Assembly (NCBI GenBank): GCA_027972325.1
Contig: JAPMOS010000038.1
Coordinates: forward strand, 71,001-135,000
Reading direction: 5' to 3'
DNA: 64,000 nucleotides
Source: Paratrimastix pyriformis
Lineage: Eukaryota > Preaxostyla > Paratrimastigidae
Shown here piece by piece: positions 1-64,000 of the stretch. The position numbers were made by a program, and so were the translations under genes. Every line of letters starts with the position of its first letter. Within the stretch, counting starts at the first letter, position 1. Under the pieces are notes generated by a model. That model saw only the letters and a program-made list of their open reading frames with translations. It did not search any database and had not been told where the DNA came from.

Positions 1-1852
1 GGTGTCGAGGGCCGACCCGGCAAGCCCGCTGGCCCGCCGGATGAGGGCGATCGAGGCGGCCGGGTTGCGCTGGAAGGCCTGCATGAACTCGGCGTAGTTC
101 AGCAGGAGCCCGTGCGATTCGGGGAACTTTGACATGCCCTTGGCGTACAGGGTCTTGGTATAGTTGAGCAGACGGGGGTCTTCGCAGGCGTCCTTCCTGT
201 GAGGGTTATGGGGGGGGGGGGGGGGGGGGATGAGAGATGGGGTGGCGAGCGATCAGCACAGCAGAGGAGCAGAGGAACATTTGCCAACATCAACACACGA
301 CGCGAGGACTTCAGACCCCTGCACCCACGCTACGCGGCCTACCTACGCTACAGCGCGGGGGAATGTGTGGCCCACTGCCAGCGGGAAGCGACACGGACAC
401 AGACAAGCAGATGCATGTGGATACATATTGGCAGTGGAAGCGACACACAGGGACACAGACAAGCATATGCATGTGGATACGGCGTGGCCCACTGCTCACT
501 GCCAGCGGAAGCGACACAGGGACAGGCAAGATGCACGTGTGCCCCGCCAGCGCAGGTCCCGTGGGGGCCCACCCGACGACCCGACACACAGACACAGACA
601 GCCAGACACACACATGTATCTTCACGGACCAGCGCAGGTACCGGGTGGCCCACTCGACCTGCCAACTGAAGAAGCACCGGGCCATGATGACGTCGGCCAG
701 CGGCATTCCCATCGACTGCTGCGCCTGCCGTGAGAAGAGCTGGGCGGGCGTCAGGCCGGCCGGCTTGGCCGGGGCCTTGGCCGGGGCGGGGGCCCGCGGG
801 ATGAGGGCCAGGGTGGAGGTGGTGGTGGCGGGGAGGGAGGGGGACGGGGAGGTGGAGGGTACCGGGGGGGATTGCGACTCGCTCCGGTCCATGACAGATT
901 CGGTGGCCGCAAGCAGGGCCTCCGAGGGCGAGACGGCTACGGCGAGGGGAAGGAGGAGAGGACGAGGACGAGGAGGGAATGAGAAGGGGGTGTGCGTGCT
1001 TACTCAGCCCATCCGATGACAGCCTTCTTTTTCGGAGTGGCGGTGTGACCAAGCCGGAGGTCTCATCCGTGTGTCAAAAAACCATGGGAGCCATTCCCTT
1101 CCATCAGCGCGCCTCTCATCAAACCACCAACAAGGTTCTTCTCCCCACAGAACGGTGGGTGGGTGGTGGGGTGGCATAATGCAACCGATCCTTCCGTGAA
1201 CGAAGGCGATCCTCAGTCTGCTCACCGTACACATGAATCCCTGTGAGGCGGCAACGTGTATATGCTCCCGCGACGACCCATCGGCCGCAGAGGTTCCATG
1301 CATTCGGTTTGCTCAGTCATCATACAAATGCCGACATGCTCCACGGCGAGGCGAAGACGAGGCGAGGACGAGGCGAGGACGAGACGAGAGAGGCGAGAGG
1401 CGAGGCGAGGCGAGGCGAGAGGCGAGAGGCGAGAGGCGAGAGGCGAGAGGCGAGAGGCGAGAGGCGAGAGGCGAGAGGCGAGAGGCGAGAGGCGAGAGGC
1501 GAGAGGCGAGAGGCGAGAGGCGAGAGGCGAGAGGCGAGGCGAGACGGACCCATGGGCCGCTGGGGCGGCCGGGCAGCAGCAGCCGGCGGGCTCTCTTGAG
1601 GGGCGGCCGGTGTGGGGTGGGTGCCGCCCGCAGGACCGGCGGGGCCCACCCGAGTCGGGGGCGGCTTGACCGCCAGGATGCGCAGGACAGTCGCCCGGGG
1701 GAGGGCCAGGGTCCGGTTGTATCGGATGACTGTCAGAGCGTGCGTGGTGGTGGGGGAAAATGGGCGTGTCAATCCAGAGAGGAGAAGTCACGGGATGTCA
1801 GCATCATCAGCACCAGCACCATCATCAGCACCAGCACCATCATCAGCACCAG

Positions 1853-1935
<83 letters not shown>

Positions 1936-1992
1936 GCATCATCAGCATCATCAGCATCATCAGCATCAGCATCGTCCCAATCCCACATCCCA

Positions 1993-2075
<83 letters not shown>

Positions 2076-4773
2076 CATCTGTGCCTAGCTGACGGACACA
2101 TGCCCAAGACGGCGATGGGCGTGGTCAGCAGGCAGACGCCCGCGAAGACGACAAAGGGCGCCCACTCGGTGGCCCACTGGGGCAGCCCCACGTTGAGGAT
2201 GGTCCACTCGAGGGCCGCCAGGAAGGCCAGCCAGTACTGGGCCGTGTACTGCAAATCCACCGAGAAGGATGATGGAGGATGGAGTGGGGGGGAGGGGGGA
2301 CCGATGATGAGAATAGGACTCACTGGGTCAGTCATCCCCATGGGAGCGCGCGCGCACACACACCATATGTCGGAACTCCTGCATACATGAGTGACATAAT
2401 CATCAGCATGCAACCACCAATCATCAATCAACTTCAACATACACGTTAACGTCAACACCAACATCATCCGCATGATCACCATCACCACCATCATCACCAA
2501 CACCATCACCATCATCACCCACCACCCACCACCACCCACCACCACCCACACCCACCCACCACACCACCCCCCACCACACCACCACCCACCACCACCATCA
2601 TCATCATCATCCGCCGCGAGGTGAGCACAGGGACGGACGAGCATGCTGGCGAGGCGGGTGTGGTAGGGCATCATCCACACCAGCAGGCCCAGCATCAGGG
2701 CCGTGGCGACCAGGATGATGATGGCCCGCAGGACCGTGTGGGCGGTGAGCACACGGCCCGCACAGACGATGAGACATTTGCACACGGTCTGTGGAGGGAG
2801 AGCGAGAGGAGGATGGGTTGGGTGAGGCACGTGCACGCGTGGCGGGTGTTGTGCGTGCGTGTGACGATTGTGGTCGCGTGGGCAGGGAAGGGAGGTGAGG
2901 ATGGGGTGGGGATGGGGTGAGGGAGGGAAGGGAGAGGAAGGGGAGGGGAGGAAGGGAGGGGGAGGGGGAGGTGGATGCAGACCACAAGAGCTCAGCGGCC
3001 GCGGCTCCGACTGTCGAAGCCGTGCGATGGAAATACACTATGGGGGGGAGGGGGAGGGGAGGGGAGGGGATGGGAGGGGAGGTGGAGGGAGGGGAGGGGG
3101 AGGTGGAGGGGGAGGGGGAGGTGGAGGGGAGGTGGAGGGAGGTGGAGGGGAGGTGGAGGTGGAGGGGAGGTGGAGGTGGAGGTGGAGGGGGAGGGGGAGG
3201 TGGAGGGGAGGTGGAGGTGGAGGGGAGGTGGAGGTGGAGGTGGAGGGAGGTGGAGGTGGAGGGGAGGTGGAGGGGAGGTGGAGGGGAGGTGGAGGGGGAG
3301 GAGGGGAGGTGGAGGAGGTGGAGGGGGGAGGTGGAGGGCGAGGGGGAGGGCGAGGGGGAGGGCGAGGAGGGCGAGGGGAGGGCGAGGGGAGGGCGAGGGG
3401 AGGGCGAGGGGAGGGCGAGGGGAGGCGAGGGCGAGGGCGAGGGAGGCGAGGGGAAGGCGAGGGGAAGGCGAGGGGAGGGCGAGGGGGAGGGCGAGGGGGA
3501 AGGCGAGGGGAGGGCGAGGGGAGGGCGAGGGGAGGGCGAGGGGGAGGATGGGGGGAGGATGGGGAGGATGGAGAGGCGAGGGCGAGGAGGATGGGGGAGG
3601 ATGGGGAGGATGGGGAGGATGGGGAGGATGGGGGGGGGAGGATGGGGAGGATGGGGAGGGGTGACGTAGGCAGAATGAAGGTGAGCATGCGATGGAAGGA
3701 GGACACGGTGTGGGTTGTCTCTACCCCATCATCTCCATCCGCCGCCGCCGCCACCACCACCACCACCACCACCACCACCACCACCACCACCACCACCACC
3801 ACCACCACCACCACCACCACCACCACCACCACCACCACCACCACCACCACCACCACCACCACCACCACCACCACCACCACCACCACACACACACACACAC
3901 GCAAGACGGACAAGATGGCACCGCCAAAGGTGCTGATGAGGAAGATGGTCAGCACGACCAGGGCCACAACCGAGGGAATAATGTGTGGCATCGCCCAGCA
4001 TTGAATGTCCGGGAAAAGGTCGTGGACGACAGTGCCATCGGGGAGGTAGCGACAATCGAGAATATCCAAAAACGATCCCAGAACAGGGATCAGAAAAACC
4101 CAAGCTATTATGATTGTGAGGAAGAGAAGGCGCATATGGTGGGTGATGGGGGGCACGGAAACCAAAATGCCAGACTGAAGATGAAGTAGCTCCATCGCAC
4201 AAAACGAAGTGGCCACTAAATCAAGTGAAAGATGGATGAGACCGTGTTCCTAGAAGCACAGACAAGAACGGCACCGGAGTCTTTGTGGAAGAAAATCTCG
4301 CACAGAATGGCGCAGAGAACAATGAGAACAGTAAACCCGGCACAGATCCCAAAGGAAATATAAGTTGTCAAGGGGGAAATTTTGCTGAACGAGAAGTCGA
4401 TCAGATAGAGTGGGATCTGCACCCATTGTGTTTTGTAGAAAACAGTGGGGATTGCGACGATGATGAAAACGAGCTGGATGGTTTGAAAGAAGTAGAGAAC
4501 GCCTAGGGAAAAAATCGACAAAAATAATAAACCAAACACAAGCCTTTCAAGCGAGGCATGGCACTGTCCAGCTGCAGGGAAAAAATGGATGTGATGATGT
4601 CCGAGATGGTGGCAATCTGATGAGACCTTGAGGAGGTAGTAAAGGGCGAATAATCCTCGCTCAAATTTGTTAATGAGTTCTTCCCGCTGCATTTCAGGAG
4701 TTCGAGCAGCCGAGACGGAACTCAAAAAGAACCCGATCGATATTGCCGGCCGTTTGTTGGCTCGTCCGGGCAT
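1..4773 (-). CDS. Tiny-macrocysts-like (Tmc) multi-pass membrane protein, N-terminal part (3' end off the window)
   Basis: Seen: minus-strand exons with hydrophobic segments at about 4773-4240, 4213-3920, 2790-2630 and 2258-2100, then soluble exons at about 892-634 and 201-1. The second exon has the cysteine pair in LDCRYLPDG and IQCWAMPH, with short spacing, which is a hallmark of the Tmc (tiny macrocysts protein B/C) family. The exon at 201-1 contains a helical segment ([15 protein letters not shown]) typical of the half-TPR-like stretch after the Tmc membrane region. Known: Tmc proteins are large multi-pass membrane proteins of amoebae and flagellates, often with PAS domains, linked to cell fusion or mating in Dictyostelium. 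Start: the ATG at 4773 is the first in frame. Introns are filled with repeats: a CCA array (3.75-3.9 kb), a GGAGGT-rich block (3.04-3.66 kb), TCA and CATCCCG arrays (1.8-2.07 kb) and a 7-bp array (1.34-1.54 kb). The gene is cut by the left edge. Exon joins between 3.7 and 2.8 kb and between 2.1 and 0.9 kb are not resolved. Confidence 0.7.
1340..1543. repeat. 7-bp minisatellite (GAGGCGA unit)
   Basis: About 20 head-to-tail copies of a 7-bp unit, preceded by degenerate variants from 1340. It lies in an intron of the Tmc-like gene. The long arginine/glutamate-rich plus-strand open frames across it are artefacts of the repeat. Confidence 0.9.
1797..2071. repeat. TCA/CAGCAT trinucleotide array followed by a CATCCCG 7-bp array
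   Basis: CAGCACCAT-type repeats lead into a pure TCA array (about 1854-1933), degenerate CAGCATCAT, and then about 12 copies of CATCCCG (1983-2071). Both sit in one intron of the Tmc-like gene, directly beside the exon that ends near 2100. Confidence 0.9.
3038..3660. repeat. G-rich purine minisatellite (GGAGGT / GGGAGGGCGA / GATGGGGAG)
   Basis: More than 600 bp of almost pure purine on the plus strand, changing unit from GGAGGTGGAG to GAGGGCGAGGG to GGATGGGGA. It lies within the Tmc-like gene, so the transcript carries the pyrimidine-rich strand. The long Gly/Glu/Arg plus-strand frames are repeat artefacts. Confidence 0.9.
3742..3901. repeat. (CCA)n array, about 45 copies, with a CA tail
   Basis: Uninterrupted CCA from about 3751 to 3886, flanked by GCC repeats on the left and a short CA run on the right. 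In the minus-strand transcript it reads GTG repeats starting just after the donor of the exon ending near 3920. Confidence 0.95.
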
Positions 4774-4836
4774 TTTCGCATTCACGGCGTGCCGTTAGGT
4801 AGCCCACAAATTTTCATGGCCACCATTAAATTCGCC

Positions 4837-5700
4837 TCACGGAGTTGTCCTAACACCCCAAAGGTTTTGTTTGGAAAGTTGGCGGCTGAGAAGATTTACA
4901 AGATTCTTTTCTGTCAGCACACAGAAGGTTGCTGAATGGCGGAAATGAGCTGAAGCACTTGCATTTTGATATTTACATCGGTTGATTGTGTCTGGAAACT
5001 TTGCACGATTCACACATTGGCTTTTGTTCTTCTGCCGGTCTTTCGGCGGGAGAAGAGAAATTAATCCAGCTGATTTCCCGTCATTTTCCTCTCCTGTATA
5101 GTCGGAATCATAAGTCTTCCGCAGCAAGACATTCTTGAAAACCTCGATACGATGGATGCCCAAACTAGTGATCTTGTGTTTGGGTCGTTTCCCACAACAT
5201 GAAGCTATGATTTGATCTATATCGGGCACGGCTCCACATTGTCTCTTTCGGTTGAAGGGGGGTATTCTTCAATGTTATTGGCAGACATTGACGTATGATC
5301 TTATCTCGACTCTCATCCAACACGTCTGTACGTTGCCCACAAAAAACGACCAAACCGTCGTTTCTCAGACGTACTCCGTTCCAGCAGTTTTGTGGCCACG
5401 ACGAAAGGTGTTGCACATTTCTTGATTCAAGGGCCTCATTCTTCTTGTTCCGCATGGCGCCCTTGTTGACGCCGAACATGAGGTACCCGTTTCTACATGC
5501 CATCGGGCCATCTCGTCGTTGAGGTTATTGAGAATGATGCAGTTTTGTTCTATTTTATCGACAGACATAGATCTAGCAAATGACGTATGCGCTTGCCTGA
5601 ATTCGGAACACGTCCTTCTTGCCGTGCGGCTGAACAGAATCGATGCGTTTGATGCCCAGAGAACAATACAACGCCCCGTTTTTTTGCGCAAAAAGCAGAC
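4837..5700 (-). CDS. Hypothetical protein, exon structure unresolved
   Basis: Several short minus-strand open frames here have ordinary amino-acid composition, unlike the repeat-derived frames. One contains RNGYLMFGVNKGAMRN and NDGLVVFCGQRTDVLDE (about 5495-5300). Another contains KHKITSLGIHRIEVF (about 5190-5145). A third contains GALYCSLGIKRID near 5650. They probably belong to one spliced minus-strand gene lying between the Tmc-like gene and the divergent cysteine-rich gene. I do not recognise the family and cannot fix the start, stop or introns. The alternating beta-strand pattern around the glycines is loosely PH-like, but this is only a suspicion. Confidence 0.25.
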
Positions 5701-5858
5701 ACCACCACAAACTATACCCAAAACACTTGCTCCCCGCGAAAACCCGGTCGTCGGCCGGTTGACCGTTCTTGACAGAGAAGACCGAGATTCCAATGCTCGG
5801 TTCTAGCTACCAAGTGGCACGCCGTGCATTTCAACAGCCACAGAGCGCCTTCCCGCGG

Positions 5859-7036
5859 ATGCGGAATTATCTACGAGCTATATTTGTTGGTGTTGTTGTT
5901 TTTGCAGTCCCTCGCGTCTTGGGGCTCTTCGATTTCCACCAATGTGATCGTCGTTGTCGTGGGGCTTATGGATCCGACCCCATCCATCCTGATATGTCCA
6001 TTACGGGCAAACAACTCTCTGAGACTCGATGCCGATGTTTCCGTGGGTCGCAGGAACTCGGCGAAATCGACCGGCTTGATCCCTGGAATCCCCCCATCCT
6101 TCCCCCCAATGTGTGCTGTGGCGCGGATGGTCGAAATTACGCCACGCAGGAGGAGGCATGTGCTGCGGGGACTTTCCCCCTGCACGGAGGCTTCTGCGGT
6201 GCCTGCTCCAATGGACATGACATCAACATTTACAACGAAACCCGGAATACTCTGACGAACACGACGACGCACTGCGCTCTGATTGCAACCTTAGAAGGAG
6301 AGGATCGTGGCCGCGAGTGCATGGAGAAGAAGGTGGGTTTCACCCCGGCATGCAACCAATGCTGGATAGATAACATGGGCTGCGACAGCGCACAGTGCCT
6401 GGGGGTCTGTCCACGTCGCTATCCACCACCCCATTGACTCTCCACAGATCTGTCTGGAGGCTAAGGAGAAGCACTGGCCCCCAAACTGGCCCGATGGCAG
6501 CCTGAATGACTGTCTGAAGTGCGACGAAGCCCGCTGTGGTCTGCTCGCGCAGGTGGTGCGCCTGTCGGCCCTCCCCCGAGCCATCAGCACGGGCTTCCCA
6601 CTACGCTCGGATCCTGATTTGGGGTTCGGATGTTCGCGCTTATCCGGGGGGGAATGGGGTTACGCAGGCACGCAGTTCATCACATGCGCCGGCGCCAATC
6701 GGAGGTCTGCCAACCCCTCCTCCTCCCTCCTCCCTCCCTCCCTTCCCCTCCCTCCCGCTTCCTCCCGCTTCCTCCTCCTCCTCCTCCTTCCTCCTCTCCC
6801 GGTTTCTTTTTTTTTGAACCAATCGCCACAGATGTAGAGTCCTTTGAACCCCCTCTCCTTCTCCCACTGCACCCGCGCGCAATTCCACCTTTCACAAACT
6901 CATATGTGCCTTCTGCAACATCGCCATCGCATGCGCGGGTTGGTACCGGTTTCTCTTTTTTTGCCGCAGGCGGTGTGGCATTCTGTCGGACATCGAGCGG
7001 CCCGGGAGCACCGTCTGGCGACGCTACGCCTGCTAA
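5859..7036 (+). CDS. Secreted cysteine-rich protein of unknown function
   Basis: Four exons: 5859-6404, 6448-6538, 6668-6704 and 6970-7036, joined by three introns whose donors read GTCTGT, GTCTGC and GTCTGC. The chosen ATG (5859) gives a signal peptide (MRNYLRAIFVGVVVFAVP) followed at once by cysteine-rich sequence. An in-frame ATG at 5793 would bury it. Conserved landmarks are CCGADGRNY, CGACSNGHDI, a CxxC run around CNQCWIDNMGC, LNDCLKCDEARCG, and a C-terminal CAGANRRRCGILSDIER that appears only after splicing exons 3 and 4, which validates those junctions. The family occurs in diverse protists, but no function is known to me. Presumably it is disulfide-rich, and extracellular or in the secretory lumen. 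It ends WRRYAC followed by TAA. Confidence 0.85.
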
Positions 7037-7842
7037 TTTTGGGCCGAAAAATCGAGGATGGCCGTGATGGTCGCCAACCCAACAGCCTGAGACCCCGGGA
7101 AAATGGGCTCCGCTCGAGGAGAGGGCGAATGGCCTCCCCACAGTCGGCCCAGCCAAAATGACAGCCAGTCATCGCACCCATGCCCCATACACTCCCCTCA
7201 CCCTCCCTCCTCCCTCCACTCCTTCCGACCCCTTCTGGCCACGATTGAGAAAGTCGCAGGGGGGCTCTGACTGGCAGCGGGGGTGGGTCTCGCAGGTCTC
7301 GCAGGGGGCGGTGGTGGGGGCGGGAGGAGGACCAGGTCAGTTCGGGGAAACAGGCGCATCCCGGATCTATTTTATCCCCCCCCCCCCCCCCCCTCCCCGT
7401 CCTCCTCCTCCTCCTCCTCCTTCCCTCCCTCCATCCCCCCCGGTCCCTGAGGTGCGGGGTCTCCGATTTAAACCCCGAAAACGGGAGAGCAAGTGTGCAG
7501 GGAGGAGAGGGGAGGGAAGGGAGTGGGAAGGGGCGGGGGGAAGGGATGGGATGAGGCGGCACAGCGGGAAGAAAACGAAAATAAGCACAGGCTGCGCGTG
7601 TCTGGGCTGGCAATATGAGGGAGGGATGGGGAGGCTCCTCCCCATGACCCAGCACAAACGGGTGGGGGGATGACCATAATGGGGGGGGGGGGGGGGGGGG
7701 GTGAGACGAACGGCGAAAGAGAAAGCCTGTCGACGACCGAACGACACCCGGCGAACACTGCGAGAAGAACAAAACCAAAGAAAAACTGGGGAAACAATGC
7801 ATCCGCACAGCACAGGCACAGAAAGGTGGAGACAAGGGTGGG

Positions 7843-7873
<31 letters not shown>

Positions 7874-7879
7874 GTTATT
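7037..7879. other. Convergent intergenic region with homopolymer tracts
   Basis: Lies between the 3' end of the cysteine-rich gene and the 3' side of the next minus-strand gene. It holds a poly-C/CTC tract (7377-7430) and a poly-G run (7681-7701), with another G run just beyond (7857-7874). I see no convincing coding region. Open frames on both strands are low-complexity shadows. Confidence 0.5.
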
Positions 7880-8806
7880 CAGGTGGCGCGGCCAGAGGGG
7901 CACGCAGGCGGGGTAAGGTCAACCAAATGAGAAAACGGGTGCTCGGGGAGAGTTCGGGTGCTTCTTGTTGGCAAGAGGGGGCACCGGAATGGGGTGATGG
8001 GCAGCGGTTTGCCGAGGAGCACCTCAGAGCGGATTGCCAAAGCGGGGCAGGGGGAGGGGGCGGGGGAAACCTGCGCAACGAGAGACGCGAAGGAACGGGG
8101 GGGGGGGGGGGGGGGGGTGAATAAAATATCGATCTCGCTGCAAAAAAACATCCCCACTTTCGCCCCCACGTGTGTGTGCGCGTGTGTGCGTGTGCCGCCG
8201 GATGTCACAGACCGCGCGACGTGGCGAGGCGCTGCGGCATCGTGATGGGGGTGTCATCATCCGGTCCACACTGCCCGGGGTGGAGGTTGGTGCCCGGGGT
8301 GAGCGGGGCGAGGAGCCACGTGGTGACGCAAATGGTGGCGGCGGTGGAGGAATCAAAAAGGGCCTGATTTGAGGAGGTGGCACAGGGAACCCAGGTGGAA
8401 GGTTGCGGGCTGTCACCACCGGACTCACGATATGCGAAGGTCGGGGACTTGTCGGGCGTCGTGTCGGTGGACTGGCACAACGTGCGCGAGGTGATGAAGG
8501 ACGAGCAGAGCGAGGAGTGGGCGAGGCCTGCTCGGCCCGTTCCAGTCGCTGTTCCAGGAGTCGCTGAGAATCCAAGAGATACTTCTCATCGCGTTTCGTC
8601 CTGAAGTAATCGCCCACCTAGGAAGGCGGATACTCAAGGGGGGTTGTGACTTCCGCAAAACAAACCTGCGCCCAGTACATTCGGGACTGGAATTGCGCCT
8701 GAATTTTCCTTTGTGTCTTGGTGCAGATCATCTCCTCGTGTTTAATGCGGTCACGAATATACCCGCCCTGTTGTGGCGAGAGGCCGACGCGTGGCAAATT
8801 CGACAT
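7880..8806 (-). CDS. Hypothetical coiled-coil and proline/arginine-rich protein
   Basis: Exon 1 starts at the ATG at 8806 and encodes a charged helix (RDRIKHEEMICTKTQRKIQ). It ends WAQ before an intron with donor GTTTGT. Exon 2 continues GDYFRTKRDEKYLLDSQRLL with a coiled-coil-like heptad, then a Ser/Pro/Arg-rich stretch. Later exons (about 8370-8200 and 8080-7900) are proline-rich and their joins are uncertain. A G run (8097-8118) and a TG run lie in the last intron. I do not recognise the family. The helix followed by an SPR-rich tail would suit a cytoskeletal or flagellar protein, but that is inference only. Confidence 0.5.
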
Positions 8807-9402
8807 CGATCAACCAGAAATGCGATTGCACTGGATTTGCTAGAACCCCTGGATCATCAGGCTCATCACATTTTGGGTCGAGTGCCTTTCGACGCACAGC
8901 GACCGAAAATCCATTGACAGTTTCAGGGTTCTCCATCCCGTTTCTTTGAAATCAACCATGCAACAGGGGCGTCTTCAGGAGACCTCCATCCATTGCACTT
9001 TTTGCCTAATCAGGTGTGCCGTGGTCGCCGGGTCTCTTTGTCCCGACCCCGAATCGTCCCACAGGCAGATTGAAGATGGACGGGAGGAAGGGGGGAGAGG
9101 AAGGAGAAAATCGCCCGCAGGGCAGGATAAGAGAAAAGCAAGGCGAACGGAGGTCGGCATCGAAAGAACAAGAATTGTGGCCCGTGCCACGTACCGGGGA
9201 GGGAGCGGCCCCCCAACCACGGAGGAGAGTCGCCGCGCTCCCTCGTGCCATAAGGAGAAAAGCCACCGCGGCAAGGTGGCAGAGTGGCAGGCAGGTATCG
9301 GTTGGTCTGGAGCTTGTGATCTCCGCCGAGAGAAGCCGCTGGTGCTGCCAGGAGGGAGGCGTGACGTGGGCCCACGCAAACCCGCACCACGCCACCACCC
9401 GC
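8807..9402. other. Upstream region of the hypothetical gene and 3' flank of RPL7
   Basis: Between the start of the hypothetical coiled-coil gene and the stop codon of RPL7, both minus strand. No repeat array, RNA gene or credible exon is visible. Frames on both strands here are arginine/proline-rich shadows. Confidence 0.4.
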
Positions 9403-10391
9403 TCAGAGCATGGAAGCGATGAGGGGGTTGATGGCGTCGGCACGGTCGCCAGACTCGCCCTTGGTCAGCAGGTGCACGGGGCGCTTGGTGATGCCGTGTG
9501 GGGGAGTGTTCAGCTTGAACGGCCACAGGAATTCGTTGACCTGGCCAACACAACCCCGGGAGAATGAACTGAGCCGGCTGTTCCCACCGTCCCGTAGTCG
9601 CACCCATACCCAGGGCGATGCAGACCTTATCGAAGTTGGGGCCGGCCTGAGAGAGCTCGTGCACCAGATCCTCGACGCAAAGCATCCCGCAGGAGCCCAG
9701 ATGCTCCTCAACCATCCTGTTATCGGACAGCGGCACCCGCCGGGCTCCGTCGGCCTTGGCGTAGCCGCGCTTGGTGATCAGCTCGCGAATCGACTCCAGC
9801 GTTGGAGCGCTACGGGACGAAAAGGAGTTGGGAAGAGCAACCCGGAATGATATCGCAAACCCATAGGTAATGTAGGGCTCGATCCGGCGGAGAAGTTGCA
9901 TTGTGGGGTGATCAACCTTGACGAAAGTACCCTCGTTGCCGTTGTCGAGGCGGAACTTATGGAGAATGCGGCGCACGTCGGGGGTAACCTTGGTGATACT
10001 ATTGTCAGAGACCAGTCAGCAGGCGAGTGGGTGTGGTTTGAGATTCAGACCCCCGAAGACGAATCACAAAGAGGACAGGAGCAGTAGGGTCGGGAATGTT
10101 CCGCTCAGCCTTCTTGGTGTACTTCTTATCGCGGACACGGGAACGCTGGACTGCGCGGGCCTCCTTCACAAAATCTTCGGCGTGCTTGAATGTGCTCTTT
10201 TGGGCTTTAATTCTTTCGAGCTTCTTCTTCTGCGGGACAGGAGGGTGCGGTGGTTGGAAAAGATGGGGTGTGTTCATGCGAACCTGCTGGGCACTTTGCT
10301 CGATGTGTTTCGCCTTGAGCTCATCGACAGTTTTCCTGCGCTTCAGAATGGTTTCAGGGACACGGGTAAAGTTTTCGTTCTTCTTCACCAT
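9403..10391 (-). CDS. RPL7: 60S ribosomal protein L7 (uL30)
   Basis: Five exons at about 10391-10284, 10229-10051, 9998-9861, 9810-9610 and 9537-9403. The start is MVKKNENFTRVPETILKRRK. The uL30 core is unmistakable: VRRILHKFRLDNGNEGTFVK, LLRRIEPYITYG, IRELITKRGYAKADG, CGMLCVEDLVHEL and NEFLWPFKLNTP, ending NPLIASML-stop. Cytosolic large-subunit protein. Donors are GTTCGC, GTCTGA, GTTTGC and GTATGG. The last junction (near 9610-9540) does not keep frame with the simplest GT-AG choice, so its exact edges are uncertain. Its start codon lies 84 bp from the divergent RING/kelch gene start. Confidence 0.95.
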
Positions 10392-10475
10392 TGCGTTTGA
10401 CCTGGTCGACCGGGGCGAGGAAGAATTTATCATCGGCCTCCCAGCCTTTGAACAGCCTCCCTCAGGCGGCTCTTG
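10392..10475. promoter_or_regulatory. Putative bidirectional promoter, RPL7 / RING-kelch gene
   Basis: Only 84 bp separate the two divergent start codons, so both promoters and both 5' UTRs must fit here or overlap the genes. No TATA-like box is obvious by eye. Inference from spacing alone. Confidence 0.45.
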
Positions 10476-12684
10476 ATGTTCCGTGAGCCTCTCCGGCATC
10501 CATCCCTCCGTGATCCTCTCACGTCCCGACCGCGCCCCGAGCGGACGGTCGATGACGAGGATGATGATGAAATTTTGCTCCTGGTCGAGCCGGCGCCTCC
10601 AAAATCCTATTGGGAGTGCCCCGTGTGTATTTCTCCATTCCGCGATCCGGTTCGTCGGACTGCGGTGCTTCACGATTTCTCATCACTCTCGTCGGCAGGT
10701 TATCCTGGGGTGCGGCCATACTTTTTGTCGGGAGTGCTGCTCTGGTGAGACCAAATGCCCGCTGGATCGTTCCCCTGTCACGTCTGTGGGTTACCCTCCC
10801 AGCTGTCGAATGAAATCCCTCCTCCCCCAGATCACTCATCCCCAACCGCATCGTGGCCGAAGTGGTCGCCAATCTGAAAATCCATTGCCGGTACGCCTGT
10901 GAGCAAAGCGAATCTGGTGAATGGTCTGGTGGTTCTTGCCTCCCCCCGACATCTCATGCCACTTGGCCCATCATGGTCGACATTGCCGCCGGCAGGGTCG
11001 TCAAGGACGGCGGCTGCCCCGAGTTGATTCTGCTGGGTGAGCGCGAGCGACACGAACGCGAGTGTGCATATGCGCCCGCTGCATGCCCATACAGCCGCGC
11101 GTGCCCTGATGCGGTCGGGTTACTCCGGCGTGACCTGGACCGGCACCTGTCTGTTTCACCTCGGGTGGTTTATCCACCCCCGTACGATAACCAACCTTCC
11201 CCCGCCAACTCCGGCGCAGCCTCGAGTGCCCGTCACGGCCTACGGCCTGCCCACAGTCCTGCGGACAGACACTCCGGTACTGCGACATTGACACACACAT
11301 CGCCACCCAGTGCCCAAACACCATGCTGCCTTGCCCCAACCAGTGCACGGTCGCCGCCGCGCAGCCCCAGCTCCGCGACGGGGCGATCACCGGGGGGATC
11401 ACCACACCTCCCGCCTCGCCCACCAGCCAGCCGGCTGTGGAGGACGAGCTACTGGTGCTGCCGGCGGGGGACCCGCTGTCGGACGGGGAACAGGAGGAGG
11501 GCGGAAAGGCAGGCGCTGCCCCCGCATCTCGCCCTGTCGCCGATGGATCGGCATCCAACGTGCGAATGATGCCGCGGTCCGCATGTCATATGTGTCCTTC
11601 GACCACAATCACCACCACCAACCCCATCCACCCCTCATCAATTGCATATACTCACCATGTTGCCCCCTCTTCATCCCCTCCACTCCTCCCCTCCCCCAGC
11701 TGCGAGATTGAGCACCACTGTGCCACGGAGTGCCCCAACGCGCCGTGTCGGTGCCCCAACCGTGACACGAAGTCTGCCGACCCCAACAAACGCGCCCGTG
11801 CCCCGGGTGGCGACGTCCCGCCCGGCGCCGCTGCTGCCGCTGGTGATGTCGACGCTGATGATGATCATGATGATGGTGATGATGATGATGGCCCGGATCC
11901 GGCACGCTGCCCGACTGTCTGCCTGCGTAAGGACCTTCCCGCCCACCTGGCCGTCTGCGGCTACCGTCTGGTCCGCTGTGGCCACGCGGGCTGCCCGGCC
12001 CCGGCGATGTCCGCCAATCGACTCTCCGCCCATGAGGCGGCATGTCCCAGCCGGGTGGTGGCCTGCCCGAACGGGTGCGGCACCCAGATGCCCCAGTCCC
12101 AGATCCCGGCCCACCGCGAGTCGACATGCCCCCAGGAGACAGTCGCCTGTCCCATGGCCCGGTACGGCTGCCCCACGGGGGCTATCCTCCGCCGTGATCT
12201 GGCGCAGCACCACCAGGAGAACATGGCTGCGCACGTCGGGTTCATGATGGGCGCCCTGGAGCGGCAGGGACGCGTGTTGGATCAGCAGCAGGCCGAGTTG
12301 GCGGCGCTCCGGGGGGCCGGTCCGTAACCCCGGCGCGGTTGCGTGTGTATGTTGGGATGTCCTGTGTCCCTGTGCGGACCCGATCCCGTGCCCCTGTGCC
12401 CCTGTGCGGACCCGATTCCGTGTTTCGACGTCCCGTTCATTATGGGCTTCCCCCGCATTCGCCCCCGCCGCCCAGCGAATACGCGACTGCGGCAGGTGGG
12501 CTGCGCCATCAGCCGGGGGGCGGTTTCGCTCATGCTGCGCGCCGAGCGGCCAGACGGGACCCCCGTGACCGGCCTCCAGAGCCGGTCCGCCTTCTGTGGC
12601 GATTGCGTTGATGTTGATGCTGATGCTGATGCTGATGCTGGTGGTTGATGACTGGGGTGGTGTCGATGATGGTGGTGATGATGC

Positions 12685-12719
<35 letters not shown>

Positions 12720-12745
12720 TGATGATGGATGATGATGGATGATGA

Positions 12746-12817
<72 letters not shown>

Positions 12818-13431
12818 GGATGATGATGATGATGATTGGATGATGATTGGATGATGAGGATGCTGTTGCTGGTGTTGCCGCCCCATCCACCCCACCCCAC
12901 CCCACCCAGCCTGGTCCCGACCCTGACGGCCCGCTCCTCGCTCGAGCTGCTGGAGCACCCGGGCGGCGAGTACGAGTTGGTGCTGCCCGCCCAGCCCGAC
13001 GGGGCCGTCAGCTGCGCCTTCGCACTCGACGGGCGGCCCATTGGCCTCGAGCCGCCCCAGGCCCAGCAGCTGCTGGCCGGGGAGGCACCGGGAGGTTTGC
13101 ACGGGGGGGCGGATGCGCTTGGGGTGATGTCCTCTTTTCCTGTCGAGGGTGGGCGGGCTCGGAGGACCGTTGGCGCGGCTGCTGGGGGTGACGGAGGGGG
13201 CGGGGGAAGGGGCTCCCAAAAAAATGAGCAAACGGCGTTCTGATCTTTTCCGTTTTCTGATGATGATGATGATGGTGATGATGATGGTGATGATGATGAT
13301 GGTGGTGGTGGTGGTGGTGGTGATTGGATGATGATGGTGATTGGATGATGATGATGATTGGATGATGATTGGATGATGATTGGATGTGTGTGGATGATGA
13401 TTGGATGATGATTGGATGATGATTGGATGAT

Positions 13432-13473
<42 letters not shown>

Positions 13474-16321
13474 CCCGCAGCCGCCGCCCTGCTGCGACCC
13501 TTCACCATCCCGGCCGTGCAGCACTGCTGCGTGGCCGTGGGCGGGGAGGACGGCACCGAGACGGGCCTGGCCACCGTCGAGCGGTTCGACTTGGTGCGGG
13601 GCCGATGGGATGGGATGCCCCCCCTGCACAGCCGCCGGGGCCGGCTGGGGCTGCTTGCCTGGGGAGCCAACGTGTTCGCAATCGGGGGCCGGGGCGGCAA
13701 CAGCCAGGCCAGCATCACCAACACGATTGAGATGGCCAATATGTGGGACGGGGCCAAGTGGCAGGTCTGCGCCGCCAGGCTACCATCCACCACCCGCATC
13801 GCACACCATCGTCATCACCAACACCATCGAGATGGAGAATATGTGGGACGGGGGCCAAGTGGTGTGCGACGGACACCACCTACCAGTGCGGGGGGGGGGG
13901 TGGGGGATAGGGGGGGGGGGGGGGGGGGGATCCTCAGTGGTTGTGCAAGCCTGGGGGGGGGGGGGGGGGGGGGGGGGGGGCGTACGGCGCACGGTCGAGT
14001 CGGCTTTACGTGGGTTTCGGGTGATTTGGGGATGGTGGTGGATGGATCGGCGATCTGAGGGCGGCGATCTGAGGGCGGAGTGTGCGCTTCCATCCCCCCA
14101 TCCGCACCCTTCCCTGACCCACACATGCCCTGTCCACCCACCCCACGTGTCATTTTTTCAGGTTCTCCCGACCACCCTGAGTGCGCCGCGGTGTTCGGTG
14201 GCCTCCCGCACTCACCACTCACTCATTTTCATCTCTCCTACCTCCTACTGCGCATATATGTCAGGTTCTCCCGACCACCCTGAGTGCACCGCGGTGTTCG
14301 ATGGCCTGCACGGTGTACGAGGATCGGCTGGTGGTGCTTGGCGGCTTCCAGAACGACCGGCTGACCACCGTCGAGCAGCTCAATCTCGAGGTCGACATCG
14401 CCCCCCCTCCCCCTCCTCCTCCCCATCCCATCCCATCCCAGCACCACCCCCAGCACCACCAGCATCATCATATTAGCATCGTATCAGCATTATCATATCA
14501 GCACTCAGTCGGCAGCACCCAGTCGGCAGCATCAACATTACCAGCGCCACCACACCGTTCGACTGCGCATATGCCCCATGTGCCCCTGTCCTCACCCGCC
14601 TCACCTTTCTCCCCTGTCTCTCCCCCCACCACCCACCCATCGGGCACCACTCCCTTCCCCCCAGGCGTACCGCGAATCGCCCCAGCTGCTGCTCCGCAAC
14701 CCGCCCCGCTGGTCGGCCCTGCCCCCGCTCACCTTCGCCCGCAGCTCGCACACGGCCCAGGCGGACCCTCGCACCCGGTCCCTCATCACCATCGGCGGTC
14801 CGGCGGCCACAATCCCCCCCCCCCCCCACCCCACCCCACCCCACCCCACCCCACCCCCCGCCCCGCCCAACCTCCAGACGGGAGAGAAGATGGGGCTGTG
14901 GCGGAGACAGGCGCAGCGGTAGCGAACATGAAGAGAAGAGGGCGGGGCGTGGTGGGGCGATGTAAAAAATCTGCAGAAGAAGGGAAAAGGTGCCCGATTT
15001 TGACAGATTTTTGACAGAATCTCACCAAGCTGCGTGCGAGGGGTATTTGGGCCCCTACAATCGGATGTAGTCCGCATCGCATTTCGGACATAGTCTAGCT
15101 GGTCAGGATAGTAGACCCTCACTCTACAGACCCGGGTTCGAGTCCCGGTGTCCGAAAAATAATTTTGCCTTCCCCCCCCCCCCCCCCCCCCCCCCCCTCC
15201 GCAGGCTGGGATGGCCACCGCAGCGTGGCCACCTGCGAGCGCCTCGATCTCGGCTCGGAGCGCGGCTGGCTGCCGCTGCCATCGCTGCGCCAGGCGCGGC
15301 ACTACGTGAGCTCAGTCTCGCTGAGCGGGTCCATCTGGGTCCTCGGAGGCGCCTGCGACACGGTCTGGCCATGTGGCTATCGCCGGGGGGTAGTCAAGAC
15401 GGGACCCGTTGGGCCATCGGGGGCAATTTTTAAATGAATGTGGCTATCACCGTGGGCGGATATGGGATACCAAGGGGGAATGGACACTGCCCTATGCGTC
15501 GGTGCCCAGTCTCAACCCGGATGGTCTTTCGTGGTGGTGGTGGTGGTGGTGGGTGATGATGATGATCGGATGATGATGATGATGCTTGGATGACGATTGG
15601 ATGATGTTGATGTTGTTGATGATGTTGATGTTGTTGATGATGTTGATGTTGTTGATGATGTTGATGTTGTTGATGTTGTTGATGATGATGATGCTAATGT
15701 CATTGATGATGATGATGCCCCGGCCGCTGCAGACGATCGCCCAGTCGATGGAGCGGCTGGACCCCCGGGAGCGCGCCTGGACGCTGCTTGACGCCCGGCC
15801 CACGCCACGCCAGGGGATGGCCATCTTCGGGGTGCAGGACGAGGTCTGCCGTGGTGGTGACGGGTGTGTGTGTGCGTGTGTCTGTGTGTGTTAGGGGGGG
15901 GGGGGGGGGGGGGGGGGCGTCTGCACTGTCTTGTGTGTGTATGCGCCGCTGCGACCACTGGAAAAGTGCCCGTGGCTGCCCGCCAGACACACTCCGCTTT
16001 GGGAAGACCAGCTGGCAGGCAGTATTGGCTTCTTTCGTCCTCTGCCCGTGCCCGTTATTTTCCTCTGGGTTCCTCCCACTGCCCCTGTTCCTCCTTTTCC
16101 TCCCCTGGGTTCCTCCTCCCGGGTCTTCATTACCCACCTCTCTCCCCCATCCCTCTCGGCAGGACTGTCTGTACGCGGTGGGCGGCTACGACGGGCACCC
16201 GGTGGCGCTCTTCGAGCGGTTTGACGTGCGGATGCAGCGCTGGGAGCAGCTGGCGCCCCTGCCCACCGCCCGGGACACCCTCGGGGCCGTGGCCTTCCTT
16301 AATATGCCCTCGCCCGCCTAG
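10476..16321 (+). CDS. RING / TRAF-type zinc finger / filamin-like / kelch multidomain protein
   Basis: At least ten exons. Exons 1-2 (10476-10649, 10699-10781) encode a RING: CPVC, then GCGHTFCRECC and CPLD, with the last zinc ligand Asp rather than Cys. Exons to about 12320 carry repeated TRAF-type zinc fingers (CPELILL, CPNTMLPCPNQC, CGYRLVRCGHAGC, ACPSRVVACPNGCG) and a short coiled coil. Exons at about 12480-12607 and 12911-13100 resemble one filamin repeat (RPDGTPVTGLQ, then GGEYELVLPAQPDGAVSCAF). Exons at 13492-13752, 14263-14390, 14667-14811, 15205-15360, 15730-15850 and 16164-16321 are kelch blades (YAVGGYDGHPVALFERFD). It ends NMPSPA-stop. Inferred: an E3 ubiquitin ligase with substrate-binding blades. 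The TAA near 12327 is intronic (donor GTCCGT). Introns contain GAT arrays, G-tracts, two exon-edge duplications and a tRNA gene. Joins in the zinc-finger exons near 11.15-11.3 kb are uncertain. Confidence 0.8.
12610..12860. repeat. (GAT)n / GGATGAT array
   Basis: Long GAT runs (12683-12716 and 12750-12815) with GGATGATGAT variants fill the intron between the two halves of the filamin-like domain. Confidence 0.95.
13255..13473. repeat. GATGAT / GGATGATGATT array in an intron
   Basis: Degenerate GAT and GGATGATT repeats run right up to the CCCGCAG acceptor of the first kelch exon, so the acceptor has almost no ordinary polypyrimidine tract. Confidence 0.9.
13726..13870 (+). repeat. Duplicated 3' edge of a kelch exon (decayed copy in the intron)
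   Basis: The exon end at about 13716-13752 (ATCACCAACACGATTGAGAT, then ATGTGGGACGGGGCCAAG) is repeated at about 13813-13857 as ATCACCAACACCATCGAGAT, then ATGTGGGACGGGGGCCAAG. The second copy has a one-base insertion that breaks frame, so it is an intronic remnant, not an exon. Confidence 0.75.
13890..13981 (+). repeat. Cluster of poly-G tracts
   Basis: Three G-runs of roughly 8 to 30 bases within 90 bp on the coding strand of the kelch intron. Such RNA could form quadruplexes, though this is inference. Confidence 0.9.
14158..14312 (+). repeat. Duplicated 5' edge of a kelch exon with its acceptor
   Basis: TCAGGTTCTCCCGACCACCC followed by TGAGTGC(G/A)CCGCGGTGTTCG occurs at 14158-14205 and again at 14259-14305. 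The second copy starts the real exon. The first is followed by unrelated sequence, giving a decoy acceptor about 100 bp upstream. Confidence 0.8.
15084..15155 (+). tRNA. tRNA-Glu (anticodon CTC), inside a kelch-gene intron
   Basis: A 72-nt cloverleaf. The acceptor stem TCGGACA pairs perfectly with TGTCCGA. D arm GTCT...GGAT. Anticodon stem GTAGA/TCTAC encloses the loop CCCTCAC with CTC at 34-36. T arm is CCGGG TTCGAGT CCCGG. The D and variable regions look like eukaryotic tRNA-Glu. Box B is GGTTCGAGTCC. A TTTT about 10 nt downstream could be the Pol III terminator. Oddity: position 33 is C where U is almost universal. It lies in the sense orientation in the intron between kelch exons ending near 14811 and starting near 15205. 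It could be a functional gene or a recent tRNA pseudogene. Confidence 0.85.
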
Positions 16322-16723
16322 ACAGGGGGGGCGGGGGGGAGAGGAGGTGGGGGGAGGGACGGCTGACCCCAACAACATCGTAACATAACATCATCTACCC
16401 CGGGGCAATTTGTCGTCCCTCCTTGGCGCGGGTCGGATGTCTTGATGGGTGAGCACGGGGGGTGGGAGGGTGGCATGGCCATATCCCCCAACCATGGGAC
16501 TTCTCAAAAGGACGTCGGCCGTCCCTTTTACGCTGCTGGTTGATAGAGTGCCATGGTGGTTGAGCCCGGGAGGGGGGGGGGGGGGGGGGGGGGGGAGGGG
16601 TGGAGGAGGAGGAGGCATGACCGCACACCCCTGACCCGGCTCGAGGTGTGGCAGAGGGTCCGCACAAGGGGTTGGGTGGCTTCAATTGATGGTCCCCTAT
16701 CCTTGACCATGGGACCTCTCGCC

Positions 16724-16885
16724 AAAAAGAGAGTTGCACGAGAGTTGCACGAAAGGAGGAGGAAGAAGTGGAGAAAGGAGAAAAACACTTTGAGCAAGGG
16801 TCTGGGCACTGGAGCTGAGCGGTAGTTCTTGGGCCGAGAAAAAGAAGAAGAAAGAAAGTGGAAAAAGAGAAGTCCTTTTGGCTGA
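16724..16885 (+). mobile_element. Degraded copy of a TIR-like purine-rich element
   Basis: Begins GAGAGTTGCACGAGAGTTGC and continues with AGGAGGAAGAAGTGGAGAAA and later AAGAAGAAGAAAGAAAGTGG. The order and wording match the better-preserved element at 51.1 kb. The right terminal inverted repeat is missing. Confidence 0.5.
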
Positions 16886-17202
16886 TTGGTGGCTTTCATG
16901 CCGCGTGCAGCCCTCTTCGCTTCGGCCGGCAACAGAGCAAAGCCGCTCAGGTATTTTGGAATGGCGTCAGGGGTGCCCATATCAGGTGGTGGATAGGGGT
17001 GGCGGTGGACCCCGACACTGGTCCATGACCCCCCCGGCGATGTTTGCACGTGGCAAGCGCAACCCACCCTCGGGATAACCGCACCCATTTAGATATAAGC
17101 GGACACGTCTGACTCCCCCCGGTGATGTTTTCGCACCCCATGTGGCAAGCGCAACCCACCATCCACCCCGGTGAGAGTCGCGTCCAGTGATCGCCCTATG
17201 AC

Positions 17203-17345
17203 CTACCCGGGTGATAGCCCCATGCATGACCTACCCGGGTGATAGCCCCATGACCTACCCGGGTGACCGCCCCATGACCTACCCGGGTGGTGATCGCCGC
17301 ATGACCTACCCGGGTGATCGCCCCATGACCTACCCGGGTGATAGC
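17203..17345. repeat. Array of CCCGGGTGATAGCC-type units
   Basis: Seven copies of about 20-22 bp, each with ATGACCTACCCGGGTGAT followed by AGCC or CGCC. The ACCCGGGT core is palindromic. The same motif occurs singly in introns elsewhere in the window, mostly in the other orientation. Confidence 0.85.
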
Positions 17346-17823
17346 CGCACCCCCCCGATGATCGCGCACGGCTCATCATGCACCGTGTCGCAGGCGCCCC
17401 GGCCCCGGCCCACCAGAGGTTGCCTTTCTGGACTCTCCCCCGGGGGGAGGTGTGCTGGATGTGTGGGCAAGGCGTGGGAGTAGTAGCAGGGGGGATATGC
17501 GATTCCTTCCCTCCGTGTTTGGTCGTATTCAAACACGCGGCCTCAGGGACGCCGCCATCTCAAGGCGAACGGGCGGCGCGGCCAGGGGCAGACACCACGA
17601 AGAGAGGGAAACGGGGAAGGAAGACGAGGGAGGGAGAGAGAGCTGGAGGAGAAAGAAGGCCAAGACGCCGGCGGGCAGTTTTACACGCGGTGGACGCCCT
17701 CTGTGCGACATGGGGGGGGGGGGGGGGGGGGGGGGGGGGACGGAAAGGACACGAAACAGCAACGTGCGAGAGAGTGAGGTCGAGAACCCCATGATCTCAC
17801 CGACCCCCCAGCCCCCTCAGGCC

Positions 17824-19095
17824 CTACACCACAGCAACCTCGGGGATACGACAGACCGAAAAACTTGGGGGGTCGGTGATGAGCCTGCGCTCGACCTTGA
17901 AGTCGTTCGTCATGACGGCCAGACGGATGACACCGCCCGAGGAGCCATCACGCTGCATGGCCAGCGAGAGGGCTGCAGGCAGGAACAGCGGAGAAGGGAG
18001 GGTGAGTGGGAGGGTGAGTGGGAGGGTGAGTGGGAGGGTGAGCGGGAGGGTGAGCGGGAGGTGAGTGGGAGGGTGAGTGGGAGGGTGAGCGGGAGGGTGA
18101 GCGGGAGGGTGAGCGGGAGGGTGAGCGGGAGGGTGAGCGGGAGGGTGAGCGGGGGGGGGGGGGGGGGGGGGGGTCACCGGATGGTAGTGACCGCAATGTC
18201 ACAAATGGAGGGCATTATGCTGGATATGTCCAGGGTGGGCGATGCAGACAGACCGTTCGTGACAAACTGGATGCACTCGTCCTGGGTCATGTTCTCCCTG
18301 TACGTGGCGTCGCAGTGCCCATAGATGTACGAGGACCCACTCCCTGTGAAAGTGAGAGCGGGGGGTGAGGATACCGGAAGGGGAAGGGAGGCCAGACCGC
18401 CGATCGACCAGGGCTCCTCAATGACGGGAGAACCCAGGGGAACACAGAAAATGTGAGGACCCTGGAATGAGAGATCAGGTCAGGTCAGCGTGCCAACACC
18501 ATGGAATACGCCAAACCGTGCTATCCACACCGGCAACAAGGAAGGAAGTCTGCATCTGTTCTTTGTACTGGTAGGCGAGATCGCCCAGCATGTGAGCGGC
18601 TGTGTAAACGGAGCACCGGTTATCCAACTCCAGCCTATGAGATTCACGCGAAAGAGAAAGAGAAAGCCAATGGGAGACGCTGGAAGGAAAGTCGGAGAGA
18701 CATGACACGGACGAGTGCATCTCGAGGAAGTAGCGGACGTAGTCGGACAAGATCTGTGTATCGGCAGAGGAACCACTCCGGCAAACATAGATGTTCGGAG
18801 TGAGTTGAGTGAGTTTGTCCGTAATTCTGTTGGCAACGTAGGAACCTGCAGCAAGACGGGAAGATGACACAGCCTTTCAGAAAATATTCAAACCAGTAGA
18901 AGTCCTTGAATCAGAGCCACAAACAACGCCGCCATTGAACCGGCAAGCCATAATACTGGTCTGCGGTTCGAAAAAAATGCGAGTTCAGATAATGTGAGAA
19001 AAAGCTGAGGAAATCGGGCGAACCCCAAGATCAACACCGCCCTTTGCTTTCAGGGCCTCATGAAAAGCTTGTTCAGGAGTGGCAAAGGCCTGCAT
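17824..19095 (-). CDS. PSMB6: Proteasome subunit beta type-6 (beta-1, caspase-like)
   Basis: Start MQAFATPEQAFHEALKAKGG (19095). Exons at about 19095-19035, 18960-18894, 18845-18713, 18634-18530, then about 18460-18390, 18350-18260 and 17973-17824. The mature N-terminus after the propeptide is Thr-Ser-Ile-Met, which puts the catalytic Thr1 at an exon start, followed by FNGGVVCGSDSRTSTG. Then come SYVANRITDKL, YVCRSGSSADTQ, GSGSSYIYGHCDATY, the catalytic-site support region, and AMQRDGSSGGVIRL. It ends PEVAVV-stop. Length and motif order match PSMB6 throughout. It is the active beta subunit of the 20S core particle in cytosol and nucleus. Donors are GTTCGC, GTTTGA, GTCCGT, GTTTGG, GTCTGG and GTCTGT. 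The last intron is mostly a 12-bp minisatellite plus a G-run. Confidence 0.95.
17997..18173. repeat. 12-bp minisatellite (GGGAGGGTGAGC) ending in poly-G
   Basis: About 13 copies, alternating GAGTGG and GAGCGG variants, ending in a 23-base G run. It occupies the last intron of the proteasome gene. Confidence 0.95.
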
Positions 19096-19503
19096 TTTAT
19101 GTGCAGTCTGGTTTCTTTTGAATGGTCGACCTGACCGATTTCGGTGAAGCAGACATTGTTCGGGACCTCGTGCAGCGGTGGCTGGCTCGAAACTTGCGAA
19201 AGAGCCTTGCACAAACACGAAATCGGCTCAAGGGCCGCACATTCGTGATCACAACGGAAGCACAGGCACCCATTCCGATCTTCAGATTTTTTTTCACTTC
19301 CCTCGTCATTAAGTTTCTTACGAGCAGATACATGAAGAGATTCGGGTACCTCAACCTCTTGAACAGACAGTCGCCAACCCAAAGCAAGGGACCCACCCCT
19401 TCCAACGGAGATTCTACCATGGAATGAAGTGCATTCCCCAAAAAAAAGAATTCGAGGTTCTCCAAAGGTCTTCGGACAGTCGGCAAACGAACGAACGGGA
19501 CGC
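19096..19503. other. Upstream region of PSMB6 / 3' flank of RPL37A
   Basis: Lower-GC stretch between two minus-strand genes, presumably holding the proteasome promoter and 5' UTR. A 100-codon plus-strand open frame across it has no supporting features and is probably chance. Confidence 0.45.
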
Positions 19504-19900
19504 TTATTCAGACTCCTTGCGGAGACGACGAATGGTCGAGAACAGCTCGGCAGCGGCGTGGGTGCTGAGGGTTGAATTGGGATAGGTTGAGATGGGGATG
19601 AAGGAGGGCAAAGAAAATACAAACCTCAGAGACCAGGCACCACCGGCCATGACCTTGCCGCAGCGCTTGCAACCCCAGATGCCAACGGCATTCCGCTTAA
19701 TGGCATCCTTGCCGCAGAAACGGCAAGTGTAGCGGGCGTGCTGGGAGACTTCGATCTTCTTCACCAGCTTACGGAGGGAGGCGCCATAGCGGGTGCCGTA
19801 CTTGCCGCAAATGCCGACCTTCTTAGTGCGCTTGGTCTATTGGATAAAAGGGCGAAAGGAAAACAGCTTGATTAGAAATAGCTCCGAGAAATACCATCAT
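19504..19900 (-). CDS. RPL37A: 60S ribosomal protein L37a (eL43)
   Basis: Exon 1 is just ATGATG (19900-19895) followed by intron donor GTATTT. Exon 2 starts after CCAATAG near 19838 with [20 protein letters not shown] and runs through [19 protein letters not shown]. Exon 3 (about 19567-19504) completes [20 protein letters not shown]-stop. The zinc-binding C2-C2 site (CRFC, then CKRC) is intact and the total length of about 93 residues is normal. A start-codon-only first exon is common in intron-rich ribosomal protein genes. It lies in tandem with PSMB6. Confidence 0.95.
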
Positions 19901-20357
19901 GTGATGGCAAACACAGAAAGGGGCTGAGCGGCAGAAGCGGGAGTGCTTGACAAAAGGCGCCCCAGTAAGATTGACGAGACACAAAACGAGCGGAAGGAGG
20001 GGAAGCACGATAAGGGACACATAGAACACAGGCCATTTCTTGAACTTGGAGAAACCGCGAAGAGGGGTTGATAAACCCGGGGTCCTGGTTACTCTCTTCA
20101 GCAAGGTGTTCGTGTTGGGATTCGTGGCAACTTTCTGCACGTCCTGCTTTGTTGATACGCCAACGTTGCCACAAGGGTTTTCTCACAGACAGAATTCGCT
20201 CTGTTGACGACGTGGGAAAGGTTGAGAGGAGTAATCACAATTGGAAATATGAAACCTCTTCAAGAAGAAACATGAAACGCGAAGCGGCAGATGATGCTGC
20301 TTCGCAAAAGGAAGGAGGGGGAAAATACATACAAAAAAGGCATCGGAATTCGATCAG
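19901..20357. other. Upstream region of RPL37A
   Basis: Between RPL37A and the 3' end of the acyltransferase gene, both minus strand. I see no repeat array and no coding signal. The RPL37A promoter must lie here. Confidence 0.4.
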
Positions 20358-23300
20358 TTACTTGGTCTTGCTCTGCTCGGAATCGCTGGGAGAAGGCTGT
20401 ACAGTGCTCGGAGACACCGGCTTGGGCCACGACATCCCCAGGGCATGCAATGCCTTGGCGGTCACCATCGAGAGGGGGATGAAGCCGATCCAGGCAACGT
20501 GCCCCCACCAGTCCAGGGCATGCCAGGCGGCGATCGATTGGGAGCCCGAGAGAAGCTGGCGGTCAAGTTATTGGGGAAGGAGACAAGGAGATGAGTGACC
20601 CCTGGTTGAAGCCGCCGCACACGCCCAATACCCCGGGGAATCGCGACCCGGACCAGGAACGCGGCGCCCAGGTAGTTGATGGAGAGCTGAACGTAGGCCC
20701 ACTTGGCAAGCCAGACAAGCCCATCCCACAGGCGCCGGGCGGGCGTGCGGGGCTCGGGGCCCCGCTGGAAGATGGCGAACCCGGCGAGTCGGTGGCCGAT
20801 CTCTGCGAAGATATGCCGGCAGGCAGTGCGGAGGGCAAGAGGAGGGGCGACACAGGGGCAGGACCTGAGTGTGAGTTTTCAGGGAGGTATGCGGGGATGT
20901 CTACGTTGTACCGTGGTGGTCTTTCATTCGGTGTCCTTGCTCCCTGGTCCCCCATGCGTTTATCCCCCCGGGGTCACGAGTGGCCCAAGGTGCGATGGAC
21001 GGGAGGGCGGCAGCTGCAGACGGCGGTGCGAGTAGATCAGGAAGGCGAACGAGAGGAAATACATGTAGTACCCCGGGTAGAAGCCCTGGTCCCACCAACA
21101 CCCCCGAACCCGGGTGGTAGCCACAGGAGAATCGAAAATGAGAGGAAATACATGGAGTACCACCCCGGGTCGAAGCGTCCCGCCAAACGGGTGATCGCCA
21201 CAGAGGAAATCAAATCGAAAGTGAGAAGAGCAGGCATGTGATGATGGGCGGACCCCCTGGTCCCAGGACACGGACACGGACACAAAGACCTCTGCCTTTT
21301 TATGATTTTTCCCCGTTCCTGCTCCCTCTCCTGTCTTGAGACGCGCACATCGACCTCTGTTCCCCTCCCCCTTCCACCCCCTTCCACCCTTCCCCCATGG
21401 TATTTCTCTCTTTCCATACCGACACACAACCCCAACGTGCGGTGCGGAAAGCGACGGGCGGAGCAGGTGGGAAGGCGGGGCGGACATGCCACAGGGCACG
21501 CACACACACCCCCCAACACACAGAACGCGAGAGCGTGGGGGGCAGGCAGCGCAGGCGGGAGGGCGGGGGGCGGACATGCCACAGGGCCGAGAAGCCGAAC
21601 GAGACGTAGAACATCCACAGCATGACGTGACCCTGCTCGTCCCGGGGCCCACGGGTGTGGATATCTGGGCGGGCGGGCGGTGCGGGTGGGCGGGAGATCA
21701 GAAGGTGTTGTGTGTGAATATGACCGGGGCGGCCCACGGGTGTGGATATCTGGGCGGGTGCGGGTGGGCGGTGCAGGTGCTGGAGATCAGAATGTGGGTG
21801 TGGATATGACCGGCGGAAGGGAGGCGGTGCGGGGGGTCGTTTAAAGAGCTGTATGGTATGTCGGGGGAGGGCCGGCTTGGCAACTGGCAAGGCGGGACGA
21901 GCAAGACGACAGGCAGCAGCCGGCCACGATTCAGTGCAGAGGGTGGTCGGGGGCAGGGGGGGACGAGGGGAGCGCAGGCACGGACAGTACTTGATGAGCC
22001 GCTGGACGGAGACGTTCCAGTTCTCGAGGAACCGCGAGGGGTTTGTGGCCAGCTCGCAGCCGAAGAAGTGCAGGTTGGTCACGGGCTCCCTGGGGGGTGG
22101 CAGGATGGGTGGGTGGCGAGATGGGTGGGTGGTTGGTGAGACGGGTTGGTGGGACAGGGAGACGGGATGGTGAGATAGGGGTGGTTGGTGAGACGGGAGG
22201 GTTGGGGAGGCAGAAGGGTTGGGGAGGCAGAAGGGTTGGGGAGGCAGAAGGGTTGGGGAGGCAGAAGGGTTGGGGAGGCAGAAGGGTTGGAGAGGCAGAA
22301 GGGTTGGAGAGGCAGAAGGGTTGGGGAGACGGGGTTGGGGAGACAGGAGAGTTGGACGGTTAGAATGGCGGGGGGTGTATGGGAGAGGGCAGAGGTTGAT
22401 GTTGTTTCGACGAAGGGGGTTGAGTAGATCATACCGACCAGGTCTGGCCATCCCAACCCACCCCCGACAGGATAATCGTGGCCTCGGCCATCATCCAGAT
22501 GCCGTAGTAGCGGAACCGGGCCACCCAGGCCAGGATGTGCATGTACATCATGCTGACGGGGTGGTGGGGTCACGAAGAAATATGGAAGTGGATATCACCG
22601 ACCGGTAGAGGAGACTATGCTGCCGGAATTCGGCCGCGAGCAGGCCCTCGCTCGTCCAGGGCATCTTGACAAAGTACGGGAGGAGCATCGGCGGGGCCAC
22701 CACGTAGCACCGCAGGGCATCCTTGAAGCGGCGCGAGGGAGCCTGCAGGACCCGGGGTTACAGAGAGAAATAATTGTCTGATTTCCCGCGGGACCCGGAG
22801 TGCGGGTGATGGTGGTGGGTGATGGTGGTGGGTGATGGTGGTGGGTGGTGGGTGGTGGGTGGTGGGTGGGGATGGGATGGTGGTGGTGGTGGTGGTGGTG
22901 GTTCACGAACCTTGGTCTTGCAGGCATTCAAATAGTAGGCCATCTCAAACCCGGGGCCGACCACCAGTGTCGGTGGGAAGAAAATGTACCCCATGTACTC
23001 CAAGAAGGTGGGCATTTGCACAATCTTGCATGCTTGGGTGTGCCGTCCCATGACCTTGTCCCCGTTCTCGGGGAGCCCATCGTAAATGTCCCAGGCACTC
23101 GAAATGCCTGAAGGATGGAGCTGTTGAACAAATAAAAACAATACCATGAAACAGACATTTTTGGGAAATAATCATGGCAGTGCCAGTTTGGTCAATGACC
23201 CAGCAGAGGTAGCATCTCATTAAGGACTCGATGGCCCTGGAATTTGTCAGGAAAAAAAATGCGGAAAGGATAGAGTACATACCCGGCAGATTTATAGAGG

Positions 23301-23620
23301 AGGGTGAAAACCAGAATGACAGTGGGGTGCTTCCGGCCGACTCCGACCCGAATAAGGACGTACGTGATGACAGGCAGCGCAAGAAGGTACAAAAAGCTCT
23401 TTACCCCATACATGTAGAGCACCAGCAAAATGCCCACCATGGTTGAGACTACGTGTTTGGCGGTTGGTGAGCGAATGTATGGAAACAGTAAAGAGAAGTA
23501 AATCATGGAAACCATCTGGGAGACGGTTTTGAAAAAATCGATTCGCAGTCCCGTGAGTGCGGCTCCACGTTCCACCAAAGCATTGAACCGGCCCAAGACT
23601 GAAACGACAGCCTCCATCAT
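20358..23620 (-). CDS. MBOAT-family lysophospholipid acyltransferase
   Basis: Start MMEAVVSVLGRFNALVERG (23620), then several membrane segments. Landmarks in family order: SSAWDIYDG, QMPTFLEYMGYIFFPPTLVVGP (about 23025-22950), ILSGVGWDG, ELATNPSRFLENWNVSV with the conserved WN, the active-site SALWH at an exon end near 21590, GFYPGYYMYFLSF near 21080, and late segments KWAYVQLSINYLGAAF and HALDWWGHVAWIGF. It ends QSKTK-stop. Known: plant, yeast (ALE1) and animal (LPCAT3/MBOAT) members re-acylate lysophospholipids at the ER. Introns include a 17-bp minisatellite (22.2 kb) and two exon-edge duplications around the catalytic His exon. Ten or so exons; several joins are approximate. Confidence 0.85.
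21075..21200 (-). repeat. Duplicated edge of the GFYPGYY exon in the acyltransferase gene
   Basis: On the minus strand, CCCGGGGTGGTACTCCATGT-ATTTCCTCTC (about 21180-21140) is a diverged second copy of CCCGGGGTACTACATGTATT-TCCTCTC (about 21080-21045). The upstream copy is not in frame with a usable exon. Confidence 0.7.
21470..21610 (-). repeat. Duplicated edge of the SALWH exon
   Basis: The exon end CCCTGTGGCATGTCCGCCCC (about 21590-21570) recurs about 90 bp further into the intron (about 21497-21478) with the same following GC-rich context. The copy carries the donor-like GTCCGC again. Confidence 0.65.
22190..22335. repeat. 17-bp minisatellite (GGTTGGGGAGGCAGAAG)
   Basis: Seven to eight near-identical copies in an intron of the acyltransferase gene, with related GATGGGTGGT repeats just to the left. 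Confidence 0.9.
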
Positions 23621-23807
23621 CGAGTCAAAAGGCAGTCTCCGAAACCGGGTGTGGCAATGGCCCCTTCCGGAGAAATTGAGACCCGGAGGCTCGGCGGGCG
23701 TGAACAGGGACCGGCGGACGAGAAAAAGGATCCTAATAGTTAGATCCTGCACACGGGCCCAGTTCCCGAGGAAAGTATAGAACAGCAACTATTCTGACAA
23801 TATTAAA

Positions 23808-25297
23808 TCATTGGATGGTTGGTGGCGGCTGGGCGGTTGCCGAAGGGCCCAGAAAGTCATCAGCGGTGCCAGCTTCCTCAAAACCGTCAAACTCCACATC
23901 CCCAAATTCCACCTCGGCGTCGCCGGGTTGTTCATCGTCGGGGTTTTCCACAGGCATCGCTGTCGTTGCGGTTGTCTCGTCCTCTTGTTGTGGGGGTTGC
24001 GGTTGCGGCCGAAGTGGGCCTCGGAGCAACTCATCCTCAGATTCGGCCTGCTCTCGGGCGCGGATCGCCTCCTTGATCCGTCGTTTGGTTTCATGCTCCT
24101 CCTCACGGGCGCGTCGCGCGTCCTGGTATCTAGAGGAGGGGTTGGGTCTGCGGTTCGGTCGACATATCACAATCACTGCAGACGCTTGTGTTGTAGGGTC
24201 AGTGGTGGGATTTCGCAGCGTAGCATACCGAGCCAACAGCGCACGGAGTGGAGAGTTGGGCGGCGTGTGATGATGCAACACGAACTCGTTCATGTTGGCT
24301 GGACGGGAGTAATGTCAGGGTGGATAGACCCCCGGCGTGGTCGACAAACCTTTCGCCCCTTCGCAAAGCTTGGCAATGTTCTTCACGATCGCCAAGAGGG
24401 CATCGGCGCTCTGTCCGAATCGCTTTCGGATGTAACTGTCAGAGCAAAAGGGGACCGAGCGTTTGGATCCGGTCGTGTGGCAGGGGTTCCAGACCTTTCC
24501 ATGTCGATTCGGAATCCAGCTGCCTCGACCCACAGAACCCCGAGGGCGACCTGGAGAGGGAGGAAGCGCCGGGGTGATATCCACCACGAAAAAGGGCAAT
24601 CAATGAATTGGGCGAACCTGCGCAGGGGTTCTCAGGAGAATCACATCTGTGCACAACAAGGCTCGGGTGTTGATCCGGGCACGCTCGAGAATGGCCGCTT
24701 CATCCAGGGTGGGATAGTCCAGCTGGTGGGGAAAAAAGGATGGACGGGTGGTGGTGGTTTCGAAAAACACGCGACAAAGGGGAACCTTGAGCTGACTGAC
24801 GAAGCCCAGTGCTGGTCGGTAGGGATGGTACACCAAAAGATTGAAGCGCAGCCCTTCGAGGAGGGTGACTTCAGTCTCCAGGATCCGCTCGCCCTTGGGG
24901 CCACAGTCGGGCCCGCCACCAACCCTTCGGGTCATCTCACCGATGGAGATGTGATACTCCTCCGCTTTCGACGCAAGAAATAGGCAGGTGTTCATGAGCG
25001 TCGCAGGATCGTACTCCAGAAGGGAGTGATACAGGAAGAACCGCTTGAAATAGATGACGGCGGTGGCCTGCGGAAATGCGTTTAAGCAAGTGTCCCTTTT
25101 GTCTCTGTACAACAGACTTGCACCTTCTCGGGGAAGCCGCGGGACTCACCGTAATTGAGGAGGGAGACTTCGAAATGGCGTTTGAGAAGTCGATCCTCGT
25201 TTTCTTGCAGTTTTCCAAGATGTTCTCGCCGCAAACTGGATAATTTTTCCTGGCTGAAAATCCAGTTCTTGTGTGTTGATGTTTGGAAGGTCGCCAT
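23808..25297 (-). CDS. CCNH: Cyclin H-like (CDK-activating kinase / TFIIH)
   Basis: Start MATFQTSTHKNWIFSQEKLS (25297), the NWxFS signature typical of cyclin H N-termini. The first cyclin box follows: AVIYFKRFFLYHSLLEYDP, TCLFLASKAEEYHISIGE, LEGLRFNLLVYHPYRP. The second fold is split over small exons: TDVILLRTPAQ, VALGVLWVEAAGFRIDME and YIRKRFGQSADALLAIVK. It ends in a charged coiled-coil and acidic tail (stop at 23808). Known: cyclin H pairs with CDK7 and MAT1 to phosphorylate cell-cycle CDKs and the Pol II CTD. Donors include GTGAGT, GTTCCC, GTCTGG and GTTTGT. It is divergent from the LRR gene at 25428. Confidence 0.85.
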
Positions 25298-25427
25298 CGC
25301 AGAAAGAAGTTTGAAAGACCACTCGATGCGAAATAGGTTATGTATCCCTGGCTCTTGCCTTCGGAGCCTTAGTTCGGCCCCTCTCCAAAGAACAACAAGG
25401 AGAACTCATCGGGCCCCTCCTTCCATC
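25298..25427. promoter_or_regulatory. Putative bidirectional promoter, cyclin H / LRR-LF gene
   Basis: 130 bp between divergent start codons with no other feature. Assigned by position only. Confidence 0.4.
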
Positions 25428-28400
25428 ATGCGCCTTACAATTGACAAAATTGGGGCGAAGTTGGGAAGGGTCTGCCGTTTTTTACAGTTTTTGCCCTCAC
25501 ATGTCACAGCTCGTGGATATCGCCACTGTCACCGAGCTCGACCTACCCTCGATGCAAATTGATGATGTTGGTTCGTTTGAGAAGTTGCTCTGCCTGAAAC
25601 GGTTGGACTTGAGCGGGAACCGCTTCAAGATGATGAAGCATATCGAGGGGCTCTTCCGGGCACCCTCCCTGTTGCACCTCGACCTTTCCGGATGCCCCCT
25701 GTGTAAGCATCCGCAGTACCGTGAAACTCTGATTGCCAATATTCCCACCCTCCAATCACTCGATGGCGTGTCTGTGCATTCACTCGCTCGGTCCCACTGA
25801 TCCGGCTCACATACTCCTCCAGGCGAGTTACCCCCGCGGAGCGCCAGGCCGCCCAGCGTCTTGTTGAGGGACAACCTCCGTCGGAAGGCCTCTTCCAAGA
25901 GGAGCGGCTGCCTGCCTCGTCTCCCCTCGACACCCCGGTCGACGACACCCCTGCGGAGGTCGAGACTGCCCCTGCCCCTGCCCCCAAGTCCCGACCCGCG
26001 GCACCGCAGAAGCCCACCCGCGGTCTTTTCGATGAGGACGAGCCCGAGGAGAAGAAGGACCACGAAACCGTTGAGGAGACTAGTACCCCGGCACGCGAGG
26101 AACCCACGGATCTGTTCGGGGGCGACGAATTCGACCCCCTGAGCGCCCCCAAGCCCAAGCCCAAGCCCAAGCCCAAGCCGGCCCCCGAGCGTCTGGTTTC
26201 CCCGCCCGTCTCGTCGCCAATCCCCAAGGCCCCCGCTATGAAGCCGGCAGAGGACCTCTTCGCCGAATCGGCCGACCCCCTGGCCGAGCCGGCCCCCGCG
26301 CCGTCCCGCAAGATGCCAGAACCCCCGGTGGACGCCCCCATCCGCGCCAGCCCCAACCCGGAGGTGGCCCCACGCAAGGGTCCGGCCCCTGCCCCTGCCC
26401 CTGCCCCGTCCCCGGCCAAGAAACCGGCCGAAGACCTGTTCGCACCCCTGGAAGACGAGGAACCCCTGCCGCCCCCGGCCCGCAAGCCGGTCGCCGCCCC
26501 TCGCCAGCCCGAGGAGCCCGCCGCCCCCGCCGTCCCGGCCCGGCCCCTGGCCGCCCCCGCGGGCGACCTGTTCAGCAGCGAGGGGATGTTTGGCGGGAAG
26601 GCAGATGCCGCCCCCGCACCGTCGCCCGCGAAGAAGCCCGCGACCCGGTCGGCCGAGGACCTCTTTGGGGCCATCGACGCCATCCTCGCCACCGAGAAGC
26701 CCGCCCCTGCTCCTGCCGTGACGGTCCGGCGCCCTCTGCTGCCAGCCCCGTCAGTCAGGTGGGTGGACTTGGCGGGGTGTGAATGGGTGTCTGTGGACTT
26801 GGCGGGGTGTGAATGGGTGTCTGTGGACTTGGCGGGGTGTGAATGGGTGTCTGTGGACTTGGCGGGGTGTGAATGGGTGTCTGTGGACTTGGCGGGGTGT
26901 GAATGGGTGTCTGTATGTCTGTATGTGTCTGCCTGCCTGTATGGGTCTGCCTGTGTCTGCCTGTCTGTCTGTATGTGTCGCTGTCTCAGCACGTCCTCAT
27001 TCGCATCCTCTCTGCTTCTTCCTCCTCCCCCCGAACGGCCTCGCGATGCGACCGATGTATGCGCTCCTGCTGCCACAGGCCGCAGCCGAGTCCCCCGCCC
27101 CCGCCCCGCCGCTGCCCCGAAGGCCAAGGCGCGCCCCCGACCCGCCACCTTCGACGCACAGGATGACCTGTTTGCGTCCCCCGCCGCCTCGACGCCCCCG
27201 CCCAAGCCATCCAAGCCGACCCGCGGCCTCTTCGACGACGACGAGGCTCCCGCCCTGCCCCCGCCCCCGCCCCCGCCGCCTCGAAGCAGCAGCCCGCCCC
27301 CGCAGCGGGCCAGCGCAAGGGCGGCCTCTTCGATGACGAGCCGCTCGAGGCCGCGCCTGCCCCGTCCCCGTCCCCCAAGCCCGCTGCCTCCCCGGCCCCC
27401 AAACCCGCCCCGTCCCCGGCCCCCAAGCCCGTCAAGGGCCTCTTCGACGACGGCCCCGAGGCCGCTCCCAAGCCCGTCGCTGCCACGCCCAAACGCGCCC
27501 CCGCCCCGGCCAGCAAAGCCCAGGAAGGGCTCTTCGAGGGCATCGACAGCGCCGCCACCGCGGCCCGCTCGGGCCCCAAGCCCAGCAAGCCCAGCGACCT
27601 CTTCGCCGATGCGGACGAGCCCCTGGCGAGCCCCACCGTCCAGCCCAAGGGACCCCGGGCCTCCCCGCCCCCGTCCGCTGCTGCCCCCGCCAAGGGCGGC
27701 GACCTCTTTGCCGAGCATCCCGCCGAGCCTGCTGCTCCCCGGCATACCTCCCCCCCGGCTCCAGCCGCCGAGGGCCAGGCCACGGGCCACAAGCCGGGCA
27801 TCTTCGCCACGGTCAAGCCGCGCGCCCTGCCCCTGCCCTCGTCCACCGGCGCCGCGTCCACCCTGCCCCGCCCCAAGCTTGCCATGAAGGGCGCCACCGC
27901 CGCTGCTGCTCCTGCGTCGACCAGCCCCGTCCACCACCCCGCCCCTGCCCCTGCCCCCGCTCCGGCACCAGCCCCTGCGGTGGAGCATGCCCCGGCAGTC
28001 GAGCCGACCCACCCGAAGCCCTCCGAGATCGCTGCCAAGGCCGCCGCCACTCGGGCCGTCGTGAAGCCCCTCGTCAAGCCTGCCCCGGTTCCAGCCCCCA
28101 AGCCAGAAGAGCCCAAGCAGCCCGAATCGGCCCCCAAGCCCGCCGAGCGCCCCTTGCCCAAGTACCTCCAGGGCCGGTTCGGCGCCAAGCCGGCCACGCC
28201 CGCCTCCCCGACCCCGGCAAAGCCCGTTGAGAAGCCTGCCGAGGCCGCTCCTGCCCCAGTGGCGGAGAAGCCTGCTGCCGCGAAACCTGCCGAGGTCACT
28301 CCTGCCCCGGCGACTCCTGTCAAGCCTGTTGCGAAACCCGCTGTGACTGCCGCTCCTGCCGCCGAGAAGCCCGCCGAGAAGCCCGCCGAGAAGCCCGCCG

Positions 28401-28624
28401 AGAAGCCCGCCGAGAAGCCCGCCGAGAAGCCCGCCGAGAAGCCCGCCGAGAAGCCCGCCGAGAAGCCCGCCGAGAAGCCCGCCGAGAAGCCCGCCGCTCC
28501 TGTTGCCTCGACTCCCGCTTCGTCTCCTGCCGCTTCAAGTCTGTGGTGGAATGCAATGCGATCATCTGCTGGGTGGTCTTCTTCAATTGTTTTATTTGTT
28601 GAATTTCTTTATGTGTTACATTGA
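25428..28624 (+). CDS. Leucine-rich-repeat protein with a long LF-motif, Pro/Ala/Lys-rich tail
   Basis: Exon 1 (25428-25469) encodes MRLTIDKIGAKLGR. Exon 2 (25510-25769) has LRRs and an LRR cap: CLKRLDLSGNRF, LLHLDLSGCPLC, ANIPTLQSLDG. Exon 3 starts RVTPAERQAAQ, exactly what follows the cap in LRR-cap proteins, confirming donor GTCTGT. The rest (to about 28540) is low complexity, punctuated by some 13 acidic LF motifs: GLFDEDE, DLFGGDE, DLFAESAD, GLFDDDEA, GLFDDEP, GLFDDGPE and others. These recall the LFa motifs of the WASH-complex subunit FAM21, which bind retromer. The tail also holds an 11-fold EKPA repeat. The intron at 26.76-27.07 kb contains five 30-bp repeats. Frame appears to slip by one base in a C-rich stretch near 27255-27290. 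The true 3' end may lie in a further exon, because GTCTGTGG at 28539 looks like a donor. Confidence 0.7.
26765..26916. repeat. 30-bp tandem repeat, five copies
   Basis: GTGGACTTGGCGGGGTGTGA followed by ATGGGTGTCT repeats five times almost perfectly, followed by CTGTCTGTATGT-like sequence. It lies in an intron of the LRR-LF gene, starting about 5 bp from its donor. Confidence 0.95.
28369..28496 (+). repeat. Coding 12-bp repeat (GAGAAGCCCGCC, encodes EKPA)
   Basis: Ten to eleven perfect copies in frame in the tail of the LRR-LF protein. The lack of synonymous differences means recent expansion or homogenisation. Confidence 0.95.
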
Positions 28625-28633
28625 AATGCCTAC

Positions 28634-29992
28634 TTGGTCATTTGTGCTTGCTTTTTCGGTCTGCCTACACAATGTCGCAATGCCTGCATTCCCACATGCA
28701 CTGTCAACCGTGGCGCCGGAAATCCGAGTTTGCCTTTTTTCCTCTACCTCAACAAATTGGTTCGCCTGGACGATTTACCGGACGATTTGCTCCCCGTCAT
28801 CGCATCCTTCCTCTGCGACATTGCCGACATCTATCATCTCATCTCCGTTTCCCAACGGTGGCGAGCACTCACTTCTGCCGGCGTTTTTGCGCTTGATTTT
28901 TCCACGTGGGTTGTTCAACTGACCGAGCATGCTCTGATTTGCGCTGTCCGACGTTTCCCAGATCTCCACAAACTCAGCCTATACGATTGTGCCGCCCAAT
29001 GCACCCCCAATGCCATTCGTGAAATCTCCGCGTGCAAACGAATGGAAGATCTCGATCTCACCCGGTGCTCCCTCGTCACTGATGACTGTGTGCACATGAT
29101 TGCCGCCGGGTGTCCGCATCTTCGGTCTCTTTCCCTTGCCGAATGCACCCTCCTCACCGACGAGGCCATGACATCCCTCTCTGCGCATTGTCCCGAGCTC
29201 TCCAAATTGAATTTGTACGGCAGCCTCATCACCGACACTGCTGTTGCCATCCTCGTTCAAGGGTGCGGGCGTCTTGAATCGCTGTCCCTGTGGAATTGTC
29301 TCCGGGTGACGGATCGCAGTGTCACTGCGGTGGCCACCTCATGCGCTCAGACCATCCGAAAACTCAATCTTGCCAACCTTTCTGCAATCTCTGATTGGGG
29401 TATGCAATCCATCGCACGCTCATGCCACAAACTGGAGAGCATCCAATTGGTCCAGTGCCGCCTCCTCTCGGATGCCGGGGTGGCCGCTCTGGCTGGGGGC
29501 TGCCCACGACTTCGTTCGGTGAATCTCTGGAATTGTGTGGCACTCTCCGATCAGTCTCTGATCGCCTTGTCCAAATGTAGGCTGCTCCAAAAATTGAATG
29601 TGGAGAACTGCTACCGCTTCACCGACGCTGGTGTTATCGCCCTCTCTGTTGGCTGTCCCCTTCTTCGGATGTGTAACTTGTGGTCGTGTGGTGGTCTCAC
29701 TGATGCCAGTGTTCGGTCTCTTTCGGTGCACTGTCCCTGTTTGTTGGAGTTGTGTGTTGCCGGATGTTCACTGCTGACTGATACCAGTGTCCGTTCGTTG
29801 GTTGAGCATTCCCCCAAATTAGCTCGACTCAACTTGAATCACTGTATGCACATCACCGCCGATGGAGTGGCCCTTCTCGCCACCCATCCGACCCTGCGCT
29901 CACTGACCGTTGCGTATTGTCCCGCCATCTCCCAAAATGACCTTGGTCGTTTTCAAACCATCAATCCGAGGCTTCGCATCTCGCTGCGGTAA
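28634..29992 (+). CDS. F-box and cysteine-containing LRR protein (FBXL type)
   Basis: One long open exon. An F-box (LDDLPDDLLPVIASFLCDI, with the usual WRALTSAG end) is followed by about eleven cysteine-containing LRRs of 25-26 residues with the C-x-x-L-T-D pattern (for example LTRCSLVTDDCV, LWNCLRVTDRSV, VAGCSLLTDTSV). It ends PRLRISLR-stop. Known: FBXL proteins are substrate receptors of SCF ubiquitin ligases. The first in-frame ATG lies after the F-box, so the true start must be in a small upstream exon I cannot place. 28634 is only where the frame opens. It lies in tandem with the LRR-LF gene, 10 bp after that frame closes. Confidence 0.8.
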   Translation: MVICACFFGLPTQCRNACIPTCTVNRGAGNPSLPFFLYLNKLVRLDDLPDDLLPVIASFLCDIADIYHLISVSQRWRALTSAGVFALDFSTWVVQLTEHALICAVRRFPDLHKLSLYDCAAQCTPNAIREISACKRMEDLDLTRCSLVTDDCVHMIAAGCPHLRSLSLAECTLLTDEAMTSLSAHCPELSKLNLYGSLITDTAVAILVQGCGRLESLSLWNCLRVTDRSVTAVATSCAQTIRKLNLANLSAISDWGMQSIARSCHKLESIQLVQCRLLSDAGVAALAGGCPRLRSVNLWNCVALSDQSLIALSKCRLLQKLNVENCYRFTDAGVIALSVGCPLLRMCNLWSCGGLTDASVRSLSVHCPCLLELCVAGCSLLTDTSVRSLVEHSPKLARLNLNHCMHITADGVALLATHPTLRSLTVAYCPAISQNDLGRFQTINPRLRISLR

Positions 29993-30049
29993 TCGACAAA
30001 GTGCGTTTTGTTGGGGGCCCCGTGATTCATCTCCTCTCCTTCCTTTTCC

Positions 30050-30892
30050 TCTGGCTGAATAGATGACCGTGAGACTGCCTTGACTATTTTCGATTTCCTG
30101 AAGTCGGGTTTCAACACTCATGTCGCCTGGAGTGGAGCTTGCCGGTCTGTTTCTCCCCCTCGATATCGATTCGCTCTAACTCACCGCCCTCTCGCACAGC
30201 TTTGTGATCAAGACCGATGGCGAGGATCTTCATTTCACCATGGATGTTGCCCCTCCTTCGAACGTTGCTCGCGAGGGCGGGTCTGCCATTTCTGAATCCC
30301 CTCGGTCATGTGTTCATTTCTGCTCCTCCCCCCATTTGCAGCCGTGTCACTGTGATGCCTACCTTCGACAGCCGCAACACCATCGGGGTGTTTTTCACTG
30401 CGACCATGCCTCTCTCGACGCTTGTCGAATACACCGGGGGCAAGTTGGGCGTCCTTGCCGCCTCTCGGAACTCCAAGGTTTGTCTCATCCCGCCTTTTGG
30501 GCGCCGCCATCATTACATTTTCCGACAGCTGGAGGTGGACAAGATCGATCAGCTGATGACATGGGAACGGGCCACCCGCCCCAACCCTGGCCAGTACGCT
30601 CGCTACCTTGCTGACCACAAGGGTGCCACCACCACCCCGCCACCCTCCCCCTCCCGCCGCCGCCCCTGCCCCAACTCCCAAGCCCGTCCTTCCTTCCGCC
30701 ATCCCCCACCCCTGCCCTTCCGTGTCCCTGTCCCAGCCCCCTGTCCTTCCTGCTCCCGCCCCTGCCGGCCCTGCCCTTCCGCCCCCTCCCGCACCAGCAC
30801 CAGCCCCTGCCCCTGCCCCAGCCCAGTCCCCTCGGACTGACCTTCCTGCCGCCGGTTCGGTTGCCGCCCTCCGGGCTCGCTTCATGCATTAA
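30050..30892 (+). CDS. Probable SPOC-like domain protein
   Basis: The exon ending near 30147 carries HVAWSGACR. After an intron (donor GTCTGT, acceptor CGCACAG at 30199) it reads FVIKTDGEDLHFTMDVAPPS. A further exon has NTIGVFFTATM, LVEYTGGKLGVLA and SKVCLIPPFG. The sequence W-x-G, then L-x-x-Y with a following GV/LGV strand and a LIPP strand, fits SPOC domains found in transcription and RNA-processing cofactors. I hold this loosely. After ARYLADHK the tail is Pro/Ala-rich and needs a one-base frame change in C-runs near 30620-30660 to reach the C-terminus SVAALRARFMH-stop (30890-30892). The start exon is not identified. Confidence 0.5.
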
Positions 30893-31183
30893 ACCGGCAA
30901 ACCCAATAACGCCTCCCTTCCACCCCACCCCACCCCCCCTCTCTCTCTCTCTTGCTTTCGCTTGACCGCTCTTGTAACCTTTTTGCCTGGGTGTGCGCCC
31001 TCATTCTTCGTGCCTGCTGACTTATATTTCCCGTGTTTGCCACCATTCCGCCGACCCTCTTCGGTGTCCCCATCAGCTTTTTTCGATGTAACGAACTTTT
31101 ACATGGGGGCAGCGAGCGCGAGAAGAAGAAGAAGAAGAAGAAGAAGAGTCCCATCGGCACGTCCCGGCCACCCGCCCCTGGCT

Positions 31184-34100
31184 TCAGTCGATTTCCTCAG
31201 TGCCTCGTCGCCCCTCCGCCCCGCCCGCGGCGGGCGGAAGCGCCACAGCCTCCTCCTCGTCCTCATCGGCCTCCTCCACCCCCTCGCCCTCGCCCTCGGC
31301 CTCCCCGTCTGTCCCGCTGTGCCCCTCGTCGTCCTCCCCACCCACCAGGCGCTCGGCCAGCACTTGGGCCTCCCGGGTGGCGTCCTCGGAGCCCTCGATG
31401 GCACAGGCCATGTCGAGCACATCCAGGCCACGCAGGCGCTGCCGAAGTTCGGCTGTGCAGGGGGGGCGAGTGAGGGCGGCGAGGAGCGAGTGAGGTGGTG
31501 CGTCCCCTGGGGTGGTTCTTCACAGACAGACACCGACAGGGACACCGACAGGGACACCGACAGGGACACCCGACAGAGACACCCGACAGACACAAGCACA
31601 GGACAAACACACAAGCACCCATGCTGCCCCCACGGACGCTGCTCGGCCAGGATGGCGAGGGCCCCGCAGAGCCACACGGCCACCTCGGAGTTGCCGCGGA
31701 ACTGGCGCAGGGTGTCGGCAAGCATCTCCAGGCTGTCCTCCACCTCCGCCAGCCGGGCCCGGTTGGCGTCTGGGGTGGCAGAAAAGATGGTGTTGATGAT
31801 CTTGATGCTGGTGTTGTTGATGATGTGATGTATTGGTGGTGATGATGATCTATCTGGTGACGCTGATGGGGTGCGTGATGCTGATGATACCAGGAGTGAT
31901 GATGAGGATGAGGATGAATGGTGATTGGGTGATGATGATTGGGTGATGATGATTGGATGATGATGATTGGATGATGATGACTGGATGATGATGACTGGAT
32001 GATGATGACTGGATGATGATGACTGGATGATGATGACTGGATGATGATGACTGGATGATGATGACTGGATGATGATGACTGGATGATGATGACTGGATGA
32101 TGACTGGATGATGATGATGACGACTGGATGATGACACTGCTGTTGATGCCAGGGGTGATGATGGCGGACCCAGGGAGACCAGGTTCCGGATGACCCGGCA
32201 GCACTCGGCAGCCAGCTCGGGCAAGGCGGATTCTTTGGCCGTGTCCAAGATATCCAGCACGACAGGCAGGGCCCCCGCCTCACCCAGCACAACCTTGTTG
32301 GCGGCTGGGAGGAGGAGCATGGAGGATGGGGCGTGTGGATGTGCGCGGTAGGTGAGGAGATGTCGGCAGCTGTGGAGGCGCGTTGATCCAGACGAACACG
32401 CCGACATTGAACACATTGAACGCATTGAACGCATTGACACATTGAACGCATTGACACATTGACACATTGACACATTGACACATTGACACATTGGCACACA
32501 TTGAACACATTGAACGCATTGAACACATTGAACACATTGACACATTGACGCATTGACACATTGACGCATTGACGCATTGACATATTGGCACATTGACGCA
32601 TTGACACATTGGCACATTGGCACATCGACGCATTGACACATTGACGCATTGACGCATTGACGCATTGACGCATTGACACATTGACACATTGACGCATTGA
32701 CACATTGACACATTGACACATTGACGCATTGGCACATTTGACACATTAACACAGTGACACATGAATCTGCCCTCATCGCGCACATTGGACACAGACACAC
32801 AGACACGCCCTGCCGCGCACACACAACCAACTCGGTCACCCGGGCGTCCAGGGGGACAGCACAGCATTGACACGCATGGCACCACACGGTATGACAGCAC
32901 GACACGCAAGGCATCTCACAGCAAAGACAGCACGACACACACAAGGCATCTCACAGCAAAGACAGCACGACACTACGATCGGGGCGGGGCGCAAACAGAC
33001 GGTGGGCAGCGATGTTGGCGAGGGAGCCGCAGATGCGTCTGAGCAGGTCCATCGACTCGTTGTGGGTCTGCAGGGCCTGAACCAGCAGCGGCACGGCGCC
33101 GGCGGCCGCGATCCGCGCCCGGTTGTCGACTGGATGTGGAAAAGGCGGCGGAAGGGAGAAGGTGTCGAGGGTGGGGGGAGCGGGTGAGAATGGGAAACAC
33201 ACATCGACACATCTGCCCAATCTGGACAGACAACACCACGCACAGATGCAATATCGACGCACGCACACACACACACACGTACGACACACGCACATAGATA
33301 GCACGGACAGCTGAAGGCGAGGTTCCAGAGGGCCGCGGCCTGCGCAGGCCATGACGACACATATCGACACACATGCCCAATTTGGACAGACAACATGCAG
33401 ATGGCGCGCACGGACGGATGTCATGCCATGGACCCACCAATATCGACGCACAGCACGCACACAAGTACACACACACACAAGCGCGCACAGAGCACGGACA
33501 GCTGAAGGCGAGGTTCCAGAGGGCCGCGCAGGCCATGTCGCAGACGGGCCCATCGGCGAGGTGCCTCTGGAGACAGTCCACCACAAGCGGGATAATCCCG
33601 GCGCTGGTCAGGGCCACCAGGTTGTCGTCTGGACGGGAGGGGTGGATGGCGGTGATGACGATGACGACGACGACTGATGCTGATGATCGAATGATGATGA
33701 TCGAATGATGATGATTGGATGATGATTGGATGATGACTGGATGATGATGACTGGATGATGATGATTGGATGATGTGATGATGATTGGATGATGATGATGA
33801 TTGGATGATGATTGGATGATGATGATGATGATTGGATGATGATGATGATGATGATTGGATGATGATGATGACTGGATGCTAATGACTGGATGCTGATGAC
33901 TGGATGGTGACTATGACTGGATGGTGACTATGACTGGATGCTGATGATTTCTCCTTTCTGTTTGATGCCCAGCACAAGCCGCCACCGCAGACCCACGGCC
34001 AGGTTGGAGACCAGTCTGCACGCCTGCCGTGCGACGGGCTGCAGGGCGGCGTGGGCCCGGAGGATGGCCATCAGGGGCGCGATCACCTCGGCATTGGCAA

Positions 34101-34621
34101 GGGCCACGGCCGCGGCTGACATGCGCTCCTTGGGCTCACACTCGCAGAACTCCGAACACGACACCAGCGCGGCTGCAATCTGGGCGGGCGGACATGGCGG
34201 GGTGGTGGGTGTTGGGACGACAAGGGCAGAAGGAAAACGGGACGATGTTTGAGAGGGAAGACGTCGGGGGGCAGTGCTTCGGGTGTCTTGTTGGACAGGC
34301 GTTCACCTGGCTGGTGGTGTGTGCGGATGATGGCGGGGTATGCATGACAGGTGTGGCATGGGGGTATGCATGACATGGGGGTCCCCCCGGGTCTGGGTGG
34401 CTCTACCCCCATGGCTGATGGCGGACCTCACCCGGCTGGTAGCTGGGGTGACGCCCCAGCCTCAGGACAAGCTCGTGGGCCATGGGACCCAAGGCAGAGA
34501 GGTCCAGGGCAGGGCCGGCAGGGGCGCTGTTGCCGGCGAGGGAGACACCGGCAGGGACGGGAGTCGGGACTGGGGTTGGGAGGGGGGGGAGGAGGAGGTG
34601 TGCGTGTTGAACATAAATCCA

Positions 34622-34696
<75 letters not shown>

Positions 34697-35311
34697 GAGA
34701 GACACCGCAAGAAATGTAGGCACAGTCCACGAGGGAAGCGCCATAGTCAAGCAGTGTCCACCAAGCCAACATACGCAAGCAGGCGGCAGCGAACAAGGGT
34801 CAGTCAACGGCAAAGCGCTCAGGCGGAAGAGCACGTCAACATCCGAGACCGGAAATCAGGACCCACAAGGGATCCGTCACATGGTGTGGATGGACAGCTC
34901 ACGCTCTCACCACATCGCACGGCAGCAGCATGTGTCGCGCCAAAGGGTCCCCGACACAGGCAAGACAAGGGGCAATCGGAGCATATGACACAGACCTTTT
35001 CGATTGGGTGCGCAAGTAGAATGTCGATGGCGAGCATCGACGACGGACGGGACGGGACGGCAACGAACGGGACGGGTCGGGACGGGACGGCGCACCAGGG
35101 ACGGGACGTAGGGGCAGCACGACCAGGACAGGCCACACGTAGCACAGAGGGCACGATGAAGAACGGGACGGACGGGACGGGACGGGACGGACACACACAC
35201 ACACACACAGATGGTGGTGGTGGTGGTGGGGGTGGTGAACGGCGGCGAGACCCGAGCGGTGGCGACGGGGGCGGAGCGACATCGGGAATGTTGCCCTGGG
35301 GTGATGATGAC

Positions 35312-35346
<35 letters not shown>

Positions 35347-36156
35347 GGATGATGATTGGATGATGGTGATGATGAGAGGAAGGTTGAAGATGAGGGGATG
35401 ATTGTGACGGTGGGTGGATGGATGGGTATCTTTATGAGGAGGAGGAGGAGGAGGAGGAGGAGGAGGAGGAGGAGGAGGAGGAGGAGGAGGAGGAGGAGGA
35501 GGAGGAGTGATACCGACCGTTGTGAGGAATTCCACTGCACGCTCCACATCGCCGAGGGCTGCGATGAGGGCCCGCTGGCACTGCTCCCGATCGAAGCTGC
35601 ACATGATGATGAATTGGGATGATGATCGGATGATGATGATGATGAGGATGATTGATGATTATATGATGATTGATGATGATGATGACGATGACTGGATGAT
35701 TGTGGCGGTGATGACGGGTGGGCGGCGGTGGCGGCGGTGATGATGATGATGATGATTTTTTGATGATTGATACCTTGATGATGACGAAGATGATGATGGT
35801 GATGACGATCATAATAAATTGGGGCCCTGTTGCAGAAACACCCATTCACGCAGGAGGAGGGAGGGACGGCGGGAGGGCGGATGCCGGCGCAGACCCCATC
35901 TCTTGCAACGAGTTCAGGGGCCCCTCCAGGGCCGCCAGGAAGCCCCGATCCATCGCGGGTCGGCCCTGCGGCGGTGGCGGCTGGGTCGTGGTGAGGAGGG
36001 GCGACGTGGGTCGGATGATTGACGGGATGATAGTTGATGATGTGAGGCGGATGATTGATGTTGATGCTGATACTTGAGGGGTGGTGGTGATGCTGTGATG
36101 CTGATGCTGATGAATGATGAATGATGACGATGAATGATGACGATGATGACGACGAC

Positions 36157-36253
<97 letters not shown>

Positions 36254-37724
36254 GGATGATGATGATTGGATGATGATGATTGGATGATGATGAATTGGAT
36301 GATGAATTGGATGATGATGAATTGGATGATGACTGGATGATGGCTGGATGATGATGACTGGATGATGAGGACCGGATGATGATGACCGGATGATGATGAC
36401 CGGATGATGATGACCGGATGATGATGATGATGATGATGATGATGGTCGGGATGCGATCGGGGCGATGATGGTCGTTGGGTGGGGCGAACATACGCCAGAT
36501 GATGCCGATGGTGCTGAGGAGTCAGAAGGCACACTTCACGAGGGAAGCGTCACCATCATCAAGCAGCAAGCACCAACGAAAAAGGGTCTCCAGCCATCCC
36601 CTCCAGCCATCCCATCCATCCCCTCCCCTCCAGCCATCCAGCCATCCAGCCAGCCAGACCTGGAGGTCGATCTCGGGGGCGGGGATGGGGATGGGCGACC
36701 CGCCCGGCTCCATGCCGCCCAGCGAGGCAGGCGCGTCCCAGTGAATCGCCGACGGTTCGGGCATCATGGCCATCCCACGGGAGGGCGAGGTGTACTCCCG
36801 GGTGACCGAGTTACACCCCTGGGTTTGGGTGTGTGGGGGCGCAGAGTGTGCGGGTGTCTGATTTGTGTGTCAACGTGTCAACGTTTCAGCGTTTCAGCGT
36901 TTCAGCGTTTCAATGCGTGTGTGTGCATGGATGTGTGTGTGTGTGCGTGCGCGTGGATGCCTCCCCCCAGCCACCAGACCTCGTCAGGAACGGGAATCGA
37001 GGGAGCGGGAGAGCACGACTGCTGCCCGGGCAGTGCCACTGCGCCCGCCAGCGACGGGATGGCGGCCCCTCCCGAGGGCGATGTCGACACGGCAGGGGGT
37101 GAGCTCCCGGGCACCAGGAATGCGATCTCGGACGAGGCCGGGGAGACCCCGGTTGAGGAGGCGGGACCGGCAATAGCCGCGGTCGAGGTGGACAGTGCCC
37201 GCAGGGCGGCGACCTTCTCCTCGAGGGACATGAGAACCTGGGGTGGCGTGGTCAGGGATGATGGCGAGATGATGGACGGGAGGCCGGCAGCGGGTGTGGC
37301 CGGGGCGGCGGAGGGTGTCGCGAGTGCCTGGGGGGTGGAGACGGGGCCAGGCGTGGGAGATCCGGATGGCGATGGGACTACTTCAGCGAGCGGTTGTCTA
37401 AAATAGAAGCGATTGAATATAAAGTGTGTGGAGAAGAAGCCGCACAGACACCACGCTGGACTCCTCGGGGTTGGCGAAATTGGGGTGGAGGATGGCAGCC
37501 GCCAGGTAAGCTCCATCAAAGACTCCGCCTCTCACCATCGACATGGAATAATTCGACACGAGAATTCCCGTGGTATCGAAGATTCTTATCCTTTCGGGAG
37601 GACAATCGAGGGCGGTCGCCAGCTGATTCTTGAGCGCATCAAAAGACGATTCTCCGGAAATTTCAAGAGCAAGGGCGTACTTTGAAATATGTCCACCGGA
37701 AGCAAGAATAATATAGAGCTTCAT
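31184..37724 (-). CDS. Ubiquitin-like / UBA / armadillo-repeat protein
   Basis: Start MKLYIILASGGHISKYALAL (37724): the N-terminal 75 residues look like a ubiquitin-like fold (ALDCPPERIRIFD). Then a Ser/Pro/Ala linker (exon about 37398-36979) and small exons. UBA domain: one exon ends LNSLQEMG (35910) and the next, after an intron of repeats, begins FDREQCQRALIAALGDVERA (35601), giving a perfect UBA core across the splice. Then armadillo-type exons at about 34180-33970, 33625-33510, 33130-32995, 32310-32160 and 31775-31640, each starting NLVAL/NRARI/NKVVL-like and ending in an asparagine helix (ALWNLAFS, GSLANIAAH, RVIRNLVSL). It ends in an acidic tail TEEID-stop. Inferred: an adaptor linking ubiquitinated cargo to ARM partners. 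Donors are nearly all GTCTG or GTCCG. Introns are huge and repetitive. Confidence 0.75.
31905..32131. repeat. 14-bp minisatellite (GGATGATGATGACT)
   Basis: About 12 copies plus GATGATT variants, in an armadillo-gene intron. Confidence 0.95.
32395..32760. repeat. 8-bp satellite (CACATTGA) over 360 bp
   Basis: More than 35 copies with CGCATTGA and GAACACATTG variants. The Cys/Val/Asn/Met-rich minus-strand frames over it are repeat artefacts. Confidence 0.95.
33230..33540 (-). repeat. Duplicated 3' edge of an armadillo exon
   Basis: GGCGAGGTTCCAGAGGGCCG occurs at about 33319-33338 and 33508-33527. The right copy is the end of the ALWNLAFS exon. The left copy, with the flanking CATATCGACACA(CA)TGCCCAA and TTGGACAGACAACA sequence also duplicated, is intronic. 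The whole duplicated unit is about 170-190 bp. Confidence 0.75.
33675..33935. repeat. GATGATTG / GATGACTG degenerate array
   Basis: GAT-based repeats fill the intron between two armadillo exons and end at the GTTTGATGCC near 33960. Confidence 0.9.
34629..34695. repeat. (CA)n microsatellite, about 33 copies
   Basis: Pure CA dinucleotide run in an armadillo-gene intron. Confidence 0.95.
34752..34992. repeat. Dispersed repeat, copy 1 (about 235 bp)
   Basis: Roughly 90 percent identical by eye to 50262-50491. Shared stretches include GGGTCAGTCAACGGCAAAGC, GGACCCACAAGGGATCCGTC and GCTCACGCTCTCACCACATC. It sits in an intron of the armadillo gene. Both copies have the same orientation relative to minus-strand host genes. 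No open frame or terminal repeat is evident. Confidence 0.85.
35425..35506. repeat. (GGA)n microsatellite
   Basis: About 27 GGA/GAG units immediately downstream (in the minus-strand sense) of the UBA second exon, close to its donor. Confidence 0.95.
36120..36460. repeat. (GAT)n array with GGATGATGATGACC variants
   Basis: A pure GAT run at about 36158-36250, flanked by longer-unit variants, in an intron upstream of the UBA exons. Confidence 0.95.
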
Positions 37725-37929
37725 CGTCTCCAAGGCCAGCAGAGTCTCAGTTTGTTTTTTGGGTGAGCCTCTCTTGCCCCGTGTCAATTGACTCTCTTCG
37801 GTTGCCAGTCAGTCAGTCTCGTGTTAATGCAGCCTCGTAGGAGGCTAACTAGATAATCGCAATCGAGAAGAGTTCACAAAAGGTTTTACTCCCATTTCCC
37901 CCATTTCCCAACCCGATTTCACAAAATAT

Positions 37930-40900
37930 CACCTCATCCCCAGCCACTTCAGCGCTTGAGGCCCAGCGTCAGGCCCAGATGTAGTCCCGCTTGGGCAGTG
38001 CCGCCATCCTGGCGAAAGCAAAGCAGGAAGAGAAGGAGACGGGAAGAGCAGCGACCTGAGACCCCACCCCCCTCCCTGCAGGTTTTGAGGACGAGCCCAT
38101 CCGGCGAGCCTGACGCTGCCGTCGTCCACCCGCAAAGGAGAGGGGTTCAGTCCATTGTTATGTAGAGGAGGCCTCGTTGTGGTGGCCACTAGTCTGCTGG
38201 ATGGGCACAGCAGGCAGCCGTCTCCGTCGCCGCGACGTAGCCTCCCGCCGGGCCCCCGCTCGCTGGCCACTGGCGGTGGTCCTGCCCGACGCTCCCGGAG
38301 CAGTTGAAGCCGGAGCGCATGGGCCTGAGCCAGGAAGTCCCCGCAATCCTGTTGACGGCCCCGATGGTCGGCCGTCCCCAGCCTGCCGCAGGCCTCCCGA
38401 TCATGATCTGCCACTTGTCGGCGCCCAGGGCCTCCAGCCGGGCCCAGTCCGGGGCCCCAAAGCGGCATGGAGGCGGTCCCAGGCCTTCTTGCGCAACTCC
38501 TCATAGGCGGGGCACTGCTGGATGATGTGCTGGGCATCCTCGAGCGGTCCCGCGCTGCAGCACACGCAGGCTCCTCCGCGCTCCGCCTCAGGTCTGCCCT
38601 TCCAGGTTCGGAGGAACTCACCATCGAGGTACATCCCTGCGCGCAGTTGGGCCGCAATTCGGCGCCCAGCCGGGCTCATGTCGTCCAGGTAGGCCTCGCT
38701 GCGGCCATAGTCCTGCTTGACCTGCCGCAGGAGCGCCAGCCTCGGGTGTGAGTGGGCATCCTCCACCTTCGCGCGCCACTGGGCCTCGACGTGCTCACGC
38801 ACCTTCTTCCGGACCATGTCCTTCCAGGCGGCAATGCCAATGGACCGGATCGTCTCGTCTCCAGGCCGGGCCCCTCTGCCCAGGCCATAGTCCCTCAGGA
38901 CCGCCTCGGCGGCACCGGCCCATTCGCCAATGCGCTGGTGCCCCTCCCTTGTCTCTGGGAGCTTCTCGCCCAGCTCCACCAGCTCACGGACGAGGCGGCC
39001 CTGCGGCAGCAGCTTGATCCGGCCCCACTCGATCATGACCTCCTGGGCCCGCAAAGCAGCGACCGGTGTCAGCCCCAGGTCCGCCTCGACAGCGGCAGAC
39101 GATGCTTGTCCCATGCACTGGAGGGCAAAACAGGCGAAGATGCGCTGCACCGTATCCATGGCCCGCTCCGCCTTCTTGTCGCGCAGATTAGGGAAAGCTG
39201 CCGCAGCCCAGAGCAACCTCGGGAGGCCAAAGGTGCGCCACAGTGCTCCGAGCAGCCTCGGAGGGAGAGCACCCACCCTGCCCAACAGCCGGCTGATGGA
39301 GCCCCTCATCGCGCAGGCCGCCCGGACACGGCCACTCGTGTAGGCCTTCGTGCTCGCATCGTCCTCAAGCTCCGCCCCAGGAAGCGGAAGCTCCGGGTCT
39401 GCGTCATCTCCCTGCCGCTAAGGCTCACTGACCACGGCTTCTGCTCGCCCTCAGCCTGCTTGTCGTTGGCCGACTCCTTCCTGCGCCTGGCCGCCCAGCA
39501 CTCGAAGACCATTGCACGACACTTGTCGGGTGACCACTCAAAGCGCCTCTCCAGGGCCACCGCCCCGCACTCGTCCAGGGCCTGCTGGAGTTCCTCGGGG
39601 CTCTCGGCCAAGACGGACACATCATCCGCAAAGAGGAGCCCGGGAATGCGCTCCTCCGCCCTGGCACCTGGACGCCAAGGTTCAGTGCCCGGAGTCTCCT
39701 GATGAGGCCATCAATGAAGAACAGGTAAAGGCCTGGGGACGCAGGGCACCCCTGACGGAGGCCCCGTTCGACTTGAAAGATGGGCCCCGCATGCCTCGCA
39801 CCACGACCGCTGCCTCGGTTGTACTGTACATGGCCGTCAGCAGGAGCATGAGGCATCCCCTGCAACCCCGCGCTCTCATGATCGCCCACAAGGTCGGCCG
39901 GCTGACGGTGTCGTACGCCGCCTTTATATCGAGAAAGGCGGCGTACGTGCTCTTAGCCTTGCGGCGGAGGGCCACGATCTGCTTCAGGGCAACGATTTGT
40001 TGTACAGCTGAGAAGTTTTCCGGAAGCCTCCTTGCTCGTCGCAAAGGCTCGGCTCCATGAAGAAACGCAGCCGCCGGTCCAGGGCCAACGCCAAGACCTT
40101 GGAGGCCACCGGCAGTAGGGCAATGGGTCTGTACGATGATTCTTGGTGCCTGTCACCCTTGTTCTTGTAGACCGGGACCAGATGGGAGAGGCGCCATTGC
40201 TGAGGCCAGAGGCTCCATCGCCAGGCAAGCTGGAACAGCAGGCAGAGGGCCTCTGTAAACGTTGAGCCCGCTCGCTTCAGGAACAGTGGAGGGATACCAT
40301 CGGGCCCCGGGGCCCGCTCCGCAGTGCTCCGAGAGCCATCTCAACTTCCTCCTGGGAGAGTGGCCTATCCATCGTCTCGGTTGCCTTGCGGTCCGCAGGC
40401 GGGGCTCAAACTCGAGGCTGAGGGGGAGGCGGGGGGGATCCGACTCGGGCGGCAGCTTGCCGACCTGACGGAAATGGGCCGTGAGGGCCTTAACGCCCTC
40501 CAATCTGCTGGCCAGGGTCTCCACCGTTGACTTGGTCCTCCCCAGGAGTCGGGTGAGGGTCCACCATGAGCGCTCCCCAGAGAGGCGGAACTCAGCCATC
40601 ATGTCATTCCGGGCTGCGCGGGCCTCCCGCCTGAAGGCACTGCGCGCCGTCTTTGCCCCAGGACCCCGCCTCTGGGCCATCTTGGCTCGCCATAGCTCAG
40701 CCAGTCGGGGAGTCCACCAGGCCCGGGAGGCGGCCGTGACTCTCTTTCGTCCAACCGCGCGTCGCCCGGCCTCGCGGAGGATGCCCAGCAGTTGCTCCCA
40801 CCGGCCCTCGAGCACTTCAGGGGAGGCCAGGCTCCTGGTGTCCTCCTCGAGCAGCGGCAGCATTTCGGCTGCCAAGAGGGATGCCTCCTCCTCGAACCTG

Positions 40901-41170
40901 GCCCAGTCAGCTTGGTCAAGGCACCAGGCCCATCGCGGCTTGGGACGGTACTTGTGCCTGGGACTGGGGGGTGGCGCGACTCGTATGGACCCTTCCAGCA
41001 ACAGGGCTCTGTGTTCGCACGCCGACTTCAGGACCTCATGCCCACCACGGTCCAGCTTCAAAAGTCTATTCGCACCTCCTCCTGGGGACGGAAAATCTCG
41101 AACGATGATCGCACCAAACTGAGGCCGCCAGTACCAGGCCGCTTGATGCCGGATTATGAGGTGTGCGGTC
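37930..41170 (-). mobile_element. APE-type non-LTR retrotransposon (LINE), 5'-truncated and frameshifted
   Basis: Reading on the minus strand from 41170: the end of a truncated endonuclease region, a linker with WWTPRLAELWRAKMAQRRG typical of LINE ORF2, then reverse transcriptase pieces in different frames: YKNKGDRHQESSYRPIALLP (about 40170-40100), FLDIKAAYDTVSRPTLW (about 39930), LLFADDVSVLAES (about 39625) and a final long frame to 38401 with a CCHC-like ACVCC...H...C motif (AQHIIQQCPAYEELRKKAWD). At least two frameshifts mark it as dead. About 470 bp of possible 3' UTR follow, and I see no clear A-tail. Its 5' break abuts the stop codon of the F-box/LRR gene at 41171. Confidence 0.85.
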
Positions 41171-42155
41171 CTACTGTGAGATGCAGCCGGGGTTCTGCCG
41201 GCGATCCTCCGGCTCTGGACCACTCGGCTCTTCCAGCACGACCAAATTGATTCCATTGGGAACCATCTCCAGCGCCATCTGCTGGATTTCAGCCGAAACT
41301 CCCAGCGACAGCCGCTGCAGAGTCGCCACTGCAGAGCTTGCGAGAAATTGCATAAGGTGCCGTCCACCCCTGCCGATGGCTTGCAGGCTTAGGACGCTCA
41401 GGGTGGGGACTGCAGCGCGTGTGAGCGTCACTGGCCCCTCAATCTCGCCGACGATGCGCATCTCACGAAGGGCAGGCGCTTCTCGAATCGTGAGCTGCAT
41501 CAAATGACAACAGTCCGCATCCAGAAGGCCAAGAGCCATCGCTGGGCCCAGAAATTGCAGAGAGAGTGACGCCCAAGGTACCCTGATGGAAATGGAGCGG
41601 AGCGTGTGGCAGAGTTTCTCGGGGACGTCCAGGGTGACGGGAGTGCGAGAGGAACTGGCGATCCCGAGGACGCTCAGTTCGGGAACGAGAGCCCCGGCGC
41701 AAAGCTGCCGGAGGAAAGTGGCCTGTTCCGGGCCAGGGTCCAGGTCGCACAACCGGGCAAGCTTTGGGGCGTGCGAGAGGAGGCCGTGGAGAAGGAGCGA
41801 CTTGCACATGGGCACTTCGGACTCCACCGAGGTCAGTTCGGGGAGGAGCTCGAAGACTTCGAGAATAACGAGGGGTTGAGGTGATTCTAAAAAAAGCCGT
41901 TGGAGTCGGGTGCAAATTCGGAGCTGCAGCAGGGCCAGGTTCGCCAAGATGCAGAGGTCCAGCAGAGACTCGCAAATGATGGCAAGTGTCGGAATTTCTC
42001 CTTGGATCTCGACCTGCGACAGTCCACGCGGAATGGGGCGGAGATGCGTCGTGAGAAGCGCGCGTGCGGGCGCAAACGTGCACTCGGTGGTGGTGATGAA
42101 GGAGGGAGAGACAGGTATCGTCAAGGCCCGAGGAGAGAGAGAGAGAGAGAGAGAG

Positions 42156-42354
42156 CCATCAACCCAGGCCCGCCGTGCGTGGCCAAGACCGACTGCGACA
42201 AGAAGCTGCTGCTTCCTGGTGCCGCCTGAGGGCTCGACGAGCTACGGGCTGAGCACTGAGTGGGACGGAGTCAACCAGTTGGTATTTTAAGTGATTTCTT
42301 TTCTCTCTTTGTTCCCCTTTTACGGGCCCTGGTGGCTCGGTTTTCCGGAATATG
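42156..42354 (+). mobile_element. 5'-truncated 3'-end copy of the GA-tailed retrotransposon
   Basis: This 199-bp segment (CCATCAACCCAGGCCCGCCG through TTTTCCGGAATATGA) matches 45981-46180 at all but about one position. It is preceded by a GA run (42131-42155) and followed by a short one. It is a dead-on-arrival insertion in the same orientation as the full-length copy. Confidence 0.9.
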
Positions 42355-42362
42355 AGAGAGAG

Positions 42363-42432
42363 TGGTATTTTAAGTGATTTCTTTTCTCTCTTTGTTCCCC
42401 TTTTACGGGCCCTGGTGGCTCGGTTTTCCGGA

Positions 42433-42437
<5 letters not shown>
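42363..42437 (+). mobile_element. Second, 75-bp tail fragment of the same retrotransposon
   Basis: TGGTATTTTAAGTGATTTCT to GGTTTTCCGGAATATGA repeats the last 75 bp of the preceding fragment exactly, then a GA run (42438-42474). This is head-to-tail stacking of three insertions separated by GA tracts. Confidence 0.9.
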
Positions 42438-42474
<37 letters not shown>

Positions 42475-42476
<2 letters not shown>

Positions 42477-45400
42477 CAGGGTGAGGTCGACTATCGCTGT
42501 TTTTCGCTTCCGCTTGCGGAGGCGTTTTGACTCAACCGCGAAGTCACCCACCCTTGCTTTTTCGGAGAGCATTGCTGTTTGCTCTTCTTGCTTTCTTTGG
42601 ATGGTCAACACCCGTTCACAAGAGATCAAGCATTCGTCGAAATCTTCGAAGCCGGCATCGCCGACTACCTCAGAACCTTCTCAGGGATCACCAGTGAGGG
42701 ATTCACACTTGGTTTCTACTGCTGGTGCCATTCGTGCTGATTCCCACTCCGGTGCTCCGCCGATGCAATGGCGGACTCTTGCGTCCTCACAGCTGAATCA
42801 CGTGCGGCAGAACGTTTCAGCTGCGATTGTTCGCTTGACTGTATTCTCTGGTTCCACTGAGCTTCTGGACCTTCTCAAACTCCAACGACCTCAACGCGAT
42901 AGCGTCCTCCGGGGAGCGACTCTCCGGTTTCGTTCAGAAGTCGCATGCAGCTCAGCTGGAAGAGCTTGGCTCGCGTACGATTGGCTCGGTCTTCCCGCGG
43001 GCGCAGCACAAGTTTCCTGCCGCAGCGCTCCGCATTCCTCTTGGTCAACTCGATCCGGCTTCCGTTCCCACGGAGGCCGCCCACCCTGCCGCTCCTGCAC
43101 CCGCACCCGTCGCTGCGCCGCGCGCCCTGCCAGCGTCATCGGCTCCCGCTGCGCCAGCCCCTGCTTCGGACGAGCTCCCCCAGCCCCGGCCAGTCCCCGG
43201 GGTTGAAGCCCCTCCGGCGGTGGAGGTTCCCCTGGCGGCAGCCCCACCCCACCTCGGCGGGTTCTCCCCGCCGCCTGTACCCGCCCAAGCAAGGAAGGCC
43301 ACCTTCATCCTGCGCGAGGCGTTTCAGGCACTTCAAGTGGTGGTGGCTGAGCTCCCTCCGCCCCCCGACGTTCGCGAGCGCATCGAGGCCGCGCTCGTGG
43401 GCCTGGAAGGGCGCATCTGGGACGAGTTCGGGCGCGAGCGGGCGCATCGACGAGGAAGCGGCCAGGGTCCAGCCGCAGATTCGCCGAGGCGGCCGTGGCC
43501 GATGGACGACTGGCTGCGGCAGTCAGCGCCCTCACCTCCCCGCCCGTCCCTGACGACCCAACCCTCCCACAGAAGCTGCAGAGCCTGCACACCACGCTGG
43601 TGACCCCACACCCGCCGAGGTGCTTGCCCTGTACCCCAACCCCGAGGCCCCTGCCTGGTAGGACTTCGAGGCGGCCGAAGTGGCGAAGGTGGCCGCCGCT
43701 CTCAACAATGGGGCGCCGGGGCCCTCAGGTATCATGCCGGGGTGGCTCAGAGGTGCTATTCGGCGTGACGAGGCCCTTGCTGGGGCCTTGGCCTCGCTGT
43801 TCACATTTTTGCTCGCTCCGGGTGGGTTCCCCAGCCTCGCCCGCAGCCGCCTGGTCCCCCTCCCCAAGGATGGCGGATCCATTCGCCCAATTGCCCTGGG
43901 CGAGGCTTTGGAGCGGCTTTTCGCCAAGCTCTCCGCCATTCGGGTCCTCCCCATCACTCGCGGCCTTCTGTCGCCTTCTCAAGTGGGGATTGGGGTGCCC
44001 GACCCAGTCGGCCTCATCTCGGCCTACCTGGGCTGGGCCATTGCCGCAGCCATGGAGGACCACGTGCCGCTCTGCGTCATGCACATTGATATGGCATCCG
44101 CTTTCAACTCGGTCCGGCGCGACGCGGTTCTGGCAGCCACGGCGCCCTGGGGCCCCAGTTGTGCGGCGTCATGCGGGCACTCTACGACAACGAGCAGCTC
44201 CTCTACCGGGGGGTCGTCATCGACAACAAGGCCGGCGTGAGGCAAGGTGACCCCTTGTCCTCCCAGTCCTTCTGCCTGGCACTCGATCCCGCACTCCGGG
44301 CTGTGGAGCGTAGCGGGACGGCCCCGGTCATCCTCCGTGGCATCCGAGTCGTTGCATGTCTCGCTTACCACGATGATGCGTTCCTCATCGCCCCTTCTGT
44401 TCCGGCACTGGTGAAACAGCTCGAGGCCTTCCAAGGAGTGGCCACTCCGGTCGGCCTCCGCCTGCGGACCCAGAAGTGCTGGTTGTGGGCCAACGATCCT
44501 GCTGCGGAGCCTCTCTCGATCGACGGAGTGCCTGTCCCCCTGCGACGTCCCGACGAGGGCCTCGACCTCATGGGGACTTTCATTGGGCCCGAGGACTTCG
44601 TGGCCCGGGGGGTTCAGCGGGTCTACGATGAGGCCCTCCAGGCCGCGAGGCAGGTTGGCCAACTGACTCTGCAGTCCTGGTTGCTGGTCCTTCGCAGCTG
44701 CATCATCCCGAAAGTCATGCATGTGACGAGGTGCAGCTGCGTATACACCATCGGCGGGGGGCCCAAGCTCGTGGAGACCTTTGATGAGGCCATCTGGAGG
44801 CTGTTCAACGACCGCTTCTGCCTCTCTCCCGAGTCATACCCCCGCTCGCTGGTCAACGTCCCTCTTCGGCTGGGGGGGCTTGGCCTGCTGTCCATGGCCA
44901 TGGCGAGGGACGCGGGCACCGCCGGGGCCCTCATCTCCCTCCTCACAGCAACCTCCGGGGTCCCCGACCTCCTCCGCCAGCACCTCTGGGCGATGCTGGC
45001 AACCGTCACCACTGGGTCCGAGTATCTGCGCCAGCACACTTTTCTTGGGCAAGCATCGGAGTCTCTCGGTCGCATGGGCCTCAACCCGTCCGCTGACCAA
45101 CAACTCTTCCGGAGCGACACCGACGTCATGCCTGCCAAGGGTGCCCAGCACATTCTCTACCAGCGGTCCACCCGGGCACTCGCTGAGCGTCTCTGCGAGG
45201 ACGCGTGCCCCCTGTTGCGGAAGGTTCTGGCTACCACCGCCAACAGCACATCATCAGCATGGCTCACCTGCTTCCCGGCTCCGCTCTTCCGCATGGACGA
45301 CCACATCTTCAGGACCGCGATCGCTCTGCGCCTGGGCATTCCTCGGGTGAGTCAGCTCCACGACCTTTTCGGCCACGACTGCCCCGTCTGCCATCATCCC

Positions 45401-46174
45401 CTCGAGGAAGGCCACGACCTGTCCTGCGGGAGTGCTGTGCTCGGGCTGGAGATCGACCGCCACAACGCGATCACCTCCATCCTCCACCAGATGTGCATGA
45501 CAACCAGGCAGCCTGTCAAGATGGAGCACATGGTCCGGGCCGACAAGCGCAACAAGAAGCCTGACCTGGTCATTGCCCTCCCTGGGAAGGGGGAGGCCTC
45601 ACCTGACACTTTCACCCGGCATTACGTCGACGTGGCTGTGGGCAATGTCTTCGCTTCCACCTACGCGGACGCAGCCATTCGTGGCGAGGTCCCGCGTCTG
45701 CTGGAGGCCGGCAAGGTGAGCGACTACAGGCTCTGGAAGGAGTCCCACCCTGAGGCTGTCTTCCACCCCTTCGGCGCTTCCAACCTCGGCCAACTGGGCC
45801 CCCAAGCATTGGGTTTCCTCGACCTGGTCAAGGCCCAGTGCAACAAGATGCATGTTGCCTTCTCGAAGCATTGGTGGTGCACGAGGATCTCGGTGACTCT
45901 GATGTACTACGTTGCCCTGATGCCTGACTTCTGGTACCAGACTGCCTCCGGGAGACTGGCCGACACCCGCAACCCGTTTGCCATCAACCCAGGCCCGCCG
46001 TGCGTGGCCAAGACCGACTGCGACAAGAAGCTGCTGCTTCCTGGTGCCGCCTGAGGGCTCGACGAGCTACGGGCTGAGCACTGAGTGGGACGGAGCCAAC
46101 CAGTTGGTATTTTAAGTGATTTCTTTTCTCTCTTTGTTCCCCTTTTACGGGCCCTGGTGGCTCGGTTTTCCGGA

Positions 46175-46209
<35 letters not shown>
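42475..46209 (+). mobile_element. Near full-length RLE-type non-LTR retrotransposon with a (GA)n tail
   Basis: About 3.7 kb. The 5' side is a low-complexity Ser/Ala/Pro-rich ORF1-like region (about 42600-43560, frames interrupted). The RT region starts near 43680 (NNGAPGPSGIMPGWLRG) and ends with the C-terminal zinc-finger and endonuclease region. 3' UTR of about 125 bp, then GA repeats (46179-46209). Restriction-like-endonuclease elements (R2, R4/Dong, NeSL, CRE clades) are often sequence-specific, and Dong inserts into TAA microsatellites. Here all three copies are bounded by GA tracts, which fits a GA-microsatellite target. Frameshifts near 43.5 and 44.15 kb suggest this copy is inactive or the assembly has errors. 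Confidence 0.85.
43680..46054 (+). CDS. Reverse transcriptase with C-terminal CCHC finger and restriction-like endonuclease (frameshifted)
   Basis: The first frame (43680-44150) holds RT fingers motifs: PKDGGSIRPIALGEALERLF and MHIDMASAFNSVRR. A one-base shift near 44150 leads to the long frame (44159-46054) with VRQGDPLSSQSF, the catalytic box AYHDDAFL (44360-44383; YxDD type with His), a thumb region, a C-x2-C-x8-H-x4-C finger (CPVCHHPLEEGHDLSC, 45380-45427) and then KKPDLVIALPG with TRHYVDVAVGN, which matches the PD-(D/E)xK-type RLE pattern. It ends LLLPGAA-stop. No APE endonuclease is seen. The order RT, finger, nuclease is diagnostic of RLE elements. Confidence 0.8.
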
Positions 46210-46212
<3 letters not shown>

Positions 46213-47510
46213 TGGCGACCTTAAGCAAGCTGGTCGACACCAATGTGTACGAGGGAGACTTGACACCTGCCAAATCCAGCAGAGCTTCGGTCAATTGGTC
46301 GAACATCTCAGGTCCCAGTGCGTCGACCCTCCCCTCATAATTGCGCAGACAGGGAAAATTCCGAGCGGTCACAGGAACCCACCACCCACTGAGAGCCAGT
46401 GTTTCCAAGGTGTCACCAAAGGGTCGAAACACCGAGAGCTTGATTCGTTTCTCGCCACCCTGGACCATTTCCAAGGTGAGGCTGGTCAAACCGTCCAAGC
46501 GGCCGAGTTTGCGTGGCAACTCTTGGCATGAACATGCCAAAGACCGGAGTCGTGTCGGGTGCGGGAGCGCCTTGATGTCCAGATCCTCCGCCAGAAAAAC
46601 ACCGGCCAGACGTTCGAGGTCGGGCAGGTGACGCAGCACTTCGCTCAAAATATTGCTGCTGCAGAGAGGCGCCTGCAGAACCCTGAGGTTGGAGAGAGCA
46701 CTCAACGGGTACGGGTCCAATGGGATGCCACTCTCCTCGATGGTCAGCTCGCGCAGTTGAGGGCACTTTGCCAGGCCGTGCGCGAGGCTCCGTAGGAGTG
46801 TCAAGGCCGATATTGGCTCGCCTCTGATGGCGTGTGAAGAACTCAGCACAGTGAACGACTCCAGCCGAGCGGAGAGATGCTCCAACACCCGATTGAATGT
46901 TTCGTGCGTAAAACCACCCAGGGTTCGTAGTGTGAGAGAGTAAAGACAGTACCGTCCCGCAAAGATTGCATCCGCCCAACTTGCCGATAATTCGGCCCGG
47001 TAATCCAGGAGACACGGCAATGCCAACGATTCGAGGCGCTGACACGGACCCACCAGCAACTCCATTGAATTCAAAAGAGATGATGTTTTCTGCCTGAAAA
47101 GTCGGCGAGAAGGATGTGAGACGACAGGGGAATCCTGGGGCTCAACAAAATCTATGTGGCGGATGGTGCCGCGAACACGCAAGCGGATATCATGATTCAC
47201 AGATTGGAGCAGGCAATAGGCCTCCAAGTGAAAGGGCGCATTTCCCACGATGGTGGTGAGAAGTTCGGTGGGCAATGAAGACAATTGGTCCTGAATGACG
47301 AACGAATCCTCTTGAAGGATGACCCCTCCGTCCATCACTACGACTGGAAAAGTTGCCGGCGCAGGCAGGCAGAGATCGGGGTGGTCGAGACGTTGACATG
47401 AATTCCCCGGTGGATAACCCCCCGCTGCTCTCTCACGATGCCGTATGACTCGAGAGAATGTGTTCAAAATGAAAAGCTTACAACATGGAAAGGGTGAAAT
47501 GTCGGCCGTT

Positions 47511-52960
<5,450 letters not shown>

Positions 52961-53134
52961 ATTATAGTGTTAATCAAGCAAGGCTCGATATACACATTCC
53001 GGAAAACAGCCAGCACAGCAAGGTCCACAGGGAACGGGCACCGATTTTCATCCCCCAGTCTCTCCACACTCGCCACCAACCCAAACATCCCAAACACCAG
53101 CAAAAAAATGGGATGGGAGGCAATTCTTTCATGT

Positions 53135-53837
53135 TCATTGATCGGCTTCCTCGGCTTTAATTTTCCCCTCTTCCTCACCCTCCTCGCCCTCCTCATCCTC
53201 CTCGCCCTCTTCGCCTTCATCTTCCTCCTCCTCCTTCCCCCCAGTGGCCGTGGCCGTTGCCGTGGCCTCGCCACTGGCCTCGTTCTCGCGCAAAATCATG
53301 TTGGGGATGGTGTTCTCCACAGGATAACGCCTGTGGCACCCGGGACAGACGAGAGCACCTTTGACGAGGACAACCTGAAAAGAAAGGCACAAGAGTGAGA
53401 ATTGGATTTTTCAGTGAGGAAGAGCAAAGGCACATTGCACGAGGGAAGTGCCAGAAGGACCTCGTTCAGAGCGTGATGAAGGGCCTGAAGGAGGGCCTCG
53501 TCCTCAGCGAAATTCTCGGGGAGGGTGGCAGGAAGAGCAGGCTCAACATGGAGCTGAGAACCGGAACGGGGAGCGCATGAGCGACGGGGCATTTAGCCAG
53601 ACAGACTTGCACGGAAGTTTTTTGAAGAGCGGGATAGTCAATTCTGCCCATTATCCTCTTGATAAACTCAGCATCAAAGTCACGCTCGACCACCTGAACG
53701 TCGGCAGCCTCAACCTAAGGGATGAAACATGATACATTCGAACACCTCACGGGGGAAATGTGGCAAACATTGAGAGGGAACCGCAAAGGGCATTTTGGGA
53801 CGATGCATTGCACAAAATTATGCGCCAGAAGCCGCAT
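53135..53837 (-). CDS. TRMT112: Multifunctional methyltransferase subunit TRM112-like
   Basis: Exon 1 (53837 to about 53753) is MRLLAHNFVQCIVPKCPLRF, the classic TRM112 N-terminus. Exon 2 has QVVERDFDAEFIKRIMGRID. Exon 3 has ALLQALHHALNE. Exon 4 has VLVKGALVCPGCHRRYP with the zinc site and NTIPNMILRENE. Known: TRM112 is a small zinc protein that stabilises and activates tRNA, rRNA and eRF1 methyltransferases. Oddity: the usual end is followed by a highly acidic tail of about 40 residues (Glu/Asp/Gly runs, ending IKAEEADQ-stop), not normally present. Introns are short, with donors GTGAGG, GTGCAA and GTCCTT. Start codon 79 bp from the divergent CTF8 gene. Confidence 0.9.
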
Positions 53838-53915
53838 TTCTGATTTTCTTGCAGGGACAAACCAAACCCGTGGAAACTCCACTGTCTCCACCGTTTGAGC
53901 TTTGCTTGAAAATCA
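53838..53915. promoter_or_regulatory. Putative bidirectional promoter, TRM112 / CTF8
   Basis: 78 bp between divergent ATGs. It must carry both promoters or the 5' UTRs are negligible. No motif identified. Confidence 0.45.
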
Positions 53916-54472
53916 ATGCTCATTCGTATCCGACTCAATGATACGCATGAGTGGGTTCTCTTAGAGCTGCAGGCCTGCGGTTTATTTCGGAGCTGGGGCT
54001 CATTCTCGCCACACACAGGGACGAATAGAATCGAAACTCCCCGAAATTTCAGGGCTCGAGCTGGGCAAGCTCAAAATTCTCACCAACCCCAAAGATCCTG
54101 TCTGGTCCAATTCTCCTCATGTGCGGCGCTCACCAGGCACAGAAAGACGTGCGGTGTTGGCTGAAGATAGGCAATCAATTATTGGAGGGGACGCTGATCC
54201 AGTTGAAAAATCCGATAGCAGTGATGAAGAAGATAGTACTCGCACAGCCCGTCGAGGGCACCCAAGGTCCCCCCGGAGCCGAGATCGAAGAATCAACGCG
54301 GTATGAGATCGAGGGTGTTGCCCGATATAAGGTCTGGATGCTGGCATTTCGACTCCGACCACATCGCATTCCCCCCGCACAGATGCATTTTAATACGAGG
54401 CCGCTCCTTTCTACCCGAACGGGGGCAGGAGCGGCAGCACTGCCACCACAACCACCGCCACCCGGCGGCTGA
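53916..54472 (+). CDS. CHTF8: Chromosome transmission fidelity protein 8 (CTF8)
   Basis: Exon 1 (53916-53972) is MLIRIRLNDTHEWVLLELQ, matching the WALIELQG start of CTF8. Exon 2 (about 54022-54093) continues GRIESKLPEISGLELGKLKI. Exon 3 (about 54137 on) has WLKIGNQLLEGTLIQLKNPI, the family's IG-x-x-LLEG box, and ends ESTRYEIEGVARYK. The last exon (54382-54472) gives MHFNTRPLLSTRT and a Pro/Gly end. Known: CTF8 is the smallest subunit of the CTF18-RFC clamp loader used in sister-chromatid cohesion. The first intron appears to be GC-AG (GCCTGC...CACACAG), and the others start GTCTGG. Confidence 0.85.
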
Positions 54473-54889
54473 CCGCCTGGGTCGGGGTCATTTCCGCCGA
54501 GGAGATTCTGTCGGGCTTCTTTTGATTTGCGATCCCAAAGGAGAAGAGCGCAACGACAAATCAAAATCGGGAAAGAGAAGAACACGGATGGAGCCGAGGG
54601 GCAACAGCGGAAGCGGACAGCAGGAGGGGGGGAAGGGGGGATCGAGACAGGGAGAGGCTGAGAGGTGGAGAAGAAGAATAAGGATGTGCAAACCGAACAA
54701 CCAATAGAGATTCCAAAAACCAGACGACAGAAGGAAGACGGGGGGGATGGAGGGGTGATGACGAGGTTGTGGGGGGATAGCGGCCAGGGGGGTGTCTTCA
54801 GCGGTGGTGGTCGGTCGGGGATGGGAATGCTGCAGCTGCTGCAGAGTGGTTTGTGGCGGCAGAGAAGATCACCCAGGGGGATAGCCGCG
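54473..54889. other. Convergent intergenic region, CTF8 / MOB1
   Basis: No credible coding region, RNA gene or tandem array. Somewhat purine-rich from 54560 to 54800. Confidence 0.4.
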
Positions 54890-55734
54890 TCATTCCGAGT
54901 TGAACTGGGTGATCAGCTCCGAGAGGGGTTCCAGCTCAGTCCGGGGGACCAGCTGGAACTCCTGGATGAAGAAGAGGAAGTGCTTGAAGCACGTGTTGAG
55001 GTGAGCCTCCTCGTTCAGCGATACGATCTTGGCGAAGTGGGCGTGATAGATATGGGCATAGACGCGGAAGAGGCGCTTGAAGATGTTCTTGACGATGTCC
55101 TTGAAGTTGCGTGGGAAGGGAACGCCTGACCGAAAAAAAAAAAGTAACCCAAAGCCCCAAGAGAATGAATACATTGAGCGGCGGGGTCGGAGGGCCAGTA
55201 CAGACCAATCTTGCTCGGGAAAATGGCCTCATCATCTAGTTGGGTCTGGACCCAAGACATGAGAGCGTCAACGTATTCAGGAGCCGAGAGCTTGGTGGGC
55301 TTCTTGTGTTGAACCCCATCCATCCATCGGTACTCATATCTAGTTAAAACGCCGTGACGGGGAGCCGAGCATGGAAGATGAGTACTGACCGGGGACCAGC
55401 GGACATCACGGGGCAAGTCTCCTGGGTGCAAAATTCCGTGATGGTCCCATAGAGCATGTTAATTTGGTTGAAGAAATCGAAGGCTGAAGTGGGGGTGAGG
55501 TGGTGATGGGGGGCATTCGAAATCTTGAGGGAAAACCGGTATCAGACTATTTACAGCGAGCCACTCGTTGAGATCCTCTCCTTCGGGGAGGGCAACAGCC
55601 TCCCGCAGGTTCCCGCTCCCCAGAGTAGTCTCGGCATGGCGGAGCAGCTCGCCATACCGCCGGGTGTCGGCACCGCCTTGCGGCATGTTTTTGTGGGGAA
55701 CAAACGTCTTCGAGCCAAATCCGAAGAACGACAT
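54890..55734 (-). CDS. MOB1: MOB kinase activator (MOB1 type)
   Basis: Start [20 protein letters not shown] (55734), then [18 protein letters not shown] and LNEWLAVN. Middle exons give [17 protein letters not shown], the zinc-site cysteines ([13 protein letters not shown]) and [20 protein letters not shown] with [17 protein letters not shown]. The last exon, [20 protein letters not shown] through [12 protein letters not shown], holds the partner zinc histidines (YAHIYHAHF) and ends LITQFNSE-stop. Full-length MOB1 (about 215 residues). Known: activates NDR/LATS kinases in Hippo/MEN pathways controlling mitotic exit and cytokinesis. Donors include GTAAAT and GTCTGT. Confidence 0.93.
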
Positions 55735-55863
55735 ATTGGTGGGAGATGAGGAGAAGTAAAGGGGGGAAGAGGGTCTCTTTTCTGAGAGAGGCGGCGTTCA
55801 CCTGGTTTTGGCAGGCACCCTTCTCCCTTCCCTTTCTCCCCTTCCCACAATAAGCCGTGTCTG
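55735..55863. promoter_or_regulatory. Putative bidirectional promoter, MOB1 / CNOT2
   Basis: 129 bp between divergent start codons. Pyrimidine-rich on the plus strand (55800-55850). Positional inference only. Confidence 0.4.
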
Positions 55864-58800
55864 ATGGCCCAACACGGAGAGGAATACGACAATAGTGGAC
55901 CTCCATACTACTACAGAAGAGATAAACAGCAGGAGGTCCGGCGTCCAGACCCCACACTCCTGCACTCTCCCATCCCCTTTTCAACTCAGCCCCAGGGGTA
56001 TCCGCAGGCTGGGGCGCATCCGTTTGACCCTAATAGGCAATATGCATATCCCGGCGCATATATGCATCAAAATCTCCCACAACAGCCCCCTCACCGTCCG
56101 CATCCATCCTCCCCCTCGCTCACTCACCGTCCGCTGTGATCCTCTCATAGCGGGAACGCGTTACATGGGCGCTCCTCCACCTATGGTTTGTCTGGGCTTC
56201 TTTTCTCTGGCTCATCTGGCCGTTCTCTAGCCACCCCAAATGTCGGCATGGGATGTCCAAAGGGCAAAAGCCGCCGTGCAGGGATCCGTTCCGGCGCGCG
56301 CCCCCAGTCCGCCCTCGCAGATTGAGCGGCTCCGAGTTGCATCAGCAGGTGGCGTTCCCCTGCTCCGTGCCGGCTATCCCCAGGTCTGACCACCCCTTGA
56401 AGTGGCCGGTTTATTAATTGCCGCAGGCTGCACAACCGGGGACATACCCCTACTTCGATGCCGCCACGGGAGGCCTTGGCGCCCAAACTGCATACCCGTC
56501 TGTATTCCCCCCCCCCCCCCCCCCCTCTCCAGCTTCATCGCCCCCACCCCCACCCCACCTCCATCACCCCATCTCCCACCACCCGGATTTGGTGTTATGC
56601 AGACCATCCAACACCCCCTACGACCTGAGCGACTTCCCTTCGCTGCCCCCGCGGCACCCCTCCGGGGCACTCCGCCCTCCTCGGCCCCACCCACACCCAC
56701 GGGCGCCCAGGGTCCCCAGGTGGCCACACAGCCGCACGGGCCCGTCGGATCGCATATGCCGCCCCAGCAGCCAACAGCAGTCCGTAGGGCGCCCCGCGTG
56801 AGATCGGGGGAGGAGGAAGGCTGGTGGGAAGGGCTTCCTGGATCCCATCACGAAACACGCCCTGCCCCTCTGCCCCTCTGCCCCTCTGCCCCTCTGCCAC
56901 TCTGCCCTGCTGATCCGCCCGCACAGCAAACCGTGGAGGAATTCTTGAAGCGGGCCGACTTGGACCCGCAGATGCTGCTCTCCCTGCAGGCGGTCCGTCA
57001 AGCCCCGACCAATAGAAAGCCCCCCCCCCCCCCCCCCAGCCCATCATCCCATCTCATCCCCATCTCATCCCCATCTCATCCCCATCTCATCCCCATCTCA
57101 TCCCCATCTCATCCCCATCTCATCCCCATCTCATCCCATCTCATCCCCATCTCATCCCCATCTCATCCCCATCTCATCCCCATCTCATCCCCATCTCATC
57201 CCCATCTCATCCCCATCTCATCCCCATCTCATCCCCATCTCATCCCCATCCCACCCTCCCATCCCACCCCTCCCCCATCCCCATCCCCCATCCCACCCCT
57301 CCCCCATCCCCCATCCCACCCCTCCCCATCCCATCCCAACCCCTATCACCCCCCACCCCCACCCCCACAAACGCTCATTGGCCCATCATCCGGCTCTCCC
57401 CGCCGTCTGTCTGGCTTGCGGTCAGCAGTATCGCCTCCAGCAGCAGCAGCAACAACAGCAGCAACAGCAACAACAACAGGCGCCGCCATCCCATTCCCCG
57501 CCCCTGGCGCCTCGTCTGGTCCGCACACACCCACACCAGCCCGCCTCGTCCCACACTCCCCTTTCCCCTGGCGCCTCGCACCGCCCTCGCCCACTCGCCT
57601 CCTCGGGTCGCTCCCCTGGCACCTCCCTCGCACTGCCACCTTCTGCTCTGCACCCCCCACCCCACTCTGCCCGTAACCCATCATCATCATCGTCGGTTGG
57701 CTGTTGTGTCGTTTGCCTTCCAGCTGCCCCCGGGCCGCTCTCCTTCGCCCAGGTGGTCCAACAGCCGACTGGCCCCCAGCAGTACCGTCCGTCCTCCCCA
57801 CGACACACAAAAACACCACGACACACAAAACAAAAAAAAAAACAAGAAACAAAACACAAAACAAGAAACAAAACACAAAACACACAATCCCCTTTTCACG
57901 CCAGCGTGTCTTTCAACGTCGTCTTTCTTCTTTCTTGTCCAACCCACACACCGCCCTGCCCCGCCTTCTCACCCACACATCCCCAACCACCACCGCAACA
58001 CGCCCACCCCCCATTTCCAGCCATCCGTCCCCCGGGCCCCACCTCCCACACGACCTCCTCCTTCGGAGCCCCGGCCGGCGGCGCGGGCCCCATCGGCCTG
58101 CCGCCCGCCCATCCCACAGCCCTCGATCTGCTCACCCAGCCCTCCCTCAACGGCCCCCCCCCCCGCGGCTCCGGGCACCTCCCCGACAGCCGCCTCTGCT
58201 GCCCCGGGCTCCACCCGCCCACCACCCGCCGGACCTGGGGTCATGGGTCACCCGCCCAGCCCACCAACCACCCCAACCCCGGGGATGGTGGCCCCCGGGG
58301 GCACTTCCGGCGCGGCCGTGATGGGCACGGCGCCAGGGACGGCCCCCGTCCCAGCCACGACCGCCACCGTGACGGCATACTCCCATCCGGCACCACCGCC
58401 CCCGCCCCCGCCGCCACCACAGGCCCCAGCAAGCAGCGTACGCCCGGGGGTGGACCCGTACGGGTTGCTGGGCCTCCTCCAGGTTCGTCGTCCCGACCCC
58501 TCACACTGCGCCAACACACACTTGACACATGGCACCCGCCTGCACGACAGGTCATTCAGTCCGACCACGACCTGAACTTCCCTTCCCTTGATGCGCACAG
58601 ACACACACTGGACACACACTGGACACACACTGGACACACACTGGACACACACTGGACACACACTGGACACACACTGGACACACACTGGACACACACTGGA
58701 CACACACTGGACACACACTGGACACACACTGGACACACTGGACACACACTGGACACACTGGACACACACTGGACACACTGGACACACACTGGACACACTG

Positions 58801-60354
58801 GACACACACTGGACACACACTGGACACACACTGGACACACACTGGACACACACTGGACACACACTGGACACACACTGGACACACACTGGACACACACTGG
58901 ACACACACTGGACACACACTGGACACACACTGGACACACACTTGACACACACTGGACACACACTGGACACACTGGACACACACTGGACACACACTGGACA
59001 CACACTGGACACACACTGGACACACACTGGACACACACTGGACACACACTGGACACACACTGGACACACACTGGACACACACTGGACACACACTGGACAC
59101 ACACTGGACACACACTGGACACACACTTGACACATGACACATGACACATGACGCATGGCACCCACCTGCACAACAGGTCATTCAGTCCGACCACGACCTG
59201 AACTTTCTGGCGTTGGGCTGCGACTTGACGGCCCTGGGCCTCAACCTGGCCAGTGCCGAGCCCCTGTACACCACCTTCGCCAGCCCACTGGCCGAACAAA
59301 TGCAGCCGCTGCCGCCGGGAGTCGAACCCGAGTTCTCACTGCCCTTCTGCTACTACAACCAGCCCCCACAGCTCAAGCCGCCGATGTTCAGCAAGGTGCG
59401 TGGGGGTGGTGAGATCCGGGCGGTGGCTATCACCCCCACCCCCCTCTTTGGGGCGTGGAGTGGACAGAACCGGGCGGCTGATCCCATCATGCGCACAGTC
59501 GTTCTTCGCACGACCGAATTACTGTTGATGACTGGATGACTGGATGACTGGATGACTGGATGACTGGATGACTGGATGACTGGATGACTGGATGACTGGA
59601 TGACTGGATGATAGTGATTCGTGCCTGTGCCTTTCATTGCCAATCAGGCTCTTTGCCTCAACTGCAACCAGCACAGAGGCACGGCCATAGACAGATACAC
59701 ACTTTCCCTCTTCTCACGCACACTCACGCTGGCCTCCATGACCCTCGCACGATCCGCTTATGCAGTTCAAGGACGACACCCTCTTCTACATCTTCTATCG
59801 GATGCCCCGAGATGGCATGCAGGTCTACGCTGCAACGGAACTGTCCGTCACCCGGGTGGCGTCCGACTGATTTGGCGCGTGTGTGTGCACATATGTGTTG
59901 CTGTGGCTGGCGGTGTGTCCACGTGCGTGCGGCAGCCGGGCGGCCAAGATGTGGCAGCTGTGTGATCCGCGTCGCCACGCTGACGCCTCTTCCCCCCCCC
60001 CCCCCCCCCCCCCCCCCCCACCACCACCACCACCACCACCACCACCACCACCCCTCCTGGGCACAGGTCGCAGCGCGGGTGGCTCTTCCACCGGGAGCTG
60101 CAGGACTGGCTGAAGCCGCTCGATGACGGGACGCCGCCCATTCGCACGCCCGCCGAGGAGACCCGCAGCTACGAGCTCTTCGACCACAACAGCTGGACCC
60201 ACGTCAGGAAGACCGGATTCACCGTCAAGGCCCGTGGGTGAGCATGGCGTGGGGGGGTATATACCATTTCGGGCATTCCGACGTGCGGCAGTGGGGATGC
60301 GCCCGCGGGTGTCTGTGATGACCGCCCCTGGTTTGACACTGCCCCCCCCTCCCC

Positions 60355-60400
<46 letters not shown>

Positions 60401-60521
60401 ACACACACATCAAACGCCCAGGGGATTCCTTCGCCCACGGGTGCAGTGACATTCGTGCTGTCTCTTCTACCTCTCTGGTTTTTGTTTTATTTTCCCGTTA
60501 CTTCGTTCCTTCTTTACACGA

Positions 60522-60554
<33 letters not shown>

Positions 60555-60743
60555 ACTCACACACACACACACACTCACACCGCACAGATTGAGCAGTTGA
60601 TTCGGGCCCCAACACACCCATCTGCCGCCGGCCCATCTGCCGCCGGCCCATCCAACGACAGCCAAACAGCACAGCAGCAGGGCCCCGCTTCCCAAAAGGG
60701 GCCGAGCTTTGCGGCTGTCGCCTCGGGGGCATCCGCGCGGTGA
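55864..60743 (+). CDS. CNOT2: CCR4-NOT complex subunit 2 (NOT2/CNOT2)
   Basis: Start MAQHGEEYDNSGPPYYYRRD, then a Pro/Gln-rich N-terminal half spread over many exons, including DLSDFPSLP near 56640 (the short pre-NOT-box motif of NOT2). The C-terminal NOT box is clear: VDPYGLLGLLQ (58450-58482), then across a 700-bp intron VIQSDHDLNFLALGCDLTAL (from 59178), FASPLAEQMQPLPPG, LPFCYYNQPP, KDDTLFYIFYRMPRDGMQVY (from 59770), RGWLFHRELQDWLKP, SYELFDHNSWTHVRKTGFTV and a last exon IEQLIRAPTHPS...SGASAR-stop. Known: NOT2 heterodimerises with NOT3/5 in the deadenylase scaffold that triggers mRNA decay. Donors are mostly GTCCG, GTCTG or GTTTG. Two introns carry arrays of over 200 bp. Confidence 0.85.
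57045..57260. repeat. 11-bp minisatellite (ATCTCATCCCC)
   Basis: About 18 nearly perfect copies, preceded by a 15-base C run, in a CNOT2 intron. Degenerate CCATCCC repeats follow to about 57365. Confidence 0.95.
58530..58580 (+). repeat. Decoy copy of the 5' edge of a CNOT2 NOT-box exon
   Basis: GGCACCCGCCTGCACGACAG then GTCATTCAGTCCGACCACGA-CCTGAACTT repeats the real exon edge at 59155-59206 with two or three mismatches, including the acceptor. After the shared 30 bp of exon it diverges. The two copies are separated by the 11-bp array. Confidence 0.85.
58590..59135. repeat. 11-bp satellite (CTGGACACACA), about 50 copies
   Basis: 540 bp, with a few shortened units and one CTTGACACACA variant. 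It lies between the decoy and genuine copies of the CNOT2 exon edge. Because 11 is not a multiple of 3, every frame on both strands is open, producing long fake ORFs. Confidence 0.97.
59525..59612. repeat. 8-bp repeat (ATGACTGG)
   Basis: Ten perfect copies in a CNOT2 intron. Confidence 0.95.
59993..60054. repeat. Poly-C followed by (CAC)n
   Basis: A 26-base C run and about ten CAC units just before the GGGCACAG acceptor of a CNOT2 exon, possibly acting as its pyrimidine tract. A similar poly-C plus CA run lies at 60345-60410. Confidence 0.9.
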
Positions 60744-60948
60744 GGGGAGGGGCATCCGGACGCGAACTTTTTTTTTTTTTTGTCTCCTCAGTAAATACTT
60801 TCCTGTGCAGAATCTTATCTTCATACACGCACACTCCTTTTCCCTACCCAACTTGCGTGCCAAATATCTTCTCGGAGGGGGGAGGAGGAGGCAACAATCA
60901 AATCAATAGGAAAACAATCAGTCAGAGAGGATCCGAGTTTTCGGTCAA

Positions 60949-61552
60949 TTAGATGACCAAAACGTTATTTACATTTCCCTAGGTGAAGACGATGATGGAA
61001 GGGGACCGGAAAACACACCACAACAAACCTCGGCATCACGCTCGGTCGGCAAATCGTCTCTGATCACCCAATGAAATCCATTCACAATGAACTTGTAAGC
61101 GTATCTTCCCTTGGGCAAAACGAGAAGTGCGTAACGACCGGTGTGCCGGATCGGATGGTTGGCGGGAGTATATGGGTTATCGGCTGTCAAAAAGACAAAG
61201 GGAAAGGAACAATCTTCCGGTGATTTTTTTGGTGCAGACCAATTTTAAGAAGCGGAACCCTGGACCGCCAACCATCGAAGCTCCCAACGACGCTGGCGGT
61301 ATCGCAGGGTGAGCCATATGAAAACAGGACAGTTCGGGCGAAGGTTTCTTCCGGAGAAATCAGCGGTTCCACTTCCACCGGCTGGCTCGGCGCTCGGATG
61401 CATTCATGAAGAGGACTCAATGAAGAGCTGGCTGGCGAGGCGGCTTCCTCTGGTGGTGCCTGAGTTGTGGTCTTTGTTGCTGTACCGACAGAATCTGAAA
61501 CTTGTTTGGTGCACGCGATCGGCGTTCCAAGAGGCTCATTTTCCCGAGCCAT
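60949..61552 (-). CDS. CBM48 (AMPK-beta-like glycogen-binding) domain protein
   Basis: Start MARENEPLGTPIACTKQVSD (61552), then a Ser/Thr/Pro-rich stretch. The CBM48 fold starts RTVLFSYGSPCDTASVVGSF with FDGWRSRVPLLK. After an intron (GTCTGC...GACAG) it continues TGRYALLVLPKGRYAYKFIV with HWVIRDDLP. A last intron (GTTTGT...CACCTAG) joins DAE to GNVNNVLVI-stop, the typical AMPK-beta GNxNNV ending. The conserved Trp of GSFDGW and the K-Y-K-F-I-V-N-G strand support glycogen/starch binding. No C-terminal AMPK-beta association domain follows, so it is either a stand-alone carbohydrate-binding protein or a shortened beta subunit. About 180 residues. Confidence 0.8.
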
Positions 61553-61961
61553 TGTTGTCCGACACGATCCAATCAAAACTCCCACCGCTCCCGGGAGGGC
61601 GGACACACTTCCGGAGGCGGGCCCCAGACCAAACAGAACCCGAATTCAGGACGATGATGTGAGACTGGGGGACCCGCGCGCACTGGAGACGAGAGATTAA
61701 AGACGACTTTAGGAGGAAGGAGGAGCAGAAAGCGAGCAACTGATCCCATTGATGAACCCTTTTGCTTTGATCAAGCTCCCCCCCAGAGGCTGCATGAACA
61801 CAAGATCGGAGGATGCAAGTTTCATGGCACTCTTTTTTTGTTTACGCTCGGTGGAAAAACGAAGACGATACGATGGCGGAGGGAAACACACCGCCACCGC
61901 TCGAGAGACAAATTTCTCAAAGAAGAAAAAAGCTCAAATGCCGAAAAAAAAAAAATAATCT
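61553..61961. other. Region between the CBM48 gene start and the Alba gene end
   Basis: Both neighbours are minus strand. A short minus-strand frame (MKLASSDLVFMQPLGG, about 61825) could be an upstream exon of the CBM48 gene but has no splice support. A-rich near the Alba stop (61930-61960). Confidence 0.35.
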
Positions 61962-62940
61962 TTACATGGCCGGGCCCCGGAATTGACCATGCTGCTCCAG
62001 ACCGCCCGAGGGTTGCTGGGGGCCCTCCCTGCGCTGGCGACGAGGGCGCCTCCCTGAAGCGGGGAAAAAAAACGAGATGAGTTTGGGCCCAACAGCACAA
62101 AAAAAGGCCGGCAGACCAGCGGGTGCGGCAACGGGCAGCCCTTGCTGCGGCAGGGCCAGAGGGGCAGCGGGCACACCGCCATGCGGAAGGAAAGGACCCG
62201 CCGCAAAGAATTGACGTTGAGCGACGCGTGGACGGGGAGGGCGGCCAGCGGGGGCCACAGGAGCGGCGGGGGCGGGAGCCGGGGCAACTGCCGCAACCGG
62301 AGCCGGAACAACCTGTTGTGCCACAGGCTGAACGGCATTCTGCCGAGGTTGCCAGGGCCGAGGCTGGCGAGGCTGGCGAGGTTGGCGAGCAGGAGCGGGC
62401 GGCATCGGGACGGCCGCCGCTAATACGGGGGGTCAGAACGACATTAAGAAAACCATTGGAGCCACAGACAAGGGGGCTGAGCACCTTCGATGGGGTGCAG
62501 AGAGATCTTAATTTCAATGAAGGAGACGTACCGCGGAAGGTCGAGGGGGCTCAGCCTGGATGCCGGATCAAGGGGAATGTAGTGATCGGTCATGAGGAGC
62601 GATCCAATCTGAGTCAATTGATAAACGTTCATCGAACGCTTCAGGATTTCTGCCACGGTAACGGCCCGAACAAGGGCAGGGCCAAGGCCTTTGATCACGA
62701 CAAACGGGTGAGCAGGATCCTGGGACTATTCGCCAAGCGTGATGAAATTGAAGTATGAGTTTCAAAGAGTGTTTGTGGTATGGCGGAGACCTGGAGCATT
62801 TGGGTCGCAGTTGTCACATAAGATGACACCTTGCCGCCCATGGAAATGCGAATTTCATTCGGGGCTACAGGGTCATTGGTTGCGGGCCTCGGCTGGAGAG
62901 TATACTGGGAAAGATCCTGCCTTTGTTGTTGTTGGTCCAT
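61962..62940 (-). CDS. Alba-domain nucleic-acid-binding protein with Pro/Ala/Gln-rich tail
   Basis: Start MDQQQQRQDLSQYTLQPRPA (62940). The Alba core begins NEIRISMGGKVSSYVTTATQ, followed after an intron by VVIKGLGPALVRAVTVAEIL, SMNVYQLTQIGS and a short exon YVSFIEIKISLHPI. The G-x-G-x-A-x-x-x-A-V helix and the closing beta strand match Rpp25/Alba-like proteins. The tail is proline/alanine/arginine-rich (RQPRQPRQPRPWQPRQ), reminiscent of RGG-type RNA-binding tails, ending QFRGPAM-stop. Known: such Alba proteins bind RNA (RNase P/MRP or translational control). Start codon only 9 bp from the nearest plus-strand ATG of the CFAP100 gene. Confidence 0.85.
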
Positions 62941-62949
62941 TGGTGGTGA

Positions 62950-64000
62950 ATGCGGAAGAGATTGCTCGGCTCTAACCTGCGGCTTTGCCGACTGTTCCAG
63001 ACGTTTGATGCAAGGTCAAATTTTCATTTTTCTCGACGTTGCACACTTTCTTTCGTCGTTTTCAAAGACGATCCTGCACAAGACTCGCCATTTGCAGTTC
63101 CAAAAGACTCCAAGCTCTTCGTTGCCATCAACCGAGAGCGCCGGAGAAAGAAGGAGGTTTGATTAATTCTGGTTTCCGACCCGTTTCACTCGGCCTATCG
63201 CAGGAACGCGAGCAAATGCTCCAAATGAGCATATTAGAAAAGAGCAAACTTCATCAGCCCCTCTCCCGAAGGCAGCTCTTCGAAGACATGTCCGATGTGC
63301 CCCCTGTCAAGCTCACTCCAAGCCGTGGGGGTCTGCGCCTGGCATTTCTCGTTTCCTCAGCATTACCCCGACATCTTAGTCCGATCACCCCAGGCGCCAC
63401 CCCCGCCCCGGCGTGAACGGGAGAATGTAACAGATATCATTGCCAAGAAACGGGAGCTCTTCAATCTGCAGCTGAAACTGGAAATTAATCGAAGTGAGCT
63501 CCAGGCTCTGGACCTCTCCGACAAGATGCAGGATTCTGTCTGGACAGCCCGGGTCATACCCACCCCTCTTCACCACCCACCTTCAGGAACTCCAAAAACG
63601 GGAGGAGGACGCCGAGGTTGGGAAGGCACTTTTCGACGAGTATCTGAAGGAAATCTACAATAAATCTACCCTGGCAACGACCCAGTCCGTACGACCCACA
63701 GCACCGGGTGGGTGGTGGGTCTGGTACCCCGGGGTTCATCTCTCCCATGGGCCCCTGCCCCCAAATCCAACAGGAAGGAGGCCGAGACCCAGAAGAAGGC
63801 CCTCCGCGAGGCGAAGAAGATCGCACTGGAAGCCAAGATTAAGGACCTCGAGGCCAAAATCCAGCAGAAGGAGGAGCAGGTCCGCGCGCCTTGCCCAACC
63901 CGTGTCCCCCCCGTGCCGCCCGCCCGCCCTCCGTCCATCCATCTCCCCGCATTCTCGTCGACATTCAACGTGCCCACAGGTACCTGCCACGACACCACAC
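62950..64000 (+). CDS. CFAP100: CFAP100-like (MIA1) axonemal coiled-coil protein, 5' part (runs off the window)
   Basis: The exon to 63160 has DSPFAVPKDSKLFVAINRER, the family NPF-x-x-P-x-D box. Next exon (63204 on) EREQMLQMSILEKSKLHQP. Then a long exon with ERENVTDIIAKKRELFNLQL and EINRSELQALDL, the CFAP100 KR-E-x-F-L-x-QL signature. Next LQKREEDAEVGKALFDEYLK, then EAETQKKALREAKKIALEAK. Introns start GTTTGA, GTGGGG, GTCTGG and GTCCGC. Known: CFAP100 (MIA1, CCDC37) partners CFAP73 (MIA2) at the base of inner dynein arm f. The start is uncertain: 62950 is the first in-frame ATG, but another exon may precede. The 3' end is beyond the window. Confidence 0.8.

Follow-up and report, generated by a model that had tools for sequence, protein, structure and literature searches.

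Why should three pieces of one type of retrotransposon lie one behind the other, in a single orientation and each bounded by (GA)n, within the 64-kb stretch of DNA analysed here (the window)? The stack consists of a 199-nt fragment, a 74-nt fragment and a 3,704-nt element; outside it, the window holds a single GA/TC run of at least 10 nt (a 12-nt TC run at 30940), so the clustering of GA runs at this place is not a chance effect. The features of the stack and of the host sequence around it are as follows:

41171..42241, minus strand: leucine-rich host ORF, second half
42133..42154, plus strand: outer 5' (GA)11 run, 22 nt, read as part of the original target
42155..42353, plus strand: family-A copy, 5'-truncated (element positions 3506-3704, 99.5%)
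42354..42362, plus strand: GA run of 9 nt, spacer between the first and second copies
42363..42436, plus strand: family-A copy, 5'-truncated (element positions 3631-3704, 100%), the second half of an exact 83-bp duplication
42437..42474, plus strand: (GA)19 run of 38 nt, spacer between the second copy and the full element
42475..46178, plus strand: full-length family-A retrotransposon with a restriction-like endonuclease (RLE), 3,704 nt, beginning with CCCAGGGTGAGGTCGAC and ending in GGAATAT followed by (GA)n
42439..43603, plus strand: N-terminal coding region in two overlapping frames (42439-43206 and 42839-43603), without Pfam domain
43662..44240, plus strand: frame with the N-terminal half of the reverse transcriptase (RT; RVT_1, below cut-off)
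44090..46054, plus strand: 654-aa frame with the second half of the RT, the CCHC motif and the RLE motifs
44366..44377, plus strand: RT catalytic YHDD
45380..45427, plus strand: CCHC motif, C-X2-C-X7-H-X3-C
45458..45727, plus strand: RLE motifs RHN ... PD ... D ... EAGKxxxY, conserved in families A, B and D
46105..46179, plus strand: 3' tail with the core GGGCCCYGGTGGCTCGGTTT, common to families A, B and C (256 exact sites in the genome)
46179..46208, plus strand: 3' (GA)15 run, 30 nt
46145..47851, minus strand: leucine-rich host ORF, first half, entering the GA run as Ser-Leu codons

An earlier note on this DNA had proposed a three-copy stack of one orientation, and all three copies are placed by these coordinates. 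Its length of 199 bp for the first fragment holds, while the second fragment measures 74 nt rather than 75 bp, and the element that it rightly counted in the stack as 'near full-length' is full-length; the GA that it saw at the bounds of each copy forms runs of 22, 9, 38 and 30 nt before, between and after the copies. The stack appears to split one leucine-rich host gene on the minus strand; no paralogue of this gene spans the stack junction, so there is no empty site with which to compare it. Because the second fragment belongs to a pair of identical 83-bp units (42280-42445), a local tandem duplication may account for one of the three window copies; against this reading, copies truncated at 3631/3632 are also found at loci C212 and C223.

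The coding region of the window copy is split into several frames; another copy, at locus C452, has 1,075 open codons. In an alignment of family A (the window element), its sibling family B and a sister lineage D, GVxQGDP and YxDD are shared and the CCHC motif and RHN-PD-D-EAGKxxxY are invariant, in agreement with the RT, CCHC finger and restriction-like endonuclease of the earlier note. Against solved structures (PDB), a profile of the three families matches R2 (2.3e-17) better than L1 ORF2 (2e-5), and in Pfam the RVT_1 domain is above cut-off in family D (67.1 bits) and below it in the broken window copy. Across the RLE stretch the R2 alignment scores 3.9 bits, which is weak alone, and the predicted structure of the 654-aa window frame has a mean pLDDT of 35; the assignment of this part as a putative restriction-like endonuclease is based on its motifs. 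An APE endonuclease domain, whose absence had also been noted, is not found by Pfam in the window frames, the D ORF or the B N terminus. With a non-LTR RT, C-terminal CCHC and PD-D-K motifs and no APE, the element has the makeup of an RLE-type non-LTR retrotransposon. It resembles R2 in the order of its RT, CCHC and RLE motifs and in its best solved-structure matches, and differs from it in lacking N-terminal zinc fingers in the frames examined and in its target, which is not rDNA: R2-clade elements insert into 28S rDNA, whereas the copies here are dispersed and GA-flanked.

In the genome searched (56,060,509 bases in 495 contigs), the 20-nt tail core has 256 exact matches, and none when reversed; a 26-nt version has 285 matches with at most 3 mismatches. 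The tail is carried by families A and B, both about 3.7 kb long, and by a family C of about 0.94 kb. The loci examined come from the tail search, a protein search and the first exact matches in contig order, and provide 121 recognisable tail ends (61 A, 48 B and 12 C); they are a non-random sample of insertions, since they were chosen via tail or protein. Essentially all of these ends (119/121) run into GA, with at least 3 GA/AG units within the next 40 nt, the two others being the tailless C1:1450952, and C57:222822, whose run is GAGGGGGG. Among the exact cores on the forward strand genome-wide, likewise 121, GAGAGA follows 8-11 nt downstream in 102 (reversed-pattern control, 0); the other 19, mostly uninspected, lack it at the tested spacing. 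The shortest outer 3' GA runs are 5-6 nt, so about three units seem to suffice, and the orientation of the copies relative to GA is fixed.

The sequence before each copy provides a test that is independent of the element's own tail. The 121 ends form 65 stacks, 44 of them single-copy, and of the 65 outer 5' junctions 52 are usable (dropped are 1 false end, 11 near a piece end and 1 with N letters). A GA run of at least 8 nt occurs within the 45 nt before the copy in 42 of these 52, and a CT run in none, against 22 of 13,781 background windows with such a GA run; at the inner junctions, GA is present in 54/56. Most copies therefore have the same repeat on either side, as befits a microsatellite-specific LINE. 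The earlier note had read the 3' end of the element as (GA)n and GA microsatellites as its target, to be judged by both flanks of other copies and by whether the GA runs were unique to this locus. Both readings stand: most copies are GA-flanked, with GA at 119/121 3' ends and 42/52 outer 5' junctions, some copies lie inside older GA-containing arrays, and the runs are present at other loci.

Among the 10 outer junctions without an 8-nt GA run, C299 and C190 are duplicates whose surroundings are GA-rich (GGGAGAGA), one copy lies in a G run and one beside a GT run, and four more are C472, C137, C75 and C446. C82 and C489 were considered as non-GA insertions and rejected, their left flanks being multi-copy sequence that ends at the break, so another repeat probably cut the element; both are retained in the count of 10.

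These junctions lead us to propose, with a probability of roughly 0.87, that RLE-type non-LTR retrotransposons of families A and B, with their companion C, insert into GA microsatellites and stack by re-insertion. The endonuclease would nick the TC strand of a GA run, and the freed TC end would pair, whatever the register, with the GA tail of the element RNA and prime reverse transcription. Synthesis would often stop early, and a short stretch of matching bases would link the product to the GA run upstream; at 54 distinct 5' truncation junctions, GA run and element have on average 0.98 nt of microhomology, compared with 0.55 nt in simulation, where none of 2000 trials reached the observed value. 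The GA run at the 3' side of each insertion would then form a new target, so that the next copy would land downstream and in the same orientation. Targeting by a matched tail would in this way give a single account of GA location, uniform orientation and stacking, with a target that renews itself. The predicted tail folds of A and B, in which the GA repeats pair with an upstream CU tract, are better than those of shuffled sequences (z -2.9, -2.75 and -2.83); that of family C is not (z +0.54).

Stacks of this kind, for which the earlier note had suggested looking elsewhere, recur: the examined loci contain 21 with several copies. Where neighbouring 3' ends are less than 4 kb apart, 40 pairs have the same orientation and none the opposite one (first 100 of 256 sites), or 27 and none without the tandem arrays at C10 and C101, against a chance expectation of about 1.8% of sites with a downstream neighbour at this distance. 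The largest stack, at C459, contains 12 truncated copies from three families. Tandem duplication has clearly added copies at C10 (a unit of about 1,030 bp), at C101 (three identical 120-bp units) and in the repeated blocks of C223, and the exact 83-bp unit of the window may be a further case; as the main source of the stacks, duplication of a single insertion, or unequal exchange, is unlikely, because every start point is different in 17 of the 21 multi-copy stacks and 18 of the 21 mix families A, B and C. Duplication is thus contradicted as a general account and likely to be true for a minority of stacks. A stack might also arise in one event, if the RT, on reaching the 5' end of one RNA, switched to the GA tail of another; R2 is reported to make such end-to-end jumps between templates, and the order of tail, GA and 5' end at the junctions would be as expected. 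Jumping predicts full-length downstream copies, however, whereas truncation of the 5' end, at a range of positions, is seen in 46 of the 56 inner downstream copies; degraded RNAs could still bring it into line with these, and we consider it slightly less probable than duplication. Because most of the stacks mix families, have different start points and contain truncated inner copies, their composition favours repeated insertion, the origin that the earlier note had suggested for the stack in the window.

Insertion into GA requires that the run was there beforehand, and at four loci the flanks are such as a pure GA tail cannot make, so the target pre-existed: the copy lies within an GAGAGAGAGATA array at C32, within ACAGAGAG repeats at C38:96064, within CAGAGAG-type repeats at C101, and between a GA run and a TG run at C321. 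A clean empty site is not found among 30 sites (flank searches, one of them incomplete), where flanks are mostly single-copy; two places paralogous to the C101-type flank contain short GA runs, but next to other left flanks. The left flank of C12 belongs to a multi-copy repeat, and none of the 8 other fetched copies of that repeat has a GA run at the corresponding point; the right flank does not match this repeat, and the locus is ambiguous, yet counts, on its sequence, against a GA run that always pre-exists. Some runs may also have been enlarged by later expansion. That the GA run is only the tail of the element, with no GA target needed and upstream GA coming from older tails or later expansion, is the least probable of the alternatives: the near-universal 3' GA, the many upstream runs that are the tail of the previous copy in a stack and the eight run-less C12 repeats would fit it, but first-in-stack copies beside non-element flanks have 5' GA in 42/52 cases, and some flanks are older GA-containing arrays or compound GA-TG runs.

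Targeting of a repeat that matches the tail extends to sister lineage D, which is 38% identical and ends in GTGTC(A)n, with 200 tail sites in the genome at up to 2 mismatches. At nine fetched D loci, picked as close pairs, all nine inner junctions are A-rich, and the seven outer 5' junctions that can be seen have at least 9 A in five cases, five A in one and none in one; neighbour pairs among the first 100 D sites comprise 21 of the same orientation and none of the opposite. With D in (A)n and A/B in (GA)n, tail and target thus match in two lineages with different repeats, and their presence in one genome makes target switching by a change of tail testable.

The short family C has the start of A's 5' end and A's 3' tail, and its sole product is a 247-aa protein with a CxxC...CxxC pattern, for which Pfam gives only a sub-threshold zinc-ribbon match. 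Two C copies show 47 differences in 741 nt with a dN/dS of 0.37, which suggests that this protein is under constraint. Homologues elsewhere in the genome are 29-34% identical. One of them is a counterpart in lineage D: at C101:575460-576720, a clean 979-nt element with an intact 268-aa ORF, 33% identical to the C protein, is preceded by 18 A and ends in the D tail (93% over 45 nt) followed by 12 A. Two others are linked to a tail by position only, at C344 about 230 nt upstream of a D tail and at C47 about 580 nt upstream of a lineage-E tail. The A, B and D copies tested carry no coding sequence for the C protein or for its D counterpart. These elements could be bipartite LINEs, a reading we hold tentatively, at somewhat less than even odds: the long element would supply RT and endonuclease, and a separate, tail-matched element of about 1 kb a conserved zinc-finger protein that both need, with A/B and C in (GA)n, D and a short element of its own in (A)n, and perhaps also E, with one at C47. 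A matched tail and target would let the parts co-insert and remain side by side in stacks while lineages switch repeat.

Dong, of the R4/Dong clade, inserts in (TAA)n (PMC7998251), as the earlier note had stated; like the elements here it combines RT and RLE in one ORF with a microsatellite target, and no N-terminal zinc finger is reported for it (PMC7998251). It differs, by description, in that the target here is GA and short companions are present, and its 5' end self-cleaves (PMC3774820), whereas no ribozyme or other RNA scores above threshold in Rfam at the 5' or 3' ends here. Pfam detects no Myb-like domain here; the diverged N-terminal one published for the R4/Dong clade needed a profile-profile search. 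Togen, a NeSL-related RLE LINE of fish specific for (TG)n (PMC4640811), is likewise found on a dinucleotide microsatellite and differs, by description, in repeat and host. Some HERO families, also RLE LINEs, are described as microsatellite-specific and most as non-specific (PMC4640811). Since Dong, Togen and some HERO families already have this habit, as far as these sources go, GA specificity is a new instance of it; our literature search for GA repeats with RLE LINEs found no paper.

For the companions, HeT-A with TART is, by analogy, the closest functional parallel: at Drosophila telomeres these form head-to-tail arrays, and a Gag-supplying element cooperates with a Pol-supplying one (PMC5537684). 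Their targets are chromosome ends, whereas the short element here pairs with RLE elements in microsatellites, and its zinc-finger ORF has no Pfam match above cut-off. Should the companions prove necessary, the proteins of an RLE LINE would be split over two elements in a similar way; a limited, open-access literature search on this arrangement, in LINEs with an RLE or of other types, returned nothing on point. In the genome at large, 1,085 of the 3,733 (GA)10 20-mers fall in the examined element loci (121 tail ends), so elements of families A, B and C may be the source of much of its long GA repeat.

Lineage D, the sister lineage with the tail GTGTC(A)n, shares that tail with a short element at one fetched locus (L123):

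C101:575460-576720, minus strand, short element of 979 nt with an intact 268-aa zinc-finger ORF and the tail of family D

This element has A runs on each side, and its zinc-finger protein is 33% identical to that of family C, the companion that carries the 3' tail of families A and B. A homologue of the C protein is likewise found ~580 nt upstream of a tail of lineage E, a further lineage, and possibly represents a third companion element:

C47:14497-14982, homologue of the C protein
C47:15560-15577, lineage-E tail, on the same strand as the homologue

At two loci (L078 and L075), lineage E and related lineages have their tails close to inverted copies of a similar tail, and no microsatellite is obvious at the 3' ends of these elements.

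Short GA runs precede a repeated module that starts ...GAAAATGATGATGGGCCGCGG:

C179:361150-361700 (L110), copy with a long GA run at its end
C455:168700-169420 (L111), second copy

The left flanks of the preceding GA runs differ between the two, and the module is perhaps another GA-associated mobile sequence.

Other short tandem repeats are very abundant in the window (138 rows over 1-64000, many of TGA/GAT type); none of them harbors the RLE element. The repeat forming the left flank at the C12 insertion site (L102-L109) is present in high copy and, judged by eye, looks like a retroelement's RNase H region. Internal stops in the listed protein matches are all TGA, never TAA or TAG, a pattern that could result from C-to-T change at CGA codons.
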